Source: Sphingomonas sabuli (GTDB lineage: Bacteria > Pseudomonadota > Alphaproteobacteria > Sphingomonadales > Sphingomonadaceae). Taken from it: a DNA stretch of 64,000 bases. Where the stretch lies: NCBI RefSeq assembly GCF_014352855.1, contig NZ_CP060697.1, positions 930,001 through 994,000 on the forward strand. Direction: 5' to 3'. The notes under the pieces are model-generated. The model was not told the DNA's origin. It saw only the letters and a list, made by a program, of their open reading frames with translations, and searched no databases. The position numbers and the translations under genes were made by a program. Position 1 is the stretch's first letter, and each line of letters begins with the position of its first letter. This document shows, in pieces, positions 1 through 64,000 of this stretch.

Positions 1-827
1 TGCGCGACGCCGGCTTCAAGGGCAGCCTGGCGGAATTCCTGACGTTCCTGAAGACCGATCCGCAATTCATCGCCCGGACGCCCGACGAGTTGCTTGGCGT
101 GTCATCTTATGTCGCCAAGCGCGTCGACGGAAAGCTCGGCGACTATTTCGGACTGCTGCCGCGCCGGCGTTTCACCATCATTCCGGTGCCCGAAGCGCTG
201 GCGCCCTTTTACACCGCCGGGCGCGGCGGGCTCGAAAGCTGCCAGATGAACACGTACAATCTGCCCGTCCGGCAACTGTACAACATTCCTGCCCTGACGC
301 TGCACGAATGCGCGCCCGGGCACAGCTTCCAGGCAGCGCTGTCGGTCGAGGGCAAGGCCCTCCCCGCCTTTCGCCGCAACCTCTATTTCTCCGGCTATGG
401 CGAAGGCTGGGGGCTGTATGTCGAATGGCTCGGCAATCTGATGGGCATTTACCGCACGCCTTATGAAAAGTTCGGTCAGCAAAGCTACGAGATGTGGCGT
501 GCCGCGCGGCTGGTGATCGACACCGGCATTCACCGCTATGGCTGGTCGCGCGCGCAGGCGATCGACTATCTCGCCTCCCACACCGCGCTGTCCCAGCACG
601 AGGTCGAGACCGAGGTCGACCGCTACATCAGCTGGCCCGGCCAAGCCCTGGCCTACAAGCTTGGGGAACTGACCATCCGGCGGCTGCGCAGTGAAGCCGA
701 GACCGCGCTTGGCCCCAGGTTCGACCAGCGCAAGTTTCACGACCTGATCCTGGCGCTCGGCGCGGTGCCGTTGCCGGTGCTGGAAAGCCGCGTCCGTGCC
801 TATATCGCGGAAGCCCGGAAGGCCTAG
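1..827 (+). CDS. DUF885 family metallopeptidase-like protein, C-terminal part (5' truncated by window edge)
   Basis: Only the last ~274 residues are present; the frame is open from base 3, so the gene begins outside the window. The visible part carries an HECAPGH motif (about bases 302-322), a variant of the HExxPGH signature of DUF885 proteins, followed ~30 residues later by a GEGWGLYVEW block, the usual second acidic region. DUF885 members are predicted zinc peptidases and are often exported in sphingomonads; the N-terminus that would show a signal peptide is missing. The specific substrate is unknown. It converges on nadA and the two genes share the palindrome CTAG (824-827), giving both stop codons. 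Family assignment is firm; catalytic activity is inferred from the motif. Confidence 0.85.
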   Translation, partial: RDAGFKGSLAEFLTFLKTDPQFIARTPDELLGVSSYVAKRVDGKLGDYFGLLPRRRFTIIPVPEALAPFYTAGRGGLESCQMNTYNLPVRQLYNIPALTLHECAPGHSFQAALSVEGKALPAFRRNLYFSGYGEGWGLYVEWLGNLMGIYRTPYEKFGQQSYEMWRAARLVIDTGIHRYGWSRAQAIDYLASHTALSQHEVETEVDRYISWPGQALAYKLGELTIRRLRSEAETALGPRFDQRKFHDLILALGAVPLPVLESRVRAYIAEARKA

Positions 828-1900
828 TCTCCGCTGATCTTCGGATCGATGTCGCCGGGCGCAACGCCACCGTCGGCATCTTCCTCGATCGCGTCGGCCG
901 GATCGCTGCGCAGCACGGGCTTGCCGACGTCGCCCTTGCCGACGGTGCTGCCAGCCATTTCGAGCATCCGTTCGAGCGGTACGCGCGCGGCGTCCATCAA
1001 GTCGGGAGCCAGCTCGATCTGCGGCTGAAGGTCGCGCAGGCTGACGTAGAGCTTCTCCAGCGTGTTGAGCGCCATGTACGGGCACATGTTGCAATTGCAG
1101 TTCCCGTCACCGCCCGGGACCCCGATGAAGGTCTTGTCCGGGCGCGCCTTTTCCATCTGGTGGATGATGTGCGGTTCGGTCGCGACCAGCACGATATCGC
1201 TGTCCGTCTCCGAACAGAATTTGAGGATCGAGCTGGTGGAGCCGACATGGTCGGCGTGATCGATGATGTGCGGCGGACATTCGGGATGCGCCGCCACCGG
1301 CGCTCCGGGATATTCGGCCTTGAGCTTCAGCAACTCGGTCTCGCTGAAGGCCTGGTGGACGATGCAGATGCCGGGCCACAGCAGCATGTCGCGGTCGAAC
1401 TTGCGCGCGAGATAGCCGCCAAGGTGCCGGTCGGGGCCGAAGATGATCTTTTGATTCTTCGGAATCTGGTCGAGGATGGTTTCCGCCGACGACGAGGTGA
1501 CGATGATGTCGCTGAGCGCCTTCACCGCCGCCGAGCAGTTGATGTAGGTCAGCGCGATATGGTCCGGATGGGCCTCGCGGAAGGCTTTGAACTGGTCGGG
1601 CGGGCAACTGTCTTCCAATGAGCAACCGGCATCCATGTCGGGCAGGATCACCGTCTTTTCCGGCGACAGGATCTTGGCCGTTTCCGCCATGAACCGAACC
1701 CCGCAAAAGGCGATCACGTCGGCGTCGGTCGCGGCCGCCTTGCGCGACAAATCGAGGCTGTCGCCGACGAAATCGGCCAGGTCCTGAATTTCCGGCTTCT
1801 GATAATAATGGGCGAGGATGACGGCGTTGCGCTCCTCCTTCAGACGCTGGATTTCCGCCAGCAGGTCGACACCCTTCAGGCTGATCGGTTGGTTTGTCAT
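824..1900 (-). CDS. nadA: Quinolinate synthase NadA
   Basis: 358 aa. Condenses iminoaspartate with dihydroxyacetone phosphate to quinolinate in de novo NAD synthesis, using a [4Fe-4S] cluster. The N-terminal block ILAHYYQ and the repeated GD/D-S motifs are typical. The likely cluster cysteines are C122 (YINC), C208 (HPEC) and C273 in the CNCNMCPYM segment. The start ATG overlaps the stop of the upstream DUF4230 gene (ATGA), so translation is probably coupled. It is the last gene of a minus-strand run GT4 - MBL - DUF4230 - nadA. No nadB or nadC is nearby, which is unusual because these three are often clustered. No NAD-responsive element was seen before it. Confidence 0.97.
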   Translation of the reverse strand: MTNQPISLKGVDLLAEIQRLKEERNAVILAHYYQKPEIQDLADFVGDSLDLSRKAAATDADVIAFCGVRFMAETAKILSPEKTVILPDMDAGCSLEDSCPPDQFKAFREAHPDHIALTYINCSAAVKALSDIIVTSSSAETILDQIPKNQKIIFGPDRHLGGYLARKFDRDMLLWPGICIVHQAFSETELLKLKAEYPGAPVAAHPECPPHIIDHADHVGSTSSILKFCSETDSDIVLVATEPHIIHQMEKARPDKTFIGVPGGDGNCNCNMCPYMALNTLEKLYVSLRDLQPQIELAPDLMDAARVPLERMLEMAGSTVGKGDVGKPVLRSDPADAIEEDADGGVAPGDIDPKISGD

Positions 1901-2616
1901 TTGGCCCCTTCGGCGGCGCGGCGGCGCTGCGCTTCCTTGATCGCGTCTTCATAGGACGTGGACACGTCCCAGCGGCTTGGATCGTTCGAGTCTTCCGAAG
2001 CGAAGCGCGCAACGACCTTGGCATCTTCGATGCCGGCCGCGCGAAGCGGCATGGCGAAGCTGCGCTCGACAGCCTGTCGCGCCGAATCCTGCGCCATGCG
2101 CATCGGCACCTGGGCGATTGCCTGTTTGCGCAGGTCGGCGACCGCCTTGGCGCGATTGGCCTGGTCGAGCCGCTCTTCCGAATTGGTAAAGGTCGCAAGC
2201 AAGCCGCCGGAGCCATATTCGCGCGCCTGGGACAGGTCGACTTCGGGCCCGGCGATCTCGACGTCCGGAAGGCGGACGCGCAACGTCTTGCTGCCTTCGT
2301 CCCAGGCCACGTCCTTCTGGTTCAGCCGCGCCAGGTCGACTTCATAACGCACCGTCCCCGGCAGGATCAGCGTGCGTTCGGTGGTAAAACCAAGCTTGCT
2401 TTGGCTGGCCGAGGAAACCGACACGAACCGGGCGACGAACGTGACCAGCCGGTTCTGGGCGCGCATCGATTCCAGGCTCGACGTCGCAATGGCCTTGGGG
2501 TCGGGACCGCTGAGCAGGCGGTCGATCAGCCCGGCACCGCCCAGCGCGATGCCCATTAGCAGCGCCACCAGCACGGCGACGATCAGCAGCGGGAGTCTTA
2601 TCGTGTCGCGGTCCAT
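1897..2616 (-). CDS. DUF4230 domain-containing membrane-anchored protein
   Basis: 239 aa. A single N-terminal transmembrane helix (about residues 8-30, LPLLIVAVLVALLMGIALGG) is followed by a soluble domain matching DUF4230: a beta-rich region with L-PG--RYEVDL, then a helical R/K/A/E-rich tail. The topology suggests an inner-membrane protein with a periplasmic domain. The family has no established function. It sits between an MBL hydrolase, which overlaps its start by 19 nt, and nadA, which overlaps its stop by 4 nt. It is therefore probably co-transcribed and co-translated with both. The ATG start is chosen because it leads directly into the membrane helix. Confidence 0.85.
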   Translation of the reverse strand: MDRDTIRLPLLIVAVLVALLMGIALGGAGLIDRLLSGPDPKAIATSSLESMRAQNRLVTFVARFVSVSSASQSKLGFTTERTLILPGTVRYEVDLARLNQKDVAWDEGSKTLRVRLPDVEIAGPEVDLSQAREYGSGGLLATFTNSEERLDQANRAKAVADLRKQAIAQVPMRMAQDSARQAVERSFAMPLRAAGIEDAKVVARFASEDSNDPSRWDVSTSYEDAIKEAQRRRAAEGAK

Positions 2617-3452
2617 CTATCCTCCTCAACGTCGGCGAGGCCGCGGCGTTGCAGGTCGAGCAAATGGGCAAGCACCGACGCCCCCGCAGCGCCGCGCAGG
2701 CGAGGGTCGAGCCCGGGATAAGCGCCGGCGACGATTTCGGGAATGCCCTGCGGTTCGTCGCCGACCAGGCGCAGGATCTGCCGTTCGCGCTGCATCCTGT
2801 GTCCCATCAGGTGCCGGACATATTGGGCCGGGTTGGTCACGGCCGGCCCGTGCGCCGGATAATAGATGCGGTCGTCGCGGGCGCGCAGCTTGTCGAGGCT
2901 GGCCATATAGTCGGCCATGTCACCATCCGGCGGGATCACGACGGTCGTCGACCAGCCCATCACATGATCGCCGGTGAAAAGGGCGTCGCCCCACGCAAAA
3001 CACAGGTGATTGGAGGTATGGCCGGGCGTCGCCACCGCGGTGAGCGGCGAGCCGCCGATGTCGATGCTCTCACCGTCCGAAAGCACGCGGTCCGGTGCAT
3101 ATGCGCCGTCGAAGGCGGCATCGGCGCGCGGTCCCACCGTTTCCAGCGCAAGCGGTGCACAGCCGATGATCGGGGCGCCGGTCCGCTGCGCTAGCGGGCG
3201 GGCCGCGGGGCTATGGTCGCGATGGGTATGGGTGCAGACGATGGCCACGAGCTCGCGTTCGTCCACCGCCGCGACCAGCGCATCGACGTGCGCCGGTTCG
3301 TCCGGACCGGGGTCGATCACCGCGACGCGGTCCGTACCGACGATAAAGCTTTGCGTGCCGGTAAAGGTGAAGGCCGACGGATTGTGCGCCAGCAGCCGCG
3401 CAATCCCCGGCTCAAGCGCCTCGAGCCGGCCGTAGGGCGCGTCCTCGATCAG
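2598..3452 (-). CDS. MBL-fold metallo-hydrolase, LACTB2-like (probable CTG start)
   Basis: About 284 aa. The metallo-beta-lactamase core has THTHRDH (residues 74-80), GHTSNHL, TGDHVMG and a PAHGP histidine, giving the metal ligands of the glyoxalase II/LACTB2 group. The C-terminal ~70 residues form a winged-helix-like extension as in LACTB2, which can have endoribonuclease activity. The frame continues upstream into the glycosyltransferase gene, but homologous sequence begins at IEDAPYGRLE, where there is no ATG, GTG or TTG. A CTG at 3450-3452 overlaps the glycosyltransferase TGA as CTGA, the same geometry as the many ATGA/GTGA junctions here, so I place the start there. The next GTG lies inside the conserved first strand. 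Enzyme class is firm, substrate unknown. Confidence 0.8.
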   Translation of the reverse strand: MIEDAPYGRLEALEPGIARLLAHNPSAFTFTGTQSFIVGTDRVAVIDPGPDEPAHVDALVAAVDERELVAIVCTHTHRDHSPAARPLAQRTGAPIIGCAPLALETVGPRADAAFDGAYAPDRVLSDGESIDIGGSPLTAVATPGHTSNHLCFAWGDALFTGDHVMGWSTTVVIPPDGDMADYMASLDKLRARDDRIYYPAHGPAVTNPAQYVRHLMGHRMQRERQILRLVGDEPQGIPEIVAGAYPGLDPRLRGAAGASVLAHLLDLQRRGLADVEEDRWTATR

Positions 3453-4681
3453 GCCGCCGTACCCCGCGCGACCGAACCGCCGACGTTCGCCGGGGCGCTG
3501 GAATGACGTGCCGCGATGGCCTTGGGATAGACGTTGCGCAGCAGCCGCTCGAACGTGACGTCCCAGCCGAACAGGCCCTCGACGTGCTGCCGCGCCGCGG
3601 CGCCCATCGCCTGGCGGTTCGATTGCCACACCTCGAGTATGTTGGCCGCCATAGCGTCCGCATCGTCGACCGGGCCGAGACGCCCGGTTTCTTCGTCGAC
3701 GCGGTCGAGCATCGCCCCGGCCGCGACTCCGACGACCGGCAGGCCCGACGCCTGTGCCTCGATCACCGAAACGCCGAACGTCTCGTCGGCCATGGCGGAA
3801 ACGTACATGTCCGAACTGGCAAGCCAGCGGGCCAGTTCGGCCCGGTCCTTCAGGTAACCGGGCGCAATCACCCGCGGGTTGCCCGACGCGACGATCGAAT
3901 CCCGGACCGGGCCTTCGCCAAGCAGGACCAGCCGCGCGCCGAGCGCTTCCGGCAGCTTATTGAAAGCGTCAACCACCACTTGCGCCCGGCGTTCGCGATC
4001 GAGCCGGCCGAGATAGACCAGTAGCGGCTGGTCCGGCTCAACGCCAAGCTTGCGGCGCACGTCGGGATCGCGCTTGTCGGGAGTGAAGGCGTCCAGTTCG
4101 ACTCCCAGCGGCACGATCTCCACATTGCCGACGCCAAGCTCGCGCAGCTTATCGGCACCGCCCGCCTCGCTCAGCGCGTAGACTGCGTCGAATCGCCCGT
4201 AGAGCTTGCCGCAATACCAGTAGCAAAGCGCCTGCGCCTTGTTGGCGAGCCAATTGCCGAGCACGCGCCGGAACGGGCGTTGCACATAGGCCGTGGGAAA
4301 ATCGGTGAAATAACCCGCAACCGCCGCGACGTCGGGGTGCTGCCGGCGATAGCCGAGCACCGCCCACGGCAGGTTGTAGGCGTCCTGGCTTTCGATCACG
4401 TCAGGCTTGAAACGCTCCAGCGCCTCGCGGACCGCGCCGTTACGCAGCAACAGCCGATAGCGCGGGCTGGTGGGCACCTTGGGCGACCGGATGGTGACCG
4501 TGATGGTGCGCCCATCCTCTTCCACATGATCCTCGGCGCCGGGCACGATCAGCATGTGACGATGCGGCGTATTGGCCAGCAGGAAGTCGCGCTTGCGGCG
4601 CAAATAAGTCCCCACGCCGCCACCGACTTCGGACCAGCTTTGCGTGACGTCGCAGATCAGCAGGGGCGCTGCTGCACTCAC
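3449..4681 (-). CDS. Glycosyltransferase family 4 protein
   Basis: 410 aa, GTG start preceded by a weak GGAATAGG. Two Rossmann-like halves of the GT-B fold are visible: an N-terminal acceptor domain beginning with a glycine-rich loop (EVGGGVGTYLRR, ~residues 18-29) and a C-terminal donor domain with VYLGRLDRERR, LLGEGP and the EX7E-like region ADETFGVSVIEAQASGLPVV. This is the GT4 retaining architecture used for lipid or exopolysaccharide glycosylation. The acceptor and sugar cannot be read from the sequence. It is the first gene of the minus-strand operon ending in nadA; its stop overlaps the presumed CTG start of the MBL gene. No other polysaccharide genes are adjacent. Confidence 0.9.
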   Translation of the reverse strand: MSAAAPLLICDVTQSWSEVGGGVGTYLRRKRDFLLANTPHRHMLIVPGAEDHVEEDGRTITVTIRSPKVPTSPRYRLLLRNGAVREALERFKPDVIESQDAYNLPWAVLGYRRQHPDVAAVAGYFTDFPTAYVQRPFRRVLGNWLANKAQALCYWYCGKLYGRFDAVYALSEAGGADKLRELGVGNVEIVPLGVELDAFTPDKRDPDVRRKLGVEPDQPLLVYLGRLDRERRAQVVVDAFNKLPEALGARLVLLGEGPVRDSIVASGNPRVIAPGYLKDRAELARWLASSDMYVSAMADETFGVSVIEAQASGLPVVGVAAGAMLDRVDEETGRLGPVDDADAMAANILEVWQSNRQAMGAAARQHVEGLFGWDVTFERLLRNVYPKAIAARHSSAPANVGGSVARGTAA

Positions 4682-4783
4682 TGGCCTATTCCAGTGGCAA
4701 AGTGTCGGATTTGCTTACACGTGGCGGGCCCAGGCCGTTGCCCGGCTAAAAATATTTGGCGGAAATCTGCGATATTTTCCATT

Positions 4784-4799
4784 TGGCACGCGTATTGCT
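4784..4799 (+). promoter_or_regulatory. Sigma-54 (RpoN) -24/-12 type promoter
   Basis: TGGCACG-N4-TTGCT matches the RpoN consensus TGGCACG-N4-TTGCW at every core position with the correct GG/GC spacing. If C4798 is -12, transcription would start at about 4810-4811. No protein gene follows on this strand; instead a strong intrinsic terminator ends at 4884. An AAAATAT/ATATTTT inverted repeat lies just upstream (about 4749-4778). Whether RpoN and an enhancer-binding protein act here cannot be seen in this window. Confidence 0.65.
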
Positions 4800-4810
4800 T
4801 CAATGTAGCT

Positions 4811-4884
4811 GTCCACTTGGTTCCACAAACCACCAAAGGGGCGGTGTCGCGGTTTCTCTGGTCCCGCTGCACCGCCCTTTTTTG
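4811..4884 (+). ncRNA. Candidate sigma-54-dependent small RNA (~74 nt)
   Basis: The unit is bounded by the RpoN-type promoter at 4784-4799 and the hairpin/T6 terminator at 4839-4884. The only ATG near the predicted 5' end is followed at once by TAG, so it is not coding. The 5' half is mostly unstructured with a small GGTT/AACC hairpin and a CCACCAAAG tract; the 3' half is the terminator stem-loop with a pyrimidine-rich loop (TTTCTCTGGTC). It lies in the 211-nt gap between the GT4 gene and grxD, both on the opposite strand. I do not recognise it as a known RNA family. It is an inference from promoter plus terminator. Confidence 0.5.
4839..4884 (+). terminator. Strong intrinsic terminator, probably bidirectional
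   Basis: Stem GGGCGGTG (4839-4846) pairs with CACCGCCC (4870-4877). An inner GCGG/CCGC helix and an 11-nt loop sit inside it, followed by six T (4878-4883). Read on the minus strand the same stem lies just after the grxD stop (4893) and is followed by CTTTGG, so it may also end the bolA-grxD transcript. The T-run is much better on the plus strand, where no protein gene precedes it. Confidence 0.8.
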
Positions 4885-4892
4885 TTGTCCGG

Positions 4893-5213
4893 TTACGATG
4901 CGGCGGGCGCGCCGACCAATTGCTTGAGCTCGCCGCTTTCGAACATCTCCATCATGATGTCCGATCCGCCGACGAATTCACCCTTCACGTACAGCTGGGG
5001 AATGGTCGGCCAGTCGCTATATTCCTTCACGCCCTGGCGGATCTCGGGATCCTGAAGCACATCGACGGTTTTGAACTCCGCCCCAAGATGTTCGAGGATC
5101 GACACCGCGCGGCTCGAAAAGCCGCATTGCGGGAACAGCTCGGTCCCCTTCATGAACAGGACGATATCGTTTTCGTGGACGATCTGGTCGATCTGGTCCC
5201 TGGCGCTAGTCAC
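4893..5213 (-). CDS. grxD: Monothiol glutaredoxin Grx4 family (CGFS type)
   Basis: 106 aa. The active-site motif CGFSSRA (about residues 29-35) defines the monothiol CGFS class, which binds a glutathione-ligated [2Fe-2S] cluster and transfers it to BolA and to apo-proteins. A K-G preceding the CGFS and the [18 protein letters not shown] stretch form the usual glutathione-binding groove. Length is standard for a single-domain Grx4. Its start overlaps the bolA stop by 8 nt, so GrxD and its partner BolA are made together. The shared terminator at 4839-4884 follows directly. Cytoplasmic Fe-S trafficking role is established for the family. Confidence 0.96.
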
Positions 5214-5454
5214 TTGTCATCTCCTCTGGCGCTGCGGTCTGAAGCTGCAGCGCGTGCAATTCGCCGCCGACCCGGCCGCCCAGCGCGGCATACACCAGCT
5301 GGTGCTGTTTGATCCGGGACAGGCCGGCAAAGGCCGGCGCGACGACTTTGGCGGCATAATGATCGCCGTCGCCCGCAAGATCCGTGATCGTCACCTCGGC
5401 GTCGGGAATCGCGTCCTTGATCAGCCGTTCGATCTCGCTTGCAGGCATCGGCAT
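5206..5454 (-). CDS. bolA: BolA family Fe-S partner protein
   Basis: 82 aa. Small alpha/beta BolA fold with the class II helix-turn-helix-like segment; the [31 protein letters not shown] region contains the conserved histidine and the RxxxHQxVY signature that binds monothiol glutaredoxins. The family forms [2Fe-2S]-bridged heterodimers with Grx4, encoded immediately downstream with an 8-nt overlap. Likely belongs to the BolA/IbaG branch rather than being a transcription factor proven by sequence. Only 5 nt separate it from the upstream DUF1476 gene, so the order is DUF1476-bolA-grxD. Confidence 0.93.
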
Positions 5455-5459
5455 ATCGG

Positions 5460-5786
5460 TCAGCTCTGTTCCTGGATGATCTGGCGCCGCGCCTCGACCG
5501 TCTTGTTGCCGATCGCTTCGCGGATCTGCGCGTCGTCGATCTCGACGCCGGCATTGGTCAGGTCGCCCATCAGCTTGCGGATGACGTCATCGTCGCCCGC
5601 TTCTTCGAAATCGGCGCGGACCACGTCCTTGGCGTAGGAGGCGGTTTCTTCCTCCGACAGGCCCATCTTGCGCGCCGCCCACTCGCCCAGCAGGCGGTTG
5701 CGCCGCGCGATCATGCGGAAGTTCATTTCTTCGTCGTGGGCGAACTTTGCCTCGTAGGCGCGTTCGCGATCGTCGAACTGGGTCAT
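5460..5786 (-). CDS. DUF1476 protein, ATP synthase zeta-subunit-like inhibitor
   Basis: 108 aa, all-helical and charged. The N-terminal FDDRERAYEAKFAHDEEMNFRM and the following RRNRLLGEWAARKMG are characteristic of DUF1476, the family that includes the zeta inhibitor of alphaproteobacterial F1Fo-ATP synthase (described in Paracoccus). The N-terminal segment is the inhibitory helix in that protein; activity varies between species, so inhibition here is inferred. The gene precedes bolA-grxD with a 5-nt gap. A GAGAGG ribosome-binding site precedes the ATG. No atp genes are in the window. Confidence 0.92.
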   Translation of the reverse strand: MTQFDDRERAYEAKFAHDEEMNFRMIARRNRLLGEWAARKMGLSEEETASYAKDVVRADFEEAGDDDVIRKLMGDLTNAGVEIDDAQIREAIGNKTVEARRQIIQEQS

Positions 5787-5845
5787 CGATTGCCTCTCGC
5801 TGTTTGACTGCGAGATAGGGGCGCGAGGAAAGTCCGTCCAGCCGC

Positions 5846-6412
5846 CTAGCGGTTGGTGACGCAGCGGCGGACGGTCGCGGCGACCACCTTGCCGAGAAAC
5901 AGCAGCAGCTCAGACCCGTGACTGCTGGCGATCGACAGGGCTTCCCGCTGACCGAGCACGATGAGGCCGGTCGGATATGAAGGGGCGCCATCGATGCGGA
6001 TCAGCGCCTCGGCGCGGACACTGGCCGCGGCGGGCGCGCCGAACAGGGCATGGCCGCTGTTCACGCTACGAATCTCCACGCGCGGGCAATGGGCGAGCAT
6101 GCGTCCGACAAAGGCGGCTTCGACCCGCTCGATGGCATTCTGGTCCGCCCGGAAAGCCTGCCCGCCGACCATCAGCGCGATGGCGACAAGGTCAATGCCA
6201 AGGATGTCCGGCCAGCGATTGGCGATGATGTCCAACAAATCTTCGAGCGAATCCGCTTCGATCGCTTCCAACACCGCCGCGTTGATCGAGGCGACGGCGT
6301 CCGAATGGCCGCGCGCGAAGGCGATCAGGTCCTCGTTTGCCTCCTCGGCCGCGCCCAGCCGAGCGCGCAGCGTCGCCACCGCCTGCTGTTCGAATTGAAC
6401 GACCTGCCCCAT
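5846..6412 (-). CDS. DUF484 family protein
   Basis: 188 aa. An N-terminal helix (VVQFEQQAVATLRARL) is followed by a GAF-like domain with the DLVAIAL and PTGLIVLGQREAL segments typical of DUF484. The family is widespread in proteobacteria, often near xerC or dapF, but its biochemical role is not established; the GAF-like fold suggests small-molecule or regulatory binding. It stands alone here, 59 nt before the DUF1476 gene and 47 nt after fsa, all on the minus strand. It may be co-transcribed with either neighbour. Confidence 0.85.
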   Translation of the reverse strand: MGQVVQFEQQAVATLRARLGAAEEANEDLIAFARGHSDAVASINAAVLEAIEADSLEDLLDIIANRWPDILGIDLVAIALMVGGQAFRADQNAIERVEAAFVGRMLAHCPRVEIRSVNSGHALFGAPAAASVRAEALIRIDGAPSYPTGLIVLGQREALSIASSHGSELLLFLGKVVAATVRRCVTNR

Positions 6413-6459
6413 GCTTCCGCCATAAGGGCGGACCGGTTAAAATCCGGTGGCCGTAGGGG

Positions 6460-7113
6460 CTAGAGCTTCTGCCCGGTCGCTTCCCAATCCTTGGTGAAGG
6501 CTTCCAGCCCGAGGTCGGTCAGCGGATGCTTGTAAAGCTGCTTGATGACCTTCGGCGGCGCGGTCATCACATCGGCGCCGATCTTGGCGGCTTCGACAAT
6601 GTGCATCGGGCTGCGGACCGAAGCGACCAGGATCTGCGTCTCATAATCGTAATTGTCGTAGATCAGCCGGATGTCGGAAATCAGTTCCATTCCGGAAAAA
6701 CCGACATCGTCGTGGCGGCCGACGAACGGCGAGATGAAGGTCGCCCCCGCCTTGGCGGCGAGCAAGGCTTGCGCGGCCGAGAAGCAGAGGGTCACGTTGA
6801 CCATCGTCCCTTGCGACGAAAGGGTCCGGCACGCCTTCAGCCCGGCTTCCGTCAGCGGCACCTTCACGGCGATATTGTCGGCCACCTGGCGCAGTTTTTC
6901 GGCCTGGGCCATCATGCCGTCATAGTCGAGCGCAACGACTTCGGCCGAAACCGGCCCGTCGCACACCGCGACGATCTCACGCAGCACTTCGACGAAATCG
7001 CGGCCGGATTTCTGGACTAGCGAGGGGTTGGTGGTGACGCCATCGAGCAGGCCCGTTTCGGCAAGATCGCGGATTTCCTGGATTTCCGCGGTGTCGGCAA
7101 AGAATTTCATCAT
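6460..7113 (-). CDS. fsa: Transaldolase / fructose-6-phosphate aldolase (TalC/FSA family)
   Basis: 217 aa, the short transaldolase-fold class (FSA/TalC). Begins [13 protein letters not shown], contains [10 protein letters not shown] and the Schiff-base lysine in IAVKVPLT (~residue 85), and SPFVGRHDD. Catalyses either transaldolase transfer or reversible cleavage of fructose 6-phosphate; the two cannot be separated safely by inspection, and most bacterial proteins of this subgroup act as transaldolases. Two consecutive ATG codons are present; the first is used here. Divergent from the enoyl-CoA hydratase gene across an 84-nt gap that must hold both promoters. Cytoplasmic. Confidence 0.95.
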
Positions 7114-7197
7114 CGTCCCCGGCTGTGGTTGGCGTCTCGATAGCGGCTGCTACACAAGCCGTCATCGGCTGAGTCGGCAATTTCGGGGAAAAAACAG

Positions 7198-7956
7198 ATG
7201 AGCGACATCCGGATCGAAACCGACGGGCCGGTGCTGGCGATTACCTTTACCCGGCCCGATCGGCGCAACGCGATCACCGTCGCGATGTACGCGGCGATGG
7301 CCGACGCCATCGAAGGCGCCGCCGGCAACGACGCGATCCGGCTGATCACCATCCGCGGCGAAGGGCAGGACTTCACCGCCGGCAACGACCTGCATGACTT
7401 CCTGACCGCCCTGCCGCGCATTTCCGACGATATTCCGGTTTGGCGCCTGTTGCGCGCCCTGGCCCGCAACACGGTACCGATAGTCGCCAGCGTACAGGGC
7501 AATGCGGTGGGCATCGGCACCACCCTGCTGCTCCACTGCGACCTGGTGGTGGCGGAAGAAGACGCGCAATTCCTGCTACCGTTCGTCGATCTTGGCCTGG
7601 TCCCCGAAGCGGCAAGCACCTTGATCCTGCCGGAACTGGCCGGACGTCGCCGCGCAGCCCGCTACCTGCTGCTGGGCGATGCGTTCGGAGCCGCCGAAGC
7701 GCTGGACATCGGGTTGGTCAGTCATGTCGCCGCCCCCGGAAAGCGGGAGGCGACGTTCCAGAAGATCGTCGACCGACTGCTCGCCAAGCCCCCGCAGGCG
7801 CTGCGCCTGACCCAGCAATTGCTGCGCGAAGGCACGGCCGACGCGGTGCTCGAACGGATGGAGGTAGAAGGCGACCATTTCTCGGAACGGCTGCAGTCCG
7901 ATGAGGTGAAGGCCGCCATCGCCGCCTTTTTCGCGGCCAAGGCGAAGGGCGCCTAA
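7198..7956 (+). CDS. Enoyl-CoA hydratase/isomerase family protein
   Basis: 252 aa crotonase fold. The oxyanion-hole segments GQDFTAGNDL and GNAVGIGTTLLLHCDLV are clear; the FVDLGLVPEAASTLILP block carries a PE pair at the position of the catalytic glutamate in the isomerase/PaaB-like subgroup. Thus it probably acts on an enoyl-CoA in fatty-acid or aromatic degradation, but hydratase versus isomerase cannot be decided. No other beta-oxidation genes adjoin it. Its TAA overlaps the stop of the convergent TadE gene as CTAA (7953-7956). Confidence 0.92.
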   Translation: MSDIRIETDGPVLAITFTRPDRRNAITVAMYAAMADAIEGAAGNDAIRLITIRGEGQDFTAGNDLHDFLTALPRISDDIPVWRLLRALARNTVPIVASVQGNAVGIGTTLLLHCDLVVAEEDAQFLLPFVDLGLVPEAASTLILPELAGRRRAARYLLLGDAFGAAEALDIGLVSHVAAPGKREATFQKIVDRLLAKPPQALRLTQQLLREGTADAVLERMEVEGDHFSERLQSDEVKAAIAAFFAAKAKGA

Positions 7957-8357
7957 ACGACCACGTAGACTTTCTTCGACCGGGTCATCGTCACAGTCGG
8001 ACCTTCGAAGAACAGGAAGTCCATCGGCATCGTGTACGTCACCGACAAGGTCTTGAAGCCGGCGCCGGTGATAGGGTCGTCGACGTCGAACGAGCCGGCC
8101 GGCGGGCTGATCATCGAAGAATTGATCTTGGCGACGATTTCCGTGTCGCTTGGCCGGTGGTCGGTGGTGGAAGCCACATACAGCGTCGCATAGCGCGCGC
8201 CTTCGCCGAGCGCATGCTGCATGGCGGCATTCGCCTGCAGGAGCATGCCGGTCTGGAATATCCCCCAGATGAAGGAGATCAGCACCGGGATCGCCAGCGC
8301 GAATTCAACCGCCGCGGCGCCACGTTCGTCGCGTTTCAGGATAGCGAGCCTGATCAT
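7953..8357 (-). CDS. TadE-like pseudopilin (second TadE-type protein)
   Basis: 134 aa. Starts MIRLAILKRDERGAAAVEFALAIPVL: a short basic leader, then GAAAVEF at the TadE/TadF-type prepilin cleavage region, then one hydrophobic helix. The rest is a small exported domain. TadE-like proteins are minor pseudopilins of the Tad (tight adherence) type IVc pilus apparatus, processed by a prepilin peptidase. The ATG at 8357 overlaps the upstream TadE stop (ATGA); a longer upstream frame exists but lacks the family start. Last gene of a three-gene coupled set. No tadA, tadB, tadC, rcpA or flp gene is in the window. Confidence 0.87.
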   Translation of the reverse strand: MIRLAILKRDERGAAAVEFALAIPVLISFIWGIFQTGMLLQANAAMQHALGEGARYATLYVASTTDHRPSDTEIVAKINSSMISPPAGSFDVDDPITGAGFKTLSVTYTMPMDFLFFEGPTVTMTRSKKVYVVV

Positions 8358-8830
8358 TGCGTGCGCATCCCGGCCCGGGCCGTGATTGTGAAGTTGCCGT
8401 CGGAGTTCGCGCCGGGGAAAAGCTCGGTGCCGAACAAGGGTTCGAAATCGGAACTGACCGAAACCTGCACGTAGCGGGCATAGGCAACGCCCGCGCTGCA
8501 ATTGGTGTCGTAGGACGCCTGGCGGACGCCGGCGCATTCGAGCCAGTAGTCCAGCACCACGTCGCCCGAGGCGACGTCCGTGTAGCCGGCAGCATTCGCC
8601 GCAATCACGGTTTCATTATGCAGCGTCGAATAAGTGCTGGTGCTTTCCTGATACTGCATGACCTTTTCGATCGACCGCTGGACCACCTGCTCCAGCCCAA
8701 GCCGGAAGGAATAGGCGCGGCTGATGTCCACCATGCCGACGAACAGGCTGGCGAGCACCGGCGCGATCAGCGCCAGTTCGACGACCGAAGCCCCGCGTTC
8801 GTCGCGGCCAAGAGCCCGGAGCGCGATCAT
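8354..8830 (-). CDS. TadE-like pseudopilin (first TadE-type protein)
   Basis: 158 aa. N-terminus MIALRALGRDERGASVVELALIAPVLASL has the basic leader, the conserved GASVVELAL prepilin-like segment and one membrane helix, followed by an exported domain with two cysteines (near WLECAG and TNCSAG), suggesting a disulphide. Middle gene of the Tad trio: its start overlaps the TadG stop by 4 nt and its stop overlaps the next TadE start by 4 nt. The start chosen is the ATG directly before the family motif; the reading frame extends further upstream without similarity. Confidence 0.87.
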   Translation of the reverse strand: MIALRALGRDERGASVVELALIAPVLASLFVGMVDISRAYSFRLGLEQVVQRSIEKVMQYQESTSTYSTLHNETVIAANAAGYTDVASGDVVLDYWLECAGVRQASYDTNCSAGVAYARYVQVSVSSDFEPLFGTELFPGANSDGNFTITARAGMRTQ

Positions 8831-10173
8831 GCGACGAGCCGGATTTTCTTGCCCGTGAAGGCCGACGCACCGGAAGTCAGCGGGCAGCTGTTCGAGATAT
8901 TGAGGTTGCCCGAATAGGACACGCGCCGCGCGACCAGCTGCAGACAGGACGTCGACATCCCCGCGGTGCCGTTGAACGTCAGCTGCTGGCTCGGGAAATA
9001 GAGCGCGCCCTGCAGGAAGGAGCTGGCGTTCCCGTTGACGGAGCTTTGCTGGTTGGCATTGGTGCCGGTCGTCGCACGGCGATCCTGATAGATCATGATC
9101 CCGCGATAGTTTGCAGCATCGCCGGTCGCGGCCGTTCCTGGCGCCTTGAGGTTGAGGGTCGCGCCGCCGTTGAGATCGACGTTGCCGATAGTCGCCGTCG
9201 TCGACGTATTCCGGTTGGTCAGCACGAAGGTGCATCCGTCGCAGGTCGCGCTGGCTTGCGCGTTGACTTGCAACGAACCGCCGTCGAGCACGATCACGCT
9301 ATTGGCCGGAAAGGTCACCGATCCGCGAATGGTGATGCTGCCGAAGCAATAGGTGTTGGTACCCATCGCCTTGTAATCGGAATTCGCCGTAAATGTTGTC
9401 TTGGTGGTGTTCGAGTTGACCGTCAGGTTCGGACAATTGCCGGACGGGTAGGTCGAAGCTGCCGGTGGGTAGACGTGCTGGAACGGATCGTCCTGAGCCA
9501 GCGTAAACGGCTGCAGGACGGTGCCGGTACCCCAGTTGTTGCTGGCGCCGATGCCGCCCACGGCCGCGATCGGGCTGGCTGTGACGACCGACGAACCCGT
9601 CGCAACGGCAGCGGTCATCGAAATGGAATTGGTGATCATCCCGCAGCCCATGTCAACGGTCGCATTGCCCGAAGCGGCAATGCCGGTCGTCGCCGTATTT
9701 TCCAGGCTGATGACGCAATATTCGCCGCTCGGGACGACCGTGGCCGTCGCGCTGGCGCTGATGGTCGGCGTTCCGGCCAGGAACATCGACGAGAAGCCAA
9801 GCGACTTCTGCACCGACAGGGCAACCCGGACCGCATTGGGGTCCGAACTATAACTCCCGGACGCCGGGGAGTTTTGCACCGTGCAGCTGGTGTCGGCGTT
9901 GCCCACCCGTACCTGATTGTTGATCGCCAGATCGCGACCGACAGTCGACGTGGCGTCGCACAGTCCGTTGACGCTGATCCCCTGGATCCGGCCCTGAACG
10001 CCGGCGAAGGCCGCGGAATCGGCCGCCCGCTGCAGCTCGCGCTTCCACAGGAACCATTGCACCGTGTCGGTGCCAAGTCCGGCCGCACCGATGATCAGGG
10101 GCATGGACGCTCCGGCAATGATCAGGGCATTGCCGCGCTTGTCCTTCCACAATGCTCGAAGAAACCGGATCAT
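8827..10173 (-). CDS. TadG-like pilus assembly protein (Tad domain)
   Basis: 448 aa. Begins with KDKRGNALIIAGASMPLIIGAAGLGTDTVQW, the TadG/TadE-like N-terminal membrane anchor with a GNALII variant, then RELQRAADSAAFAGV, the second hallmark of the Tad domain. The long C-terminal region is Ser/Thr/Asn/Gly-rich with several cysteine pairs and looks like an extracytoplasmic beta-rich domain. It has no obvious von Willebrand A motif, unlike many TadG proteins. First of three -4-overlapping genes. The promoter must lie in the 220-nt divergent gap before telA. Role: minor pilin or surface display; inferred from family. Confidence 0.85.
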   Translation of the reverse strand: MIRFLRALWKDKRGNALIIAGASMPLIIGAAGLGTDTVQWFLWKRELQRAADSAAFAGVQGRIQGISVNGLCDATSTVGRDLAINNQVRVGNADTSCTVQNSPASGSYSSDPNAVRVALSVQKSLGFSSMFLAGTPTISASATATVVPSGEYCVISLENTATTGIAASGNATVDMGCGMITNSISMTAAVATGSSVVTASPIAAVGGIGASNNWGTGTVLQPFTLAQDDPFQHVYPPAASTYPSGNCPNLTVNSNTTKTTFTANSDYKAMGTNTYCFGSITIRGSVTFPANSVIVLDGGSLQVNAQASATCDGCTFVLTNRNTSTTATIGNVDLNGGATLNLKAPGTAATGDAANYRGIMIYQDRRATTGTNANQQSSVNGNASSFLQGALYFPSQQLTFNGTAGMSTSCLQLVARRVSYSGNLNISNSCPLTSGASAFTGKKIRLVA

Positions 10174-10283
10174 ATCGCTTATCCCACGGATCGCATGCGC
10201 TTTGGCGGTTTCTATGGCGCTTCAAGGTGAGCAAATCGTTCAGCGGCGTGGTTAACGTTGGTAAACGGTGGCCCGTTCGCGCC

Positions 10284-10311
10284 TTGAACCTGTGCGTGTT
10301 ACCCCTATAAT
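10284..10311 (+). promoter_or_regulatory. Sigma-70-type promoter of the telA operon
   Basis: TTGAAC (10284-10289), 16-nt spacer, perfect TATAAT (10306-10311). Predicted start at about 10318, giving a ~75-nt leader before the telA ATG. This is the best housekeeping -10 box seen in the window. It lies in the 220-nt gap between the divergent tadG-like gene and telA. Confidence 0.65.
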
Positions 10312-10393
10312 ACAGTCAAAGCGCTTGCATGGCGGCGGTCCGGCGGTGATTGTCGGCCCTGCACCACCGGCGCGGCACGAAAGGCAAGAAACG

Positions 10394-11590
10394 ATGGCAG
10401 AGACGGCCACCAAGACGGATACGAAGCTCAACCTCCAGCCGCCGGAGGCGCTCAATCCGGTCGCTCCCGCCGAGGCCGAGGGCCTCGTTCCGCTGAAAGC
10501 GGAAGAGACCAGCGAACTGGACAAGAAGGTCGCGCAATTCGTCGACGAGCTTGCCGCGCTCGATTCCAACAGCCCGGAATTCGGCAAGAAGGTCGATCAG
10601 CTGACCGCGATGGGCCGCAAGGAAATCGCCGAAGCCGCCGGTGCGTCCAACCGCTTCCTCGATCGGCCGGTGAAGGCGATCGACAGCGACACCGGCATCG
10701 GCGCCGATCTGACCGAGCTTCGCCGGACGGTGGAATCGCTTGATCCCAAGGGCGCCAGCAAGCCGCGCAAGCTGCTTGGAATCATCCCCTTCGGGAACCG
10801 CGTCGACCGCTATTTCGACAAGTATCGCAGCAGCCAGACCCACATTCAGCAGATCCTCACCAGCCTCGGCAACGGCAAGGATGAGCTGCTGATGGACAAT
10901 GCCGCGATCGACACCGAGCGGGCGAACCTGTGGAAGACGATGCACAAGCTCGAGCAGATGATCCACATCTCCAAGAGCCTCGACAAGCAGCTCGAGGACA
11001 AGGCCAACGAGCTTGACGCGACCGACCCTTCGAAGGCCAAGGCGATCCGCGAAAGCGCCCTTTTCTACACGCGGCAGCGGACCACCGACCTGCTGACCCA
11101 GATGGCGGTCACGGTGCAGGGCTACCTCGCGCTCGATCTCGTCAAGAAGAACAACGTCGAACTGGTGAAGGGCGTCGATCGCGCATCGACCACAACCGTA
11201 TCCGCGCTGCGCACCGCGGTGACGGTGGCCCAGGCACTGACCAACCAGAAACTGGTGCTCGAACAGATAGGCGCGCTCAACACCACGACCGCCGGCATGA
11301 TCGACAGCACGGGCGAAATGCTCAAGATGCAGACCGGCGCGATCCACGAACAGGCGGCGTCGTCGTCGATCCCGCTCGAGACGCTGCAGCGCGCGTTCCA
11401 GAACATCTACGAGACGATGGACCAGATCGACCGCTTCAAGCTCGAGGCGCTCGACAATATGAAGCAGACGGTGACGACGCTTTCGAGCGAGGTCGAGAAA
11501 TCCAAGGGCTATATCGCTCGCGCCGAGGGCGTGGAGAAGGCCAAGCTTGAATCCGCCGCCTCGCCCTTCACTCCGATCGAGAGCAAGTGA
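10394..11590 (+). CDS. telA: Toxic anion resistance protein TelA/KlaA/YaaN family
   Basis: 398 aa, almost entirely helical and cytoplasmic with no membrane segment. The central IIPFGNRVDRYFDKYRSSQTHI block and the later AVTVAQALTNQKLVL and IPLETLQRAFQNIYETMDQID blocks are diagnostic of TelA. Family members are linked to tellurite, bacteriocin and cell-envelope stress tolerance, with no proven mechanism. The ATG at 10394 is used because homology starts soon after it; the frame also extends upstream past the promoter. Its TGA overlaps the GTG start of the XpaC-like gene (GTGA), which matches the XpaC-TelA pairing known in Firmicutes. Confidence 0.93.
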   Translation: MAETATKTDTKLNLQPPEALNPVAPAEAEGLVPLKAEETSELDKKVAQFVDELAALDSNSPEFGKKVDQLTAMGRKEIAEAAGASNRFLDRPVKAIDSDTGIGADLTELRRTVESLDPKGASKPRKLLGIIPFGNRVDRYFDKYRSSQTHIQQILTSLGNGKDELLMDNAAIDTERANLWKTMHKLEQMIHISKSLDKQLEDKANELDATDPSKAKAIRESALFYTRQRTTDLLTQMAVTVQGYLALDLVKKNNVELVKGVDRASTTTVSALRTAVTVAQALTNQKLVLEQIGALNTTTAGMIDSTGEMLKMQTGAIHEQAASSSIPLETLQRAFQNIYETMDQIDRFKLEALDNMKQTVTTLSSEVEKSKGYIARAEGVEKAKLESAASPFTPIESK

Positions 11591-12315
11591 CCGACGTTTC
11601 GAACAAGGTTGAACAGGCGCTCGCGCGCTTCGACCGCGTCACTCGCGCGCTCGACGAGCGCGACGGCGCGCCGCGCGAGGCGGCACGGCGCGAACGGCAG
11701 CGACTCAACGGTGACCTCAAGCGACGGGCAGCGCGCATCGGTATCGTGCTGCTTGTCGTCAGCATGGTCACCATCCTCATCGGCATCGTCATGCCGATCG
11801 GCATGTTCGGCTTCCTCGCGGCGCTGACGCTGGCCGTCGGCGCGGCGATTGCGCTGGCCTTTACCCCGACCCGGCCAGCGGCCACGGCACCGTCCGCAGA
11901 CCTTGCCAACGGGCAGATGGTGCAGCGCTTCGATTCCTACCTGTACAGGACCCGCGGCGTCCTGCCCGCCCCGGCACGCGCGCAAATCGATGCGATCAGC
12001 GCCGAGCTGCCCTCGCTCAAGCAGACGCTGGAGCGGATTGATACCCACGATCCCAAGGCGCAGGATGCGCGCCGGCTGATGTCGATGCACCTGCCCGGGC
12101 TGATCGACCGCTATCTCAACGTGCCCGCAGGGTATCGAAAGGAAGCCGACGGCGAAGGGCTGACAGTGGATGAGCGGCTGGTCGATGGCCTGTCCGCCGC
12201 ACGCACCGCCTTGTGCGAAATCAGCGAAGACCTTGCCCGCGGCGACATGGCTGCGTTCGAGACGCAGGGACGCTTCATCAAGTCGCGTTACGGCGCCCAA
12301 ACGATCGACCAATAA
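11587..12315 (+). CDS. Membrane protein, XpaC-like partner of TelA
   Basis: 242 aa, GTG start inside the telA stop. Residues ~1-45 are charged; two adjacent membrane helices follow (IGIVLLVVSMVTILIGIV and MFGFLAALTLAVGAAIALAF, ~50-95); the remaining ~145 residues are a helical cytoplasmic domain. This layout, and coupling to telA, resembles XpaC (5-bromo-4-chloroindolyl phosphate hydrolysis protein) of the TelA-XpaC pair. The similarity is structural and contextual; I cannot confirm family membership by eye. Probably anchors TelA to the membrane. The Kv channel gene follows after a ~97-nt gap. Confidence 0.7.
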   Translation: MTDVSNKVEQALARFDRVTRALDERDGAPREAARRERQRLNGDLKRRAARIGIVLLVVSMVTILIGIVMPIGMFGFLAALTLAVGAAIALAFTPTRPAATAPSADLANGQMVQRFDSYLYRTRGVLPAPARAQIDAISAELPSLKQTLERIDTHDPKAQDARRLMSMHLPGLIDRYLNVPAGYRKEADGEGLTVDERLVDGLSAARTALCEISEDLARGDMAAFETQGRFIKSRYGAQTIDQ

Positions 12316-12412
12316 GGCGGGTAATCCGCGCTTTTCCCGACGAAACACTTGCAGACAGATGCGCGCAGGCGCAGTCCTTGCCCCGTTTCGGGGGAAAAAG
12401 GGGCCTGCCAGC

Positions 12413-13204
12413 GTGTCGTTACAGGCGCTTCGACGGCATGTGTATCGCCAGCTTGAGCCGACCGCCTGGCCGGGCAAGGGGCTGTCGCCGGTCAATCTGA
12501 CGCTGGCCGCGCTGATCATCGTCGCGGTCGTTGCCGCAGTGCTCGAGACCGAACCGATAATCGCCAGCGGCCGCCAGATCTGGTTCGACGACTTCGAAGT
12601 CGGCGTCGCCGTCATCTTCCTGGTCGAATATGCGGCGCGGGTGTGGACGGTGGTCGAAAACCCGCGCTTCGCGGCCTATCGCTTCCCCCGGCTGCGCTAC
12701 ATGGTCACGCCGATCGCGCTGGTCGACCTGCTGGCGATCGTCCCTGCCTTCTTTGCCTTTGGCGGCGCGTCCAGCCTGATCCTGCGCTTCTTCCGCGTGA
12801 TCCGGATGATCCGGCTGGCAAAGCTTGGCCGCACCTCGCGCGCATGGATCACAATTCGCGAGGCCTTGTACGAACGGCGCTACGAGTTCGCGTTGGTGCT
12901 CGGCGTGGTCATCGTCGCGGTGCTGGTTTCGGGATCGCTGATGTGGCTGGCCGAGGCCGAGGCGCAGCCTGACAAGTTCGGCAGCATCCCGCGCGCCTTG
13001 TGGTGGGCAATTATCACGCTGACCACCATCGGTTATGGCGATACCTATCCGGTAACGGCGCTGGGCAAGGTCATCGGCGGTATCGTCGGGCTGACTGGCG
13101 TGATGCTGATCGCGCTTCCGACCGGCCTGTTCGCGGCATCCTTTACGGAGGGCGTCCAGCGCCACCGCGCACGCGTCGAACAAGGCGAAGGCGGAGCGCC
13201 GTGA
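12413..13204 (+). CDS. Voltage-gated potassium channel-type ion transporter (6TM)
   Basis: 263 aa. Six hydrophobic segments fit S1-S6. An arginine-rich S4 (LILRFFRVIRMIRLAKLGR, ~residues 123-141) is the voltage sensor, and the pore filter TTIGYGD lies at about residues 205-211. This is a complete Kv/KvAP-type subunit that would form a K+ channel as a tetramer. I chose GTG at 12413 because it follows a strong GGGGAAAAAGGGG; an in-frame ATG at 12359 is an alternative with a poor ribosome site. Its TGA overlaps the GTG of the PDZ sensor-like gene (GTGA). Co-location with TelA suggests ion or membrane-potential homeostasis under envelope stress; that is inference. Confidence 0.9.
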   Translation: MSLQALRRHVYRQLEPTAWPGKGLSPVNLTLAALIIVAVVAAVLETEPIIASGRQIWFDDFEVGVAVIFLVEYAARVWTVVENPRFAAYRFPRLRYMVTPIALVDLLAIVPAFFAFGGASSLILRFFRVIRMIRLAKLGRTSRAWITIREALYERRYEFALVLGVVIVAVLVSGSLMWLAEAEAQPDKFGSIPRALWWAIITLTTIGYGDTYPVTALGKVIGGIVGLTGVMLIALPTGLFAASFTEGVQRHRARVEQGEGGAP

Positions 13205-15096
13205 ACGTCCAGCCGGCCATCGACCGCCAGCTGGCCACAGCGAAGCAGCGTTTCCGGCTGCCACCTCGCGTTCCGCCGTTCAATCCGGCCACGCATGCGA
13301 TTTTCACCGCCGTATGGACGGTCGTCCTGTTGATCGCCGTCTTCGGTCCGTCGCTTGCCCTCTACGACCGCTACCGGACGCCAAGCGAGAATTCGCAATT
13401 GCTATTGGGCAGCCGCGCCGGCTTTGCCGCATCGCTGACCGACGCGACCGAGGTTCGCTACCTGGTCGGTCCGGCCGCCCGCGAGGCCGGACTGCGCAAG
13501 GGCGATGATATCGTCGCCATCTTCGGGCTGCCGCTGCCCGAGGTCATGCCGATGTCCGACACGGCGATCGAGGCCAACGCCGACAACCCCGCTTACATCG
13601 CCATGAGCACCCTCCTTTACGGCACGGACGAGATGCCGGTCCCGCTGACGGTGCGGTCGACCGACGGCATCATCCGCGACGTCACGGTCGAAACCAGCGA
13701 AACGCACATCAACGATGCCGCGCGCGAACGCGGCTTTTCGCCGACGTTGCTCAACTTCATCGATGTCGTGCACGTCATCTTCTATCCGTTCCTGATCTGG
13801 GCGGCGTGGATCCTCCACCGGCGCAACTCGCGCGACGCGGTCAGCTCGGTGCTCAGCCTTGCCATCCTCCTGACCATCGCCACCGAACTGCCCTCGTCGG
13901 CCTTCCTCGCCGCGCAAGGCGTCCCACGGGCGATCCTGGTCGGGGCCTACGACCTCGGCAACATGATGCTGCTGGCCGGGATCCTGCTGTTTCCGCACGG
14001 TCGGCTGACACCTGTCGTCGCCGGGCTGCTTGCCGCAACGCCCCTACTCATGCTGCTCAGCGGCCAAGCCTACCAGGCCTGTTTCCTTGGCATCCTGCTG
14101 GCCGCGGTGCTGGTCCAGATCCGCAGCATGCGAACCGCGGAATCGAGCGACGTCCGACAGCAGATCCGCTGGGCCCTATTCGGCTTTTCCGGCTACGCCC
14201 TGTTCAAGACGCTGGCCTATGCCGCGGACTTGTTCAAATGGTCGGCGGGCAGCTTCACGACCCAATTGTCGCTGGAGGTTTTCGCCGGTTTCTCGTTCGG
14301 CTTCTCCATCCTCATCTTCCAGCTCGGGCTGCTGATCGCGCTGATCCGCTACCGCCTGTACGATGCCGAAGCGGTGATCAGTCGCACCGCGACTGCCGCC
14401 ATCCTGACCTTCGGTATCGGCGGCACCTTTGCCGCGGTGATGGAAGGCATCATAACCAGCGCGCAGTTCATCTATCCCGACAGCGAGGCGAGCCAGACCA
14501 TCGCGGCGATGGGCGGAGCCGTCATGGCGGCCGTCGTCATCGAACCGCTGCATCGCCGCACGCGGGAATGGGCCGAACGCCAGTTCCACAAGGCGCTGCT
14601 GGAAATTCGCGAGGACCTGCCAGAGCGCATGCGCGACACGCGCGACTCCGCGACGCTCGACGAGTTCCTCGATTATGTGTTGAAGCGGGTCCTCGCCGGG
14701 TTGCTGTCGGTGCGCGGGGCGATCCTGTTCAATGGGCGCGTCGAACACGCCGTCGGCATCCAGGAGGCGGACGTCCTTCGCTGGTACGAAGAGCACCGGC
14801 CCGAACAGGATGACCATGTGCTGGACTGCGAACCGACCGACCACGTCTTTCCATTGCGTTTCGAAGTGGAAACCAGCGCCGGCGCCTTCGGCTGGATCCT
14901 GATCGGACCGCGGCCGGACGGCACAATCCCGGGCAAGGACGAGCAGAAAGCGCTCAAGCATATTGCCCCGACGCTCGGCCGGTCGATGCGCATCGTCCTG
15001 ACCCGGCAGGAGGAGCGCGCGGAGGTGCTTCACCTGATCGGTGAACAAGCCGAACGGATCACGCAACTGGAACGGCTGCTCCAGAAAAAGACATGA
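13201..15096 (+). CDS. PDZ-domain multi-TM sensor-like protein without kinase domain
   Basis: 631 aa, GTG start overlapping the channel stop. Order: one TM helix (~25-48); a periplasmic PDZ-like domain (~60-165, with AREAGLRKGDDIVAIFG as the carboxylate-binding loop region); about eight more TM helices (~180-440) ending with IRYRLYDAEAVISRT, a segment found in sensor histidine kinases of the ComP type; a GAF-like cytoplasmic domain (~470-600); and a coiled-coil tail ERITQLERLLQKK. There is no H-box, N-box or G-box, so it is not a kinase. It is the last gene of the telA operon. Function unknown; sensing and relaying to the channel or TelA is a guess. Confidence 0.75.
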   Translation: MNVQPAIDRQLATAKQRFRLPPRVPPFNPATHAIFTAVWTVVLLIAVFGPSLALYDRYRTPSENSQLLLGSRAGFAASLTDATEVRYLVGPAAREAGLRKGDDIVAIFGLPLPEVMPMSDTAIEANADNPAYIAMSTLLYGTDEMPVPLTVRSTDGIIRDVTVETSETHINDAARERGFSPTLLNFIDVVHVIFYPFLIWAAWILHRRNSRDAVSSVLSLAILLTIATELPSSAFLAAQGVPRAILVGAYDLGNMMLLAGILLFPHGRLTPVVAGLLAATPLLMLLSGQAYQACFLGILLAAVLVQIRSMRTAESSDVRQQIRWALFGFSGYALFKTLAYAADLFKWSAGSFTTQLSLEVFAGFSFGFSILIFQLGLLIALIRYRLYDAEAVISRTATAAILTFGIGGTFAAVMEGIITSAQFIYPDSEASQTIAAMGGAVMAAVVIEPLHRRTREWAERQFHKALLEIREDLPERMRDTRDSATLDEFLDYVLKRVLAGLLSVRGAILFNGRVEHAVGIQEADVLRWYEEHRPEQDDHVLDCEPTDHVFPLRFEVETSAGAFGWILIGPRPDGTIPGKDEQKALKHIAPTLGRSMRIVLTRQEERAEVLHLIGEQAERITQLERLLQKKT

Positions 15097-15109
15097 CGAT
15101 TCGGCCGCG

Positions 15110-15138
15110 TTGACCGGCCGCCCGGCCAGCAATAAATC
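15110..15138 (+). promoter_or_regulatory. Possible sigma-70 promoter before exported-protein trio
   Basis: TTGACC (15110-15115), 17-nt spacer, TAAATC (15133-15138) in the 69-nt gap before the 15166 gene. The -35 is good and the -10 is weak. A CGGCCG/CGGCCG inverted repeat overlaps the -35 region. Without it the trio would depend on read-through from the telA operon. Confidence 0.35.
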
Positions 15139-15165
15139 GCTCCAATATCTGGGGGAGTCGCCGCG

Positions 15166-15690
15166 ATGACGCGTTTGATCATTGCCGCAGCGCTGCTGAT
15201 GAGCGCGCCGGCCGTTCCGTTTGTGCCCGCATCGGCAGCCGTCGCCGCGCAACAGCCCGCGCCGCAACAATGCGAGCAATCCGAGGCGAAGAAGGCCAAA
15301 CGGTCGATGTTCGGCAGTCTGCTGGGAAGCGTGGCCAACAACGTCCTCGGATCGATCGGCGGCAATGCCGGGACGGTCGTGTCGATGGTTCTGCCGGCCG
15401 CGTCCTACCTGACCGACGAATTGCTCGCCATGCTCGACTGCAAGGAGCAGCAGCAGGCGGCCAAGGCCACCGACGACGCGATCCGCGGCGGCGTCGGTGC
15501 CGAATCCAGCTGGCAGAGCGGGACCCGCGCCAATGTCCACGGGTCATCGAAAGTCACCGCCAAGGAGGAGTTGGCGGATGGCAGCAGCTGCCTGACCGTG
15601 ACCGATGTCGTCATCGTCGACGGCGAGGAAACGGTCGTTCCGAAGAAGATGTGCCGCGGCAAGGGCGCGTCCGGCTACGCGCGGGTCTGA
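15166..15690 (+). CDS. Exported protein with 17-kDa-antigen-like C-terminus
   Basis: 174 aa. Signal peptide at residues 1-25 (MTRLIIAAALLMSAPAVPF, cleavage near ASA). A glycine-rich hydrophobic stretch (GSLLGSVANNVLGSIGGNAGTVVSMVL, ~45-73) recalls the glycine-zipper region of outer-membrane 17-kDa antigens. The C-terminal ~40 residues (CLTVTDVVIVDGEETVVPKKMCRG) resemble the C-terminal beta segment of the same family, with a conserved cysteine pair. No lipobox is seen, so it is probably periplasmic or outer-membrane associated. It is one base away from the next exported gene. Function unknown. Confidence 0.65.
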   Translation: MTRLIIAAALLMSAPAVPFVPASAAVAAQQPAPQQCEQSEAKKAKRSMFGSLLGSVANNVLGSIGGNAGTVVSMVLPAASYLTDELLAMLDCKEQQQAAKATDDAIRGGVGAESSWQSGTRANVHGSSKVTAKEELADGSSCLTVTDVVIVDGEETVVPKKMCRGKGASGYARV

Positions 15691-15691
15691 C

Positions 15692-16393
15692 ATGCGTGCC
15701 GCGCGCTCGGCCGTCGCGATCGCGCTGGCGCTGCTGGTCCCTGCATCGGCAATCGCCGCCGATCCCGACGCCACCAACCCGACCTGCCCCAAGCAGCTGA
15801 ACTGGTCGACCTATCGCCAGATGCAGTTTTCGGTCGACACCAGCAGCGGACAGCGCGTGCTCAAGGCCGAGGGGCAGCTGGACGAGGACGTGCCGGAGCG
15901 GCTCAAGGAAGCATTGGCGGCCAACGCGCCGATCGACGAGATCTGGATCCGGTCGCCGGGCGGAAGCGCACGGGCCGGCAATGCCGCCGGACGCATCATC
16001 CGCGAAGCGTCCTTGCCGACGCGCGTGCCGGCCGGCTGGGCCTGTTTTTCGGCCTGCAACTTCATGTTCATGGGCGGACCCATCCGTTACGTCGACGCGG
16101 GCGCGCATTTCGTCGTCCACATGTTCACGCACGTCACCGACAAGGACGCGATCCGTGCCGAGGCCGGCCGCGACGCCGACAGCGCGGCAGCGCTGATCGG
16201 CGAGATCGAACAGGATTCCGCCCTGCTTGCGAGCGAAGACAATGACTTCCTGATCAGAATGGGTGTATCGCGCAAATTGCTGACCGACGTGATGTACCGC
16301 CAGCAAGCCATATCCGGAGATGACGATCGATCGACGCGGCGCTGCCTCACCGCCGAAGAAACGGTGAAGTACAACGTCGCAAACGCACAATGA
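15692..16393 (+). CDS. Exported ClpP/crotonase-fold protein (putative periplasmic protease-like)
   Basis: 233 aa. Signal peptide ends near AIAADP (~residue 23). The core shows IDEIWIRSPGGSARAGNAAGRII, then WACFSACNFMFMGG and HFVVHMF. This is the arrangement of periplasmic ClpP-like serine hydrolases, with Ser in FSAC as candidate nucleophile and His in VVHMF as candidate base. The C-terminal CLTAEETVKYNV is also typical. Cytoplasmic ClpP has no signal peptide, so this is a separate exported branch whose substrates are unknown. It starts 1 nt after the previous stop (TGACATG), so the pair is co-translated. Family fold fairly sure, catalysis inferred. Confidence 0.75.
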   Translation: MRAARSAVAIALALLVPASAIAADPDATNPTCPKQLNWSTYRQMQFSVDTSSGQRVLKAEGQLDEDVPERLKEALAANAPIDEIWIRSPGGSARAGNAAGRIIREASLPTRVPAGWACFSACNFMFMGGPIRYVDAGAHFVVHMFTHVTDKDAIRAEAGRDADSAAALIGEIEQDSALLASEDNDFLIRMGVSRKLLTDVMYRQQAISGDDDRSTRRCLTAEETVKYNVANAQ

Positions 16394-16420
16394 CCAAGCA
16401 GGTTTGAGGAGGACACCGGG

Positions 16421-17101
16421 ATGCAATCTACTCGACTGTTCAGGTTCACCGCGGCGGCGTTTGCGCTCGCGTTTTCAACCACTTCGGTGGCAACCGTGCT
16501 GGTCGTTCGGGCCGCCGGGCCGTCTTCCAAAGTCTATCCGCCGGGCAAGGCCCTGCCGGAAAGCGCCAAGATCGAACTGCGCTCCGGCGACAGCGTGATG
16601 CTGCTCAACACCAACGGCGCACGCACGATTCGCGGCCCCGGCACCTTCGCCGTGGCGACCAACGACTCGCCCGGCGCCGGCGCGAATCGGCGGGCGCGGT
16701 TCAGCGCGATGCGGAGCAGCGCGGTGCCGCTGAACCCCAGCCCCTGGAATCTCGACATTACGCAAAGCGGCAAGATATGTGTCGCCAACGCCGGCAAGCT
16801 GACGTTGTGGCGGCCGCAAAAGGACGACGCGATCAAGCTGACCATCAAGGGCGCCGGCACCGAACAGACGATCGACTGGCCGGCGGGGACCGATACGCTG
16901 GCGTGGCCGGCGGCATTGCCGGTTACCGGCGGGTCGGAATATCAGCTGAGCCAGGCCAACAGCGGCGACAGCGCGCGCGTGACTTTTGTCACCCTTGCGA
17001 GCGCGCCCGCCGACAACATCGGCACGGCCCAGTCGCTGATTGCCAACGGCTGCAACAATCAGCTGGACGTGCTGGTCGAAACCGCGCCGTCGATGGACTG
17101 A
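16421..17101 (+). CDS. Exported FecR-like beta-rich protein of unknown function
   Basis: 226 aa. Signal peptide (residues 1-31, ALAFSTTSVATVLVVRAAG). The segment IELRSGDSVMLLNTNGARTIRGPGTF is the kind of SGD-x-V-x-LL...GxR-L-GPG motif seen in FecR-like periplasmic proteins. Two cysteines (about residues 120 and 212) could form a disulphide. In related bacteria such genes sit beside CHASE2 or TPR proteins; here it follows two other exported proteins by 27 nt. Its TGA abuts the TCA complement stop of the CaiB gene (TGATCA). I do not recognise a precise function. Confidence 0.6.
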   Translation: MQSTRLFRFTAAAFALAFSTTSVATVLVVRAAGPSSKVYPPGKALPESAKIELRSGDSVMLLNTNGARTIRGPGTFAVATNDSPGAGANRRARFSAMRSSAVPLNPSPWNLDITQSGKICVANAGKLTLWRPQKDDAIKLTIKGAGTEQTIDWPAGTDTLAWPAALPVTGGSEYQLSQANSGDSARVTFVTLASAPADNIGTAQSLIANGCNNQLDVLVETAPSMD

Positions 17102-18304
17102 TCAGCCGCCGACGACGTTGTCGTCGCGCAATCGCTGAACATCCGCCGGGCTGACGCCCAGTTCCCGGAGCACGTCGGCCGTATGTTCGCCCAGATTGGG
17201 CGGCGGCAGGTCAGCGTCCGCCCGCGCGCCGTCGATCCGCACCGGCGATCCGACCAGCGGCGTCCCGGCGATCATCCGTACCATCGCCCGGTGCTGCGCC
17301 TGCACGTCCTCCAGCGCCTGGCTGATCGTGTTGATCGGACCGGCGGGGATGCCTGCCTGCTCCAGCCGATCGAGCCAGTATGCGGCCGGGTGAAGGGCGA
17401 CGCATTGCGCGACGGCTTCGACCATCGCGGCGCGGTGGGAGACGCGGGCCGCGTTGCTGGCGAAGCGGCTGTCATCAATCCATTCGGGATGGCCGCACAA
17501 TTCGGCCAGACGGGCGAACTGGCGGTCGTTGCCGACTGCGATGATGATCCGCTGGTCCGATGCCGCGAAGGGCTGATACGGCACGATATTGGGATGGGTA
17601 TTGCCCTGTCGCGGCGGGTCCTTGCCCGACACCAGTGCATTCGACGACTGGTTGGCGAGCATTGCCAGCTGCGTGTCAAACAGGGCCATGTCGACATGCG
17701 CGCCCTCCCCCGACTTTTCGCGTCGATAAAGAGCGGCGATAATGGCCACGGCGGCGTACATGCCGGTGAACAGGTCAACGACCGCAACACCGACCCGCAT
17801 CGGCTCTCCACCCGCTTCGTCGTCGCCCTTGCCGGTGATGCTCATCAGGCCGCCCATCGCCTGGATGATGTAGTCATAGCCGGCGCGGCTGGCATACGGC
17901 CCATCCTGCCCGAAGCCGGTGATGGACGCGACCACCAGGCGCGGGTTGGCGGCGCGCAGGGACGCGGCGTCCAGACCGAACCGGGCCAGCCCGCCGACCT
18001 TGAAGTTTTCCACCACGACATCGGCAGAGGCGGCCAGCTGGCGCACCAGCGCGGCACCCGCCTCGGTACCGAAGTCGATCGCCGCCGAACGCTTGCCGCG
18101 GTTGGCCGCTAGGAAATAGGCCGCGACCTTCTGCCCGTCGCGATCGTGCCAGGGCGGACCCCAGTGCCGGGTATCGTCGCCCGCCCCCGGCCGCTCGATC
18201 TTGGTCACTTCGGCGCCAAGGTCGGCCAGCAATTGCGTGCACCACGGCCCGGCGAGCACGCGGCTGAGGTCGAGAACGCGAACCCCCGCGAGCGGAGCCG
18301 TCAC
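17102..18304 (-). CDS. CaiB/BaiF family CoA-transferase (type III)
   Basis: 400 aa. Type III CoA-transferase: APLAGVRVLDLSRVLAGPWCTQLLADLGAEVTKIE at the N-terminus, and the catalytic aspartate expected in the VDMALFDTQLAML region (~residue 187). Transfers CoA between carboxylates such as formyl, succinyl, carnitine or bile acids; the substrate is not readable. I place the start at GTG 18304, which overlaps the preceding TGA as GTGA and begins VTAPLAG like family members. An in-frame ATG at 18322 would add six residues. Last gene of the pgi-gor-oxidoreductase operon; co-function with those genes is not obvious. Confidence 0.92.
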   Translation of the reverse strand: MTAPLAGVRVLDLSRVLAGPWCTQLLADLGAEVTKIERPGAGDDTRHWGPPWHDRDGQKVAAYFLAANRGKRSAAIDFGTEAGAALVRQLAASADVVVENFKVGGLARFGLDAASLRAANPRLVVASITGFGQDGPYASRAGYDYIIQAMGGLMSITGKGDDEAGGEPMRVGVAVVDLFTGMYAAVAIIAALYRREKSGEGAHVDMALFDTQLAMLANQSSNALVSGKDPPRQGNTHPNIVPYQPFAASDQRIIIAVGNDRQFARLAELCGHPEWIDDSRFASNAARVSHRAAMVEAVAQCVALHPAAYWLDRLEQAGIPAGPINTISQALEDVQAQHRAMVRMIAGTPLVGSPVRIDGARADADLPPPNLGEHTADVLRELGVSPADVQRLRDDNVVGG

Positions 18305-19890
18305 GCCGCGCGCCTGCGCCACGGCCTGCGGTCGGCAAGGATGGCCTGCGCCGCATTATGCCCGGGCGCTCCGGTGACCCCGCCGCCGGGATGTGCGCCC
18401 GATCCGCACAGGTAGAGGCCCTTGACCGGCATGCGATAGTCGGCCGCCCCGATCATCGGCCGCGCGCTGAACAGCTGGTCGAGGCTCATCTTGCCGTGGA
18501 AGATGTCGCCGCCGATGAGGCCGAAGCGCCGTTCGAGGTCGAGCGGCGAGTGAATCTGTCGCCCGAGCACCGACTTGGCGAAGCCGGGCGCGTGCGCATC
18601 GACGGTGGCAATCACCGTGTCCGCCGCCTTGTCGCGCTCCTTGTCCCAACTGCGGCCCGGGCCGAGGTCGTAGCGGAAATGCTGGCAGAACAGCGACGCG
18701 ACATGCTTGCCCTTGGGCGCAAGCGAGGGGTCGAGCGTGGTCGGGATCAGCATTTCAACGACCGGCTTCTTCGACCAGCCGCTGACCCGCGCATCGACAT
18801 AGGCGCGGTCCATATAGTCTAGGCTCGGCGCGATGATGATTCCGGCGGTGAGGTGGTTGCCCTTCTTCGGCAGCACGGTGAACTTGGGCAGTTCGGACAA
18901 GGCAACGTTCATGCGAAAAGTCGCGCTTTCGCAGCGCCAGCCGTGCATGCGCGCGGCGATGTCCGGCTCCACGACGCGATCTGGCAGCAACGTGTCGAAC
19001 AGCAGCTTCGGATTGACCCCGGCGACGACGGTATCGGCGCGCCACGCCTTGCCGCCGGCGACAACGCCGGCTGCGCGGCCTTTTTCCACGATTAGTTCGT
19101 CGACCGGTGACGACAACACGATGTCGACACCCTTTTCCCTGCAGGCGCGGGCCATCGCCTGGGTGATCGAACCCATGCCGCCGATGGCATGACCCCAAGC
19201 GCCTTCCACGCCCGCAGCTTCACCAAATAGGTGATGGAGCAGCACATATCCTGTACCGGGATCGTATGGCGAGGCGAAGTTGCCGACCACGCCGTCGAAC
19301 CCGAACAGCGCCTTGGTCAGGTCCGCGGTGAAATGCCGCTCGAGGATTTCGCCGGCGCTTTTGACCGCGAAGTCATGGACCGTGCGCATCTCGGCCAGCG
19401 ACAGTCCGGCCATGTCGCGGCCAAGGGTCAGCAGTTTGGGCAAGGCGCCGATCTTCGACCCGGCATTGGGCGGCGCACGCAACAGCCATTTCTTGAGCAG
19501 GCGGACGACCGCTTCGAGTTCGGCGACATAGCGGTCGTAGCCATCGGCATCGGCGGCGCACAGCCGCTTGATCTCCTTCCGCGTCAGCCCGCCGCGGCCC
19601 GACAGCAGGTATTGGCCGTCGCCGGGAAGGAAATTGTCGGTCTTGCGCAACACGACCTTCAGCCCGTGCCGTTCCAGCTCCATGTCCTTGATGACCTTGG
19701 GCTGGAGCAGGCTGACCGTGTAGCTGGCCGCGGAATTGCGAAAGCCGGGCAGGAATTCGTCGGTCACCGCTGCCCCGCCGACCTTGTCCGCGGCTTCGAG
19801 GATGGTGACCTTGAAGCCTTTGCGGGCCAGATAGAAAGCGCAGGTCAGCCCGTTATGTCCGGCGCCAATGACGATCGCCCGGCCGCTCAT
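18301..19890 (-). CDS. FAD-dependent oxidoreductase, phytoene desaturase/PYROXD2-like
   Basis: 529 aa. Starts with the dinucleotide-binding GAGHNGLTCAFYLARKGFKVTILEA and continues with VGGAAVTDEFLPGFRNSAASY. The C-terminus has the flavin motif GLYLCGSGAHPGGGVTGAPGHNAAQAIL. This pattern fits the phytoene-desaturase superfamily, closest to PYROXD2-type proteins rather than CrtI. No other carotenoid genes are nearby, so a role in carotenoid synthesis is not supported. The ATG at 19890 overlaps the gor stop (ATGA); the frame is open further upstream without similarity. Substrate unknown; FAD binding is near certain. Confidence 0.88.
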   Translation of the reverse strand: MSGRAIVIGAGHNGLTCAFYLARKGFKVTILEAADKVGGAAVTDEFLPGFRNSAASYTVSLLQPKVIKDMELERHGLKVVLRKTDNFLPGDGQYLLSGRGGLTRKEIKRLCAADADGYDRYVAELEAVVRLLKKWLLRAPPNAGSKIGALPKLLTLGRDMAGLSLAEMRTVHDFAVKSAGEILERHFTADLTKALFGFDGVVGNFASPYDPGTGYVLLHHLFGEAAGVEGAWGHAIGGMGSITQAMARACREKGVDIVLSSPVDELIVEKGRAAGVVAGGKAWRADTVVAGVNPKLLFDTLLPDRVVEPDIAARMHGWRCESATFRMNVALSELPKFTVLPKKGNHLTAGIIIAPSLDYMDRAYVDARVSGWSKKPVVEMLIPTTLDPSLAPKGKHVASLFCQHFRYDLGPGRSWDKERDKAADTVIATVDAHAPGFAKSVLGRQIHSPLDLERRFGLIGGDIFHGKMSLDQLFSARPMIGAADYRMPVKGLYLCGSGAHPGGGVTGAPGHNAAQAILADRRPWRRRAA

Positions 19891-21227
19891 CGCATCAGCA
19901 CCAACTCTTCCGCCATGGTCGGGTGAAGCGCGACGGTGGCGTCGAAATCGGATTTCTTGAGCCTGGCCTTTACCGCGATCGCCGCGGCCTGGAGTATCTC
20001 CGGGGCGTCGGGACCGATCATGTGGACGCCCACCACCTCGTCGCTGTCGTCGTCGACCACCAGCTTGTAGAGCGACCGTTCGTCGCGCCCGGCAAGCACG
20101 TTCTTCATCGGGCGAAAGTCGGACGTGTAGGTTTTGACCGCACCCAGCTTCTCGCGCGCCTGGCTTTCGGTCATCCCGACCGCACCGATCGGCGGGTGGC
20201 TGAAAACCGCAGACGGGATGGCGCCATAGTCGACCCGGCACTTTTCCTTGCCGAAGAAGCTTTCCGCGAACGCCTGGCCCTCGCGGATCGCGACGGGGGT
20301 AAGTTGCACCCGGTTGGTGACGTCGCCGACCGCGAAGATGCTGTCGACCGACGTTCGGTTATCTTCATCCACCTTGATCGCGCCATGGTCGCCAAGCTCG
20401 ACCCCCGCGCTGTCGCAGCCGAGACCGTCCGTGTTGGGCTGACGGCCGACCGCGAACAGGGCCTCGTCCGCTTCGATGTCGTCGCAACCGGTCATCGTCA
20501 GCTTCAGTCCGCCGCCGTCCACCCGTTCGATATGGTCGATCTTGGAATTGAACTTGAAGTCGATGCCCTTGCGCACGCTGATCTGCAGCAGCCGGTCGAC
20601 CACCTGCTGGTCGTAGCCGCGAAGCAGTACGTCGCTGCGGTTGACGATGGTCACCGATGATCCGAATTCGTTGAAAATGCCGGCGAATTCGTTGGCGATA
20701 TAGCCGCCCCCGACGATCACGATGCGCTTCGGAATGCGGTCGAGGTGGAACACTTCGTTGGAGCTAATCGCAAGGTCGATACCCGGAATTTCGGGCATTA
20801 GCGGGCGGGCGCCTGTGGCAATCAGGATCTTGTCGGCGGTGATTTCGCGCCCTGAAGCCAGCCGCACCGACCGGGGCCCGGAAAGGACCGCGCGTTCCTT
20901 GAAAATCTCGACGTCATGGCTGTCGAGCGTGTTGGTGTAGGCGTCTTCGATCCGGTTGACTTCGGCCAGCACGTTGTCGCGCAGCACTTCCCAGTTGAAC
21001 GACTTGTGCGGCACGTCCCAGCCGAACATCGCCGCGTCGTCGAGGTCTTCGGCGAAGTGAGCGCCGTAGACCAGCAGCTTCTTCGGCACGCAGCCGCGGA
21101 TCACGCAGGTGCCGCCAACGCGGAATTCCTCGGCCACGCCGACCTTGGCGCCGTGCGCCGCGGCCACGCGCGAGGCACGCACTCCACCCGATCCGGCGCC
21201 AATCACGAACAGGTCGAAGTCAGCCAC
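19887..21227 (-). CDS. gor: Glutathione-disulfide reductase
   Basis: 446 aa. Reduces GSSG with NADPH in the cytoplasm. Seen: FAD fold GAGSGGVRASRVAA, the redox disulphide GGTCVIRGCVPKK, the NADPH fold VIVGGGYIANEFAG with a downstream NRSDVLLRG, the FAVGRQPNTDGLG motif, and the C-terminal catalytic histidine in TVALHPTMAEELV. The HPTMAEE block separates glutathione reductases from lipoamide dehydrogenases. GTG start at 21227; its G is also the last base of the pgi TAG (TAGTG), a 1-nt overlap that favours reinitiation. The upstream neighbour pgi can feed the NADPH-forming oxidative pathways, which makes functional sense. Confidence 0.96.
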   Translation of the reverse strand: MADFDLFVIGAGSGGVRASRVAAAHGAKVGVAEEFRVGGTCVIRGCVPKKLLVYGAHFAEDLDDAAMFGWDVPHKSFNWEVLRDNVLAEVNRIEDAYTNTLDSHDVEIFKERAVLSGPRSVRLASGREITADKILIATGARPLMPEIPGIDLAISSNEVFHLDRIPKRIVIVGGGYIANEFAGIFNEFGSSVTIVNRSDVLLRGYDQQVVDRLLQISVRKGIDFKFNSKIDHIERVDGGGLKLTMTGCDDIEADEALFAVGRQPNTDGLGCDSAGVELGDHGAIKVDEDNRTSVDSIFAVGDVTNRVQLTPVAIREGQAFAESFFGKEKCRVDYGAIPSAVFSHPPIGAVGMTESQAREKLGAVKTYTSDFRPMKNVLAGRDERSLYKLVVDDDSDEVVGVHMIGPDAPEILQAAAIAVKARLKKSDFDATVALHPTMAEELVLMR

Positions 21228-22723
21228 TACAATCCCGCTTTCTCGATCAGGGCCAGTGTCGACGGGTCGAAACTGTCCTCGTCCGCGCCGCTGGCCAGCT
21301 GCCCGGCGATCTGCTTGCCCAGCTCCACGCCGAACTGGTCGAAGGGATTGATCCCCAGCAAGACCGCGTTGGTGAAGGTCCGATGCTCGTAAAAGGCCAA
21401 CAGCGCGCCCAAAGTCCGCGCATCGAGCCGGTCGAGCAGGATGGTCGCGCTGGGCCGGTTGCCGGCATAGCTGCGGTGCGGATCGTCGCTGGCCTTGCCG
21501 CGCATCAGCGCCGCGCCTTGGGCGAAGGCGTTGAGCAGCAGCTGCCGATGCTGGTCCGGCACCGCACCGTCGCTTTCCGCGACGGCAACGAATTCGACCG
21601 GGATCAGCGCTGTCCCCTGGTGCAGCAGCTGAAACACCGCATGTTGCGCGTCCGTGCCCGTTCCACCCCACACCACCGGCCCGCTCGGCCGGCCCAGCGG
21701 CTGGCCTTCGGCGGTCACCGATTTCCCGTTGGACTCCATTTCAAGCTGCTGGAGGAAGGGCACCAGCAGACGCAACCGTTCGTCATACGGGAACACCGCG
21801 CGCGTCTGGCTGCCCAGCTTCTGCGTGTAGAGCAGATCGGCGAAGGCGGCCGTGAGGACCACGTTTTCGCGCCCGTCGGCATAACGGAAATGGCGGTCCA
21901 TTTCCGCGGCGCCTTCCAGCAATTCTTCGAACCGGTCCCAGCCGAGCGCCAGCGCCGCGGAAACCGAGACCGCGCTCCACAACGAATAGCGGCCCCCGAC
22001 GCCTTCGGAAAAAGTGAGGATGCGGCTTTCGTCGACACCGGCGGCGAGCGCGGCGTCGGGCGACGCAGTGACCGCCACCACGCGCCCGTAGGCGTCATCC
22101 ACGCCGCCTTCGCGCAGCCAGGCCAGCGCCGATTCCAGATTGGCCATGGTTTCGGCGGTTGTGAAGGTCTTCGAAGCGGCGACGACCAAGGTGCTGACCG
22201 GGTCCAGCCCATCGACCGAATCCTCGAACGCCTGCGGGTCGATGTTCGACAGGAACCGGATGTCCATTCTCGCCCCGTCGCGGCCGAGCGAATCGACCAC
22301 CACTTCCGGGCCCAGCACCGATCCGCCGATGCCGATGTGAAGGACGGCGTCGATCTCGCCGAACGCGCCGGCTTCGACCGCGTCGACCAGTCCGCGCATC
22401 CGGGCGCGTCGCGCCGCCGCGGCCTGAACCGCTTCCGGATTGCCCGAGCCGCGCTCGGCGACATGCTCGGCGGCGCGGCGTTCGGTGACGTTGACGATGT
22501 CGCCGGCAAACAAGGCATCGCGGGCGGCCGCGAAGCCGCGCGCCTGGGCCAAATCCGCAAAAGCGCTGACCAGCCCATCATCCAGATGGGTCTTGGACCA
22601 GTCGAAATAGATGCCTGCCACCTCGCGGGACAGGGTTGCCAGCCGGTCCGGCCCGGCAGCGAACAGCTGCTCCAGGCTTTGCAGCGCATGCGTTTCGATC
22701 GGCGTCCACGGGTCTGTCGGCAT
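21227..22723 (-). CDS. pgi: Glucose-6-phosphate isomerase
   Basis: 498 aa, somewhat shorter than the ~550 aa E. coli enzyme. Interconverts glucose 6-phosphate and fructose 6-phosphate. Two SIS domains are visible: VLHIGIGGSVLGPEVV and VVAASKTFTTAETM in the first, FPYDERLRLLVPFLQQLEMESNGKS in the second, plus VVWGGTGTDAQHA and the C-terminal INPFDQFGVELGK. The usual NxTExRAxLH region reads VTERRAAEH, an alphaproteobacterial-type variant. First gene of the pgi-gor-oxidoreductase-CaiB operon; divergent from lepB over 76 nt. Confidence 0.97.
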   Translation of the reverse strand: MPTDPWTPIETHALQSLEQLFAAGPDRLATLSREVAGIYFDWSKTHLDDGLVSAFADLAQARGFAAARDALFAGDIVNVTERRAAEHVAERGSGNPEAVQAAAARRARMRGLVDAVEAGAFGEIDAVLHIGIGGSVLGPEVVVDSLGRDGARMDIRFLSNIDPQAFEDSVDGLDPVSTLVVAASKTFTTAETMANLESALAWLREGGVDDAYGRVVAVTASPDAALAAGVDESRILTFSEGVGGRYSLWSAVSVSAALALGWDRFEELLEGAAEMDRHFRYADGRENVVLTAAFADLLYTQKLGSQTRAVFPYDERLRLLVPFLQQLEMESNGKSVTAEGQPLGRPSGPVVWGGTGTDAQHAVFQLLHQGTALIPVEFVAVAESDGAVPDQHRQLLLNAFAQGAALMRGKASDDPHRSYAGNRPSATILLDRLDARTLGALLAFYEHRTFTNAVLLGINPFDQFGVELGKQIAGQLASGADEDSFDPSTLALIEKAGL

Positions 22724-22799
22724 TGGCCGGTGTCATACCGGCGGCGCCGGATATTGCCATAGCTTGACGCAGGGCAGTTGCGCCTCGACAGAGCGAGCG

Positions 22800-23630
22800 A
22801 TGCGCCGACCGTCCGATCAAAAAGCCAAGGAACCCGAAAGCGCGGGCGGGACGGTGCGTTTCATCCTGATCGTCATGGCGGCGGCCTGGCTGTTCCGCAG
22901 CCTGCTGTTCACGCCCTTCAGCATTCCGTCCGGGTCGATGCTGCCGTCGCTGTACATCGGCGATTATCTGGTCGTGTCCAAATGGCCCTACGGCTATTCG
23001 CGATACAGCTTTCCGTTCGCCTTTCCGCCTTTCCCGGGCCGGATCCTGCCCAAGCTGCCGGAACGCGGCGACGTGGTCGTATTCTCCTCGCCGAGCGGCT
23101 CCGGCGAGGATTTGATCAAGCGGGTCATCGGATTGCCGGGCGACACCATCGAATTGCGCGACGGCCATGTCGTCCTCAACAACCGGCCGCTTGGCCGCAG
23201 CGCAGAGCGCCCCGTCGAAATCCCGCTGTCCGCCAACAGCCCGTGCCGCCGAATCACCGGGCCGGGCACCGCGTCGATCACGACCGACGGCGCCACCTGC
23301 GCCTACCCCAGCTATCGCGAGACGCTCCCCAACGGCGTCAGCTACCGGGTGATCGACCAGGTCGATAATCCGATTGCCGACACCTTTGGCCCGGTGACCG
23401 TGCCCGCCGGTCACCTGTTCATGATGGGCGACAATCGCGATGACAGCCTCGACAGCCGCTACGAGCAGGCGACCGGCGGCGTCGGCTTCCTGCCGCTCGA
23501 CCATGTCGTCGGACGCGCGGCGGTGACTTTCTGGTCGACCGACGGCACCGCCAGCTATTTCAAGCCGTGGACGTGGTTCATCGCGATGCGCAGCGAACGC
23601 TTCGGCAACGATTATACGGAAGCCCGATGA
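22800..23630 (+). CDS. lepB: Signal peptidase I
   Basis: 276 aa. Removes signal peptides from Sec/Tat substrates at the outer face of the inner membrane. One N-terminal membrane segment (~20-37) precedes the catalytic serine in IPSGSMLPSL (S46); the general base lysine is K107 in DLIKRVIGLPGD; box E MMGDNRDDSLDSR follows. A ~40-residue insertion with a cysteine pair (CRRITGPG...CAYPSY) lies between boxes C/D and E. The stop overlaps the rnc start (ATGA). lepB-rnc-era is a conserved bacterial cluster. Confidence 0.97.
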   Translation: MRRPSDQKAKEPESAGGTVRFILIVMAAAWLFRSLLFTPFSIPSGSMLPSLYIGDYLVVSKWPYGYSRYSFPFAFPPFPGRILPKLPERGDVVVFSSPSGSGEDLIKRVIGLPGDTIELRDGHVVLNNRPLGRSAERPVEIPLSANSPCRRITGPGTASITTDGATCAYPSYRETLPNGVSYRVIDQVDNPIADTFGPVTVPAGHLFMMGDNRDDSLDSRYEQATGGVGFLPLDHVVGRAAVTFWSTDGTASYFKPWTWFIAMRSERFGNDYTEAR

Positions 23631-24292
23631 GCCGGAGCGTCGCCGACTTTGTTGCCGAACGGTTCGGGCACCAGCCGCGCGACGTGGCGCTATTCGAAGC
23701 GGCCGTGACCCATTCCAGCACGCGAGATGTCGATTACGAGCGGCTTGAATTCCTCGGCGACCGCGTGCTCGGCCTGAGCATCGCCCGCTGGCTGTACGAG
23801 CGGTTTCCAAACGAGCCGGAAGGCAAGCTGTCGCAGCGTTTCAACACGCTGGTCGACCGTGCCACCTGCGGCGAGATCGGCCGCGGCATCGGGCTGCCCG
23901 ACGTGATCCGAGTCGGCAAGCAAGCGCGCGAGGACGGGGCGAGCAGCAGCGACAATGTCGTCGGCGATGTGGTCGAAGCCGTGATGGGCGCCATCTTTCT
24001 CGAGGCTGGGCTGGAAACAGCCGAGCAGATCATCCGCCGCCTGTGGCAGCCGTTGGTCGACGAGCAGCGAAGCGCCCCCAAGCATCCCAAGTCCGCCTTG
24101 CAGGAGTTTGCCGCCGCGCGCAGCCTGCCCAATCCCCATTACGAGGTGGTCGATCGCAGCGGGGCCCAGCATCTGCCGCAATTCACTATTCGCGTGTCGC
24201 TGCCTGGGCATGGCGACGCGGAAGCGCAGGGCACGAGCAAGCAGGAGGCCGAGACCGAGGCGGCCAAGGCGTTGCTGGAGAAGCTGCGATGA
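23627..24292 (+). CDS. rnc: Ribonuclease III
   Basis: 221 aa. Double-strand-specific endonuclease for rRNA and mRNA processing. The RNase III domain holds the signature ERLEFLGDRVLGL (~residues 37-50) with catalytic acidic residues, and DVVEAVMGAIFLEAG; the C-terminal double-stranded RNA-binding domain is seen as PKSALQEFAAARSLPNPHYEV and ending EAETEAAKALLEKL. The arginine in FLGDRVL replaces the more common alanine or glutamate. ATG overlaps the lepB stop and the TGA overlaps the era ATG, so all three proteins are coupled in translation. Confidence 0.97.
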   Translation: MSRSVADFVAERFGHQPRDVALFEAAVTHSSTRDVDYERLEFLGDRVLGLSIARWLYERFPNEPEGKLSQRFNTLVDRATCGEIGRGIGLPDVIRVGKQAREDGASSSDNVVGDVVEAVMGAIFLEAGLETAEQIIRRLWQPLVDEQRSAPKHPKSALQEFAAARSLPNPHYEVVDRSGAQHLPQFTIRVSLPGHGDAEAQGTSKQEAETEAAKALLEKLR

Positions 24293-25191
24293 CGGGCGAA
24301 CAAACGCGCGCGGGCTTCGCCGCGGTGATCGGGGCGCCCAACGCGGGCAAGTCGACGCTGGTCAATGCGCTGGTCGGGCAAAAGGTCGCCATCGTCAGCG
24401 CGAAGGCACAGACGACACGCGCCCGGCTGATGGGCATTGCCATCGCCGGCGAAGCGCAGATCCTTCTGGTCGACACGCCCGGCATCTTCACGCCCAAGCG
24501 GCGGCTCGACCGGGCCATGGTGCAGGCGGCATGGAGCGGTTCGGAAGACGCCGATCTGACCTTGCTGGTGGTCGATTCCAACGCCGGCATCACCAGGGAA
24601 GTGGAGCGCGCTGTTGCCGGGCTGGAAACGCGCCAGCATCCGTTGTTCATCGCCCTCAACAAAGTTGACCTGGTCAAGAAGGAAAAGCTGCTTGGCCTGT
24701 CGGCGATGCTGACCGAACGGCTGGACCCCGACCGCCTGTTCATGATCAGCGCCGCGACCGGTGACGGGGTCGCTGATCTCAAGGCCGCCCTGGCGGAGGC
24801 GGTGCCCGAAGGTCCGTGGCTATACCCCGAAGATCAGGTGTCCGACGCCACCGACCGGATGATCGCCGCCGAGCTGACCCGCGAGCAGATCTACGAACAG
24901 CTGCACCAGGAATTGCCCTACGCGACCGCGATCGAGACCGAGACGTGGGAAGACCGCCCCGACGGCTCCACCGCGATCCGCCAGCAGATCCTGGTCGGGC
25001 GCGACAGCCAGAAGGCGATCGTCATCGGCAAGGGGGGCAAGCGGCTGCGCGAGATTGGCGAACGGGCCCGGGCGGAAATCGCCGCCCATCTTGGCCGCAA
25101 GGTCCACCTGTTCCTGCACGTGAAGGTCAATCCGCGCTGGGACGAAGACCGCGGCCTGTACCGCGATATCGGCCTGGAGTGGGCGGACTAG
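24289..25191 (+). CDS. era: GTPase Era
   Basis: 300 aa. Ribosome-assembly GTPase that binds the 3' end of 16S rRNA. G1 GAPNAGKST, G2 around AQTTRARLMG, G3 DTPGIF, G4 NKVDLV and a C-terminal KH domain (IVIGKGGKRLREIGERAR, GIGKGG-type loop) are all present. Standard length. Third gene of lepB-rnc-era with a 4-nt overlap to rnc. recO, a frequent next gene, is absent; instead the gene converges on the sirtuin, sharing CTAG at 25188-25191 for both stops. Confidence 0.97.
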   Translation: MTGEQTRAGFAAVIGAPNAGKSTLVNALVGQKVAIVSAKAQTTRARLMGIAIAGEAQILLVDTPGIFTPKRRLDRAMVQAAWSGSEDADLTLLVVDSNAGITREVERAVAGLETRQHPLFIALNKVDLVKKEKLLGLSAMLTERLDPDRLFMISAATGDGVADLKAALAEAVPEGPWLYPEDQVSDATDRMIAAELTREQIYEQLHQELPYATAIETETWEDRPDGSTAIRQQILVGRDSQKAIVIGKGGKRLREIGERARAEIAAHLGRKVHLFLHVKVNPRWDEDRGLYRDIGLEWAD

Positions 25192-25892
25192 GCGAGCATT
25201 TCTTCCACCCACGCGGGCACCAGTTTGCCTGCCGGTCCAACCCGGGCCTCGTCGAACAAATAGCTGCCGAGGCTGGGATCGAGGTTCATTTCCAGCGTTT
25301 GCGCGCCGCAATAATGCGCGGTCTGGACAAACCCCGCGGCGGGATAGACCGCCCCCGATGTGCCGATCGACACGAACAGGTCGCAGGCCTGTAGCGCGGA
25401 TTCGATTTCATCCATGCGATAGGGAATTTCCCCGAACCAGACGATGTCGGGGCGAACCAGGCCGGTGGTGCCGCAAGCCGGGCATTCCGCCCCCTGCCCC
25501 ATGGCGCCATTCCATGCCGAGCGCTGATTGCAACGCAGGCACCAGCCGCTTTTCAACTCGCCGTGCATGTGGATTAGCCGCTTCGATCCGGCGCGTTCGT
25601 GCAGGTCGTCGACATTCTGGGTGACGAGCAGCAGTTCGCCCGGCCATTCGGCGTCAAGCCGCGCCAGCGCGCGGTGGGCGGCGTTGGGTTCGACAGCGGC
25701 CAGCGCGGAGCGCCGGGCGTCGTAGAATTTGTGCACCAGCGCCGGGTCGCGGACGAACGCTTCGGGTGTTGCCACGTCTTCGACCCTGTGCCCCTCCCAC
25801 AATCCGTCCGGGCCGCGAAAGGTCGCGACCCCGCTTTCGGCGGAAATGCCGGCGCCGGTGAGGATGACGATATTGCGAATGTCGCTGGCCAT
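25188..25892 (-). CDS. cobB: NAD-dependent protein deacylase, Sir2 family (CobB-like)
   Basis: 234 aa. NAD-dependent removal of acyl groups from lysines. Seen: GAGISAESGVATFRG (NAD loop), QNVDDLHERAGS, catalytic histidine in HMHGEL, a zinc ribbon CLRC...CPAC and VSIGTSGAVYPAAG. The segment FYDARR gives the Y-x-x-R pair that in class III sirtuins (SIRT5, CobB) recognises succinyl or malonyl lysine, so desuccinylase activity is likely. Cytoplasmic. Transcribed divergently from an NTF2-like lipoprotein over an 84-nt gap. Confidence 0.94.
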   Translation of the reverse strand: MASDIRNIVILTGAGISAESGVATFRGPDGLWEGHRVEDVATPEAFVRDPALVHKFYDARRSALAAVEPNAAHRALARLDAEWPGELLLVTQNVDDLHERAGSKRLIHMHGELKSGWCLRCNQRSAWNGAMGQGAECPACGTTGLVRPDIVWFGEIPYRMDEIESALQACDLFVSIGTSGAVYPAAGFVQTAHYCGAQTLEMNLDPSLGSYLFDEARVGPAGKLVPAWVEEMLA

Positions 25893-25976
25893 GGCGCCGC
25901 CTTACCGGTGTGCGCGCGGTTGCGAAACTCGCGCCGCCATGTTTTGACTTGCCGCCGAACAGGGAAGGACTTTCGC

Positions 25977-26483
25977 ATGGCATTCAAAATCAAGCTCGTG
26001 ATCGGCGCCGCGCTCGCACTCGCCGCCTGCAACCAGAACGAACCGGCGCATGTCGACACCGAAGCCGCCAAGCAGCAGTTGCTGGCCAGGGAAGATGCCT
26101 GGAACAAGGCCTATGCCAGCCGCGATGGAGCGGCGCTGGCCGCGATCTATACCGACGATGCCGCGGTGGCTAACCCGCGCGAGCGGCTGATCAGCGGCAA
26201 GGAAGCGATCCAGCAGGCGACCGCGGGCCTCGCGTCCGATCCCAACCTGAAGGTATCGTTCCGGGCCAACCGCGTCGACGTCGCGCCGTCCGGCGATCTT
26301 GGGTACACCCGCGGCCAATATCTGATGACCCAGACCAACTCGGCGACCAAGTTGCCGGAGTCCAGCCAGGGCTATTATCTGACCGTGTGGAAAAAGCAGG
26401 GCGGCGACTGGAAGGTCGTCGAAGATTTCGTCACGCCGGGCGTGCCGCTGCCCGTCGTCAGCAGCTCCACGTTGGTCCAGTAA
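25977..26483 (+). CDS. NTF2-like (SnoaL/DUF4440-type) lipoprotein
   Basis: 168 aa. A type II signal peptide ends in the lipobox LAAC with Cys18 as the lipid-modified residue. The mature part is one NTF2-like alpha/beta domain: KQQLLAREDAWNKAYASRDGAALAAIYTDDAAV at the N-terminus and YYLTVWKKQGGDWKVVEDF at the C-terminus, as in SnoaL/DUF4440 proteins. The family binds diverse small molecules; no catalytic residue can be assigned. Strong ribosome site GGGAAGGA. Alone between the sirtuin and csbD. Likely periplasmic face of a membrane. Confidence 0.85.
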   Translation: MAFKIKLVIGAALALAACNQNEPAHVDTEAAKQQLLAREDAWNKAYASRDGAALAAIYTDDAAVANPRERLISGKEAIQQATAGLASDPNLKVSFRANRVDVAPSGDLGYTRGQYLMTQTNSATKLPESSQGYYLTVWKKQGGDWKVVEDFVTPGVPLPVVSSSTLVQ

Positions 26484-26506
26484 CGCCAGGATCGACGGTC
26501 CAGGAT

Positions 26507-26531
26507 TGAACGTTTTGCCCGTTCCAGCGTT
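26507..26531 (+). promoter_or_regulatory. EcfG-type general stress response promoter of csbD
   Basis: TGAAC (26507-26511), 16-nt spacer, CGTT (26528-26531). The alphaproteobacterial EcfG consensus is GGAAC-N16/17-CGTT, so this differs at one base. It lies ~33 nt before the csbD GTG, giving a short leader. CsbD-like genes are typical members of the general stress regulon, which supports the assignment. Confidence 0.6.
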
Positions 26532-26563
26532 GACTAATTAATTACACTGGAAGGAGAAATTCC

Positions 26564-26776
26564 GTGGACCATGACAAAAGCGCATTGCCTGACGACGATC
26601 GCGTCGAAGGCAGCATGAAGCAGACCGGCGGCGAGATCAAAGAAGGCGCCGGCAAGATTCTCGGTGACGAGAAAATGAAGCGCGACGGCCAGGCCGACCA
26701 GGCCGAAGGCAAGATCCAGAACGCATGGGGCAGTGCCAAGGACAAGGCGCGCGAAGTAACCGGCAGCGACGAATAG
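26564..26776 (+). CDS. csbD: CsbD family stress protein
   Basis: 70 aa, highly charged and Gly/Lys/Asp-rich. The RVEGSMKQTGGEIKEGAGKILGDEKMKRDGQADQAEGKIQNAWG pattern is the CsbD domain. CsbD proteins are small, soluble, mostly disordered in isolation and induced in general stress; the molecular role is not known. GTG start at 26564 with a strong AAGGAG 8 nt upstream; an ATG a few bases later is out of frame. Preceded by an EcfG-like promoter and followed by an intrinsic terminator, so it is a single-gene transcript. Confidence 0.92.
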   Translation: MDHDKSALPDDDRVEGSMKQTGGEIKEGAGKILGDEKMKRDGQADQAEGKIQNAWGSAKDKAREVTGSDE

Positions 26777-26804
26777 TCGCAGGCTTCTAACAGTTACCCC
26801 AGGT

Positions 26805-26840
26805 GGGGCGGAGGCGACCCACGCTTCCGCCCCTTTCCTT
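26805..26840 (+). terminator. Intrinsic terminator after csbD
   Basis: GGGGCGGAGGC (26805-26815) pairs with GCTTCCGCCCC (26823-26833) through one G-T wobble, with a 7-nt loop and a TTTCCTT tail. It closes the csbD transcript before the DUF72 gene. Confidence 0.75.
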
Positions 26841-26868
26841 ATGGAGGAGCGCGCCGCATGGTTCGGGA

Positions 26869-27615
26869 ATGACGCGCGGGGCCATTCGGATCGGTATTGG
26901 CGGATGGACCTTCCCGCCATGGCGCGGGGATTTTTATCCGCCGGACCTCCCGCAACGCCGTGAACTCGAATTTGCCGCAAACGCCTTCGGTGCGATCGAA
27001 ATCAATGCCACATTCTACGGGCGCCAAAGTCCGAAGAGCTGGGAAAACTGGGCACAGGCCGTGCCCGACGGCTTTCAATTCGCACTGAAAGCGTCGCGCT
27101 ATTGCGTAACCCGGTCGCAGCTGGCCGACGCCGGCGAGGGCATCGGCAATTTCCTGGCGCAGGGACTGACCGCCCTTGGCGACCGGCTGGGCCCCATCCT
27201 GTGGATGCTTGCGGCCCGCCGCGAGTTCGACGCCGCCGACATCGCCGCCTTCCTCGACCTCCTGCCGCGCGAGCATGACGGGCTGCCGCTGCGGCATGTG
27301 ATCGAGCCGCGGCATGAGACGTTTCGCGACGAGCGATTCTTCGACCTGTGCCGAAAGCGCGACGTCGCCATCGTCTTTGGCGACGACGATGAATTCCCCT
27401 GCATCGACGCCGACACGGCCAGCTTTGCCTATGCGCGACTGCAGCGGATGCGGCCCGAGGTCGTCACCGGCTACCCGCCCGGCATGCTCGACGCTTTTGC
27501 CGAGCGAACCAAGCGCTGGAGCGCAGGCGGGCGCGACGTTTACATGTTCATGATCAACGGCGCCAAGGAACGCGCACCCGCCGCCGCGCTGGCGCTGCAG
27601 CAACGGCTCGGGTAA
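26869..27615 (+). CDS. DUF72 domain-containing protein
   Basis: 248 aa. TIM-barrel-like DUF72 (YecE) family: starts IRIGIGGWTFPPWRGDFYPPDLPQRRELEFAANAFGAIEINATFY, then SPKSWENWA and FQFALKASRY, and IEPRHETF with a conserved R-H pair. No enzymatic role is established for the family; a conserved acidic and histidine pocket suggests hydrolase or nuclease chemistry. The ATG at 26869 is used; the frame is open upstream but that part overlaps the csbD terminator. First gene of a probable DUF72-dapB-nth unit (9-nt gap to dapB). Confidence 0.87.
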   Translation: MTRGAIRIGIGGWTFPPWRGDFYPPDLPQRRELEFAANAFGAIEINATFYGRQSPKSWENWAQAVPDGFQFALKASRYCVTRSQLADAGEGIGNFLAQGLTALGDRLGPILWMLAARREFDAADIAAFLDLLPREHDGLPLRHVIEPRHETFRDERFFDLCRKRDVAIVFGDDDEFPCIDADTASFAYARLQRMRPEVVTGYPPGMLDAFAERTKRWSAGGRDVYMFMINGAKERAPAAALALQQRLG

Positions 27616-27624
27616 CTCGTCCGC

Positions 27625-28335
27625 ATGCGCACCGATCAGCAGCCGATCCGCATCACCCTCGTCGCGCCGGACGGCAAGATGGGCCGGGCGATCACCGCCG
27701 CCGCGGAGGAAAGCGATGCCTTCAGCATCGAACCGGACCACGGCGACGTGCTGGTCGATTTTTCCGCGCCGGAGGCGCTCCAGGCAACGCTCGACCGGGC
27801 GCTTGCGGCGGGCGTGCCGGTGTTGATCGGTACGACCGGTCTCGACGACCATGCGGACAAGCGGCTCGCCGACGCCGCGAAAACCGTCGCCATATTGCGT
27901 GCGGCCAATACGTCGCTGGGCGTTGCGGTCCTGTCCGACCTGGTCGAGCGAGCCGCCGGAGCGCTGAGTCCCGACTGGGACATCGAAATCGTCGAGATGC
28001 ACCACCGGATGAAGGCCGACGCGCCGTCGGGCACCGCGCTGGCACTTGGCGACGCCGCCGCGCGGGGGCGCGGGACGCCGATCGATGCCGAGCGCGGCCG
28101 CGACGGTACCGGACTGAAGCGAGCAGAAGGCGCTATCGGCTTCGCGTCGCTGCGCGGCGGGACGGTCGCAGGCGATCATGACGTGGTGTTCGCCGGGCCG
28201 GACGAGCGGCTGATCCTGTCGCATCGCGCCGAGAACCGGATGATTTTCGCGCGCGGAGCGCTGGCCGCTGCCCGCTTCCTGCATGGCAAGCCCGCCGGGC
28301 TCTATTCGATGCGCGACGTCATCTCGTCCGAGTGA
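27625..28335 (+). CDS. dapB: 4-hydroxy-tetrahydrodipicolinate reductase
   Basis: 236 aa. NAD(P)H-dependent step of the diaminopimelate/lysine pathway, needed for peptidoglycan cross-bridges. The nucleotide loop reads VAPDGKMGRAI; the catalytic region EIVEMHHRMKADAPSGTALALGDAAA holds the two catalytic histidines and the lysine; GEHDV is present as GDHDVVFAG. Slightly shorter than E. coli DapB (273 aa) through reduction of the N-terminal half. Its TGA overlaps the GTG of nth (GTGA). Confidence 0.96.
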   Translation: MRTDQQPIRITLVAPDGKMGRAITAAAEESDAFSIEPDHGDVLVDFSAPEALQATLDRALAAGVPVLIGTTGLDDHADKRLADAAKTVAILRAANTSLGVAVLSDLVERAAGALSPDWDIEIVEMHHRMKADAPSGTALALGDAAARGRGTPIDAERGRDGTGLKRAEGAIGFASLRGGTVAGDHDVVFAGPDERLILSHRAENRMIFARGALAAARFLHGKPAGLYSMRDVISSE

Positions 28336-29039
28336 AGAAAGACGAGGTCTTCGAATTCTTCCGCCGCTTGGCGGAGGACAACCCGTCGCCGACGACCGAA
28401 CTGGAATCGGTCAACCCCTTCACCTTGCTGGTCGCGGTGGTCCTGTCCGCGCAGGCGACCGACGCCAGCGTCAACGTCGCCTGCCGGCCGCTATTCAAAA
28501 AAGTCACCGCGCCGCAACAGATGGTCGACCTGGGCGAAGAGGCCCTGCGCGATCACATCAAGACCATCGGCCTGTTCAATACCAAGGCAAAGAACGTCAT
28601 CGCGCTGTCCCAGGCGCTGGTGCGCGACCATGGGGGCGAGGTGCCGCGCACGCGGGAGGAGTTGCAGGCCTTGCCCGGAGTCGGCCGCAAGACCGCCAAT
28701 GTCGTGCTCAACACGGCCTTTGGTGAGGAGACGTTCGCGGTCGACACGCACGTCTTTCGCGTCGGCAATCGGACCGGCCTGGCGCCGGGCAAGACACCGG
28801 ACGCCGTCGAGGCCAAGCTGGAAGGGATCGTACCGCAGCCCTTCCGCCGCGATGCACATCACTGGCTGATCCTGCACGGCCGCTACACCTGCAAGGCGCG
28901 CACGCCGGAATGCTGGCGCTGCGTGGTTGCCGACCTGTGCCGCTACAAGCCCAAGACCCCGCCGCCGGGCGAGAAGCAGACTAAGCCCAAGTCCGTTCGA
29001 AGCGCGCGCCCAAAGTCGTCAAAAGTTCGTACTGGCTAA
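28332..29039 (+). CDS. nth: Endonuclease III (DNA glycosylase/AP lyase)
   Basis: 235 aa. Excises oxidised pyrimidines and nicks abasic sites. The helix-hairpin-helix LPGVGRKTANVVL carries the catalytic lysine, the catalytic Asp is in AVDTHVFRV, and the [4Fe-4S] cluster cysteines follow C-x6-C-x2-C-x5-C (CKARTPECWRCVVADLC). After the cluster comes a ~25-residue Lys/Arg/Pro-rich tail (KPKTPPPGEKQTKPK...) not needed for the fold. The last 59 nt, encoding most of this tail, overlap the 3' end of alr on the other strand. GTG start coupled to dapB. Confidence 0.96.
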   Translation: MKKDEVFEFFRRLAEDNPSPTTELESVNPFTLLVAVVLSAQATDASVNVACRPLFKKVTAPQQMVDLGEEALRDHIKTIGLFNTKAKNVIALSQALVRDHGGEVPRTREELQALPGVGRKTANVVLNTAFGEETFAVDTHVFRVGNRTGLAPGKTPDAVEAKLEGIVPQPFRRDAHHWLILHGRYTCKARTPECWRCVVADLCRYKPKTPPPGEKQTKPKSVRSARPKSSKVRTG

Positions 29040-30009
29040 GGCCGGACGCTTGCGAAGCGGTCGGCAGGTCGTAATCCAGTTCGACCCAATCGCCGTCGCC
29101 AAGCTGCGGCGCGGAGCCGCAGTTGAGCGCGACCAGGTCCATCGACACCCGGCCGATTACCGGCAGCGCGAATTCGCCGGCGAATGCCGTTCCGCGCGAC
29201 GAGAAGCCGCGCAGATAGCCGTCGGCGTAACCGATGTTGACGATCGCCGCCTCGGTGTCGGCGTCAGCGACGAAAGTCGCGCCATAGCCGCAGCTTTCCC
29301 CCTTCAGGATCACGCGACGCTGGACGACCTGTGCCGCGATCCGGGCGACCTGGCGTAATTCGTCCGCCGCTTCGTGACGCGGAATGCCGCCGTACAGGCC
29401 TAGCCCCGGGCGGACGAGATCGAAGCTGTAGTCGCGCCCAAGGCAGACACCGGCCGAATTGGCGAGCGAAAAGCGCCGGGCTTGAACCCTGCCCGCAACG
29501 TCGCGGAAGGCGGCGAGCTGACGCTCGTTCATCGCCGAATCCTCGTCCGCGCAGGCAAGATGGCTGTGCAACGTGTCGATCGTCACGCCGTCGAGCGCGC
29601 CGGCTTCGTCGGGCCGCAATCCAAGCCGGTTCATGCCGGTGTCGATCATCGCATCCGCCGGGCGGCCGCCCGCGGCCTGCCGCCAGCGCTCGACCTGCGC
29701 CACGCTGTTGAGCACCGGCCGTGCAGATGACGCGAGCGCGAATTCCATGTCTTCGCCGGAGGGCCCGTGGAGCACGACGAGTTCGCTGTCGTCCGGCACG
29801 CCGCCCAGCGCGTTCGCCTCCGCGTAGGTCGACACGAAGAACGTGCGGCACCCCGCGTCGTGCAAGGCCATCAGCGCCTCGCGCGCACCGAGCCCGTAGC
29901 CGTTGGCCTTGATCGCTGCCCCGGCGGGGACCCCGGCACGGTCCTTGAACCAGCGCCAATTGTGCTGGAGCGCGGTCCGGTCGATGGTCAGGCGCAGCGG
30001 ACGGTGCAT
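28981..30009 (-). CDS. alr: Alanine racemase
   Basis: 342 aa. PLP enzyme making D-alanine for peptidoglycan. PLP lysine in AIKANGYGLGA (~residue 34); catalytic tyrosine in ESCGYGATF; GYADGYLRGFSSRG and GRVSMDLVALN match the C-terminal beta domain. Length is a little under the usual 360. Its final 59 nt overlap the 3' end of nth. Gene order on the minus strand is M13 peptidase - GFA - alr with small gaps (43 and 9 nt), so alr may be transcribed from the M13 promoter. Confidence 0.95.
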   Translation of the reverse strand: MHRPLRLTIDRTALQHNWRWFKDRAGVPAGAAIKANGYGLGAREALMALHDAGCRTFFVSTYAEANALGGVPDDSELVVLHGPSGEDMEFALASSARPVLNSVAQVERWRQAAGGRPADAMIDTGMNRLGLRPDEAGALDGVTIDTLHSHLACADEDSAMNERQLAAFRDVAGRVQARRFSLANSAGVCLGRDYSFDLVRPGLGLYGGIPRHEAADELRQVARIAAQVVQRRVILKGESCGYGATFVADADTEAAIVNIGYADGYLRGFSSRGTAFAGEFALPVIGRVSMDLVALNCGSAPQLGDGDWVELDYDLPTASQASGLSQYELLTTLGARFERTWA

Positions 30010-30018
30010 CGGCGCGGC

Positions 30019-30402
30019 CTAGCTTGACCCGCCCCCGGCGTCGAGTTCGGCCTTGGCCTGGTCCCAATTGCACCCGTCGAACGGCTCCACCGCCAGCGCG
30101 ATGTCGCCGTCGAGGCAGTTAGCGTTGAGGCTCCACGAGCCCGGGTGGCTGCGCGGCTGGTAAAAGCTCTTCACGCCGCAAGTGCGGCAGAACAAATGCT
30201 CCGCCGCGCCCGTGCCGAACCGGTAACTGGCCAGGTCGTCGCGGCCGCCGAGCAGGTCGAACGCGGCATGTGGCATGATCAGGTGAATGAACCCGGTGCG
30301 CCGGCACATCGAACAATTGCAGTCGAGCGCCGGCACCGGCTCTGCCGGTACTTCCGCTTCGAACCGTACCGCCCCGCAATGGCATCCGCCGCGCACTTTC
30401 AT
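30019..30402 (-). CDS. GFA family zinc-binding protein (CENP-V/GFA domain)
   Basis: 127 aa. Two zinc sites of the GFA fold are visible: GGCHCGAVRFE, then DCNCSMCRRTG, and FCRTCGVKSFY. The founding member is glutathione-dependent formaldehyde-activating enzyme Gfa, but most homologues have no shown activity; function here is open. It lies 9 nt before alr and 43 nt after the M13 peptidase gene, all minus strand. Intact and of normal length. Confidence 0.88.
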   Translation of the reverse strand: MKVRGGCHCGAVRFEAEVPAEPVPALDCNCSMCRRTGFIHLIMPHAAFDLLGGRDDLASYRFGTGAAEHLFCRTCGVKSFYQPRSHPGSWSLNANCLDGDIALAVEPFDGCNWDQAKAELDAGGGSS

Positions 30403-30445
30403 GCGGGCCAGCCTAATGCGAGGCGATCGGATCGAGAAGCGCTGC

Positions 30446-32575
30446 TTACCAGATCGTCACGCGCTGGCTCGGCGGCAGGTACATCTTGTCGTCGGGCGTG
30501 ACGTTGAACGCCTTGTACCACGGGTCGAAGTTGCGCAGCACCTCGTTGACGCGAGCGACGTCGGGCGAGTGAGGGTCGCTTTCCATGATCACCCGCTGCA
30601 GCTGCTCGCTCCACTTGTTGCGGTACTTCTGGGCATAGGCGATGAAGAAGCGCTGGTCGCCGGTCAGGCCGTCGATCACCGGCGCTTCCTTTCCGTCCAG
30701 CGACAGCTTGTACGCGCGATAGGCGATCGCCAGGCCCGACAGGTCGCCGATGTTCTCGCCCAGCGTCAGCTTGCCGTTGACGCAGGTCTTGCCGCTATCG
30801 AATGGGCAATAGGCGCTATATTGCGTGGCCAGCCGGTTACCGAGCGCCTGGAAGTTCGCTTTGTCCTCGGCGGTCCACCAGTCGCGCAGGCGGCCGGTGC
30901 TGTCGTAGCGCGCGCCGCTATCGTCGAAGCCGTGGCCGATTTCATGGCCGATGGTCGATCCGATCGCCGCATAATTGACCGCCGGATCGGCCTTCGGGTT
31001 GAAGTTCGGCGCCTGCAGATAGGCGGCCGGGAAGACGATCTCGTTGAGCTGCGCAACGTAATAAGCGTTCACCGTCTGCGGAGTCATGAACCACTGGTCG
31101 CGGTCGACCGGCTTGGCGAACTTCTGAAGCGCGTCCTGCCGGCCCCAGCGAGCCACGGCGAGACGATTGTCCAGGGCCTTGCCGGGGACGATGGTCAGCG
31201 AGTCATAGGTTTCGAACTTGTTCGGATAGCCGATCTTCACCCGCAGCGAATCCAGCTTCTGCCGGGCCGCGGCGCGGGTGGTGTCGCCCATCCACTCGAC
31301 CTCGGCGATGTTGAGCGCCATCGCCTTGCGCAGGTTGTCGACCAGGTCGATCATCGCTGCCTTGCTGGATGCCGGGAAGTTGCGTTCGACATAGACCTTG
31401 CCGACCGCTTCACCGATCGAGCTGTTGACGGTCGACAGCGCGCGTTCCGGACGCGGCTTCATCGCCTTCACGCCGTAAAGATAGGCGGAGTTGAAGGCGA
31501 AGCTGGCGTTGTCGATCTCGCTCGGCAGGACGGCCGCGTTCGACGCCAAGAATCGGACCTTGAGCCAGTCCTTCCACACGTCGACCGGAGTCGCCTTGAA
31601 CAGCGCCAGCTGGGCCGGAAGCCCGCCGCCGATCTTGGCCCGCAGTTCGGGCGGAATCTTCTGCTCATCCAGCTCCTGCGCGCTCGGCGGCATTTGCGGA
31701 ACGTTGAAACGCTCCACCCCGGTGAAGCCGAAATTGTCGATCATCGCGCCAAGCGGCAGGTCCGGAGCCAGCGCGAGAATTTGCGCGCGGGTCATCAGGT
31801 TATTGGTCAGCTCGGGATTGCGCATGACCGCCGGGTCCCATTCGTTGACCGCGATCTGCTTTTCCATCGCATAGAGTCGCTCGGCGCGGGTCTTGCTGTC
31901 GGCGACGCCGGCCTTGTCGAGCAGGAACGTCAGATAGTCGATATACTTGGCGCGCATGTCGATATTGCGCTCGTTCTCGACAAGGTAATTGTCGCGAGTC
32001 GGGAGGGCGAGGCCGCCCATCGAGAAGGTCGCCAGATAGGCGTCGGGATTATCCGGATCGATGTCGATGCCCGGGCTCAGCGCGGCGGAGAAGCCGGGCT
32101 TGACGAACAGGTTGAGGATGTCGGCGTGCGACGCGGCGGCGTCGATCTGCGCGAGATAGGGCTTGGCCGGCTCGATCCCCATCGAATCGATGGTCGGCCG
32201 GTCGAGGTAAGACACGTACAGGTCCGAAATCTTCTGTTCGACCGACCCTTGAGCCGGCTTGCTGGTCACCGCTTCCTTGATCACTTCGCGGACCGCGGCT
32301 TCGGACACGATCTGCAGGTTCTGGCTGACCCCGTAATAGGGATATTTGGCGGGAATCGGGGTCGCCGCCTTCCACTTGCCATTGACGTAGGCGTCGAAAT
32401 CGTCGCCCGGATCGACCGACGTATCGATGGTCGACACGTCGAACCCCCAGGCCGGAAAGACCAGCGGCGGCGGCGTGCTGAGATCCGGCGCCGCGGCCGG
32501 CGCTTGCGCCGACGCAGCGGACGCGGACGCGAGAATGAAGCAGGCGGCGCCCGCGAGCAGAAGATGACGAACCAT
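30446..32575 (-). CDS. M13 family metallopeptidase (neprilysin-like), exported
   Basis: 709 aa. Signal peptide (MVRHLLLAGAACFILASASAASA, ~1-24), then the M13 N-terminal domain starting GFDVSTIDTSVDPGDDFDAYVNGKW. The zinc motif GHEIGHGFDDSGARYD (HExxH ~residues 545-549) and the third ligand in LGENIGDLSG (~608) are intact, as is NAYY upstream, which binds substrate. It ends RVTIW, resembling the usual M13 CxxW end without the cysteine. Acts in the periplasm on oligopeptides by family knowledge. I use ATG 32575; an earlier in-frame ATG at 32617 adds 14 residues before the signal peptide. Confidence 0.95.
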   Translation of the reverse strand: MVRHLLLAGAACFILASASAASAQAPAAAPDLSTPPPLVFPAWGFDVSTIDTSVDPGDDFDAYVNGKWKAATPIPAKYPYYGVSQNLQIVSEAAVREVIKEAVTSKPAQGSVEQKISDLYVSYLDRPTIDSMGIEPAKPYLAQIDAAASHADILNLFVKPGFSAALSPGIDIDPDNPDAYLATFSMGGLALPTRDNYLVENERNIDMRAKYIDYLTFLLDKAGVADSKTRAERLYAMEKQIAVNEWDPAVMRNPELTNNLMTRAQILALAPDLPLGAMIDNFGFTGVERFNVPQMPPSAQELDEQKIPPELRAKIGGGLPAQLALFKATPVDVWKDWLKVRFLASNAAVLPSEIDNASFAFNSAYLYGVKAMKPRPERALSTVNSSIGEAVGKVYVERNFPASSKAAMIDLVDNLRKAMALNIAEVEWMGDTTRAAARQKLDSLRVKIGYPNKFETYDSLTIVPGKALDNRLAVARWGRQDALQKFAKPVDRDQWFMTPQTVNAYYVAQLNEIVFPAAYLQAPNFNPKADPAVNYAAIGSTIGHEIGHGFDDSGARYDSTGRLRDWWTAEDKANFQALGNRLATQYSAYCPFDSGKTCVNGKLTLGENIGDLSGLAIAYRAYKLSLDGKEAPVIDGLTGDQRFFIAYAQKYRNKWSEQLQRVIMESDPHSPDVARVNEVLRNFDPWYKAFNVTPDDKMYLPPSQRVTIW

Positions 32576-32589
32576 TTGAATTGCCCCGT

Positions 32590-32621
32590 TGATTTGCTTT
32601 TGTAACGAAATCAGCAAATCA
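32590..32621 (-). promoter_or_regulatory. Inverted repeat 15 nt upstream of the M13 peptidase start
   Basis: TGATTTGC (32590-32597) and GCAAATCA (32614-32621) are perfect complements separated by 16 nt. On the coding strand it lies in the 5' leader, ending 14 nt before the ATG and close to the ribosome site. It could be a dimeric operator or an RNA hairpin that affects translation. The AT-rich composition differs from the surroundings. Confidence 0.45.
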
Positions 32622-32696
32622 GAAGTGGAGCGAGGTGCACAGCCTTTCCATGCAAAGAGGCGTCTGTGTTCTGCAAGCTGCGGTCGGCGCCGCCGG

Positions 32697-33029
32697 TTAG
32701 TTGCCCAGGGCCAGCAGAAGGGGCTGTCCGGTGCCGCGCTGTGCTAGCTGCTCGGCGCGGGCGAGACCGGATGCAACGACCTGCGCGCGGCAAGCTCCGG
32801 TCACATTTCGGGCCTTGAGGTCTGCTGCCGACGCGTCATCGCACAGGGTGTGCGCAGCGACCGTCAGTCGTTGACGAAGCCGGTCGCGGCCCTCCGGCGA
32901 ACCGAGGTCGATGTCGGCGGTGCGGACGACGGCTACGCTGGACGACTCCTGCGCGAAGGCTTGTTCGGCCTTGATGGCGACGCCGGTGACGAGCGCCGAG
33001 GCGAGGATGATCTTGAGGGTCTGTTTCAT
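32697..33029 (-). CDS. UrcA family exported protein
   Basis: 110 aa. Signal peptide to about residue 27 (ILASALVTGVAIKAEQAFA). The mature part starts VAVVRTADIDLGSPEGRDRLRQRLTVAAHTLCD, the UrcA pattern of a V-x-x-ADLDL start and paired cysteines (LCD...GACRAQ). UrcA proteins are common in Sphingomonadales and Caulobacterales; no function is established. Divergent from a LysR regulator with a clear palindrome between them. A start at 33029 is chosen for the signal peptide; the frame opens further upstream. Confidence 0.85.
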   Translation of the reverse strand: MKQTLKIILASALVTGVAIKAEQAFAQESSSVAVVRTADIDLGSPEGRDRLRQRLTVAAHTLCDDASAADLKARNVTGACRAQVVASGLARAEQLAQRGTGQPLLLALGN

Positions 33030-33125
33030 GTCGCTGCTCCCAATTCGGGGGTCCGGACGGTCCGGATGCGACGGACCAACTAGGCCCATTTTGCCCCGCG
33101 CGGCAGCAACGAGTTCGTGCTATCA

Positions 33126-33143
33126 TTCTGCAAATTCGCAGAA
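33126..33143 (+). promoter_or_regulatory. Palindromic LysR-type operator between urcA and lysR genes
   Basis: TTCTGCAAATTCGCAGAA is a perfect TTCTGC/GCAGAA inverted repeat with a 6-nt AT-rich centre. It contains T-N11-A spacing typical of LysR boxes. It lies 22 nt before the LysR ATG and ~97 nt before the UrcA start, the usual place for a site that represses lysR and activates the divergent gene. Confidence 0.6.
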
Positions 33144-33165
33144 CAATGGACAGCGTTTCTGGATT

Positions 33166-34089
33166 ATGAGTAGCGCAATGTTCGACTGGAACGATCTGCG
33201 TCATTTCCTCGCCGTCGCGCGCGAGGGCAGCACGCTCGCGGCGGGCCGCACGCTGCGCGTCAGCCAGACCACCGTCGCTCGCCGGATCGCGGCGCTGGAG
33301 GCGTCGATCGGCTGCCAGCTGTTCGAGAAGCGGCAGGCCGGGTACGTCCTGACCCCGGCAGGCGAAGACCTGCTGGAGACCGCGGCAACAGTGGAGGCCG
33401 GTGCGATCGCCTTCGCCGAGGCCGCCGGCGGGCAGGCCCGCGACGTCTCAGGAGCGGTCAAGATCACTACCGAGGAGATTTTCGCCATCGGCGTGCTCGC
33501 CAACCTGCTGCCGGAGCTGCGCCAGCTTCATCCCGACATCCGCATCGAACTCGACACGTCGCAGAAAGTCCGCGACCTGGGCGCGGGTGAAGCCGACATC
33601 TCCCTGCGCAGCACGAGCAAGCCTCAGCTGGAGCAGTCGGGCCTGGTCGGACGGCGGCTCGCCGTCGACGATTGGGCGCTGTACTGCAGCCGCGATTATG
33701 CCGCCCGCAACGGCGTCCCGGCCAGCATTGCCGAGCTTCGCGACCACCCGATCATCGGCGGTGGCGGCGGCAATCTGGAGATCCAGTATCAGGCATGGCT
33801 CAAAGTGCTCGGCCTGGACGACCGGGTGGCGATGCGCCACGCCACGTCGGGCGGCTTGCTGACCGGCGTCCGTTCCGGCTTCGGCATCGCCGTGCTGCCC
33901 TGCGTCGTGGCCGACGGCGACCCGGACCTGATCCAGTGCTTCCCGCCGCGCCCGGGCCACGGTCGCGTGCTGTGGCTTTACACGCATGAACGGGTGCGTC
34001 ACACGCCGCGCGTGCGCACGGTCATCGACTTTCTCTACGACAGAATCAGCGCGCACATCCGGCGGCTTGAGGCCAAGAAGGCCGCCTGA
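33166..34089 (+). CDS. LysR family transcriptional regulator
   Basis: 307 aa. N-terminal winged HTH: DWNDLRHFLAVAREGSTLAAGRTLRVSQTTVARRIAALEASIGCQLFEK (residues ~6-60). This is followed by the effector-binding domain with two lobes, including VKITTEEIFAIGVLANLLPELRQLHPDIRIEL and GFGIAVLPCVVAD. Two starts are possible (33166 or 33178, differing by four residues). The WNDLR start and V-S-Q-T-T-V-A-R-R recognition helix fit the subgroup close to GcvA/DsdC-like regulators. Target unknown; the adjacent palindrome suggests autoregulation and control of urcA. Its TGA abuts the glmS stop (TGATCA). Confidence 0.93.
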   Translation: MSSAMFDWNDLRHFLAVAREGSTLAAGRTLRVSQTTVARRIAALEASIGCQLFEKRQAGYVLTPAGEDLLETAATVEAGAIAFAEAAGGQARDVSGAVKITTEEIFAIGVLANLLPELRQLHPDIRIELDTSQKVRDLGAGEADISLRSTSKPQLEQSGLVGRRLAVDDWALYCSRDYAARNGVPASIAELRDHPIIGGGGGNLEIQYQAWLKVLGLDDRVAMRHATSGGLLTGVRSGFGIAVLPCVVADGDPDLIQCFPPRPGHGRVLWLYTHERVRHTPRVRTVIDFLYDRISAHIRRLEAKKAA

Positions 34090-35913
<1,824 letters not shown>

Positions 35914-36017
35914 CGCGCTGTCTGATCCCTTGCCGCTTCGAGTGATCCGTTCCGCACTCGTGGACAGGTCACGGCGCCCGGTCTAGCGTCTTATGCGATG
36001 CAAGGGGAGGAGGACGA

Positions 36018-37883
36018 ATGCGTTTCCGTCACATTCCGGCTGCCGTCGCGCTCATTCTGGCCGTGCCAGCCGCGGCGCAGCCCGTCAGCGACGATGGCAG
36101 GGTCAATTATGCCATCGCCTTTCCCAACCGCGCGCATCATGAAGCCGACATTGCCGCCACCTTCACCCGGCTGCCGCCGGGCCCGCTTCGGATCCAGATG
36201 GCGCGGTCCTCGCCCGGTCGCTACGCGATCCATGAATTCGCCAAGAACGTCTATTCGGTCAGCGCTGCCGATGGCGCCGGCCGGCCCCTTCGGATCGTCC
36301 GCACCGACCCTTATGGCTGGACGGTCGAGGGGCACGACGGCACCGTCCGCTTTCGCTACACCCTGTTCGCGAACCGGGGCGACGGCACCTATTCCCAAGT
36401 GAATTCCGCGCACGCCCATCTCAACATCCCAGCGACATTCGCTTTTGCGCCCGCGCTGGCGAACCGGCCGGTAGCATTATCGATCGCCACGCCCGACCCG
36501 GCGTGGAGCGTCGCGACGCAGCTGATTCCGGGCCGCGAAGGCAGCTGGCACGCGCGCGACCTGCAATATTTCATGGACAGCCCGATCGAGATCGCGCCGC
36601 TGCGCGAACGTCGCTGGGCCGCGTCGGAGCCGGGGCGCAATTCCGTCATTCGGCTAATGGTGCATAGCGCGGACAGCGATGCGGATCTCGACCGCTATGC
36701 GGCGATGGCGGAGCGCATCTATCGTGCGCATGTCGCATTGTGGAACGACATTCCCAATTATGACGGCGGCACCTACACCTTCCTTGCCGATTACCAGCCG
36801 TATGCCAGCGGCGACGGCATGGAGCATCGCAATTCCACCTACATCGTCGGCACGCAGTCGCTGGCGGACGGCAAATTCGAACAGATCGACACCTTGTCGC
36901 ACGAGCTGTTCCATGCGTGGAACGTCGAGCGGCTACGCCCGGCCGAGCTGGAGCCGTTCGACTTCACCCGCGCCAATCCGGCGCCGACTTTGTGGTTCGC
37001 GGAGGGCTTTACCAATTACTACGGCCCCTTGCTGATGCGCCGGGCCGGCGTGTCGGGCGTCGACCGGTACCTGAAGGACCTTGGCGAGACGCTGACCTAT
37101 GTCACCACCTGGCCGGGCCGCCGGTACGGGTCGCCGCGGGAAATGAGCCTGCGCGCGCCGTTCGTCGATGCGGCGACCGCGATCGATCCTGTCAACCGCT
37201 CAATCTTCACCTCTTACTATCCCTATGGCGCGACCATCGCGCTCGCGCTCGACCTGACGCTGCGCCAGCGCGGCCAGGCGACGCTCGACGACATGATGCG
37301 CCTGCTGTGGAGGTCCCACGGCGCGCCGGAGCGGCCCTATACGATCGACGACCTGCGCCTTGCTCTGGGAACGGCCAGTCGCGACCCAGCATTTGCCGAC
37401 ACCTTTTTCCGCGAATCGATCGACGGCTCCGCTTTGCCCGATTTCGCTCCGTTACTGGCGCAGGCCGGCCTGACGCTTCGCCCCGCCCATCCCGAAAAGC
37501 CATATCTGGCTGGTGCCGCCCTGACTGCGGACAAAGGCGCGGTGGTCGTCCGCGACAACCCCGAGCCGGGCAGCCCGCTTTACGTGGCGGAGATCGGCGC
37601 CAACGATCGCATCACGGCCGTCGCGGGCAAGCCCATGGCGACGCAGGCGGCGTGGAGCAAAGCGGCCGCGGCCATGAAGCCGGGCCAGCCCGTCGCGATG
37701 ACGGTTGAATCGCTGGGCAAGACGCGAACAGTGATGGTGACGCCGGCCGCCGATCCCACGCTCGAAATCGTCCGCGACGAAACCATTGGCAAAACTCCGT
37801 CGGCGCAGCAGTTGGCGTTCCGCCAGGCGTGGCTGGGCGACGAAGGATCAATGCTGCCGCCGCAGGAAAAACCGGCGACCTAG
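36018..37883 (+). CDS. M61 family glycyl aminopeptidase-like metallopeptidase with PDZ domain, exported
   Basis: 621 aa. Signal peptide (1-20, IPAAVALILAVPAAAQ). N-terminal beta domain to ~residue 170, then a peptidase domain with zinc motif HELFHAWN (~295-302) and the glutamate ligand in WFAEGFTNYYG, and a C-terminal PDZ domain (~500-600; the ligand-loop region is VVVRDNPEPGSPLYVAEIGANDRITAVAG). This is the M61 glycyl aminopeptidase layout. Substrate in the periplasm unknown. Ribosome site GGGGAGGAGG. It is divergent from glmS and convergent with glmU, sharing CTAG for both stops (37880-37883). Confidence 0.95.
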   Translation: MRFRHIPAAVALILAVPAAAQPVSDDGRVNYAIAFPNRAHHEADIAATFTRLPPGPLRIQMARSSPGRYAIHEFAKNVYSVSAADGAGRPLRIVRTDPYGWTVEGHDGTVRFRYTLFANRGDGTYSQVNSAHAHLNIPATFAFAPALANRPVALSIATPDPAWSVATQLIPGREGSWHARDLQYFMDSPIEIAPLRERRWAASEPGRNSVIRLMVHSADSDADLDRYAAMAERIYRAHVALWNDIPNYDGGTYTFLADYQPYASGDGMEHRNSTYIVGTQSLADGKFEQIDTLSHELFHAWNVERLRPAELEPFDFTRANPAPTLWFAEGFTNYYGPLLMRRAGVSGVDRYLKDLGETLTYVTTWPGRRYGSPREMSLRAPFVDAATAIDPVNRSIFTSYYPYGATIALALDLTLRQRGQATLDDMMRLLWRSHGAPERPYTIDDLRLALGTASRDPAFADTFFRESIDGSALPDFAPLLAQAGLTLRPAHPEKPYLAGAALTADKGAVVVRDNPEPGSPLYVAEIGANDRITAVAGKPMATQAAWSKAAAAMKPGQPVAMTVESLGKTRTVMVTPAADPTLEIVRDETIGKTPSAQQLAFRQAWLGDEGSMLPPQEKPAT

Positions 37884-39232
37884 TCCGGCTTGCCGGTCTT
37901 GCTTTCGCGGAAGCGCGCGGCCCAGCCGGCAATCCCCTTCTGCGCGTTGCGCTCGAGCGCGAGGCTGTCCGCATCGACATCGCTGGTGATCACCGATCCG
38001 GCGCCGACGATAGCACCGTCGCCGACCGTGACCGGCGCAACCAGTGCGGTGTTGGAGCCAATGAAGGCCCCATCCCCGATGATCGTCCGATACTTGCCGA
38101 AGCCGTCGTAATTGCAGGTGATCGTGCCGGCGCCGATGTTGGCGCCCTTCCCCACGATTGCGTCACCGATGTAGGACAGGTGATTGACCTTGGCGCCGTC
38201 GGCGACCTGGGCCTTTTTCAGCTCGACGAAATTGCCGACCTTGGTCTTGTCGCCAAGCACCGTGCCGGGGCGGATGCGGGCGAACGGGCCGATCACCGCA
38301 CGCGCGCCGATCCGTGCCCCTTCGATATGGCTGAACGCCTTGATCGTCGCGCCATCGGCGACCACCACTTCGGGACCGAAGACGACGTGCGGTTCCACGG
38401 TGACGTCGCGGCCGAGCCGCGTGTCATACGCGAACCATACGCTTTCCGGGTCGATCAGGGTCGCCCCTTCGTCGAGCACCTGTTCGCGCCGGCGGCGCTG
38501 CCATTCGAGCTCGAGGTGCGCGAGTTCGGCACGGCTGTTGACGCCCGCCGTTTCGTACGGGTCGCCGGTGATGACCACGGCGTCGCGTCCTTCGGCCGCG
38601 GCGATGTTGACGATATCCGGCAGATAATATTCGCCCGCCGCATTGTCGTTGCCGACCTGTCCAAGCCAGCGGAACAAGTCGGGCGCGCGCACGGCCATCA
38701 TGCCCGAATTGCACAGGCGCACCGCCCGTTCTTCGGGCGTGGCATCGCGGAATTCGACCATCTTTTCGATGCGGTCGCCCTCGCCCAGGACGATGCGGCC
38801 GTAGGCGCCGGGATCGGCCGGCTCCGACGCCAGCACCACCACCCCGGGGGCATCGGCGCCATCCAGCCGCTCAAGCATCCGGGCAAGCGTTGCCGCCTCG
38901 ACGAACGGCGTGTCGGCATAGAGCACGAGCACCGCGCCGGAATAGCCGTCGAGCACCGCCTGCGCTTGCAGGACGGCGTGGCCGGTGCCCTTCTGCTCGG
39001 CCTGGTGCGCGATGGTGACATCGCTTGCCGCCAACGCTGCCTCAACCTGGTCGCGGCCCTTGCCGACGACGACGACGCGGCGTTCCGCGCCCATGCCGTC
39101 GAGCGAGTCCAGCAGGTGGAGAAGCATCGGCCGCGACGCGATCGGGTGCAGCACCTTGTGCATATCGGACCGCATGCGCGTGCCCTGCCCGGCGGCAAGG
39201 ATGACGGCGGAAAAGTTTGGGGTCTTGCTCAT
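37880..39232 (-). CDS. glmU: Bifunctional UDP-GlcNAc pyrophosphorylase / GlcN-1-P acetyltransferase
   Basis: 450 aa. The N-terminal uridyltransferase starts SAVILAAGQGTRMRSDMHKVLHPI, with the signature LAAGxGTRM and YADTPF. A long left-handed parallel beta-helix follows with hexapeptide repeats (GDKTKVGNFVELKKAQV, ANIGAGTITCNYDGFGKYRTIIGD). Catalytic region NYDGxxK is intact. Makes UDP-GlcNAc for peptidoglycan and LPS with GlmS. ATG 39232 is used; an in-frame extension upstream lacks similarity. Tail-to-tail with the M61 gene, stop shared in CTAG. Confidence 0.97.
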   Translation of the reverse strand: MSKTPNFSAVILAAGQGTRMRSDMHKVLHPIASRPMLLHLLDSLDGMGAERRVVVVGKGRDQVEAALAASDVTIAHQAEQKGTGHAVLQAQAVLDGYSGAVLVLYADTPFVEAATLARMLERLDGADAPGVVVLASEPADPGAYGRIVLGEGDRIEKMVEFRDATPEERAVRLCNSGMMAVRAPDLFRWLGQVGNDNAAGEYYLPDIVNIAAAEGRDAVVITGDPYETAGVNSRAELAHLELEWQRRRREQVLDEGATLIDPESVWFAYDTRLGRDVTVEPHVVFGPEVVVADGATIKAFSHIEGARIGARAVIGPFARIRPGTVLGDKTKVGNFVELKKAQVADGAKVNHLSYIGDAIVGKGANIGAGTITCNYDGFGKYRTIIGDGAFIGSNTALVAPVTVGDGAIVGAGSVITSDVDADSLALERNAQKGIAGWAARFRESKTGKPD

Positions 39233-39277
39233 CGTGCCTCGCGAGATGGCATGGGCTGACGCCCGGCGCCAGTGCAA

Positions 39278-39307
39278 CGAAAAAGGGCGGCCACGCGGCC
39301 GCCCTTT
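39278..39307 (-). terminator. Intrinsic terminator of the tonB-exbB-exbD-exbD operon
   Basis: AAAGGGCGGCC (39282-39292) and GGCCGCCCTTT (39297-39307) form a perfect 11-bp stem with a 4-nt loop. On the minus strand it is followed by TTTTT. It lies just after the second exbD stop and separates the Ton operon from glmU, which therefore needs its own promoter in the ~50 nt between. Confidence 0.85.
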
Positions 39308-39329
39308 AAGAGAGGAAAGTCAGGTCGTT

Positions 39330-39758
39330 CTAGAAGGTGCTGTACTGCTCGTTACCGACGAAGCCCATCTTTTCGACACGGGCCTTCTTGGTCACCGCGA
39401 GCACCTGGTCGACCAGCTCGTAGCGCGCATTCGGCTCGGGCTGGAGGTGGAGTTCGGGCGTCGGGTCGATCTGCTGCGTCGCATCGAGATAGAGGCGAAG
39501 CTGGTCAGGCGACACAGGGGCACCGTTCCACAGAATCTGGTTGTCGGCCGTGATGACGATCTTGTTCTTGGTCGGCAGGACCGGCGGCGGCGGAGCCGTC
39601 GAATCCTGCGGAAGATCGAGCTTCACGGCATGAGTCTGCACCGGGATGGTGATGATGAACATGATCAGGAGAACGAGCAGAACGTCGATCAACGGAACGA
39701 CGTTCATGTCGTTCATCGGTTCACCTTCGCGGTTGTCGCTCTGGGCTTGCATTGCCAT
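39330..39758 (-). CDS. exbD2: ExbD/TolR family biopolymer transport protein (second copy)
   Basis: 142 aa. One N-terminal membrane helix containing the proton-path aspartate in NDMNVVPLIDVLLVLLIMFIIT (D at ~residue 25), then a periplasmic domain with KIVITADNQILWNG and VEKMGFVG. Forms an energy-transducing complex with ExbB and TonB at the inner membrane. It follows the first exbD by 12 nt. Having two ExbD paralogues in one operon is common in sphingomonads and xanthomonads, where each may serve different tasks. The gene-number label is positional only. Confidence 0.93.
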   Translation of the reverse strand: MAMQAQSDNREGEPMNDMNVVPLIDVLLVLLIMFIITIPVQTHAVKLDLPQDSTAPPPPVLPTKNKIVITADNQILWNGAPVSPDQLRLYLDATQQIDPTPELHLQPEPNARYELVDQVLAVTKKARVEKMGFVGNEQYSTF

Positions 39759-39770
39759 CGAAGGTAACTC

Positions 39771-40259
39771 CTAGTTGGCCCGGTAGCCGGCCTGCGGCGG
39801 CGGCTCCGAAATAAAGCCGATCCGCGCGAAGCCCGCACGCTGCATGGCGAAAATCGCGCCGCCAACACATTTCCACGGCGTGGTGACGTCGCCGCGGATG
39901 TGCGCTTCGGGCATCGTCTCGTCGGTCAGGTTTTCGGCACCGCCAACCTTGGCGATCTGGTCCTCGAGCTTCTTGACGCCCCGTTCGAGCAGTTCGTCCG
40001 AATTGACCTTGGTCAGATTCCAGTAGACCTCGCACCCGCCGGCCCCGTCTCCGCGGACCGAAAGGTTGACGTTTTCCGGCTTGGTCGTGGTCGCTTCGTA
40101 CCGCACGTTCGGCAGCTTGACCGGCACCGTCTGCAAGATGACCGGCACGGTGACGAGGAAGATGATCAGCATAACCAGCATCGTGTCAGCCAAGGGGATG
40201 ACGTTGATGTCGGAAATCGCGTCTTCGTCGCCGTCTGCAGGTCCTACGCTCATTGCCAT
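39771..40259 (-). CDS. exbD1: ExbD/TolR family biopolymer transport protein (first copy)
   Basis: 162 aa. The membrane segment DINVIPLADTMLVMLIIFLVTVP holds the conserved aspartate (D ~26 in LADTM). The periplasmic domain is longer than in the second copy and has two cysteines (GGCEVYW and WKCVGG) that could bond. Sequence is clearly diverged from the neighbour exbD, so this is not a recent duplication. 75 nt separate it from exbB and 12 nt from the next exbD. Confidence 0.92.
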   Translation of the reverse strand: MAMSVGPADGDEDAISDINVIPLADTMLVMLIIFLVTVPVILQTVPVKLPNVRYEATTTKPENVNLSVRGDGAGGCEVYWNLTKVNSDELLERGVKKLEDQIAKVGGAENLTDETMPEAHIRGDVTTPWKCVGGAIFAMQRAGFARIGFISEPPPQAGYRAN

Positions 40260-40334
40260 CGGTAATGCGCCTTCATTCTAACTCGGGCTTCGTAATAGGC
40301 CGGACCGACAGATGCCGGTCCGGCCATTCGACAG

Positions 40335-41177
40335 TTACGCGCTCGGCTCGGTGCCGGTCTGCGTCGCACCCGGACGAACCGGCTGACGGCCGCCCGGGTT
40401 GCCGGCCGTCGTCGTCGACGCATTGCGCGACGTCGTGGCGGCGGTGGTGGCATTGCGGGTTTCGGACGCGAACACCGGCTTCACGGCGCCGTTCGACATC
40501 AGGTAGCCGTGCAGGTCGTTCGTGAAGGCCGCGAGATCTTCCATGATCGACTTGTTGCGGCGGATCAGCCAGTTGTACGCAAGCACGGCGGGAACCGCGA
40601 CGACCAGACCGAGAGCGGTCATGATCAGCGCTTCACCGACCGGACCGGCGACCGCGTCGATCGACGCCTGGCCGGCCGCACCGATCTTGATGAGCGCGCG
40701 GTAGATGCCGATGACGGTACCGAACAGGCCGATGAACGGCGCGGTCGAACCGACGGTCGCGAGGAAGGCGAGGCCTTCGCCAAGACGGTTGCCGATCGCA
40801 CCCTGGCTGCGGGCCAGGCTGTTGGCCATCCAGTCATGCTGGTCGACCGGGTCGGTCAGCTTGCCGTGCTGGTCCTGCGCGACGAGCGCATCATCGACGA
40901 TCGCGCGATAGGCGCTCTTGTCGTCAAGCTTCTTCGACGCATCGCGAAGGTTCGGCGAATTCCAGAAGCTCGAACGAACCTTGCGGCCCTGCGAGATGAT
41001 CTTTTGCTGCTGCATCAGCTTGGTGAACAGAATGTAGAAGGACATGATCGACATGCCGACGAGGATGACGAAAACCGTCCATGCGATCACACCGCCCTGC
41101 TGAAGCGCAGGCAAAAGGCCGTAAGGGTTTTCGCCGGGGGCAGCTGCCGCTGCGGCCGTGAGTTGAAGAAATGCCAT
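40335..41177 (-). CDS. exbB: MotA/TolQ/ExbB proton channel family protein
   Basis: 280 aa. Three membrane helices of ExbB: ~30-55 (VIAWTVFVILVGMSIMSFYILF), ~150-175 with the signature GLAFLATVGSTAPFIGLFGTVIGIYRAL, and ~190-215 (ALIMTALGLVVAVPAVLAYNWLIR). It powers the Ton system using the proton motive force. The last ~40 residues form a Thr/Ala/Asn/Gly-rich low-complexity tail (TTAATTSRNASTTTAG) not found in E. coli ExbB. An N-terminal poly-Ala segment precedes the first helix. Lies between tonB (32 nt) and exbD. Confidence 0.94.
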   Translation of the reverse strand: MAFLQLTAAAAAAPGENPYGLLPALQQGGVIAWTVFVILVGMSIMSFYILFTKLMQQQKIISQGRKVRSSFWNSPNLRDASKKLDDKSAYRAIVDDALVAQDQHGKLTDPVDQHDWMANSLARSQGAIGNRLGEGLAFLATVGSTAPFIGLFGTVIGIYRALIKIGAAGQASIDAVAGPVGEALIMTALGLVVAVPAVLAYNWLIRRNKSIMEDLAAFTNDLHGYLMSNGAVKPVFASETRNATTAATTSRNASTTTAGNPGGRQPVRPGATQTGTEPSA

Positions 41178-41209
41178 AACGTCTACTTTCCTCTGCTAAT
41201 CTTTTCGTA

Positions 41210-41866
41210 TCACTGAAGTTTGAAGGTGATGCGCGGTGTAGTGTAAGAATCCCCGGTCGGATTGCCGTTGCTATCCTTGGCCGGAGTGAACCTCGCCCGC
41301 GTAAGAACACGGCAGACGTAACGGTCGAGCCGGCTGTCGCCCGTAGACTGGACGACGCTGCAATTGTCCACACGACCGCTGGTGCCGATGGTCAGCCGGG
41401 CAACCGCCGTGCCTTCCGCTTCGGTACCGGCTTCCTGCGAATAATCGACACCGGAAAACAGGTTGCGGACGTCACCGCGAGCCGGAGCAGCGCTCTGAGC
41501 CTTGCGCGGCGGCGGCGGCGGTGCCGGCGGAGCCGGCGGCGCGGTCGGTGTGATGACCACCGGCGGCGCTTCGCGAACCTGCTGGATGACCGGCGGCGGC
41601 GTCACGTTCGTGCGCACGATCGGCGGCGGCGTGACAACGGGCGGCGGCTGCTGCGGCTGGTCAGGCGGCGGGGGCGGCGGCTCTTCCTCGGGGGGCGGCG
41701 GCTCTTCCTCGACGTCGAAGGTTTTGAGGTCCTCCGCAGCCTTCTTGATTACGTTATAGGCGAGACCGGTGACGATCGCGTAGCCGAGCACGAACTGAAG
41801 CAGCGCGACGATGATGATCGCGAGCGTTCGGTTACCGCTGAGCTGCTTCTTCTGGGCGTAAGCCAT
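41210..41866 (-). CDS. tonB: TonB family energy transducer
   Basis: 218 aa. A short cytoplasmic start, one membrane helix (LAIIIVALLQFVLGYAIVTGL, ~15-35), then a Pro/Glu-rich periplasm-spanning region (EEEPPPPPPDQPQQPPPVV, ~50-135), and a C-terminal TonB domain (~150-218; ARLTIGTSGRVDNCSVVQSTGDSRLD with VCRVLTRARFTPA). It spans to outer-membrane receptors and transmits proton-motive energy from ExbB/ExbD. First gene of its operon. A longer in-frame start at 41923 would add 19 residues without similarity, so ATG 41866 is chosen. Confidence 0.94.
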   Translation of the reverse strand: MAYAQKKQLSGNRTLAIIIVALLQFVLGYAIVTGLAYNVIKKAAEDLKTFDVEEEPPPPEEEPPPPPPDQPQQPPPVVTPPPIVRTNVTPPPVIQQVREAPPVVITPTAPPAPPAPPPPPRKAQSAAPARGDVRNLFSGVDYSQEAGTEAEGTAVARLTIGTSGRVDNCSVVQSTGDSRLDRYVCRVLTRARFTPAKDSNGNPTGDSYTTPRITFKLQ

Positions 41867-41994
41867 TAACCCAATATTCTCCTCGAGACGCCGTGAACTC
41901 CACGGGCGGCCGGGCCTCCCCATTGAGCCCTAGAACCAGATAAGGAACCACACCATGTATCAAAGTTACATGGCACAGAGCGCGTTTCCTTATT

Positions 41995-42016
41995 GGTGCA
42001 AGAAGTGCGGTGCAAG
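41995..42016 (-). repeat. Direct repeat GGTGCAAG x2 upstream of tonB
   Basis: GGTGCAAG occurs at 41995-42002 and 42009-42016, 14 bp apart, in the 182-nt gap between tonB and folB. On the tonB coding strand the repeats read CTTGCACC and lie ~130-150 nt before the start. Possible regulator-binding half-sites; no known Fur or IscR box is recognisable. Confidence 0.35.
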
Positions 42017-42048
42017 CGGTTTTGTTCCACGGTCAAAATGACGGAGCG

Positions 42049-42468
42049 TCAGTTGGGCGCGCACCCCGTGAACGAGGCGAATTCGACTCCGACCCCGCGG
42101 GCGTCGGCGTAAATGTCCGGTTTAGATGTCGTTATACGCAAATGCCTAACGCCGTGCATGGCGGCGAGCCGGGTGTAAATCGCCTCCGCCAGCGTCTCCT
42201 GCAGGTTCCAGCGACGGCTGCCTGAAATCTCCAGTACCTGCTTTCGGACATAGTCGTAATCCCACGCCAGCGAAGGATCGTCGCCGCCCGGCGCGGCGAC
42301 GTTCTGCAACCAGACTTCGACCGTGATCAGCAACCTCTGCGGCGTGCCAACCTCGAAGTCGTGGAAGCCGATATCCGCCATCACTTCCAGCGCATCGAGC
42401 AGGATTTTGGCGCTTCGCGGACGCAGGGCATCGGGCACGAGGCCGTCGAGCTTGGGCGTATCCATCAT
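42049..42468 (-). CDS. folB: Dihydroneopterin aldolase-family protein
   Basis: 139 aa. FolB fold: ILLDALEVMADIGFHDFEVGTPQRLLITVEVWL includes the glutamate region (IGFHDFE) and ITTSKPDIYADARGVGVE has the catalytic lysine in the SKP motif. Cleaves dihydroneopterin to 6-hydroxymethyl-dihydropterin for folate, or acts in the epimerase/tetrahydromonapterin branch. The first of two ATG codons overlaps the stop of the SDR gene (ATGA). Other folate genes are absent from the window. Confidence 0.88.
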   Translation of the reverse strand: MMDTPKLDGLVPDALRPRSAKILLDALEVMADIGFHDFEVGTPQRLLITVEVWLQNVAAPGGDDPSLAWDYDYVRKQVLEISGSRRWNLQETLAEAIYTRLAAMHGVRHLRITTSKPDIYADARGVGVEFASFTGCAPN

Positions 42469-43190
42469 GCCTCCAGGAATTGGACGTCGCGCTGCGGCGG
42501 GGCGAAGCGCTGGCCACCGTCGATGGTCAGCACTTCGCCGGTGACACTGCGCGCAGCAAGCAGGTAATCGAGCGCCGCGAAAATGTCGTCGACCACGACT
42601 CCGCGACCAAGCGGATTGGCGGCATGCATCGCGCGGTAATTCTGTTCGCTCTGCCCATTGGACCGGAGCATCAGCGCAGGCGCGATCGCATTGACGCGGA
42701 TGCCTTTCCCAGCCAGCGCCCGCGCCGCCAGTTCGGTAGCGCCGGCAAGCGCCTGCTTGGATACAGTATAGCTGAGGAAGTCGGGATTTGGCGCCTGCAG
42801 CTTGGCGTCGAGGATATTGACCACCAGCGCATCGCCGTCGCCGTGACGAGCCGCCAGCGCCTCGGTCAGCAGCAATGGCGCGCGAACGTTGACGTGCATG
42901 TGTGCGTCGAACTCCGCGGCACTGAATTCGCCCAGCGTATCCCATGCAAATCGCGCACCGTTGTTGATGAGCAGCCGGACAGGCGGGAGGCCGTCGCACG
43001 CTGCGAAGATTCGCTCCGCGCAATCAGGCGTGCCGAGATCGGCTGGCGCGGCGCGCGCCCCCGCTGGCGCGGAGCTGCCCGGCCGGACGTTGGCGATCAC
43101 GGTCCAACCCTGACCCGATAGCCGGTGCGCAAGTGCTTCGCCGATGCGCTTCCCGGCACCGGTAACGATCGCGGTTCGGCCTTCATCCAT
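42465..43190 (-). CDS. SDR oxidoreductase, pteridine reductase/FolM-like
   Basis: 241 aa. Classical short-chain dehydrogenase fold: the cofactor loop TGAGKRIGEALA has the TGxxxRxG form of pteridine reductases (PTR1, FolM) rather than TGxxxGxG. NNGAR follows and the active site is SYTVSK (YxxxK). Translational overlap with folB strengthens a pterin role such as dihydromonapterin or dihydrobiopterin reduction. Family SDR is certain; substrate is inferred from the R-type loop and the neighbour. Divergent from the DUF1285 gene across 44 nt. Confidence 0.87.
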   Translation of the reverse strand: MDEGRTAIVTGAGKRIGEALAHRLSGQGWTVIANVRPGSSAPAGARAAPADLGTPDCAERIFAACDGLPPVRLLINNGARFAWDTLGEFSAAEFDAHMHVNVRAPLLLTEALAARHGDGDALVVNILDAKLQAPNPDFLSYTVSKQALAGATELAARALAGKGIRVNAIAPALMLRSNGQSEQNYRAMHAANPLGRGVVVDDIFAALDYLLAARSVTGEVLTIDGGQRFAPPQRDVQFLEA

Positions 43191-43234
43191 CGCTGCTAGT
43201 TGTCATTGCCCGCGAACCAACGCAATCCAGCGCC

Positions 43235-43804
43235 ATGCCGGAAACGCGCCCGCCCATCGATCTCCAAGGCATCAGCCTGGCCGACCTCGGCCGGCTGGTG
43301 GCGGAGCGCAAGTTGCCGCCGGTCGACCGCTGGAACCCGACCCACTGCGGGGATTCGGGTATGCGCATCGCCCGTGACGGCACCTGGTTTCACGATGGCC
43401 GGCCGATTGAGCGGGTGGCGATGGTGCGTCTCTTTGCCACCATCCTGCGGCGCGAGCCCGACGGCAGCCACGTGCTTGTGACCCCGGTCGAAAAGCTGAC
43501 CATCGCCGTCGACGGTACGGCCTTCAGGGCGGTGGAGATGACGAGCGAGGGCGAAGGGCGCGACCGCACAATCGGGCTCGCGCTGGATAGCGGCGACGCG
43601 CTGATCGTCGGGCCAGACCATCCGCTGACGGTTGTGCCCAGCCCAACCGGGCCGTCACCGCGCGTCGTCGTGCGGCACGGGCTGGAGGCGGAGCTGACGC
43701 GTCCGGTCTATTACGAACTGGCCGAGCTCGCGCTCGCAGAAGGCGCGCACCCTCCCGGCATCTGGAGCTGCGGGATTTTCTTCCCGCTTGGGGATGAGCA
43801 ATGA
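43235..43804 (+). CDS. DUF1285 domain-containing protein
   Basis: 189 aa. DUF1285 pattern: PPVDRWNPTHCGDSGMRIARDGTWFHDGRPIERVAMVRLFATILRRE near the N-terminus and LVTPVEKLTI in the middle. Cytoplasmic, no signal. The family is widely conserved in proteobacteria and its function is not established. First gene of the DUF1285 - Nudix - CCA transferase run; its stop overlaps the Nudix ATG by 4 nt. The same gene order occurs in many alphaproteobacteria to my knowledge. Confidence 0.88.
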   Translation: MPETRPPIDLQGISLADLGRLVAERKLPPVDRWNPTHCGDSGMRIARDGTWFHDGRPIERVAMVRLFATILRREPDGSHVLVTPVEKLTIAVDGTAFRAVEMTSEGEGRDRTIGLALDSGDALIVGPDHPLTVVPSPTGPSPRVVVRHGLEAELTRPVYYELAELALAEGAHPPGIWSCGIFFPLGDEQ

Positions 43805-44388
43805 GCGCTCCACTTGTCGACCGGCTCCGCGCCAGCCTTGCCGTCGCGCCCGAAGCGCCGCCGATCAGCGGCGACCTGGCCGAATTGCCGGCGGCCGGCG
43901 CGACCCCCGCCGCAGTGCTGGTCGCCATCACTGACCGCCCTGCTCCCGGATTGATCCTGACTGTTCGCCGAGACGACATGCGCACCCATGCCGGGCAGGT
44001 CGCCTTCCCCGGCGGACGCATCGACCCCGGCGAGGAGGCCATCGCCGCGGCGCTGCGCGAAGCCGATGAAGAACTCGGGCTCGATCCGGCCCGCGCGGAG
44101 GTGATCGCGGCGGTCGACCCCTACCTGACCGTCACCGGCTTTGCCGTCACGCCCGTGGTTGCCGTGATCCCGCCCGACCTGCCGCTCGCCCCGCACGAAC
44201 GCGAAGTCGCGGACTGGTTCGAAGCGCCGCTCGCCTTCGTCCTCGACCCGTCCAACCAGCAGCGGCAAAGCGCGGTTTTCGCGGGCCGCGAGCGCCGCTA
44301 CTGGCAGATCGAATGGGAAGGCCGAAAGATCTGGGGCGCGACGGCGGCGATGCTGGTCAACCTGTCGCGGCGGCTGCGGTGGAGCTGA
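43801..44388 (+). CDS. CoA pyrophosphatase, Nudix hydrolase (NudL-like)
   Basis: 195 aa. Complete Nudix box GGRIDPGEEAIAAALREADEELGL (~residues 65-88, GX5EX7REUXEEXGU). The preceding FPGG and the LTVRRDDMRTHAGQVAFPGGR segment are the UPF0035/CoA-type signature. Hydrolyses CoA and its derivatives to 3',5'-ADP and phosphopantetheine. ATG overlaps the DUF1285 stop; the CCA-transferase start lies 10 nt inside its 3' end. Cytoplasmic. Confidence 0.93.
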   Translation: MSAPLVDRLRASLAVAPEAPPISGDLAELPAAGATPAAVLVAITDRPAPGLILTVRRDDMRTHAGQVAFPGGRIDPGEEAIAAALREADEELGLDPARAEVIAAVDPYLTVTGFAVTPVVAVIPPDLPLAPHEREVADWFEAPLAFVLDPSNQQRQSAVFAGRERRYWQIEWEGRKIWGATAAMLVNLSRRLRWS

Positions 44389-45569
44389 GGCTTGACCCGA
44401 AGCACTGGCGCCGGCGTCGCGGGATGAGCCGGCTGCTGGCCGCGCTTGGCGCCAAGGACGGGCTTACCCGCTACGTTGGCGGAGCGGTTCGCGACGGCCT
44501 GCTCGGCCTGCCGGTCAACGATGTCGACCTTGCTACCCGGCTGCTGCCGGACGAGGTGGTCGAGCGGCTTCAGGCCGCGGGGCTGAAGGCGGTGCCGACG
44601 GGGATCGAACATGGCACGATCACCGCCGTCAGCGACGGCCATCCGTATGAGATCACCACCCTGCGCCGTGACGTGGAAACGTTCGGCCGCCGGGCGACGG
44701 TCGCCTTCACCGACGACTGGAAAGAGGACGCGGCGCGCCGCGATTTCACCATCAATGCGCTGATGGCCGACCCGGTCACGGGCGAGGTGTTCGATTATTT
44801 CGATGGCATCGCCGACCTGGAACAGCGGCACCTGCGCTTCATCGGCGATCCGTTCGAGCGCATTGCCGAAGACCATTTGCGAATCCTGCGATTCTTCCGT
44901 TTCCACGCCCGTTTCGGCCGCGGCGACCCGGACGGGGCGGCGCTGGCCGCGTGCCGGCAACGGGCCAATGACCTGATGGCCCTGTCGCGCGAGCGCATCG
45001 CCGACGAATTGACGAAATTGCTGTCGGTCGACGATCCTGTGCCGACGGTGAAGGTGATGCTGGACGCGGCCATCCTGAAGCCCGTTCTGCCCGAGATCGC
45101 GCCGGATGCCTGGCAGGCGCTCAAGGCCTTGATCGAGGCCGAACGCGCCGCCGCTTGCCCCGGCGATCCGCTGCGCCGCCTGTCCGCCCTGCTACCCCGC
45201 GATCCGGCGGTTGCCGCCGACATCGCCGCCCGGTTGAAGCTGTCCAACAAGGCCCGCAAGCGATTGGCCTGCGCGGCCTCCTCGGCGATCGCGGACGACC
45301 CGCGCGAAACCGCCTATCGCGACGGCAGCGAATGCGCCGTCGACCGGCTGCTGCTCGCGGATCGAAGCGCGGACGCGGCGGCGGTCGCGGCGTGGCCGGT
45401 TCCCCGCCTTCCGGTGGGCGGCGGGGCGCTGATCAAGCGCGGTGTGTCCGAAGGTCCGATGGTGTCGCGCACCCTGCGCGCGATCGAGGACCGCTGGATC
45501 GCGGCCGGCTATCCGGACGGCGCGGATCTCGATGCTATCGTGACCGACGCCGTCGCGGCCGCGCGTTAA
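44379..45569 (+). CDS. cca: CCA tRNA nucleotidyltransferase (poly(A) polymerase family)
   Basis: 396 aa. Class II nucleotidyltransferase that adds or repairs the tRNA 3' CCA. GGAVRDGLLG, the catalytic NDVDLATRL (DxD type), RRDVETFG and RRDFTINALM are present, followed by GDPFERIAEDHLRILRFFRF. GTG start at 44379 lies inside the Nudix gene; ATG at 44424 is an alternative 15 codons later, but the longer form keeps the N-terminal helix usual in alphaproteobacterial proteins. The tRNA-Gln in this window already carries its CCA in DNA. Confidence 0.93.
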   Translation: MELRLDPKHWRRRRGMSRLLAALGAKDGLTRYVGGAVRDGLLGLPVNDVDLATRLLPDEVVERLQAAGLKAVPTGIEHGTITAVSDGHPYEITTLRRDVETFGRRATVAFTDDWKEDAARRDFTINALMADPVTGEVFDYFDGIADLEQRHLRFIGDPFERIAEDHLRILRFFRFHARFGRGDPDGAALAACRQRANDLMALSRERIADELTKLLSVDDPVPTVKVMLDAAILKPVLPEIAPDAWQALKALIEAERAAACPGDPLRRLSALLPRDPAVAADIAARLKLSNKARKRLACAASSAIADDPRETAYRDGSECAVDRLLLADRSADAAAVAAWPVPRLPVGGGALIKRGVSEGPMVSRTLRAIEDRWIAAGYPDGADLDAIVTDAVAAAR

Positions 45570-45611
45570 CTCCGCTTCAACTCCGCTGCCCCTATTCCCT
45601 GATGGTTAATT

Positions 45612-45633
45612 GCGCGGTGACGATAGTCCGCGC
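45612..45633 (+). promoter_or_regulatory. Inverted repeat upstream of DUF4402 gene
   Basis: GCGCGG (45612-45617) and CCGCGC (45628-45633) are perfect complements with a 10-nt loop in the 87-nt gap. It lies 24 nt before the GTG start. It may be a weak hairpin or operator; no T-run follows, so it is not an intrinsic terminator. Confidence 0.3.
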
Positions 45634-45656
45634 GCTGCTCGACCGGGGGCAAATCA

Positions 45657-46166
45657 GTGGGGCTTCGCCTTGCGACGATTGCGATAATGGCGTTCGCGAC
45701 TGCCCTGGCAGCCGCGCCGCCGGCGCACGCCGCGAGCATTACCGCGACGGTCAAGGCCAAGGTCATCAAGCCGCTGTCGCTCAAATCGATCAGCAACTTC
45801 GACCTTGGCACCATCATCCTCAGCCAGGGCACTTGGTCCGGAGCGGTCGTGCGGCTGACCCGTACCGGCACCTTCACCTGTCCCGCGCAAGCCACCTGCA
45901 CCGGTGCGCGCACGGTTGCCGGCTACAACATCTCCGGCAGCAACGGCGAGCGGGCGATCATTCGTGCGCCCAACGTGATCCTGACCAACCAAGCCAATGC
46001 GAGCAAAAAACTGACGCTGGTCCCCGACGCCCCGGCCAGCGTCACCTTCACCAACAGCGGGTCCAAGGGGATCGATTTCCCGGTCGGCGGATCGATCACC
46101 ATCGATTCGACCACGGCGGGGGGCACCTACGTCGGGACGTTCAACGTCACCGCGGAATATCAGTAA
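45657..46166 (+). CDS. Exported DUF4402 domain protein
   Basis: 169 aa. GTG start with GGGGGC upstream. Signal peptide 1-25 (IAIMAFATALAAAPPAHA). The mature domain begins ITATVKAKVIKPLSLKSISNFDLGTIILS, the DUF4402 opening, and ends GGTYVGTFNVTAEYQ, a beta-strand typical of pilin-like or surface domains. One Cys pair (CPAQATC) is close together. DUF4402 proteins resemble fimbrial or chaperone-usher subunits in layout, but no usher or chaperone gene is nearby. Convergent with the GGDEF/EAL gene, 6 nt between stops. Confidence 0.83.
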   Translation: MGLRLATIAIMAFATALAAAPPAHAASITATVKAKVIKPLSLKSISNFDLGTIILSQGTWSGAVVRLTRTGTFTCPAQATCTGARTVAGYNISGSNGERAIIRAPNVILTNQANASKKLTLVPDAPASVTFTNSGSKGIDFPVGGSITIDSTTAGGTYVGTFNVTAEYQ

Positions 46167-46172
46167 GGCCGG

Positions 46173-47915
46173 TCAGGCCGGCCGGCGGCGCGTCGTGAAA
46201 TATTCCAGCGCCGCGCCAGGCTCCAGCGGCCGTGCGAAATAATAGCCCTGCCCGCTGGCGCAGCCGAGCGTGGCCAAAGTCGTCGCCAGCTCGACCGTCT
46301 CGATCCCCTCGGCGGTCGTCGACATGCCCAGGGCCTCCGCAAGGCCAAGCACCGCGCGAACGATCGCGACGGCGTCGGGATCGGTCATCATCCCGCTGAC
46401 AAAGCTCTTGTCGATCTTGAGCACGTCGATCGGCAGGCGCTGCAGATAGGCAAGGCTGGAATAACCGGTGCCGAAATCGTCCATCGCCACCGTCGTATCG
46501 AGCGCCTTCAACGCTTCGAACACTCGGGTCGCGCGGGCCGGATCCTGGACGATCGAACTTTCGGTCAATTCTAGCGTCAGCCGGTCGCCGGTCAGCCCGC
46601 TGGAGCGCAGGGCGTCGGCCACGACTTCGGCGATATTGTCGCGGGCGACCTGGATCGCCGACAGGTTCACGCCAACGTAGCAGGGCAGCACTTCGCCGGC
46701 GGCCTCGTCCCAGCCGGCCAAGGTGCGCGCAGCCTTGTCCATGGCCCACCGGCCGAGTTGCAGGATGAGCCCGGATTCTTCGGCCACGGGAATGAATTCT
46801 GCGGGAGAAATCTCTCCCCTGTCGGGGTGAGTCCAGCGGGCCAGCGCCTCGAACCCGGACACCCTGCCCGACTTGAGGTCGATCAGCGGCTGGTAGCAAA
46901 GCGTCAACTGGTCCTTGTCCAGCGCCCGGCGAAGCTCGGTTTCGATCGAGAAGCGGCGCCGCGCGAGGCTTGCCTCCTTGGGCTCGTAGACTTCCGGCTT
47001 GCCCGACTGCTTGGCTTGCTTGACCGCGAACTGGGCGCTGCGGAAGATTTCCTCGGCATCCTGCTCGGCATTCATCAGCGCCAGACCGATCGCGCAATCG
47101 ACGCGGATGTCGAGCTCGGACAGATGGAACGGCTCCGACATCACATCGCGAATGCGCGCGGCGGCGGTCAGCGCATCCTCGGTCCCGCGCCGAAGCGACA
47201 CCAATATGCCGAATTCGTTACCGCCGGTGCGGGCCAGCACGTCGCCGCCGCGCAGCGCCGACATCAGCCGCCGGGCGAAGGTGATCAGCAGCTCGTCGCC
47301 GGCGATGCTGCCCATGCTCTCGTTGATCCGGCTGAACCGCAGCACGTCTACCACCAGCACCGCATGGTGACGATCGGACGCGGCATCCAGACTTGCCCGC
47401 TCGATTTCCTCGGTAAAGGCAAGGCGATTGGGAAGGCCGGTCAGGCTGTCGCGCAGCATTTCCGAGCGCAGCGCGAGTTCCGACTGCACCTCCGCAGTGC
47501 GGTCGACGACGCTGACCAGGCAACGGCGTTTGCCCGAGGCGAGCAGCGGGAGCGGCGCAAGTTTCATCTTCAGGAAGCGCTTGCGCGGGCCTTCGCCATC
47601 GATGAAGTCGAGCTCGTCGTCGACCTGGTCCGTTGCTTCCAGATAGTTTCGAATGAACGCGCCGCCGGGGCCCTGGGCATGATGCCGAAACATGTCGGCA
47701 AAGGCGGCCGCGTTGCCGTGACAGCCGGCCAGTTCGAAGAACTTCACGTTGACGCCGTGAACCCACAACCGGCCATCCTGCAGCGAGAAGATCGCCGCCG
47801 CGATCGGCAGCGCGGCCAGCAACTGGTTGTCGATGGCGTCCGCATTGGGCGCGAGCGCAGGCACGGCGCTGGTGCGCGTCCAGGTCGGCTCCCGGCGCTG
47901 TTCTGCGGCTCGCAT
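46173..47915 (-). CDS. GGDEF/EAL protein with degenerate cyclase and intact phosphodiesterase
   Basis: 580 aa. An N-terminal PAS-like region (~35-150) precedes a GGDEF domain (~160-300) whose A-site reads GGNEF; D to N at the third position should remove cyclase activity, but RGGD five residues upstream keeps the RxxD I-site pattern. The EAL domain (~320-575) has every catalytic block: FEALARW, GVNLSA, ELTESS, MDDFGTGYSSL, KIDKSFV, AEGIET and GQGYYF. It should hydrolyse c-di-GMP, with the GGDEF acting as a GTP or c-di-GMP sensor. No membrane helix. An in-frame GTG at 47921 is an alternative start. Confidence 0.93.
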   Translation of the reverse strand: MRAAEQRREPTWTRTSAVPALAPNADAIDNQLLAALPIAAAIFSLQDGRLWVHGVNVKFFELAGCHGNAAAFADMFRHHAQGPGGAFIRNYLEATDQVDDELDFIDGEGPRKRFLKMKLAPLPLLASGKRRCLVSVVDRTAEVQSELALRSEMLRDSLTGLPNRLAFTEEIERASLDAASDRHHAVLVVDVLRFSRINESMGSIAGDELLITFARRLMSALRGGDVLARTGGNEFGILVSLRRGTEDALTAAARIRDVMSEPFHLSELDIRVDCAIGLALMNAEQDAEEIFRSAQFAVKQAKQSGKPEVYEPKEASLARRRFSIETELRRALDKDQLTLCYQPLIDLKSGRVSGFEALARWTHPDRGEISPAEFIPVAEESGLILQLGRWAMDKAARTLAGWDEAAGEVLPCYVGVNLSAIQVARDNIAEVVADALRSSGLTGDRLTLELTESSIVQDPARATRVFEALKALDTTVAMDDFGTGYSSLAYLQRLPIDVLKIDKSFVSGMMTDPDAVAIVRAVLGLAEALGMSTTAEGIETVELATTLATLGCASGQGYYFARPLEPGAALEYFTTRRRPA

Positions 47916-48009
47916 GGACACCGCTATGAACGAGGCAGGTTAATTCAAAGTATCCGGCGACCGCGCAAACATCTGGTTGACCTGCCTCAGGTTCGGCGAG
48001 GCAAGTGCC

Positions 48010-50241
48010 TTAGTTGAAACGATTATTCCGCGGAAAGCCGATCGGTGGCATCCGTCCGGCCGCACCGCGCGCCGCGCGCCAGGGCGTGAGATCGCTTTCG
48101 GTGCGCGTCCGCCCGGTCTCTCCACCCAGTCCCCAGCTAAGACCGTCGGCAAGGGAAAAGGCCAGCGCGTCGGACAGTCCGCCGTCGCGATAGCGCTGGA
48201 GCAGCACGCCCTGCCCGCGCGACATTTCCGGCAGGTCGGACAAGGCGAAGACCAGCAGCTTGCGGTTTTCGCCGACGACCGCGACCGCATCGGCATCGGC
48301 CGGCACGGGCCGTACCACCGCCAGTTTCGCGCCGGGCTTCAAGTTGACCAGCTGCTTGCCCTTGCGCGTCTCGGCCAGCGTGGCCTCGCCCGAAGCAAGG
48401 AAGCCGCGCCCCTCCGACGATGCCAGCAACAATTTCTTGCCAGGGGCCGACACCAGCAGGTTGACGATCTCCACGTCGGGCTCGAGGTCGATTTGCAGGC
48501 GCACCGGCTCGCCGAATCCGCGCCCGCCGGGCAGCTTGTCGCCGGCCAGCGTGTAGACCCGACCGTTATCGGCAAACAGCGCCAGCTTGTCCGTCGTCTG
48601 CGCGTGGAAATGCTTGTACGGACCGTCGCCTTCGCGCCATTTCAGCGCGTCGATCTCGTCCAGCGCGACATGTCCCTTCATCGCCCGGATCCAGCCGCGC
48701 TGCGACAGGATGACGGTGATCGGCTCCTTCTCGATCATCGCCGACCAGTCGATGTCGCCCCGCGCGCTGACCGCTTCGGGACGAAGCCCGGTGCGGCGCT
48801 CGTCGCCGAACTTGTCCTTCATCGCGGCAAGGTCGCGCTTGAGCCGCGTCTTCTGCCGCTCGCGGCTGCCAACCAGCTTGTCGAGCTCGGCCCGCTCCTT
48901 CTGCAGCGCGTCGCGCTCCTTCTGCAGCTCCATCTCCTCCAGCTTGCGCAACGACCGCAGCCGCATGTTGAGGATGGCTTCGGCCTGCCGGTCGGTCAGC
49001 GCGAACTCGGCGATCATGATCGGCTTGGGCTCATCCTGCGTACGGATGATCTCGATCACCCGGTCGAGGTTAAGGAAGGCGATCAGAAAGCCTTCGACCA
49101 GTTCCAGTCGGTCGTCGATCTTGCCGATCCGGTGCAGCGAGCGATTGACCAGCACGGTGAATTGGAACTCGAGCCAAGCGAGCAGCGCCTCCTTGAGGCT
49201 CATCACCCCGGGCGTGCGCTCCTTGTCGAGCACGTTGAGATTGAGCGGAAAGCGGGTTTCCAGCTCGGTCAGCCGGTACAGGCTTTCCTCCAGCAGGCCG
49301 GCGTCCACGGTGCGGCTGCGCGGTTCGAGGATCACGCGCAGGTCTTCCGCGCTCTCGTCGCGGACGTCGGCCAGGATCGGCAGCTTCTTGTCGGCGATCA
49401 GGGCAGCGATCTGCTCGATCAGCTTGCCCTTCTGCACACCGTACGGGATCTCGGTGACCAGCAGGTGCCAGGCGCCGCCCTTTTCAACCACCTTTTCGAT
49501 CCGCGCGCGCAACCGGAAGGAGCCGCGGCCGCTGACATAGGCGCGCTCGATCGTTTCCGCGTCGTCGACCAGGATCCCGCCGGTCGGGAAGTCGGGACCG
49601 CGCACCATTTGCAGGATGTCGCGATCGTCCAGCCGGCTGTTGTCGATCAGCGCCATGGCCGCGTCGGCCAGTTCGCCGACGTTGTGCGGCGGTATCGATG
49701 TCGCCATGCCGACGGCAATGCCGCTGGCGCCGTTGGCGAGCAGGTTGGGGAACAGGCCGGGGAAGACTTCCGGCTCTTCTTCCTCGCCATTGTAGGTGGC
49801 GCGAAAATCGACCGTTCCTTCGTCGAGCCCGGCCATCAGCGCCATGGCGACGTCAGTCAGCCGCGCCTCGGTGTAGCGGTAGGCGGCGGCGTTATCCCCG
49901 TCGATGTTGCCGAAATTGCCCTGCCCGTCGACCAGCGGATAGCGAAGCGCGAAATCCTGCGCGAGACGGACCATCGCGTCGTACACCGACTGATCGCCGT
50001 GCGGGTGATATTTGCCGATGACGTCGCCGACCACACGGGCGCTTTTCTTGTAGGCGCCGGCGGGATCGAGCCGAAGCAGCCGCATCGCCCACAGCAGCCG
50101 CCGGTGCACCGGCTTCAACCCGTCGCGGACGTCGGGCAGCGAACGGGCGGTGATCGTCGACAGCGCATAGACAAGGTAGCGCTCGGACAGCGCCGCATCG
50201 AACGGGGTCTCGATAATGGAATCGGTAGGGTGGTCGGCCAT
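48010..50241 (-). CDS. parC: DNA topoisomerase IV subunit A
   Basis: 743 aa. Decatenates daughter chromosomes with ParE. Catalytic tyrosine is Y123 in [11 protein letters not shown]. The quinolone region [15 protein letters not shown] (~77-90) has Gln84 and Asp88 where E. coli ParC has Ser80 and Glu84. The C-terminal half holds the GyrA-like beta-pinwheel repeats; there is no GyrA-box, which separates ParC from GyrA. Intact, normal length. parE is not in the window. It is the only gene between the GGDEF/EAL gene and the tRNA on this strand. Confidence 0.96.
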
Positions 50242-50404
50242 GGCCGCTCGCTAGCAAGCCCGGCGAGCGCTCGCCACTGCTTCCATGCCCCGCGGCGCAC
50301 CGGGGCGTCGCGACCCCTGATCCCTAATCATCGGCTTTTGATCTGAAGGTTGCCGATAACGCCCGTCCGCTATCAGGAACTTGCGCGTGTCGGTGCCGGA
50401 TGGC

Positions 50405-50478
50405 TGGATGCCCCGTGAGGATTCGAACCTCAATTGACGGAGTCAGAGTCCGTAGTCTTACCATTAGACGACGGGGCA
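50405..50478 (-). tRNA. tRNA-Gln (anticodon CTG)
   Basis: 74 nt including encoded CCA. Acceptor stem TGCCCCG pairs with CGGGGCA; the D-arm contains TAATGGTA; anticodon arm ACGGA-CTCTGAC-TCCGT gives anticodon CTG, decoding CAG; the T-arm has GGTTCGAATCC. A TCCA tail follows the acceptor stem in DNA, so the discriminator is T and the CCA is genomic. Preceded by a promoter at 50501-50529. It lies between parC and ppx. Confidence 0.95.
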
Positions 50479-50500
50479 GCGCCGCTGTCGGCGAGGGCGC

Positions 50501-50529
50501 GAAATAGGGATTCGGCCACTATCGGTCAA
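50501..50529 (-). promoter_or_regulatory. Sigma-70-type promoter of tRNA-Gln
   Basis: On the minus strand: TTGACC (50524-50529), 17-nt spacer, TATTTC (50501-50506), 22 nt upstream of the tRNA 5' end. The -35 is close to consensus and the -10 is partial. Position and spacing fit a stable-RNA promoter. Confidence 0.55.
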
Positions 50530-50664
50530 CCGGCGCGATGGTGACCCCGGAAAGTCCAAAAATTCGCGCATTCTTGCGCTTTTGTCACAATCCGGCTTAC
50601 AGTCGTGGCAAGTCAGCCGCCGGTATCGTCCGACGGTGCAGCTACAAGAACGGGCGTTTTTTTG

Positions 50665-51723
50665 ATGGCGCAGAATGTCGCCAGCGCGCCGGGCCCGCAA
50701 ATGCGGCAAGGCCCGGCTTTCCAGAGCCCGCCCGATGGGCGGCACCTCCACTCGCCCGGGCATCGCCACACCTATGGCGCGCTCGACCTTGGCACCAACA
50801 ATTGCCGGCTGCTGATTGCCCGTCCCAACGACGGCAGCTTCACCGTCATCGACGCTTTTTCGCGCATCGTTCGGCTTGGAGACGGCCTGTCGCAGACCGG
50901 CCGCCTGTCCGACGACGCGATGGACCGCGCGGTGGGCGCGCTGAGCATCTGCGCCGACAAGCTGCGCCGCCGCAACGTCTCGCTTGCCCGGTCGGTCGCG
51001 ACCGAGGCCTGCCGCCGCGCCGCCAACGGCAGGAAATTCATCGAGCGAGTGCGCGACGAGACCGGCATCGTGCTGGAAATCATTGAGCCCGGCGAAGAAG
51101 CGCGGTTGGCCATGCTCGGCTGCCACAAGCTGCTGGAGCCGGGCGACGGACCGGCGCTGATCTTCGACATCGGCGGCGGATCGACCGAGCTGGTGCTGAT
51201 CGACCAGGTCGACGGCACGCCCAAGATCCGCAGCTGGTGGAGCGCCCCGTGGGGCGTCGTCTCGCTGACCGAAAGCGAAGGACGCGAAGCGTTGGAAGGC
51301 GAGGATCGCGTGCGCGCCTACCGCCGCATGCGCGAGCGTGTGCGCCGGTCATTCGACCAATTCGAAGCCATGCTGCCCGGCGACCGCGACGGCATCCGTC
51401 TGCTCGGCACCAGCGGCACGGTCACCACCTTGGCCAGCGTCCATCTTGCCCTGCCCAGTTACGACCGGCGCGCGGTCGACGGCCTTCACGTGCCGATCGA
51501 CGCCATGCGGTCGGTCAGCACGATGATCGCTGAAATGACCTTTTCCGAACGCGCCGCCTTGCCCTGCATCGGCGCCGACCGTGCCGACCTGGTCGTCGCC
51601 GGCTGCGCGATCCTGGAAGCGATCATCGAAATCTGGCCGGCGACCAAGCTGGGCGTTGCCGACCGCGGAATCCGCGAGGGCATCTTGCGCTCGCTGATGG
51701 CCAAAGACGGATATTTGCTGTGA
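50665..51723 (+). CDS. ppx: Exopolyphosphatase / guanosine pentaphosphatase family protein
   Basis: 352 aa. Ppx/GppA actin-like phosphatase: YGALDLGTNNCRLLIA (phosphate loop 1), FDIGGGSTELVLI (loop 2), EPGEEARLAMLG and GTSGTVTTLA. Hydrolyses polyphosphate or pppGpp; the two activities cannot be separated by eye. It lacks the C-terminal HD-type domain of long E. coli Ppx, as usual in alphaproteobacteria. A ~30-residue unstructured start precedes the fold; ATG 50701 is an alternative start. Its TGA overlaps the rlmE GTG. Confidence 0.9.
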   Translation: MAQNVASAPGPQMRQGPAFQSPPDGRHLHSPGHRHTYGALDLGTNNCRLLIARPNDGSFTVIDAFSRIVRLGDGLSQTGRLSDDAMDRAVGALSICADKLRRRNVSLARSVATEACRRAANGRKFIERVRDETGIVLEIIEPGEEARLAMLGCHKLLEPGDGPALIFDIGGGSTELVLIDQVDGTPKIRSWWSAPWGVVSLTESEGREALEGEDRVRAYRRMRERVRRSFDQFEAMLPGDRDGIRLLGTSGTVTTLASVHLALPSYDRRAVDGLHVPIDAMRSVSTMIAEMTFSERAALPCIGADRADLVVAGCAILEAIIEIWPATKLGVADRGIREGILRSLMAKDGYLL

Positions 51724-52391
51724 CCGGCCCCCGCGGCCCGCGGCAGCGGGTGCGGACCGCGCGCAACCGCACCGCTTCCTCCACCCGCTGGCTGCAGCGC
51801 CAGCTCAACGACCCGTACGTGCGCAAGGCCAAGGCGGAAAACTACCGCAGCCGCGCGGCATACAAGCTGCTGGAGTTGGACGACCGCTTCGGCCTGCTTA
51901 AGGGCGCGACGGCAATCGTCGACCTGGGCATTGCGCCGGGCGGATGGAGCCAGGTGGTCCGCCGCCGCGTGCCGAAGGCCAACGTGGTCGGCATCGACCT
52001 GTTGCCGACCGACCCGATCGACGGCGTCGAGATCCTGCAAATGGATTTCATGGACGACAGCGCGCCCGAAAAGCTGAAGGCGGCGCTGGGCGGACCCGCC
52101 GACCTTGTCCTGTCCGACATGGCCGCCAACACCGTCGGCCATCCGCAGACCGATCATCTGCGCACCATGGGACTGGTCGAGGCGGGATTGATGTTCGCCG
52201 CCGAAATCCTGCGGCCGGGCGGCGCCTTCGTTGCCAAGGTCCTGGCCGGCGGTGCGGACAACGACCTGGTCGCGGATCTCAAGCGGCAATTCACCACCGT
52301 CAAGCACGCCAAGCCGCCCGCCAGCCGCAAGGACTCGTCCGAATGGTATGTGGTGGCGCAGGGCTTCAAAGGCGGCCCGCCGCCCGCGTGA
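51720..52391 (+). CDS. rlmE: 23S rRNA (uridine-2552-2'-O)-methyltransferase RlmE
   Basis: 223 aa. FtsJ/RrmJ methyltransferase. The catalytic K-D-K-E tetrad is visible: K in RSRAAYKLLE, D in LVLSDMAAN, K in FVAKVL, E in SSEWYVVA. SAM motif I reads VDLGIAPGGW. Methylates U2552 in the A-loop late in 50S assembly. GTG start overlapping the ppx stop (GTGA). The ppx-rlmE pair is common in alphaproteobacteria. Basic N-terminal tail (GPRQRVRTARNRT) likely contacts RNA. Confidence 0.96.
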   Translation: MTGPRGPRQRVRTARNRTASSTRWLQRQLNDPYVRKAKAENYRSRAAYKLLELDDRFGLLKGATAIVDLGIAPGGWSQVVRRRVPKANVVGIDLLPTDPIDGVEILQMDFMDDSAPEKLKAALGGPADLVLSDMAANTVGHPQTDHLRTMGLVEAGLMFAAEILRPGGAFVAKVLAGGADNDLVADLKRQFTTVKHAKPPASRKDSSEWYVVAQGFKGGPPPA

Positions 52392-52400
52392 GTATCGCCC

Positions 52401-52428
52401 CGCCGCCATAGCGGTTAGGCTGGCGGCG
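52401..52428 (+). promoter_or_regulatory. Perfect 8-bp hairpin before the 2TM potassium channel gene
   Basis: CGCCGCCA (52401-52408) and TGGCGGCG (52421-52428) pair perfectly over a 12-nt loop. It fills most of the 57-nt gap between rlmE and the channel gene, 20 nt before its start. No T-run follows, so it may protect or attenuate the transcript rather than terminate it. Confidence 0.45.
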
Positions 52429-52448
52429 ACGAATCGCGAGGGGGTGCG

Positions 52449-52922
52449 ATGTTGGCGAACATTTATGCGATGCTGATTTCGGTGACGCTGATCGTCGGCA
52501 CCGTTTTTATCCATTACGAAGTGCTGACCACCCGCTGGCCGGTGGAGAAGCAATTCACCAGCGTCCGGCGTGGCATGATCCGGCTGCTTGCCGCGATCTT
52601 CTTCGCGCATGTCGCGGAAATCGTGCTCTACGGCGCCGCCTATTTCCTGATGCACGGCCATTTCGGCCTCGGCACGCTGACCGGGGCGATGGACGGCACC
52701 GTCATGGACTACATGTATTTCTCGGCCGTCAGCTACACCACGCTGGGCTTCGGCGACGTCATCCCGGCGGGGCCGATCCGGATCGTCTGCGCGATCGAAT
52801 CGCTCAACGGGCTGGTGCTGATCGGCTGGTCGACGTCCTACACGTATCTCGCCATGCAGCGCTTTTCCCGGGCGGCTCGGCGGCTGCACGCCGACCTGCA
52901 TCCCGATGCCGGAGTCTCGTGA
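52449..52922 (+). CDS. Two-TM potassium channel family protein
   Basis: 157 aa. Hydrophobic segments at ~3-22, ~43-67 and ~112-133, with a pore loop whose filter reads TTLGFGD (~97-103). GFG replaces the usual GYG and is found in some K+ channels (Ion_trans_2). The N-terminal helix adds a third TM segment. It lacks a voltage sensor and regulatory RCK domain. Ribosome site GAGGGGG. It follows ppx-rlmE. It is unrelated in type to the Kv channel at 12.4 kb. Convergent with the DsbA-like gene (3 nt gap). Confidence 0.85.
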   Translation: MLANIYAMLISVTLIVGTVFIHYEVLTTRWPVEKQFTSVRRGMIRLLAAIFFAHVAEIVLYGAAYFLMHGHFGLGTLTGAMDGTVMDYMYFSAVSYTTLGFGDVIPAGPIRIVCAIESLNGLVLIGWSTSYTYLAMQRFSRAARRLHADLHPDAGVS

Positions 52923-52925
52923 GGC

Positions 52926-53642
52926 TTATTCGCCCTTGCGGGCCATGGCGACGGCGCGCTTGAGTTCGTCGTAGCCGACCGCGCTGTTGATCACCCGGTC
53001 GCCGATGATGAACAGCGGCGTTCCAGTGGCGCCAAGCGCGCTGGCCAGCTCGAAATTCTTCTTCAGCTCGGCCTCGACGTCGGCGCTTTCCTGCGGCTTG
53101 GGATCAATGCCCGCCGCCTTGCTGGCGACCGCAAGCGTTTCGGGACCCGGCTTGCCCGCTTCCCACAAAGTGTCGTGGAACTGCGTGAAGCGCCCGGCCT
53201 TCGATGCCGCCAGCGACAACCGCGCGGCGGTCACGCTCTGCGGGCCGAGAATCGGGAATTCGCGATAGACGACGCGGACGCCGGGATCCTCGCGGATCAG
53301 CTTTTCCAGATCGTCGTTGCTGCCTTTGCAATAGGGGCAGGCGTAATCGTAGAATTCGACCAGCGTCACGTCGGGCTTGCTCGACCCCTTCCACGACGTA
53401 CCGAACGGCGTTTCGATCGCGGCGCGGTGCTGGGCCAGAAGCGGCGCATATTGGCGGTCGCGCAGCGCTTCGCCCGCATCGACCAGGATTTGCGGATCGG
53501 CGAGGATGCCGTTGCGAACGATCCGGCCCGACAGATATTGCGGAACGACCAGCACCAGCAGCGCCGCCGTCAGCAGCGCCCCCACCAGTCCGCCCAATAT
53601 TGCGGACGTCAGGTGCCCGGGGCCGCTTCGCGTGTCGTTCAC
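52926..53642 (-). CDS. DsbA-family thioredoxin-fold protein, membrane anchored
   Basis: 238 aa, GTG start. N-terminal anchor ~12-33 (LTSAILGGLVGALLTAALLVLVV), then a thioredoxin domain with active site CPYC in VEFYDYACPYCKGS (~residues 97-100) and cis-proline loop GTPLFIIGD. This is the DsbA/Com1/ScsC-like group of periplasmic disulphide oxidoreductases. The GTG start shares one base with the M48 stop (TAGTG). Placed behind a metalloprotease/chaperone gene, it suits envelope protein quality control. Oxidase versus isomerase role not decidable. Confidence 0.92.
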   Translation of the reverse strand: MNDTRSGPGHLTSAILGGLVGALLTAALLVLVVPQYLSGRIVRNGILADPQILVDAGEALRDRQYAPLLAQHRAAIETPFGTSWKGSSKPDVTLVEFYDYACPYCKGSNDDLEKLIREDPGVRVVYREFPILGPQSVTAARLSLAASKAGRFTQFHDTLWEAGKPGPETLAVASKAAGIDPKPQESADVEAELKKNFELASALGATGTPLFIIGDRVINSAVGYDELKRAVAMARKGE

Positions 53643-55027
53643 TACTGTTTCTTTTCCCGATACCTTTTGTCGTCCTTAGCGAGCTCGGCGCGGGAAACCA
53701 TCGCAATGTCCTGCGCGCGCAGGTAATCGGACGTGCCCTGCGGGATATTGCGCAGCGCCATCTGCGCGCTCGAAAAGGCGAGCTTCGGATTACCCTCCAG
53801 ATTATTGCGCTCCGCGGTGGCCAGAGCGGCGCGGCCCATGTCGCCTTCACGCTCGTAGATCACGCCCATCTGGTACCAGGCGAAGGGATTCTGGTTGTCA
53901 CGGCCGATGGCGGCCTTGAGCACCTGCTTGGCCTCCGGGAAATTGTCGCGCTTTTCGGTCGCGATCAGGGCGTGGCCGAGCATCGAGGCGATCAGCGGCG
54001 TGTCGTCGGACAATCGGGTGGCATCGCGCAGCGGCGCAATGGCCGCTTCCGGCCGCCCGCTTTCCAGCAATATCTGCCCCTTCAGCTCCAGGAAATAGGG
54101 GTCGTCGGCATCGGTCGCGAGGAGCGCATTGGCTTCCGACAGCGCTTTTTCCGGATAGGCGCCAAGATGGTAAGCATAGGCCCGCGCGTAATGACCGGGA
54201 ACGCTCAGGTCGCTTTCCGGATATTTGGCGACCGCGCGCTTCGGATCGGTGAAGCCAAGCAGCTTGGCCTTGATCCGCTGGAATCGCCGTTCGAGGTCGG
54301 GATTGGGCGGCTTGCTCCACGCGGGATCGGCCTTGAGCTTGTTTTCCAGGCTCTGGATACGCTCGCCCGACAGCGGGTGGGTGCGGTCGTAACTGTCCTC
54401 GGCATAGATGGCGAGGCGATACTCGTTATTCTGCAGCTTGCCGAAGAAATCGAGCATGCCCTTTCCGCTGACCCCGGCGCCCGACAGATATTTCGCGCCG
54501 GCGGCGTCGGCGCTGCTTTCCTGCGTGCGGCTGAAGGCGAGGAACTTGCCCAGCGCGGCCTGCTGGCCCGCGGCCATGATGCCCATGCCCGCTTCGCCAG
54601 CGCCCGCGGCGACGGCCAGGGCGCCGAGAATCAGGGTGGCGATGGTCAGGCCGGTGGCTTCGCCGGCACCGTCCTGAATGCGGATAGCATGGCCGCCCGC
54701 AACATGGCCGAGTTCGTGCGCGATTACGCCCTGCAGCTCGTCCACTGTATCGGCGGAATTGAGCAGGCCGGACTGGATGTAGACCGTCTGGCCGGTGGCG
54801 ACGAAGGCGTTGATCTCCGGATCGTTGAGCAGGACGACCCTGACGTTGGCCGGGTCGAGCCCCGCCGCCTGGACCAGCGGCTTGCTGAGGTCGCGGAACA
54901 ACGCCTCGGTCTCGGCATCGCGAAGTATCGACGGGCCGCCATCGGCCGCGGCCGGCCGGGCGACCGACACCGTCAGCAAGACGAAGACAAGCATCAGCCG
55001 GGTGAGCCGGGACAGGAGCATGCTCAT
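53642..55027 (-). CDS. M48 family metalloprotease with TPR-like tail (BepA-like)
   Basis: 461 aa. Signal peptide (MLVFVLLTVSVARPAAA, ~10-27). Peptidase domain with HExxH in GVIAHELGHVAGGH (~118-122 for the HELGH) and the glutamate ligand in ESSADAAGAKYL; then an AEDSYDRTHPLSGERI HP motif. The C-terminal ~180 residues contain helical TPR-type repeats. This is the BepA/YfgC architecture, which degrades or assembles outer-membrane proteins such as LptD. An in-frame ATG at 55063 would add 12 residues. Coupled to the DsbA-like gene downstream; LptD folding also needs disulphides, a suggestive match. Confidence 0.93.
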   Translation of the reverse strand: MSMLLSRLTRLMLVFVLLTVSVARPAAADGGPSILRDAETEALFRDLSKPLVQAAGLDPANVRVVLLNDPEINAFVATGQTVYIQSGLLNSADTVDELQGVIAHELGHVAGGHAIRIQDGAGEATGLTIATLILGALAVAAGAGEAGMGIMAAGQQAALGKFLAFSRTQESSADAAGAKYLSGAGVSGKGMLDFFGKLQNNEYRLAIYAEDSYDRTHPLSGERIQSLENKLKADPAWSKPPNPDLERRFQRIKAKLLGFTDPKRAVAKYPESDLSVPGHYARAYAYHLGAYPEKALSEANALLATDADDPYFLELKGQILLESGRPEAAIAPLRDATRLSDDTPLIASMLGHALIATEKRDNFPEAKQVLKAAIGRDNQNPFAWYQMGVIYEREGDMGRAALATAERNNLEGNPKLAFSSAQMALRNIPQGTSDYLRAQDIAMVSRAELAKDDKRYREKKQ

Positions 55028-55091
55028 GCCCCGGACTTCACACGCACTGGCTGAACCCCGCATTTATCCGCGCGCCGTGTGGCCGCGAGCA

Positions 55092-57611
55092 TCAGCCGAA
55101 GGTGCGCTGCCACCATCCGCGGCGCGGTTCGCCCGGCTCGTCAGGATCGCCGCCGTTGGGGTCGTTGTCCGCATTGGGCACTGGGGCGGGTTCGGACGTA
55201 TCCGGGGCCTCCTCGGCCGCCTTGGCCTTGGTGCTGCGCTTGCGCGGCTTGGCCTTGGCCTTCTGCCCCGCATCGCCGTCGGTTTCGGGGGGCGGCGCTT
55301 CGGGCGGCGCCGGCTCTTCCGCTTCGGCCTTGGGCTTGGCCTTGGCGCGGCTGCGCTTTGGCTTGGGCTTCTCTTCCGGCGCGGCCTCGGTCTCGGCGAT
55401 CGGCGCTTCCGCGTCGACCGGTGTGTCGATCATCGGCGAACTGGCCGAGTCGACGATAGACTGGTCGCCGTCGTTCGCTTCCGCCGCCTCTTCCGACCGG
55501 CCCCGGCCGCGGCCACGGCCCCGGCTGCGGCGCGAACGCGGCTTCTTTTCGCCCTCGGCTTCGTCACCATCGCGGGTTTCCGGCTGGTCTGCCTGATCGG
55601 ATTGCTCATCCTGAACGCTCCGGTCCTCGGAACCGGCCTCGTCGGACGATTCCTCGCCGCCGCTGCCATTTTCGCCACCGCCGCGGCGACGGCCGCGTCC
55701 GCCGCGCCGCCGGCGACGGCGGCGGCGTCCGCCACGTTCGTCGGATTCACGGGATTCGCGGGACTCGCGAGACTCGCCGCGCTCGTCGCGGCGGTCCTCC
55801 TCGTCCTCGTCCTCTTCATCCTCATCGTCGTCGTCGGCACCGACCAGCGCGGCGTCCAGCTCGTCCTCGTCCTCATCGGGCGAATATTGCACCGGCTGGG
55901 TGCGCTGCATCGGGACCGGTTTGGGCCCGGAGCTTTCGACCGCCATCTTGGCGCCTTCGAAGCTCTCGTCGATGACGATTTCGATCGACACACCATAGCG
56001 CGCCTCGATTTCCGCCAGTTCCGACCTCTTTTTGTTGAGCACGTATACCGCCGCGTCGCGACCGGCGCGCAGCAGGATCCGCTCGCCCTTGCCCCGCGCA
56101 GCTTCGTCCTCGACGATGCGCAGCGCCGACAGGCCGGCGGAGGATGCCGTACGCATCAGTCCGGTGCCTTCGCAATGCGGGCACGGCTTGGTCGACGCTT
56201 CGAGTACGCCGGTCCGCAGCCGCTGGCGGCTCATTTCCATCAGCCCGAAGCTGGAAATGCGGCCGACCTGGATGCGCGCGCGGTCGTTCTTGAGCGCGTC
56301 CTTCATCGCCTTTTCGACTTTGCGGACATGGCTGTTCTGTTCCATGTCGATGAAGTCGATGACGACGAGGCCCGCCATGTCGCGCAGGCGCAGCTGGCGG
56401 GCGATTTCGGCCGCCGCTTCGAGGTTGGTCGCAAACGCGGTCTGCTCGATATTATGCTCGCGCGTCGACCGGCCGGAGTTGATGTCGATCGACACCAGGG
56501 CTTCGGTGGGATTGATGACCAGATAGCCGCCGGATTTCAGCTGGACCACCGGCTGGTACATGCCGGACAATTGGTCCTCGACCCCCGACCGCTGGAACAA
56601 GGGCGTGGATTCGGTATGCTGCTGAACCCGCTTAACGTGGCTGGGCATGAGCAATTTCATGAAGCCGCGCGCGGCCTTGTAACCGTCGTCGCCTTCAACG
56701 ATCACTTCGTCGATATCGCGATTGTACAGGTCGCGGATGGCCCGCTTGATCAGGTCGCTGTCGCGATAGATCAGCGCCGGGGCCGTGCTCTTGAGCGTCT
56801 TTTCGCGGATCTCGTCCCACAGGCGGGCAAGATAATCGAAATCGCGCTTGATCTCGGTCTTGGTGCGCGACAGCCCGGCGGTGCGGACGATCAGCCCCAT
56901 GGTCGACGGCAGGTTGAGGTCGGCCATGATCGACTTCAACCGCTTGCGGTCGGCGCCGTTGGAAATCTTCCGGCTGATGCCGCCGCCATGCGACGTGTTG
57001 GGCATCAGCACGCAATAGCGGCCGGCCAGGCTCAGATAGGTGGTCAGCGCGGCGCCCTTGTTGCCGCGTTCTTCCTTGACCACCTGAACCAGCAGTACCT
57101 GGCGGCGCTGGACGACGTCCTGGATCTTGTAGCGGCGGCGCAGGTTCTGGCGCTTCTGGCGCAGCTCGTCGGCAGCCGATTCGTCGACCGGCGAGCGGTG
57201 CGATCCGGTGCCGGCCTCGACGGATTCGTCGCCGCCTTCGCCGTCCTCGCCCTCGTCGCCATGATCATTGTCATGGTCGTGATAATCGTCGCCGCCGTTG
57301 CGCAGGCGCTCTTCCTCGGCTGCGGCCTCGGCTTCTTCCTTCAGCAGCGCGTCGCGGTCCGCCTTCGGAATCTGGTAATAATCCGGGTGGATTTCGCTGA
57401 ACGCCAGGAAACCGTGGCGATTGCCGCCATAGTCGACGAACGCCGCCTGGAGCGACGGTTCGACGCGAGTAACCTTGGCTAGATAGATATTCCCTTTGAG
57501 CTGCTTGTGCTCGGCGGATTCGAAATCAAACTCCTCGATCCGGCTTCCCTTGACGACGGCGACCCGGGTTTCCTCCGGGTGGCGCGCATCGATCAGCATG
57601 CGCATGGACAT
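55092..57611 (-). CDS. rne: Ribonuclease E/G family protein
   Basis: 839 aa. Catalytic half: S1 domain (~35-170) interrupted by a long acidic, His/Asp-rich insert (~95-140, about DDYHDHDNDHGDEG); DNase-like catalytic segments SIDINSGRST (~377) and VVIDFIDME (~420); Zn-link CPHCEGTG (~477). The C-terminal half is disordered: acidic stretches, an Arg tract, repeated Ser/Arg/Glu runs, then Lys/Pro/Glu-rich sequence to a conserved end GWWQRTFG, typical of alphaproteobacterial degradosome scaffolds. Start ATG 57611 has GGAG 8 nt upstream; longer in-frame starts are not supported. Its ~400-nt upstream region could hold an autoregulatory leader. Confidence 0.96.
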   Translation of the reverse strand: MSMRMLIDARHPEETRVAVVKGSRIEEFDFESAEHKQLKGNIYLAKVTRVEPSLQAAFVDYGGNRHGFLAFSEIHPDYYQIPKADRDALLKEEAEAAAEEERLRNGGDDYHDHDNDHGDEGEDGEGGDESVEAGTGSHRSPVDESAADELRQKRQNLRRRYKIQDVVQRRQVLLVQVVKEERGNKGAALTTYLSLAGRYCVLMPNTSHGGGISRKISNGADRKRLKSIMADLNLPSTMGLIVRTAGLSRTKTEIKRDFDYLARLWDEIREKTLKSTAPALIYRDSDLIKRAIRDLYNRDIDEVIVEGDDGYKAARGFMKLLMPSHVKRVQQHTESTPLFQRSGVEDQLSGMYQPVVQLKSGGYLVINPTEALVSIDINSGRSTREHNIEQTAFATNLEAAAEIARQLRLRDMAGLVVIDFIDMEQNSHVRKVEKAMKDALKNDRARIQVGRISSFGLMEMSRQRLRTGVLEASTKPCPHCEGTGLMRTASSAGLSALRIVEDEAARGKGERILLRAGRDAAVYVLNKKRSELAEIEARYGVSIEIVIDESFEGAKMAVESSGPKPVPMQRTQPVQYSPDEDEDELDAALVGADDDDEDEEDEDEEDRRDERGESRESRESRESDERGGRRRRRRRRGGRGRRRGGGENGSGGEESSDEAGSEDRSVQDEQSDQADQPETRDGDEAEGEKKPRSRRSRGRGRGRGRSEEAAEANDGDQSIVDSASSPMIDTPVDAEAPIAETEAAPEEKPKPKRSRAKAKPKAEAEEPAPPEAPPPETDGDAGQKAKAKPRKRSTKAKAAEEAPDTSEPAPVPNADNDPNGGDPDEPGEPRRGWWQRTFG

Positions 57612-58010
57612 TGAATATTCTCCGGGAGCGGCCGCGCGGCATCGAAGCCGGCCGGCGCGCCTTTGACTGGGCCAGCCCGGGCGGGTGTCGGTCGCTGGTG
57701 CTGGCAGATGAAGGTGATGTCGTGTCTGCTGCGCGCGCCAGACCCGCGACAGGTGCGGGAACACCTTCTCGCTGCTCGGACAGGAGCGCGCGAGTGGTGT
57801 TTAGTGGCGTCATACAGCATCAACCTGTTGGGCCGCTTCCCGTTACGGGGCGTGCGGCGGTCCCTCGGCAGGAAGCCGGGGTAATGTCGGTTAGCATCGC
57901 CCAGCCGTGTCCGCAACAAACTTGCCTTCATCGTCGCGCGACGAGCGGTAAGTAGCTGTTAACCATGAATTCGTGATAAACAGCCGATTACCGGCAGTTT
58001 CGGAGAGTGG
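57612..58010. other. 399-nt divergent intergenic region between rne and the amidase gene
   Basis: No convincing gene. It must hold the rne promoter and leader on the minus strand and the amidase promoter on the plus strand. Several GC-rich hairpins are visible on the rne side (for example CCCGC/GCGGG around 57748-57765), as expected for a leader that RNase E may cleave for autoregulation. The part near 57950-58000 is AT-rich (TAACCATGAATTCGTGATAAAC), suggesting the promoter region of the amidase. An Arg-rich open frame here lacks gene features. Confidence 0.5.
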
Positions 58011-58874
58011 ATGCCAGCGGGGGTGAACAGACAGCGGCTGATGGTCGGCGGCGGCATATTTGCCGTTGCCGCGACGGCCCTGCTTGCCCTTGGCACGTCG
58101 GCCTTCGCCGGCGGCGTCGGCGACAGCGCGCCGAGCGTCACCGTGCCCCTGCCCTCCCCGCACGTCGGGCTGAAGATTATCGAAGCGCGCGTGCCGGGCC
58201 GGCCGCTAGTGCTGATCGACCCCGGCCATGGCGGCCGCGACCCCGGCGCCAGCGCGGTGTCCGGCGACGTCAGCGAAAAAGCGCTGACCCTGGAATTCGC
58301 GCGCGAGCTGCGCGATGCGCTGGCCAAGCGCGGCCGGGTGCGCATCGCGCTGACCCGCGAAGACGACCGCTATTTGACACTTGAGCAGCGCTCGGCCCTT
58401 GCCCGCCGCGTCGGGGCGAGCCTCTATGTATCGCTGCACATGGACAGCGCGCCCAATCCGCTGGCGCGCGGAGCCAGCATCTACTCCTTGTCCGATGTCG
58501 CATCCGATGCCGAAGCGGCGCGCCTGGCCCGATCGGAAAATCGCGCGCTCGGCCGCTCCGCCGGGTCGGACGGATCGGTCCGCGCAATCCTGTCCGACCT
58601 CGTGCTGCGCAGCCGCATGTCCGCGTCCGCCGACTTTGCCGAACGGCTGGTGCGCCATTCGACCGGCCGCGTCGCGCTTCGCCCGCAACCGCACCGCTTT
58701 GCCGATTTCCACGTCCTGCGCAGCGCCGGCGTGCCCGCCGTGCTGTTCGAAGCGGGCTATATCAGCAACGTCGACGACGAAGCGTTGCTGCGGTCGCCCG
58801 AGCAGCGCGCGCGGATCGTCGCGGCGCTTGCCTCTTCCATCGAAGCCGATATGGCCGCTCGGGCATTGCGCTAA
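58011..58874 (+). CDS. N-acetylmuramoyl-L-alanine amidase (Amidase_3)
   Basis: 287 aa. Signal-type N-terminus (residues 12-33, hydrophobic run with AFAGG cleavage). Amidase_3 zinc site: VLIDPGHGGRDPGA (His), EKALTLEFARE (Glu), YVSLHMDSAPN (His) and the catalytic LFEAGYISN (Glu). Cleaves the amide between MurNAc and L-Ala in the periplasm, for cell separation. No AMIN or LysM domain, so it is a single-domain form. Ribosome site GGAGAG very near the ATG. First gene of a probable amidase-PBP1A-prfB unit. Confidence 0.94.
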   Translation: MPAGVNRQRLMVGGGIFAVAATALLALGTSAFAGGVGDSAPSVTVPLPSPHVGLKIIEARVPGRPLVLIDPGHGGRDPGASAVSGDVSEKALTLEFARELRDALAKRGRVRIALTREDDRYLTLEQRSALARRVGASLYVSLHMDSAPNPLARGASIYSLSDVASDAEAARLARSENRALGRSAGSDGSVRAILSDLVLRSRMSASADFAERLVRHSTGRVALRPQPHRFADFHVLRSAGVPAVLFEAGYISNVDDEALLRSPEQRARIVAALASSIEADMAARALR

Positions 58875-58934
58875 CCCACTGCGCCATTGGCGCTTCCCGC
58901 AACGAGGCCGAGCGACTACACGATCCTTAAAGCC

Positions 58935-61556
58935 ATGAAGTCCGACAGTCTCCCGCTCCCGCGCGTTCCGATGCCCGACCTCGTCACCTTCAACCAGCGG
59001 GTGCACGACCGCATCGACCCGTTCTTCGCCCGCCGCGGGGTCAAGCTCATCAGCATCGTCGGCGCGGCGCTATTTGCCTTGTTCGCCGCCGTATGGCTTT
59101 ATTTCGCGACCGGCCTGCCGTCGGCGGACACGCTGCTTGCCTACCAGCCTCCGTTGCCGAGCAAGGTTCGCGACCATGACGGCAATCCGGTGCAGAACTT
59201 CGCCCGCGAACGGCGCGTCAATCTTGCCTACGACGAGTTCCCGCCGGTGGTGGTGCAGGCCTTCATCTCCGCCGAGGACAAGACCTTTTTCCGCCACGGC
59301 GGCATCGATTATGCCGGCCTCGTCGGCGCGGTCGGCGATTATGCGCTGAAGACCGTTACCGGCGGCGGCCGCGCCCGCGGCGGTTCGACCATCACGCAGC
59401 AGGTCGCCAAGAGCCTGTTGCAGGACAGCAGCTACAATATCGGCCGCAAGATCCGCGAGGCGATCCTCGCCTTCCGGCTCGAATCCACCTTGTCCAAGGA
59501 ACAGATCCTCGAACTGTACCTCAACCAGAGCTTCCTTGGCCGCAACGCCTATGGGGTCCAGGCCGCGTCGCGCGCCTATTTCGACAAGGACGTCGACGAC
59601 CTGACTCTGTCCGAAGCCGCCTATCTTGCCGTGCTGCCCAAGGCGCCGTCCAACTATGACCCCGTCCGCCAGACGCAGCGCGCGCTCGACCGCCGCAATT
59701 ACGTTCTGAGCGAGATGCACGGCAACGGCTACATCACGGAAGCGCAATGGCGCGCGGCCGCGTCCACCCCGCTGGGCACCATCCGCTACGGCGGCGGCGA
59801 GCATTTCCGCGACATGGGCGGCTATTTCATGGAAGAGGTCCGCCGCGACCTCCTCAAGCGTTTCGGCGAGACTGCCGAGGACGGCGCCAACAGCGTCTAT
59901 GCCGGCGGCCTGTGGGTGCGCACCTCGGTCGTGCCGGTCATGCAGGACGCCGCCGCGGAAGCGCTTCGCGAAGGGCTTGCCAGTTTCGACGGCAATCGCG
60001 GCTGGCGCGACCTTGGCAAGAGCATCGAGATCGACGGCGACTGGGCCGGCCTTCTCGACCGCACGCCCATCGGCACCGGCTTTCCCGACTGGAGGAAGGC
60101 GGTCATCCTGTCCAAGGATGGCGGGTCGGCGGAAATCGGCTTCGCCAACGGCGACAAGGGCACGATTTCCGCTTCGGCCGCGTCGGTGCCCAAGCGCGGC
60201 GGCGGTGGCAGCGCATTCAGCAATTTCCGTCCCGGCATGATCATCGTCGTCAAGGACCAGGGCAACGGCAGCTATGCGCTGCGCTCCATCCCCGAGATCG
60301 GCGGCGGCTTCCTGGCGGAAGAAGTGCACACCGGCCGAATCCTCGCCATGCAAGGCGGCTTCGACGTCATCGGCTCGTCCTACAACCGGGCGACGCAGGC
60401 GCTTCGCCAGCCGGGCTCCTCGTTCAAGCCGATCGTCTACGAAACCGCGCTCGAAAACGGCATGACCCCGGCGTCGATCGTCGTCGATGCGCCCTTCTGC
60501 GTGTGGCAGGGCGCGGGCCTGGGCAACAAGTGTTTCACCAACTTCGACCATCGCTATTCGGGGCCGAAGACGATGCGCTGGGGCGTCGAACAGTCGCGCA
60601 ACCTGATGACCATCCGCGCAGCGTCAGAGGTCGGCATGGCCAAGGTGACGGACACTGCGCGCAAGCTCGGCGTCGGCGACTATCCCAATTACCTGTCGAT
60701 CGCGCTTGGCGCCGGCGACACGACGGTGGCCCGGCTGGTCAATGCTTATGCCATCCTCGCCAACCAGGGCCGGTCGGTGAACCCGACGATGATCGACTAT
60801 GTCCAGGACCGTAACGGCAAGGTCATCTATCGCACCGACAACCGTTGCGAGGTCATGCAGACCTGCAACGCGCCCGATTGGGACGGCAAGGCGATGCCGC
60901 GGCCGCCGGTACGGACCAAGCAATTGCTCGATCCGATGGCCGCATTCCAGATGGTCCACATCCTTGAAGGCGTGGTTGAACGCGGCACCGCGACCGTGCT
61001 GCGCGACCTCGACCGGCCGATGTTCGGCAAGACCGGTACGACCAGCGGACCGACCAACGTGTGGTTCGTCGGCGGCACGCCCGATGTGGTGGCCGGCGTC
61101 TACCTTGGCTACGACCAGCCTCGCCCGCTGGGCGGTTGGGCACAGGGCGGCCGGGTTGCCGCGCCGATCTTCAAGCAATGGGCCAAGGCGTCGTTGAAGG
61201 ATTATCCGAAGACACCGTTCGTCGCACCGGCCGGGATCCGCTGGGTGCGGGTCGACCGAGGCAGCGGACGGCGCGTGTTCGGCACCTTCCCGACCACCGT
61301 CGATCCCAAGAGCCAGGTCATCTGGGAAGCCTTCCAGCCGCAGACCGAGCCGCGCCGCAGCTTCCGCCACCGCCGTGGCGAGGATGTCGCCGAAGTCGCT
61401 GCCCAGCAGACCGCCCAGCAGCGCCGGCGCCGTCCGGCCGCGGTCAGGCGCCAGCAAGCCCCGGCAGCCAGCGCCGACCAGCCCGCATGGATGCGGCCGC
61501 TGCCCGCGCCGCAGCCGCAGCCCGCGCCCGCCCAGAACACCACCGCGCCGCTGTAA
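58935..61556 (+). CDS. mrcA: Penicillin-binding protein 1A (class A, bifunctional)
   Basis: 873 aa. Polymerises glycan strands and cross-links peptides at the inner membrane. N-terminal anchor ~38-60; GT51 transglycosylase with ISAEDKTFFRHGGID (~110-124, catalytic Glu) and GGSTITQQVAKSLL; an OB-like region with GGGGSAFSNFRPG; transpeptidase with SxxK in PGSSFKPIVY (Ser ~494), SRN in EQSRNLMT and KTGTT (~699). The C-terminal ~70 residues are Pro/Gln/Ala/Arg-rich. Frame opens upstream, but ATG 58935 matches the anchor. It follows the amidase by 60 nt and precedes prfB by 36 nt. Confidence 0.96.
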   Translation: MKSDSLPLPRVPMPDLVTFNQRVHDRIDPFFARRGVKLISIVGAALFALFAAVWLYFATGLPSADTLLAYQPPLPSKVRDHDGNPVQNFARERRVNLAYDEFPPVVVQAFISAEDKTFFRHGGIDYAGLVGAVGDYALKTVTGGGRARGGSTITQQVAKSLLQDSSYNIGRKIREAILAFRLESTLSKEQILELYLNQSFLGRNAYGVQAASRAYFDKDVDDLTLSEAAYLAVLPKAPSNYDPVRQTQRALDRRNYVLSEMHGNGYITEAQWRAAASTPLGTIRYGGGEHFRDMGGYFMEEVRRDLLKRFGETAEDGANSVYAGGLWVRTSVVPVMQDAAAEALREGLASFDGNRGWRDLGKSIEIDGDWAGLLDRTPIGTGFPDWRKAVILSKDGGSAEIGFANGDKGTISASAASVPKRGGGGSAFSNFRPGMIIVVKDQGNGSYALRSIPEIGGGFLAEEVHTGRILAMQGGFDVIGSSYNRATQALRQPGSSFKPIVYETALENGMTPASIVVDAPFCVWQGAGLGNKCFTNFDHRYSGPKTMRWGVEQSRNLMTIRAASEVGMAKVTDTARKLGVGDYPNYLSIALGAGDTTVARLVNAYAILANQGRSVNPTMIDYVQDRNGKVIYRTDNRCEVMQTCNAPDWDGKAMPRPPVRTKQLLDPMAAFQMVHILEGVVERGTATVLRDLDRPMFGKTGTTSGPTNVWFVGGTPDVVAGVYLGYDQPRPLGGWAQGGRVAAPIFKQWAKASLKDYPKTPFVAPAGIRWVRVDRGSGRRVFGTFPTTVDPKSQVIWEAFQPQTEPRRSFRHRRGEDVAEVAAQQTAQQRRRRPAAVRRQQAPAASADQPAWMRPLPAPQPQPAPAQNTTAPL

Positions 61557-61592
61557 CCGGCGGCCGGCACAGCAGACGAAAGACGATTTGAA

Positions 61593-62720
61593 ATGCGCGC
61601 AGAAGCGCAAGCCCATGTCGACCAGATCAACGCCGCGACCGAGCTGTTGCGCCGGTTCCTTGATTGGGACCGCGCCCAGCGACGGCTCGAGGAGTTGAAC
61701 GCCAAGGTCGAGGACCCGACGCTGTGGGACGATCCCAAGGCGGCGCAGGACGTCATGCGCGAACGCCGCCGGCTGGACGAGGCGATCGGCGCGACCCGGT
61801 CGATCGAGCGCGAACTGGCGGACATCGTCGAGCTGATGGAAATGGCCGACGGCGAAGGCGATAACGCCCTTGTCGACGATGCCGTGAAGAGCCTGGCCGA
61901 CCTTGCCGAGCGGGCGGAGCGCGACAAGGTCGCTGCGCTGCTGGCCGGCGAAGCCGACGCCAATAATGCTTATGTCGAAGTCAACGCCGGGGCCGGCGGG
62001 ACCGAAAGCCAGGACTGGGCGGAAATGCTGTTGCGCATGTATTCCCGCTGGGGCGAGCGGCACGGCAACAAGGTCGAGATGATCGACCACCATTCGGGCG
62101 AGCAGGCGGGCATCAAGTCGGCGACCATTCTGGTCAAAGGCGAGAACGCCTATGGCAATCTGAAGACCGAAAGCGGCGTTCACCGGCTGGTCCGGATCAG
62201 CCCCTACGACGCCAATGCGCGCCGCCACACCAGCTTTTCCAGCGTCTGGGTCTATCCCGAGGTCGACGATGACATCGAGATCGAGGTCAACGAAAGCGAC
62301 CTGCGCATCGACACCTATCGCGCATCCGGCGCGGGTGGGCAGCACGTCAACACCACCGACAGTGCGGTGCGCATCACCCACGTCCCTACCGGGATCGTCG
62401 TCGCCTGCCAGAACGAGCGGTCGCAGCACAAGAATCGCGCCTCGGCGATGAAACAGCTGAAGGCGCGGCTGTACGAAGCCGAGCTGCAAAAGCGCGAAGC
62501 GGAGGCCAATGCCGCCAATGCCGCCAAGACCGACATCGGCTGGGGCCATCAGATCCGCAGCTACGTGCTGCAGCCCTATCAGCTGGTGAAAGACCTGCGC
62601 ACGGGCGTCACATCGACCGCGCCCGGCGACGTACTTGACGGCGACCTCGACCGCTTCATGGCCGCGGCCCTGTCGCAGCGGGTGACCGGCGAGACCGTCG
62701 AGGTCGAGGATGTCGACTAG
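61593..62720 (+). CDS. prfB: Peptide chain release factor 2
   Basis: 375 aa. Terminates at UGA and UAA. Seen: GAGGQHVN with the GGQ motif (~248) that triggers hydrolysis, and a stop-recognition SPY-type tripeptide ([13 protein letters not shown], ~203) where E. coli has SPF. The start [12 protein letters not shown] reads continuously through the position where E. coli uses a +1 programmed frameshift; there is no in-frame UGA there, so regulation by frameshift is absent. 36 nt after PBP1A. The next gene overlaps its 3' end by 11 nt. Confidence 0.97.
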
Positions 62721-63405
62721 GCGCAGTCGCTTTTCGCTGGCGGCAGCCCTCGCGCTCGCCGCCTGTACCGCCAAATCGGACCAGCAGACCTTTCCCGAAG
62801 CCGACCGCCCGGTCGCGACGATCGTCGGCGACAGCTTTTCCACCGAGGACGCGCGCGACCGGATGGATGAGTTTAACCGGGTCGTCGAGCTTGCCGGCGT
62901 GAAGCCGGGCATGTGGGTTGCCGACGTCGGCGCGGGCGAAGGCTATTATGCCGTGCGGCTGTCCCCCGTGGTCGGGCGGCGCGGGCGGGTCCTGGCCGAA
63001 GACATCGTACCGGAGGTGAAGGAGCGCCTGGCCGACCGCATCCAGCGCGAAAATCTGGAGAACGTGGCGGTGTCGCTGGGCCGTCCGGACAATCCCGGCC
63101 TGCCGCGCGGGTCGCTGGACCGGGTGTTTCTGGTCCACATGTACCATGAGGTCGGCTCGCCCTACGCCTTCCTGTGGCACCTTCGGGAATCGCTCAAGCC
63201 GGGCGGACGGATCATCGTTGTCGACGCCAGCCGGCCGACCCAGCGCCACGGCACGCCGCCCGACCTGCTGCGCTGCGAATTCGCGGCGGTCGGTCTGGAC
63301 CTGCGCCTGATCCGCCCGGTCAGCGGACAGAATTACCTTGCCGCCTTCGAAGCATCCCGGCCGCGGCCCGAACCGGCCCAGATCAAGCCCTGCCGGGTCC
63401 AATAA
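62710..63405 (+). CDS. Lipoprotein-type class I SAM-dependent methyltransferase-like protein
   Basis: 231 aa. Type II signal peptide: [16 protein letters not shown], with Cys19 in a LAAC lipobox. The rest is a class I methyltransferase fold: motif I VADVGAGEGYYAVRLS (~69-84), motif II GRVLAEDI, motif IV DRVFLVHMYHEVG, motif VI LKPGGRIIVVDASR. A SAM-dependent enzyme beyond the membrane would lack an obvious SAM supply, so either the protein stays cytoplasmic or it does something else. Its ATG overlaps prfB by 11 nt. The family occurs with signal peptides in other alphaproteobacteria to my knowledge. Confidence 0.8.
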   Translation: MSTRRSRFSLAAALALAACTAKSDQQTFPEADRPVATIVGDSFSTEDARDRMDEFNRVVELAGVKPGMWVADVGAGEGYYAVRLSPVVGRRGRVLAEDIVPEVKERLADRIQRENLENVAVSLGRPDNPGLPRGSLDRVFLVHMYHEVGSPYAFLWHLRESLKPGGRIIVVDASRPTQRHGTPPDLLRCEFAAVGLDLRLIRPVSGQNYLAAFEASRPRPEPAQIKPCRVQ

Positions 63406-63408
63406 GCC

Positions 63409-63426
63409 GAAAAATTCAAGTTTTTC
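63409..63426 (+). promoter_or_regulatory. AT-rich inverted repeat after the methyltransferase gene
   Basis: GAAAAA (63409-63414) and TTTTTC (63421-63426) are perfect complements around a 6-nt centre. It lies 3 nt after the methyltransferase stop and ~114 nt before the H-NOX start. It may act as a weak terminator hairpin or as an operator in the 134-nt AT-rich gap. Confidence 0.35.
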
Positions 63427-63539
63427 AGTCTGCCAGATTACACAACGGCGCAAACCGTTACTATTTATAAACTGCAGCGTTGAGATGCTCCGAACATATT
63501 AACATAAGTAATGACAACAGCTGGCTGCGGTGAAAACAG

Positions 63540-64000
63540 TTGAAGGGCATCGTCTTCAATCTGCTGGAGGATGTAATCACGCAGTCGCACGGCGCGGATG
63601 CGTGGATGGACCTTGTCGATGCCGCCGGCGTCTCGGGCATCTACACCTCGCTGGGTAGCTATCCCGATGAGGAAGTGAACGCGTTGGTGATAACGGCCGC
63701 CGACCGGCTGGGCAGCACGCCCGACGCGGTGCTGCAATCGTTCGGCCGCGCCGCGATGCCCCGGCTGGCCGATCGCTACAGCGAATTTTTCGTCGGCCAC
63801 GACAGCACCCGCAGTTTCGTGCTGAGCGTTAACGACATCATCCATCCCGAAGTGCGCAAGCTCTATTCGGGCGCCGGATGTCCCCATTTCCATTTCCGCG
63901 ACGATGAAGACGGGCGTCTGCTGGTCGGCTATCAATCGCCGCGCGGGCTGTGCAAGCTGGCGCACGGGTTCATTGAGGGTGCGTCCGACCATTTCGGCGA
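63540..64000 (+). CDS. H-NOX heme-based gas sensor domain protein, N-terminal part (TTG start, 3' truncated by window edge)
   Basis: The first 153 residues are visible. Starts TTG with KGIVFNLLEDV, after an in-frame stop just upstream, so no longer start exists. Numbering from this start matches the well-studied H-NOX proteins exactly: proximal heme ligand H102 in NDIIHPEVRKLYSGA, P115, and the heme-propionate motif Y131-x-S133-x-R135 (YQSPR). Position 140, a distal tyrosine in O2-binding H-NOX proteins, is Leu here, which predicts preference for NO over O2. SLGSYPDEE and FFVGHDSTRSFV are also typical. Partner or fused output domain lies beyond the window. Confidence 0.93.
   Translation, partial: MKGIVFNLLEDVITQSHGADAWMDLVDAAGVSGIYTSLGSYPDEEVNALVITAADRLGSTPDAVLQSFGRAAMPRLADRYSEFFVGHDSTRSFVLSVNDIIHPEVRKLYSGAGCPHFHFRDDEDGRLLVGYQSPRGLCKLAHGFIEGASDHFG

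What the first reader, a model, noticed from the sequence alone, without database searches (positions are those of the whole stretch)
4784..4884. Orphan sigma-54 promoter driving a ~74-nt terminated transcript: candidate novel sRNA
A full-consensus RpoN promoter (TGGCACG-N4-TTGCT) is followed after ~85 nt by a strong hairpin/T6 terminator on the same strand, with no coding frame between. Both flanking genes are on the other strand, so neither element has a protein gene to serve. RpoN-dependent regulatory RNAs are few, and none is known to me in this position in sphingomonads. It lies beside grxD-bolA and upstream of the GT4-nadA operon, which it could also affect through antisense or shared termination.
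Basis: partly seen in the sequence, partly recalled or inferred. Interest (0 to 1): 0.75.

Follow-up and report, generated by a model that had tools for sequence, protein, structure and literature searches.

The report
PrsR-driven small RNA beside grxD
A short stretch of bacterial DNA that looked like a promoter with no gene is very probably a conserved small-RNA gene, and its switch is the one known for exported, biofilm-associated surface proteins, a control circuit that we did not find linked to a regulatory RNA in the papers we could search.

Summary
A sigma-54 promoter (4784-4799) is followed by a ~73-nt RNA (about 4811-4883) ending in a strong terminator hairpin. A covariance model finds the RNA in 68 of 71 genomes of the genus (53 of 53 good ones). 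All 68 copies have the promoter at a near-fixed distance, the 5' end GUCCAC, the loop UCUGGUC and a convergent grxD. Its length, 3' end and spacing match 'motif 1', the predicted site of PrsR, activator of PEP-CTERM genes (Haft 2006). In my own 397-genome phylum scan the module preceded PEP-CTERM genes at 6 of 6 sites outside the family. Among the Sphingomonadaceae modules read, spacer 53-54 meant a PEP-CTERM-like gene in 16 of 16, and spacer 63-66 a hairpin RNA in 51 of 61, 35 of these convergent with grxD. The window's genome has rpoN, prsK and prsR but no detectable exosortase, so the PrsR-RNA branch persists without the system it was named for. Best reading: a PrsKR/sigma-54-activated, probably base-pairing sRNA. 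Transcription, PrsR binding and targets are untested.

The parts
4703..4719 (+). Enhancer-like site, 17 nt (TGTCGGATTTGCTTACA), matching 'motif 1' of PEP-CTERM promoters; predicted PrsR site
   Evidence: YGTCGN6YTKACR at a 63-66 bp spacer from the -24 element in 68 of 68 genus copies; same module before PEP-CTERM genes elsewhere; published motif 1 / mean spacer 62.8 / motif 2
4757..4772 (+). Imperfect dyad TGGCGGAAATCTGCGA between enhancer and core promoter; function unknown
   Evidence: Moderately conserved columns in 63 distinct genus copies
4784..4799 (+). Sigma-54 -24/-12 promoter TGGCACG-N4-TTGCT
   Evidence: its first base lies 27 nt (64 copies) or 26 nt (4 copies) before the RNA's GUCCAC in the 68 genus copies
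4811..4883 (+). Small RNA, about 73 nt; 5' end inferred from the -12 element
   Evidence: Model R1 hit G000:C1:934811-934885 (window 4811-4885), E 5.5e-14; covariation
4811..4816 (+). Unpaired 5' tail GUCCAC
   Evidence: 68 of 68
4818..4832 (+). 5' hairpin UGGUU-CCACA-AACCA; loop repeats the CCAC motif of the tail
   Evidence: Fold; helix 1 paired in 99.1% of cells, one pair with a change on both sides
4835..4883 (+). Terminator hairpin with inner GCGG/CCGC helix, 11-nt loop UUUCUCUGGUC (4853-4863) and U6
   Evidence: loop UCUGGUC in 68 of 68
4893..5213 (-). grxD (glutaredoxin), convergent neighbour; syntenic marker, not part of the sRNA gene
   Evidence: Pfam PF00462; convergent downstream in 68 of 68 genus copies
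3449..4681 (-). Family-4 glycosyltransferase gene, divergent neighbour
   Evidence: Pfam; divergent upstream in 56 of 68

Best explanation
The element is a small-RNA gene of the PrsK/PrsR two-component regulon. PrsR, presumably phosphorylated by PrsK, binds the 17-nt site at 4703-4719 and, by ATP-driven contact with RpoN-RNA polymerase at 4784-4799, switches on a ~73-nt RNA beginning GUCCAC at about 4811 and ending at its own terminator at about 4883. The RNA probably acts in trans by base pairing through its invariant unpaired segments (5' GUCCAC, first-hairpin loop UCCAC/CCACA, terminator loop UCUGGUC), with the tandem-domain Hfq encoded in the genome as likely partner. It would give PrsR, otherwise an activator of PEP-CTERM genes, a post-transcriptional output. 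Shown by sequence: conserved promoter, enhancer, RNA structure, and likeness of the whole promoter to PEP-CTERM promoters. Inferred: PrsR binding, transcription start, Hfq binding, base pairing. Targets unknown.
For: Model R1, built on the RNA alone, hits 68 of 71 genus genomes, 53 of 53 of those at least 90% complete and at most 5% contaminated. Of those 68 (24 of them training sequences of R1), 68 have the -24/-12 site at 26-27 nt, 68 the enhancer at spacer 63-66, 68 GUCCAC, 68 UCUGGUC. Structure: 93.8% of cells paired against 88.9 in shuffles, 12 pairs changed on both sides against 5.0, 0 of 500 shuffles reaching either. Published: motif 1 (17 nt, 3' TTTACA), mean spacer 62.8, sigma-54 motif 2, upstream of 99 of 167 proteobacterial PEP-CTERM genes. 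Own scan: strict module in 17 of 397 Pseudomonadota genomes, reversed control 0; all 6 sites outside Sphingomonadaceae precede genes with PEP-CTERM tails, judged by sequence. PrsK (TIGR02916) and PrsR (TIGR02915) over cut-off in the own genome; PrsR over cut-off in 10 of 10 genus relatives tested. A Desulfovibrio regulator predicted to control PEP-CTERM genes had its five predicted targets enriched in DAP-chip (PMC3333781, passages). Hfq with two Sm domains.
Against: No transcript data. The window's own site ends CTTACA, one letter from the published TTTACA; other genus copies end for example TTTACG or TTGACA. The logo of motif 1 was not readable, so its first 11 letters were matched only through my own PEP-CTERM hits. 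One of five covariation measures (further pair types, 20 against 19.6) does not exceed shuffles. No target was found; the one tested, grxD, was negative. RNAs of other genera share promoter, often place and sometimes the loop, but differ in sequence; the loop motif YUGGUYYC is in only 22 of 51 of them. Behind the hairpin of a few of them a long same-strand frame follows (L223, L226, L278, L280), in L278 a PEP-CTERM gene, so a leader role there is not excluded.
Confidence: 0.82

Rival explanations
1. A real sigma-54 sRNA, but activated by another enhancer-binding protein of this genome: PspF, NtrX or an unclassified NtrC-like protein.
For: All three are present; two other sigma-54-like sites in the genome precede PspC-like proteins, so at least one other such regulon is likely.
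Against: The enhancer matches the PEP-CTERM site in length, 3' end and spacing and precedes PEP-CTERM genes elsewhere. The enhancer pattern has no exact match in the two PspC-like loci L032 and L035.
Confidence: 0.07
2. The PrsR-driven RNA works by binding a protein (sponge or decoy), not by pairing with mRNAs.
For: Two CCAC motifs, one in the 5' tail and one in a hairpin loop; no target identified.
Against: Terminator-type hairpin with U-tail and invariant unpaired loops is the usual form of base-pairing sRNAs (established knowledge).
Confidence: 0.2
3. The element acts in cis on its neighbours: terminator or antisense for grxD, or promoter interference with the glycosyltransferase gene.
For: grxD convergent in 68 of 68; the enhancer lies between the divergent glycosyltransferase start and the promoter.
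Against: The RNA ends about 10 nt before the 3' end of grxD and is not antisense to its coding region. On the grxD strand the hairpin is followed by CCCCTTTGGTGG, no U-run. Own pairs are no more complementary to grxD starts than permuted pairs. In other genera grxD is absent from the stretch read in 14 of 51 rows and on the other side in 2.
Confidence: 0.06
4. The transcript is the mRNA of a very short peptide.
For: Some PrsR modules elsewhere drive proteins of only 61-91 aa.
Against: No ATG in 57 of 63 distinct genus sequences; motif spacing in all three residues modulo 3; compensatory pairs.
Confidence: 0.02

Closest known systems
PrsK/PrsR-sigma-54 regulon of PEP-CTERM/exosortase systems (Haft et al. 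2006, PMC1569441, passages)
   Same: 17-nt enhancer motif, about 63-nt spacer, -24/-12 promoter, prsK and prsR in the genome
   Different: The product is a structured RNA, not a PEP-CTERM protein; spacer class 63-66 instead of the 53-54 seen before most PEP-CTERM-like genes read in this family; no exosortase detected in the window's genome
Sigma-54/two-component-driven sRNAs such as Vibrio Qrr (LuxO) and Pseudomonas CrcZ (CbrB) (recalled)
   Same: A response-regulator enhancer-binding protein switching on a terminated sRNA through RpoN
   Different: Other activator, other sequence and structure, one copy per genome; no target known
Desulfovibrio RR DVU0679 and its sRNA (PMC3333781, passages)
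   Same: A response regulator whose target is an sRNA
   Different: Different regulator and locus; in that paper the regulator tied to PEP-CTERM genes is DVUA0057, and the passages I saw name no sRNA for it
Rfam ncS025 and STnc390
   Same: The only sub-threshold matches, 16.5 and 15.9 bits
   Different: Far below gathering scores of 46 and 50

Membership tests
PrsR / PEP-CTERM-box promoter | 17-nt motif 1 ending TTTACA | tested here: met
   TGTCGGATTTGCTTACA at 4703-4719 (ends CTTACA, one letter off); YGTCGN6YTKACR in 68 of 68 genus copies. Only the 3' end and length of the published motif could be compared
PrsR / PEP-CTERM-box promoter | Spacer 32-92 nt (mean 62.8) to a sigma-54 -24/-12 site | tested here: met
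   64 nt in the window; 63-66 in 68 of 68; published range
PrsR / PEP-CTERM-box promoter | prsK and prsR in the genome | tested here: met
   TIGR02916 (302 bits, cut-off 300, on a partial frame) and TIGR02915 (675.9, cut-off 502.6)
PrsR / PEP-CTERM-box promoter | Downstream gene encodes a PEP-CTERM protein | tested here: not met
   Structured non-coding RNA
PrsR / PEP-CTERM-box promoter | Exosortase (PF09721) in the genome | tested here: not met
   Not detected at E <= 1e-5 in G000; not in 19 of 28 genus genomes searched, G000 included
PrsR / PEP-CTERM-box promoter | Binding by PrsR | not testable with these tools
   Needs gel shift or DAP-seq
Sigma-54-dependent trans-acting sRNA | RpoN promoter at the RNA's 5' end plus rpoN gene | tested here: met
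Sigma-54-dependent trans-acting sRNA | Conserved structured RNA with intrinsic terminator | tested here: met
Sigma-54-dependent trans-acting sRNA | Expression as a discrete RNA | not testable with these tools
   No RNA-seq available
Sigma-54-dependent trans-acting sRNA | mRNA target by base pairing | tested here: inconclusive
   Only grxD tested, negative
Any Rfam 15 family | Score at or above gathering threshold | tested here: not met

The most novel reading that the evidence does not exclude
In the genus of the window the PrsKR two-component system has been reduced to a dedicated switch for one small RNA: the RNA is its only recognisable target and both persist where the exosortase it was named for is gone. 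The RNA would then be the ancestral core output of PrsR in Sphingomonadaceae, controlling envelope or matrix functions after transcription.
Probability: 0.45. Interest if true: 0.8.

Novelty: new variant of a known kind. Interest (0 to 1): 0.66.

Why it matters
The signal and purpose of PrsK/PrsR are open questions. An RNA output found across much of a bacterial family, and kept where exosortase is not detected, offers a simple reporter for finding the PrsK signal and a way to find what PrsR controls besides PEP-CTERM proteins. It also adds an sRNA family absent from Rfam 15 to a bacterial family for which few sRNA papers turned up in my searches.

Tried and rejected
grxD as base-pairing target: the window's grxD carries GGGACCAGA, a 9-nt complement of the loop, but relatives do not share it (GGACCAG in 1 and GACCAGA in 2 of 63). 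Over 63 genus pairs the mean longest complement is 6.03 for own pairs and 5.99 for permuted ones, duplex energy -32.24 against -32.16. Rejected.

My first enhancer pattern (one position too long) found nothing in the genome, the loci or, exactly, the window and was corrected. The corrected motif alone is not specific: 57 matches with up to 2 mismatches in the window, 27 expected, 2 of them exact.

Weak model hits outside the genus: of 8 genomes, the 3 in genus g45 have promoter, enhancer and GUCCAC and are taken as homologues; the other 5 showed no such module in the 140 bases upstream and are taken as chance terminators.

Named-genome pattern scan: 39 loci; seven are not sphingomonads (Bradyrhizobium, Portibacter, Microbulbifer and others) and were treated as chance without checking each.

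The RNAalifold consensus put a 5' helix with an impossibly short loop; I used a hand-drawn structure from single folds instead. Six of the 30 aligned copies were left out of model alignment A2: three that MAFFT misaligned, the window's own among them, and three near-duplicates; the model still finds them.

In one search one of 85 loci (L219, spacer 44, before a small membrane-protein frame) fell outside the pattern and was dropped; L248 and L252 were set aside as chance matches. Classing the remaining modules as protein or RNA was by reading frames, tails and folds, then one systematic pass for PEP-CTERM-like tails over the 51 RNA rows, which turned up one, L278, behind the hairpin. The count 63 of 63 is partly by construction; searches give the count on model hits.

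Genus-wide enhancer-plus-promoter pattern (41 genomes): I count 68 matches, 36 of them the sRNA site (one in each of 36 genomes; in the other five the sRNA site escaped the strict pattern, the model missed the RNA or the assembly was incomplete) and 32 others, against 11 for the reversed pattern. The 11 of the 32 for which I hold loci all lie inside open frames of 209-653 codons; the other 21 were not checked.

Full report
WHAT WAS CLAIMED. A full-consensus RpoN promoter at 4784 followed by a ~74-nt terminated transcript, with no gene to serve, as a novel sRNA.

CHECK. The sequence is as described. The promoter is the only exact match in the window, but hexamer counts are no better than chance (11 against 11.5 with up to 2 mismatches; genome 5 against 8 for the reversed pattern). 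The hairpin is strong. rpoN is encoded. Rfam has no match at threshold.

CONSERVATION. A blastn search with 4740-4900 hit 34 of 61 genomes: 33 of 37 of the window's genus, its own included, and one other at E 0.006. Thirty copies aligned show an invariant promoter core, an invariant GTCCAC and a terminator loop TCTGGTC. A covariance model of the RNA alone (R1, 24 sequences) hit 68 of 71 genus genomes; the three misses are assemblies 77-89% complete, and all 53 good assemblies hit. There is one copy per genome; the second hits in three genomes are the same hairpin on the opposite strand. In 397 genomes of the order it hit 37: 29 of the genus and 8 others with weaker scores. Named relatives include Sphingomicrobium lutaoense, S. 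nitratireducens and S. astaxanthinifaciens and several Sphingomonas species.

ANATOMY. In the 68 copies the -24/-12 site starts 27 (64) or 26 (4) nt before GUCCAC, so this motif is where sigma-54 transcription should begin (inference). All have loop UCUGGUC and a convergent grxD; 56 have the divergent glycosyltransferase. The RNA has a 5' single-stranded GUCCAC, a short hairpin whose loop shows UCCAC or CCACA, and a terminator hairpin. Pair counts on A2: 93.8% paired (shuffles 88.9), 12 pairs with changes on both sides against 5.0, covariation score 0.247 against 0.156, each reached by 0 of 500 shuffles; the number of further pair types, 20 against 19.6, is not above shuffles; slid controls reach at most 70.6% paired. 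The structure was drawn from these same sequences, which favours it over the slid controls.

THE ACTIVATOR SITE. Upstream of the promoter the strongest conserved block is a 17-nt one, mostly TGTCGGN5YTKACR, at 63-66 nt from the -24 site in 68 of 68; a weaker dyad lies nearer the promoter. The genome has four clear enhancer-binding proteins: PrsR (with PrsK beside it), PspF, NtrX and an unclassified one. Haft et al. 2006 (PMC1569441, passages read; the logo figure not seen) described upstream of PEP-CTERM genes a 17-nt motif 1 ending TTTACA, a spacer of 62.8 nt on average, and a sigma-54 motif 2, and predicted PrsR as its binder. Aquincola pepA is RpoN-dependent with such a promoter (PMC9850573, passages). 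In Desulfovibrio a regulator predicted to control PEP-CTERM genes had its five predicted targets enriched by DAP-chip (PMC3333781, passages).

INDEPENDENT TEST. I searched 397 Pseudomonadota genomes with TGTCGN7TTAC-N45-75-TGGCACRN5TGC: 18 sites in 17 genomes, none for the reversed pattern. The 6 sites outside Sphingomonadaceae all precede genes whose products end in a PEP-CTERM tail, judged by sequence. In 397 Sphingomonadaceae genomes a slightly looser module occurs in 283; the reversed pattern occurs in 6 as I count the listing. I read 85 loci from these two searches, a hand-picked part of the places listed. Inside the family, after one drop and two chance matches, 16 of 16 modules with spacer 53-54 precede PEP-CTERM-like genes (part of one, L241, also scores over cut-off to the cistern PEP-CTERM family NF033947). 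Of 61 rows with spacer 63-66, 10 precede PEP-CTERM-like proteins (two with degenerate tails) and 51 (50 loci) precede a GC-rich hairpin without an evident gene at the start. In 35 of those 51 grxD lies convergent downstream, as in the window; in 2 it lies on the other side and in 14 it is not in the stretch. A long same-strand frame follows behind the hairpin in at least L223, L226 (a GMP-synthase-like frame, by eye), L278 (a PEP-CTERM gene) and L280, so a leader role there is not excluded. The loop motif YUGGUYYC is in 22 of 51 (mono-nucleotide shuffles 0.8 on average, at most 5). So RNA, promoter and often position are shared across the family while the sequence drifts between genera. The 10-11 bp between the two spacer classes is about one helical turn (inference).

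EXOSORTASE. PF09721 was found in 28 of 50 genomes searched: 9 of 28 of the genus, not the window's own, and 19 of 22 others. In the genus the open frames are 250-378 codons; in the others the best hit's frame exceeds 500 in 16 of 19. PrsR was confirmed by TIGR02915 in the own genome and 10 of 10 genus genomes tested, eight of which lack a detectable exosortase. The three non-genus genomes without exosortase (G109, G154, G189) also carry the module and an RNA. In 41 genus genomes the enhancer-plus-promoter pattern found the sRNA site in 36 and 32 other sites (reversed control 11); the 11 others whose loci I hold all lie inside long open frames. Hence the PrsR-sRNA link persists without an exosortase, and no second PrsR-type promoter was recognised in the genus; 21 sites remain unchecked.

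MECHANISM. PrsK senses an unknown signal; PrsR binds 4703-4719 and activates sigma-54 polymerase; a ~73-nt RNA is made and ends at its terminator. Pairing through the exposed invariant motifs, helped by Hfq (two-domain form encoded), is the likeliest action but untested. grxD is not a supported target.

LITERATURE. Nine searches of the open-access library (listings only, except the passages named above) showed no paper linking PrsR, PEP-CTERM or exosortase to an sRNA of its regulon, or describing this RNA. Subscription journals are mostly not covered, and most listed papers were not opened.

VERDICT. A conserved sRNA gene by all sequence tests; regulator assigned with good confidence; expression and function open.

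Noticed in passing
L237-L304, between enhancer and -24 site: Many non-genus PrsR modules, before both RNAs and PEP-CTERM genes, carry GTTAACCATCG at a roughly constant place; TTAACCAT resembles a CtrA half-site (recalled), suggesting a second input.
   Followed up: no
window 4757-4772 and same place in genus relatives: Moderately conserved dyad GGCGGAAATCYGCC about 12-27 bp upstream of the -24 element.
   Followed up: partly
L032 and L035 (own genome, C1:191521 and C1:1690588, - strand): Two further sigma-54-like promoters precede small PspC-like membrane proteins, perhaps a PspF regulon; one scores to PspC (TIGR02978) below cut-off, the other to no NCBIfam family.
   Followed up: partly
L039 (own genome, next to ntrY-ntrX): Hfq is a tandem of two Sm domains in one 159-aa protein directly downstream of ntrX.
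   Followed up: no
own genome and 23 genus relatives (capped list): No high-scoring NtrC-type gene is listed about 3.7 kb from ntrX in the genus, unlike G066, G067, G085, G106, G109 of the same family; NtrBC may have been lost.
   Followed up: no
L281 (G912): Two PrsR-box RNA modules in tandem in front of grxD, apparently a duplicated RNA; two similar hits in G931 were not read.
   Followed up: partly
L278 (G867): Behind the hairpin RNA a PEP-CTERM gene starts within about 300 nt on the same strand, possibly a fusion of the RNA and protein branches of the regulon.
   Followed up: no
L277, L282, L291, L294: PrsR-box promoters in front of very short (61-91 aa) proteins with PEP-CTERM-like tails.
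   Followed up: no
L040 (own genome, C1:362103): Unclassified 477-aa enhancer-binding protein with a degenerate receiver-like N-terminus; none of the 25 NCBIfam families shown (of 28) over cut-off.
   Followed up: no
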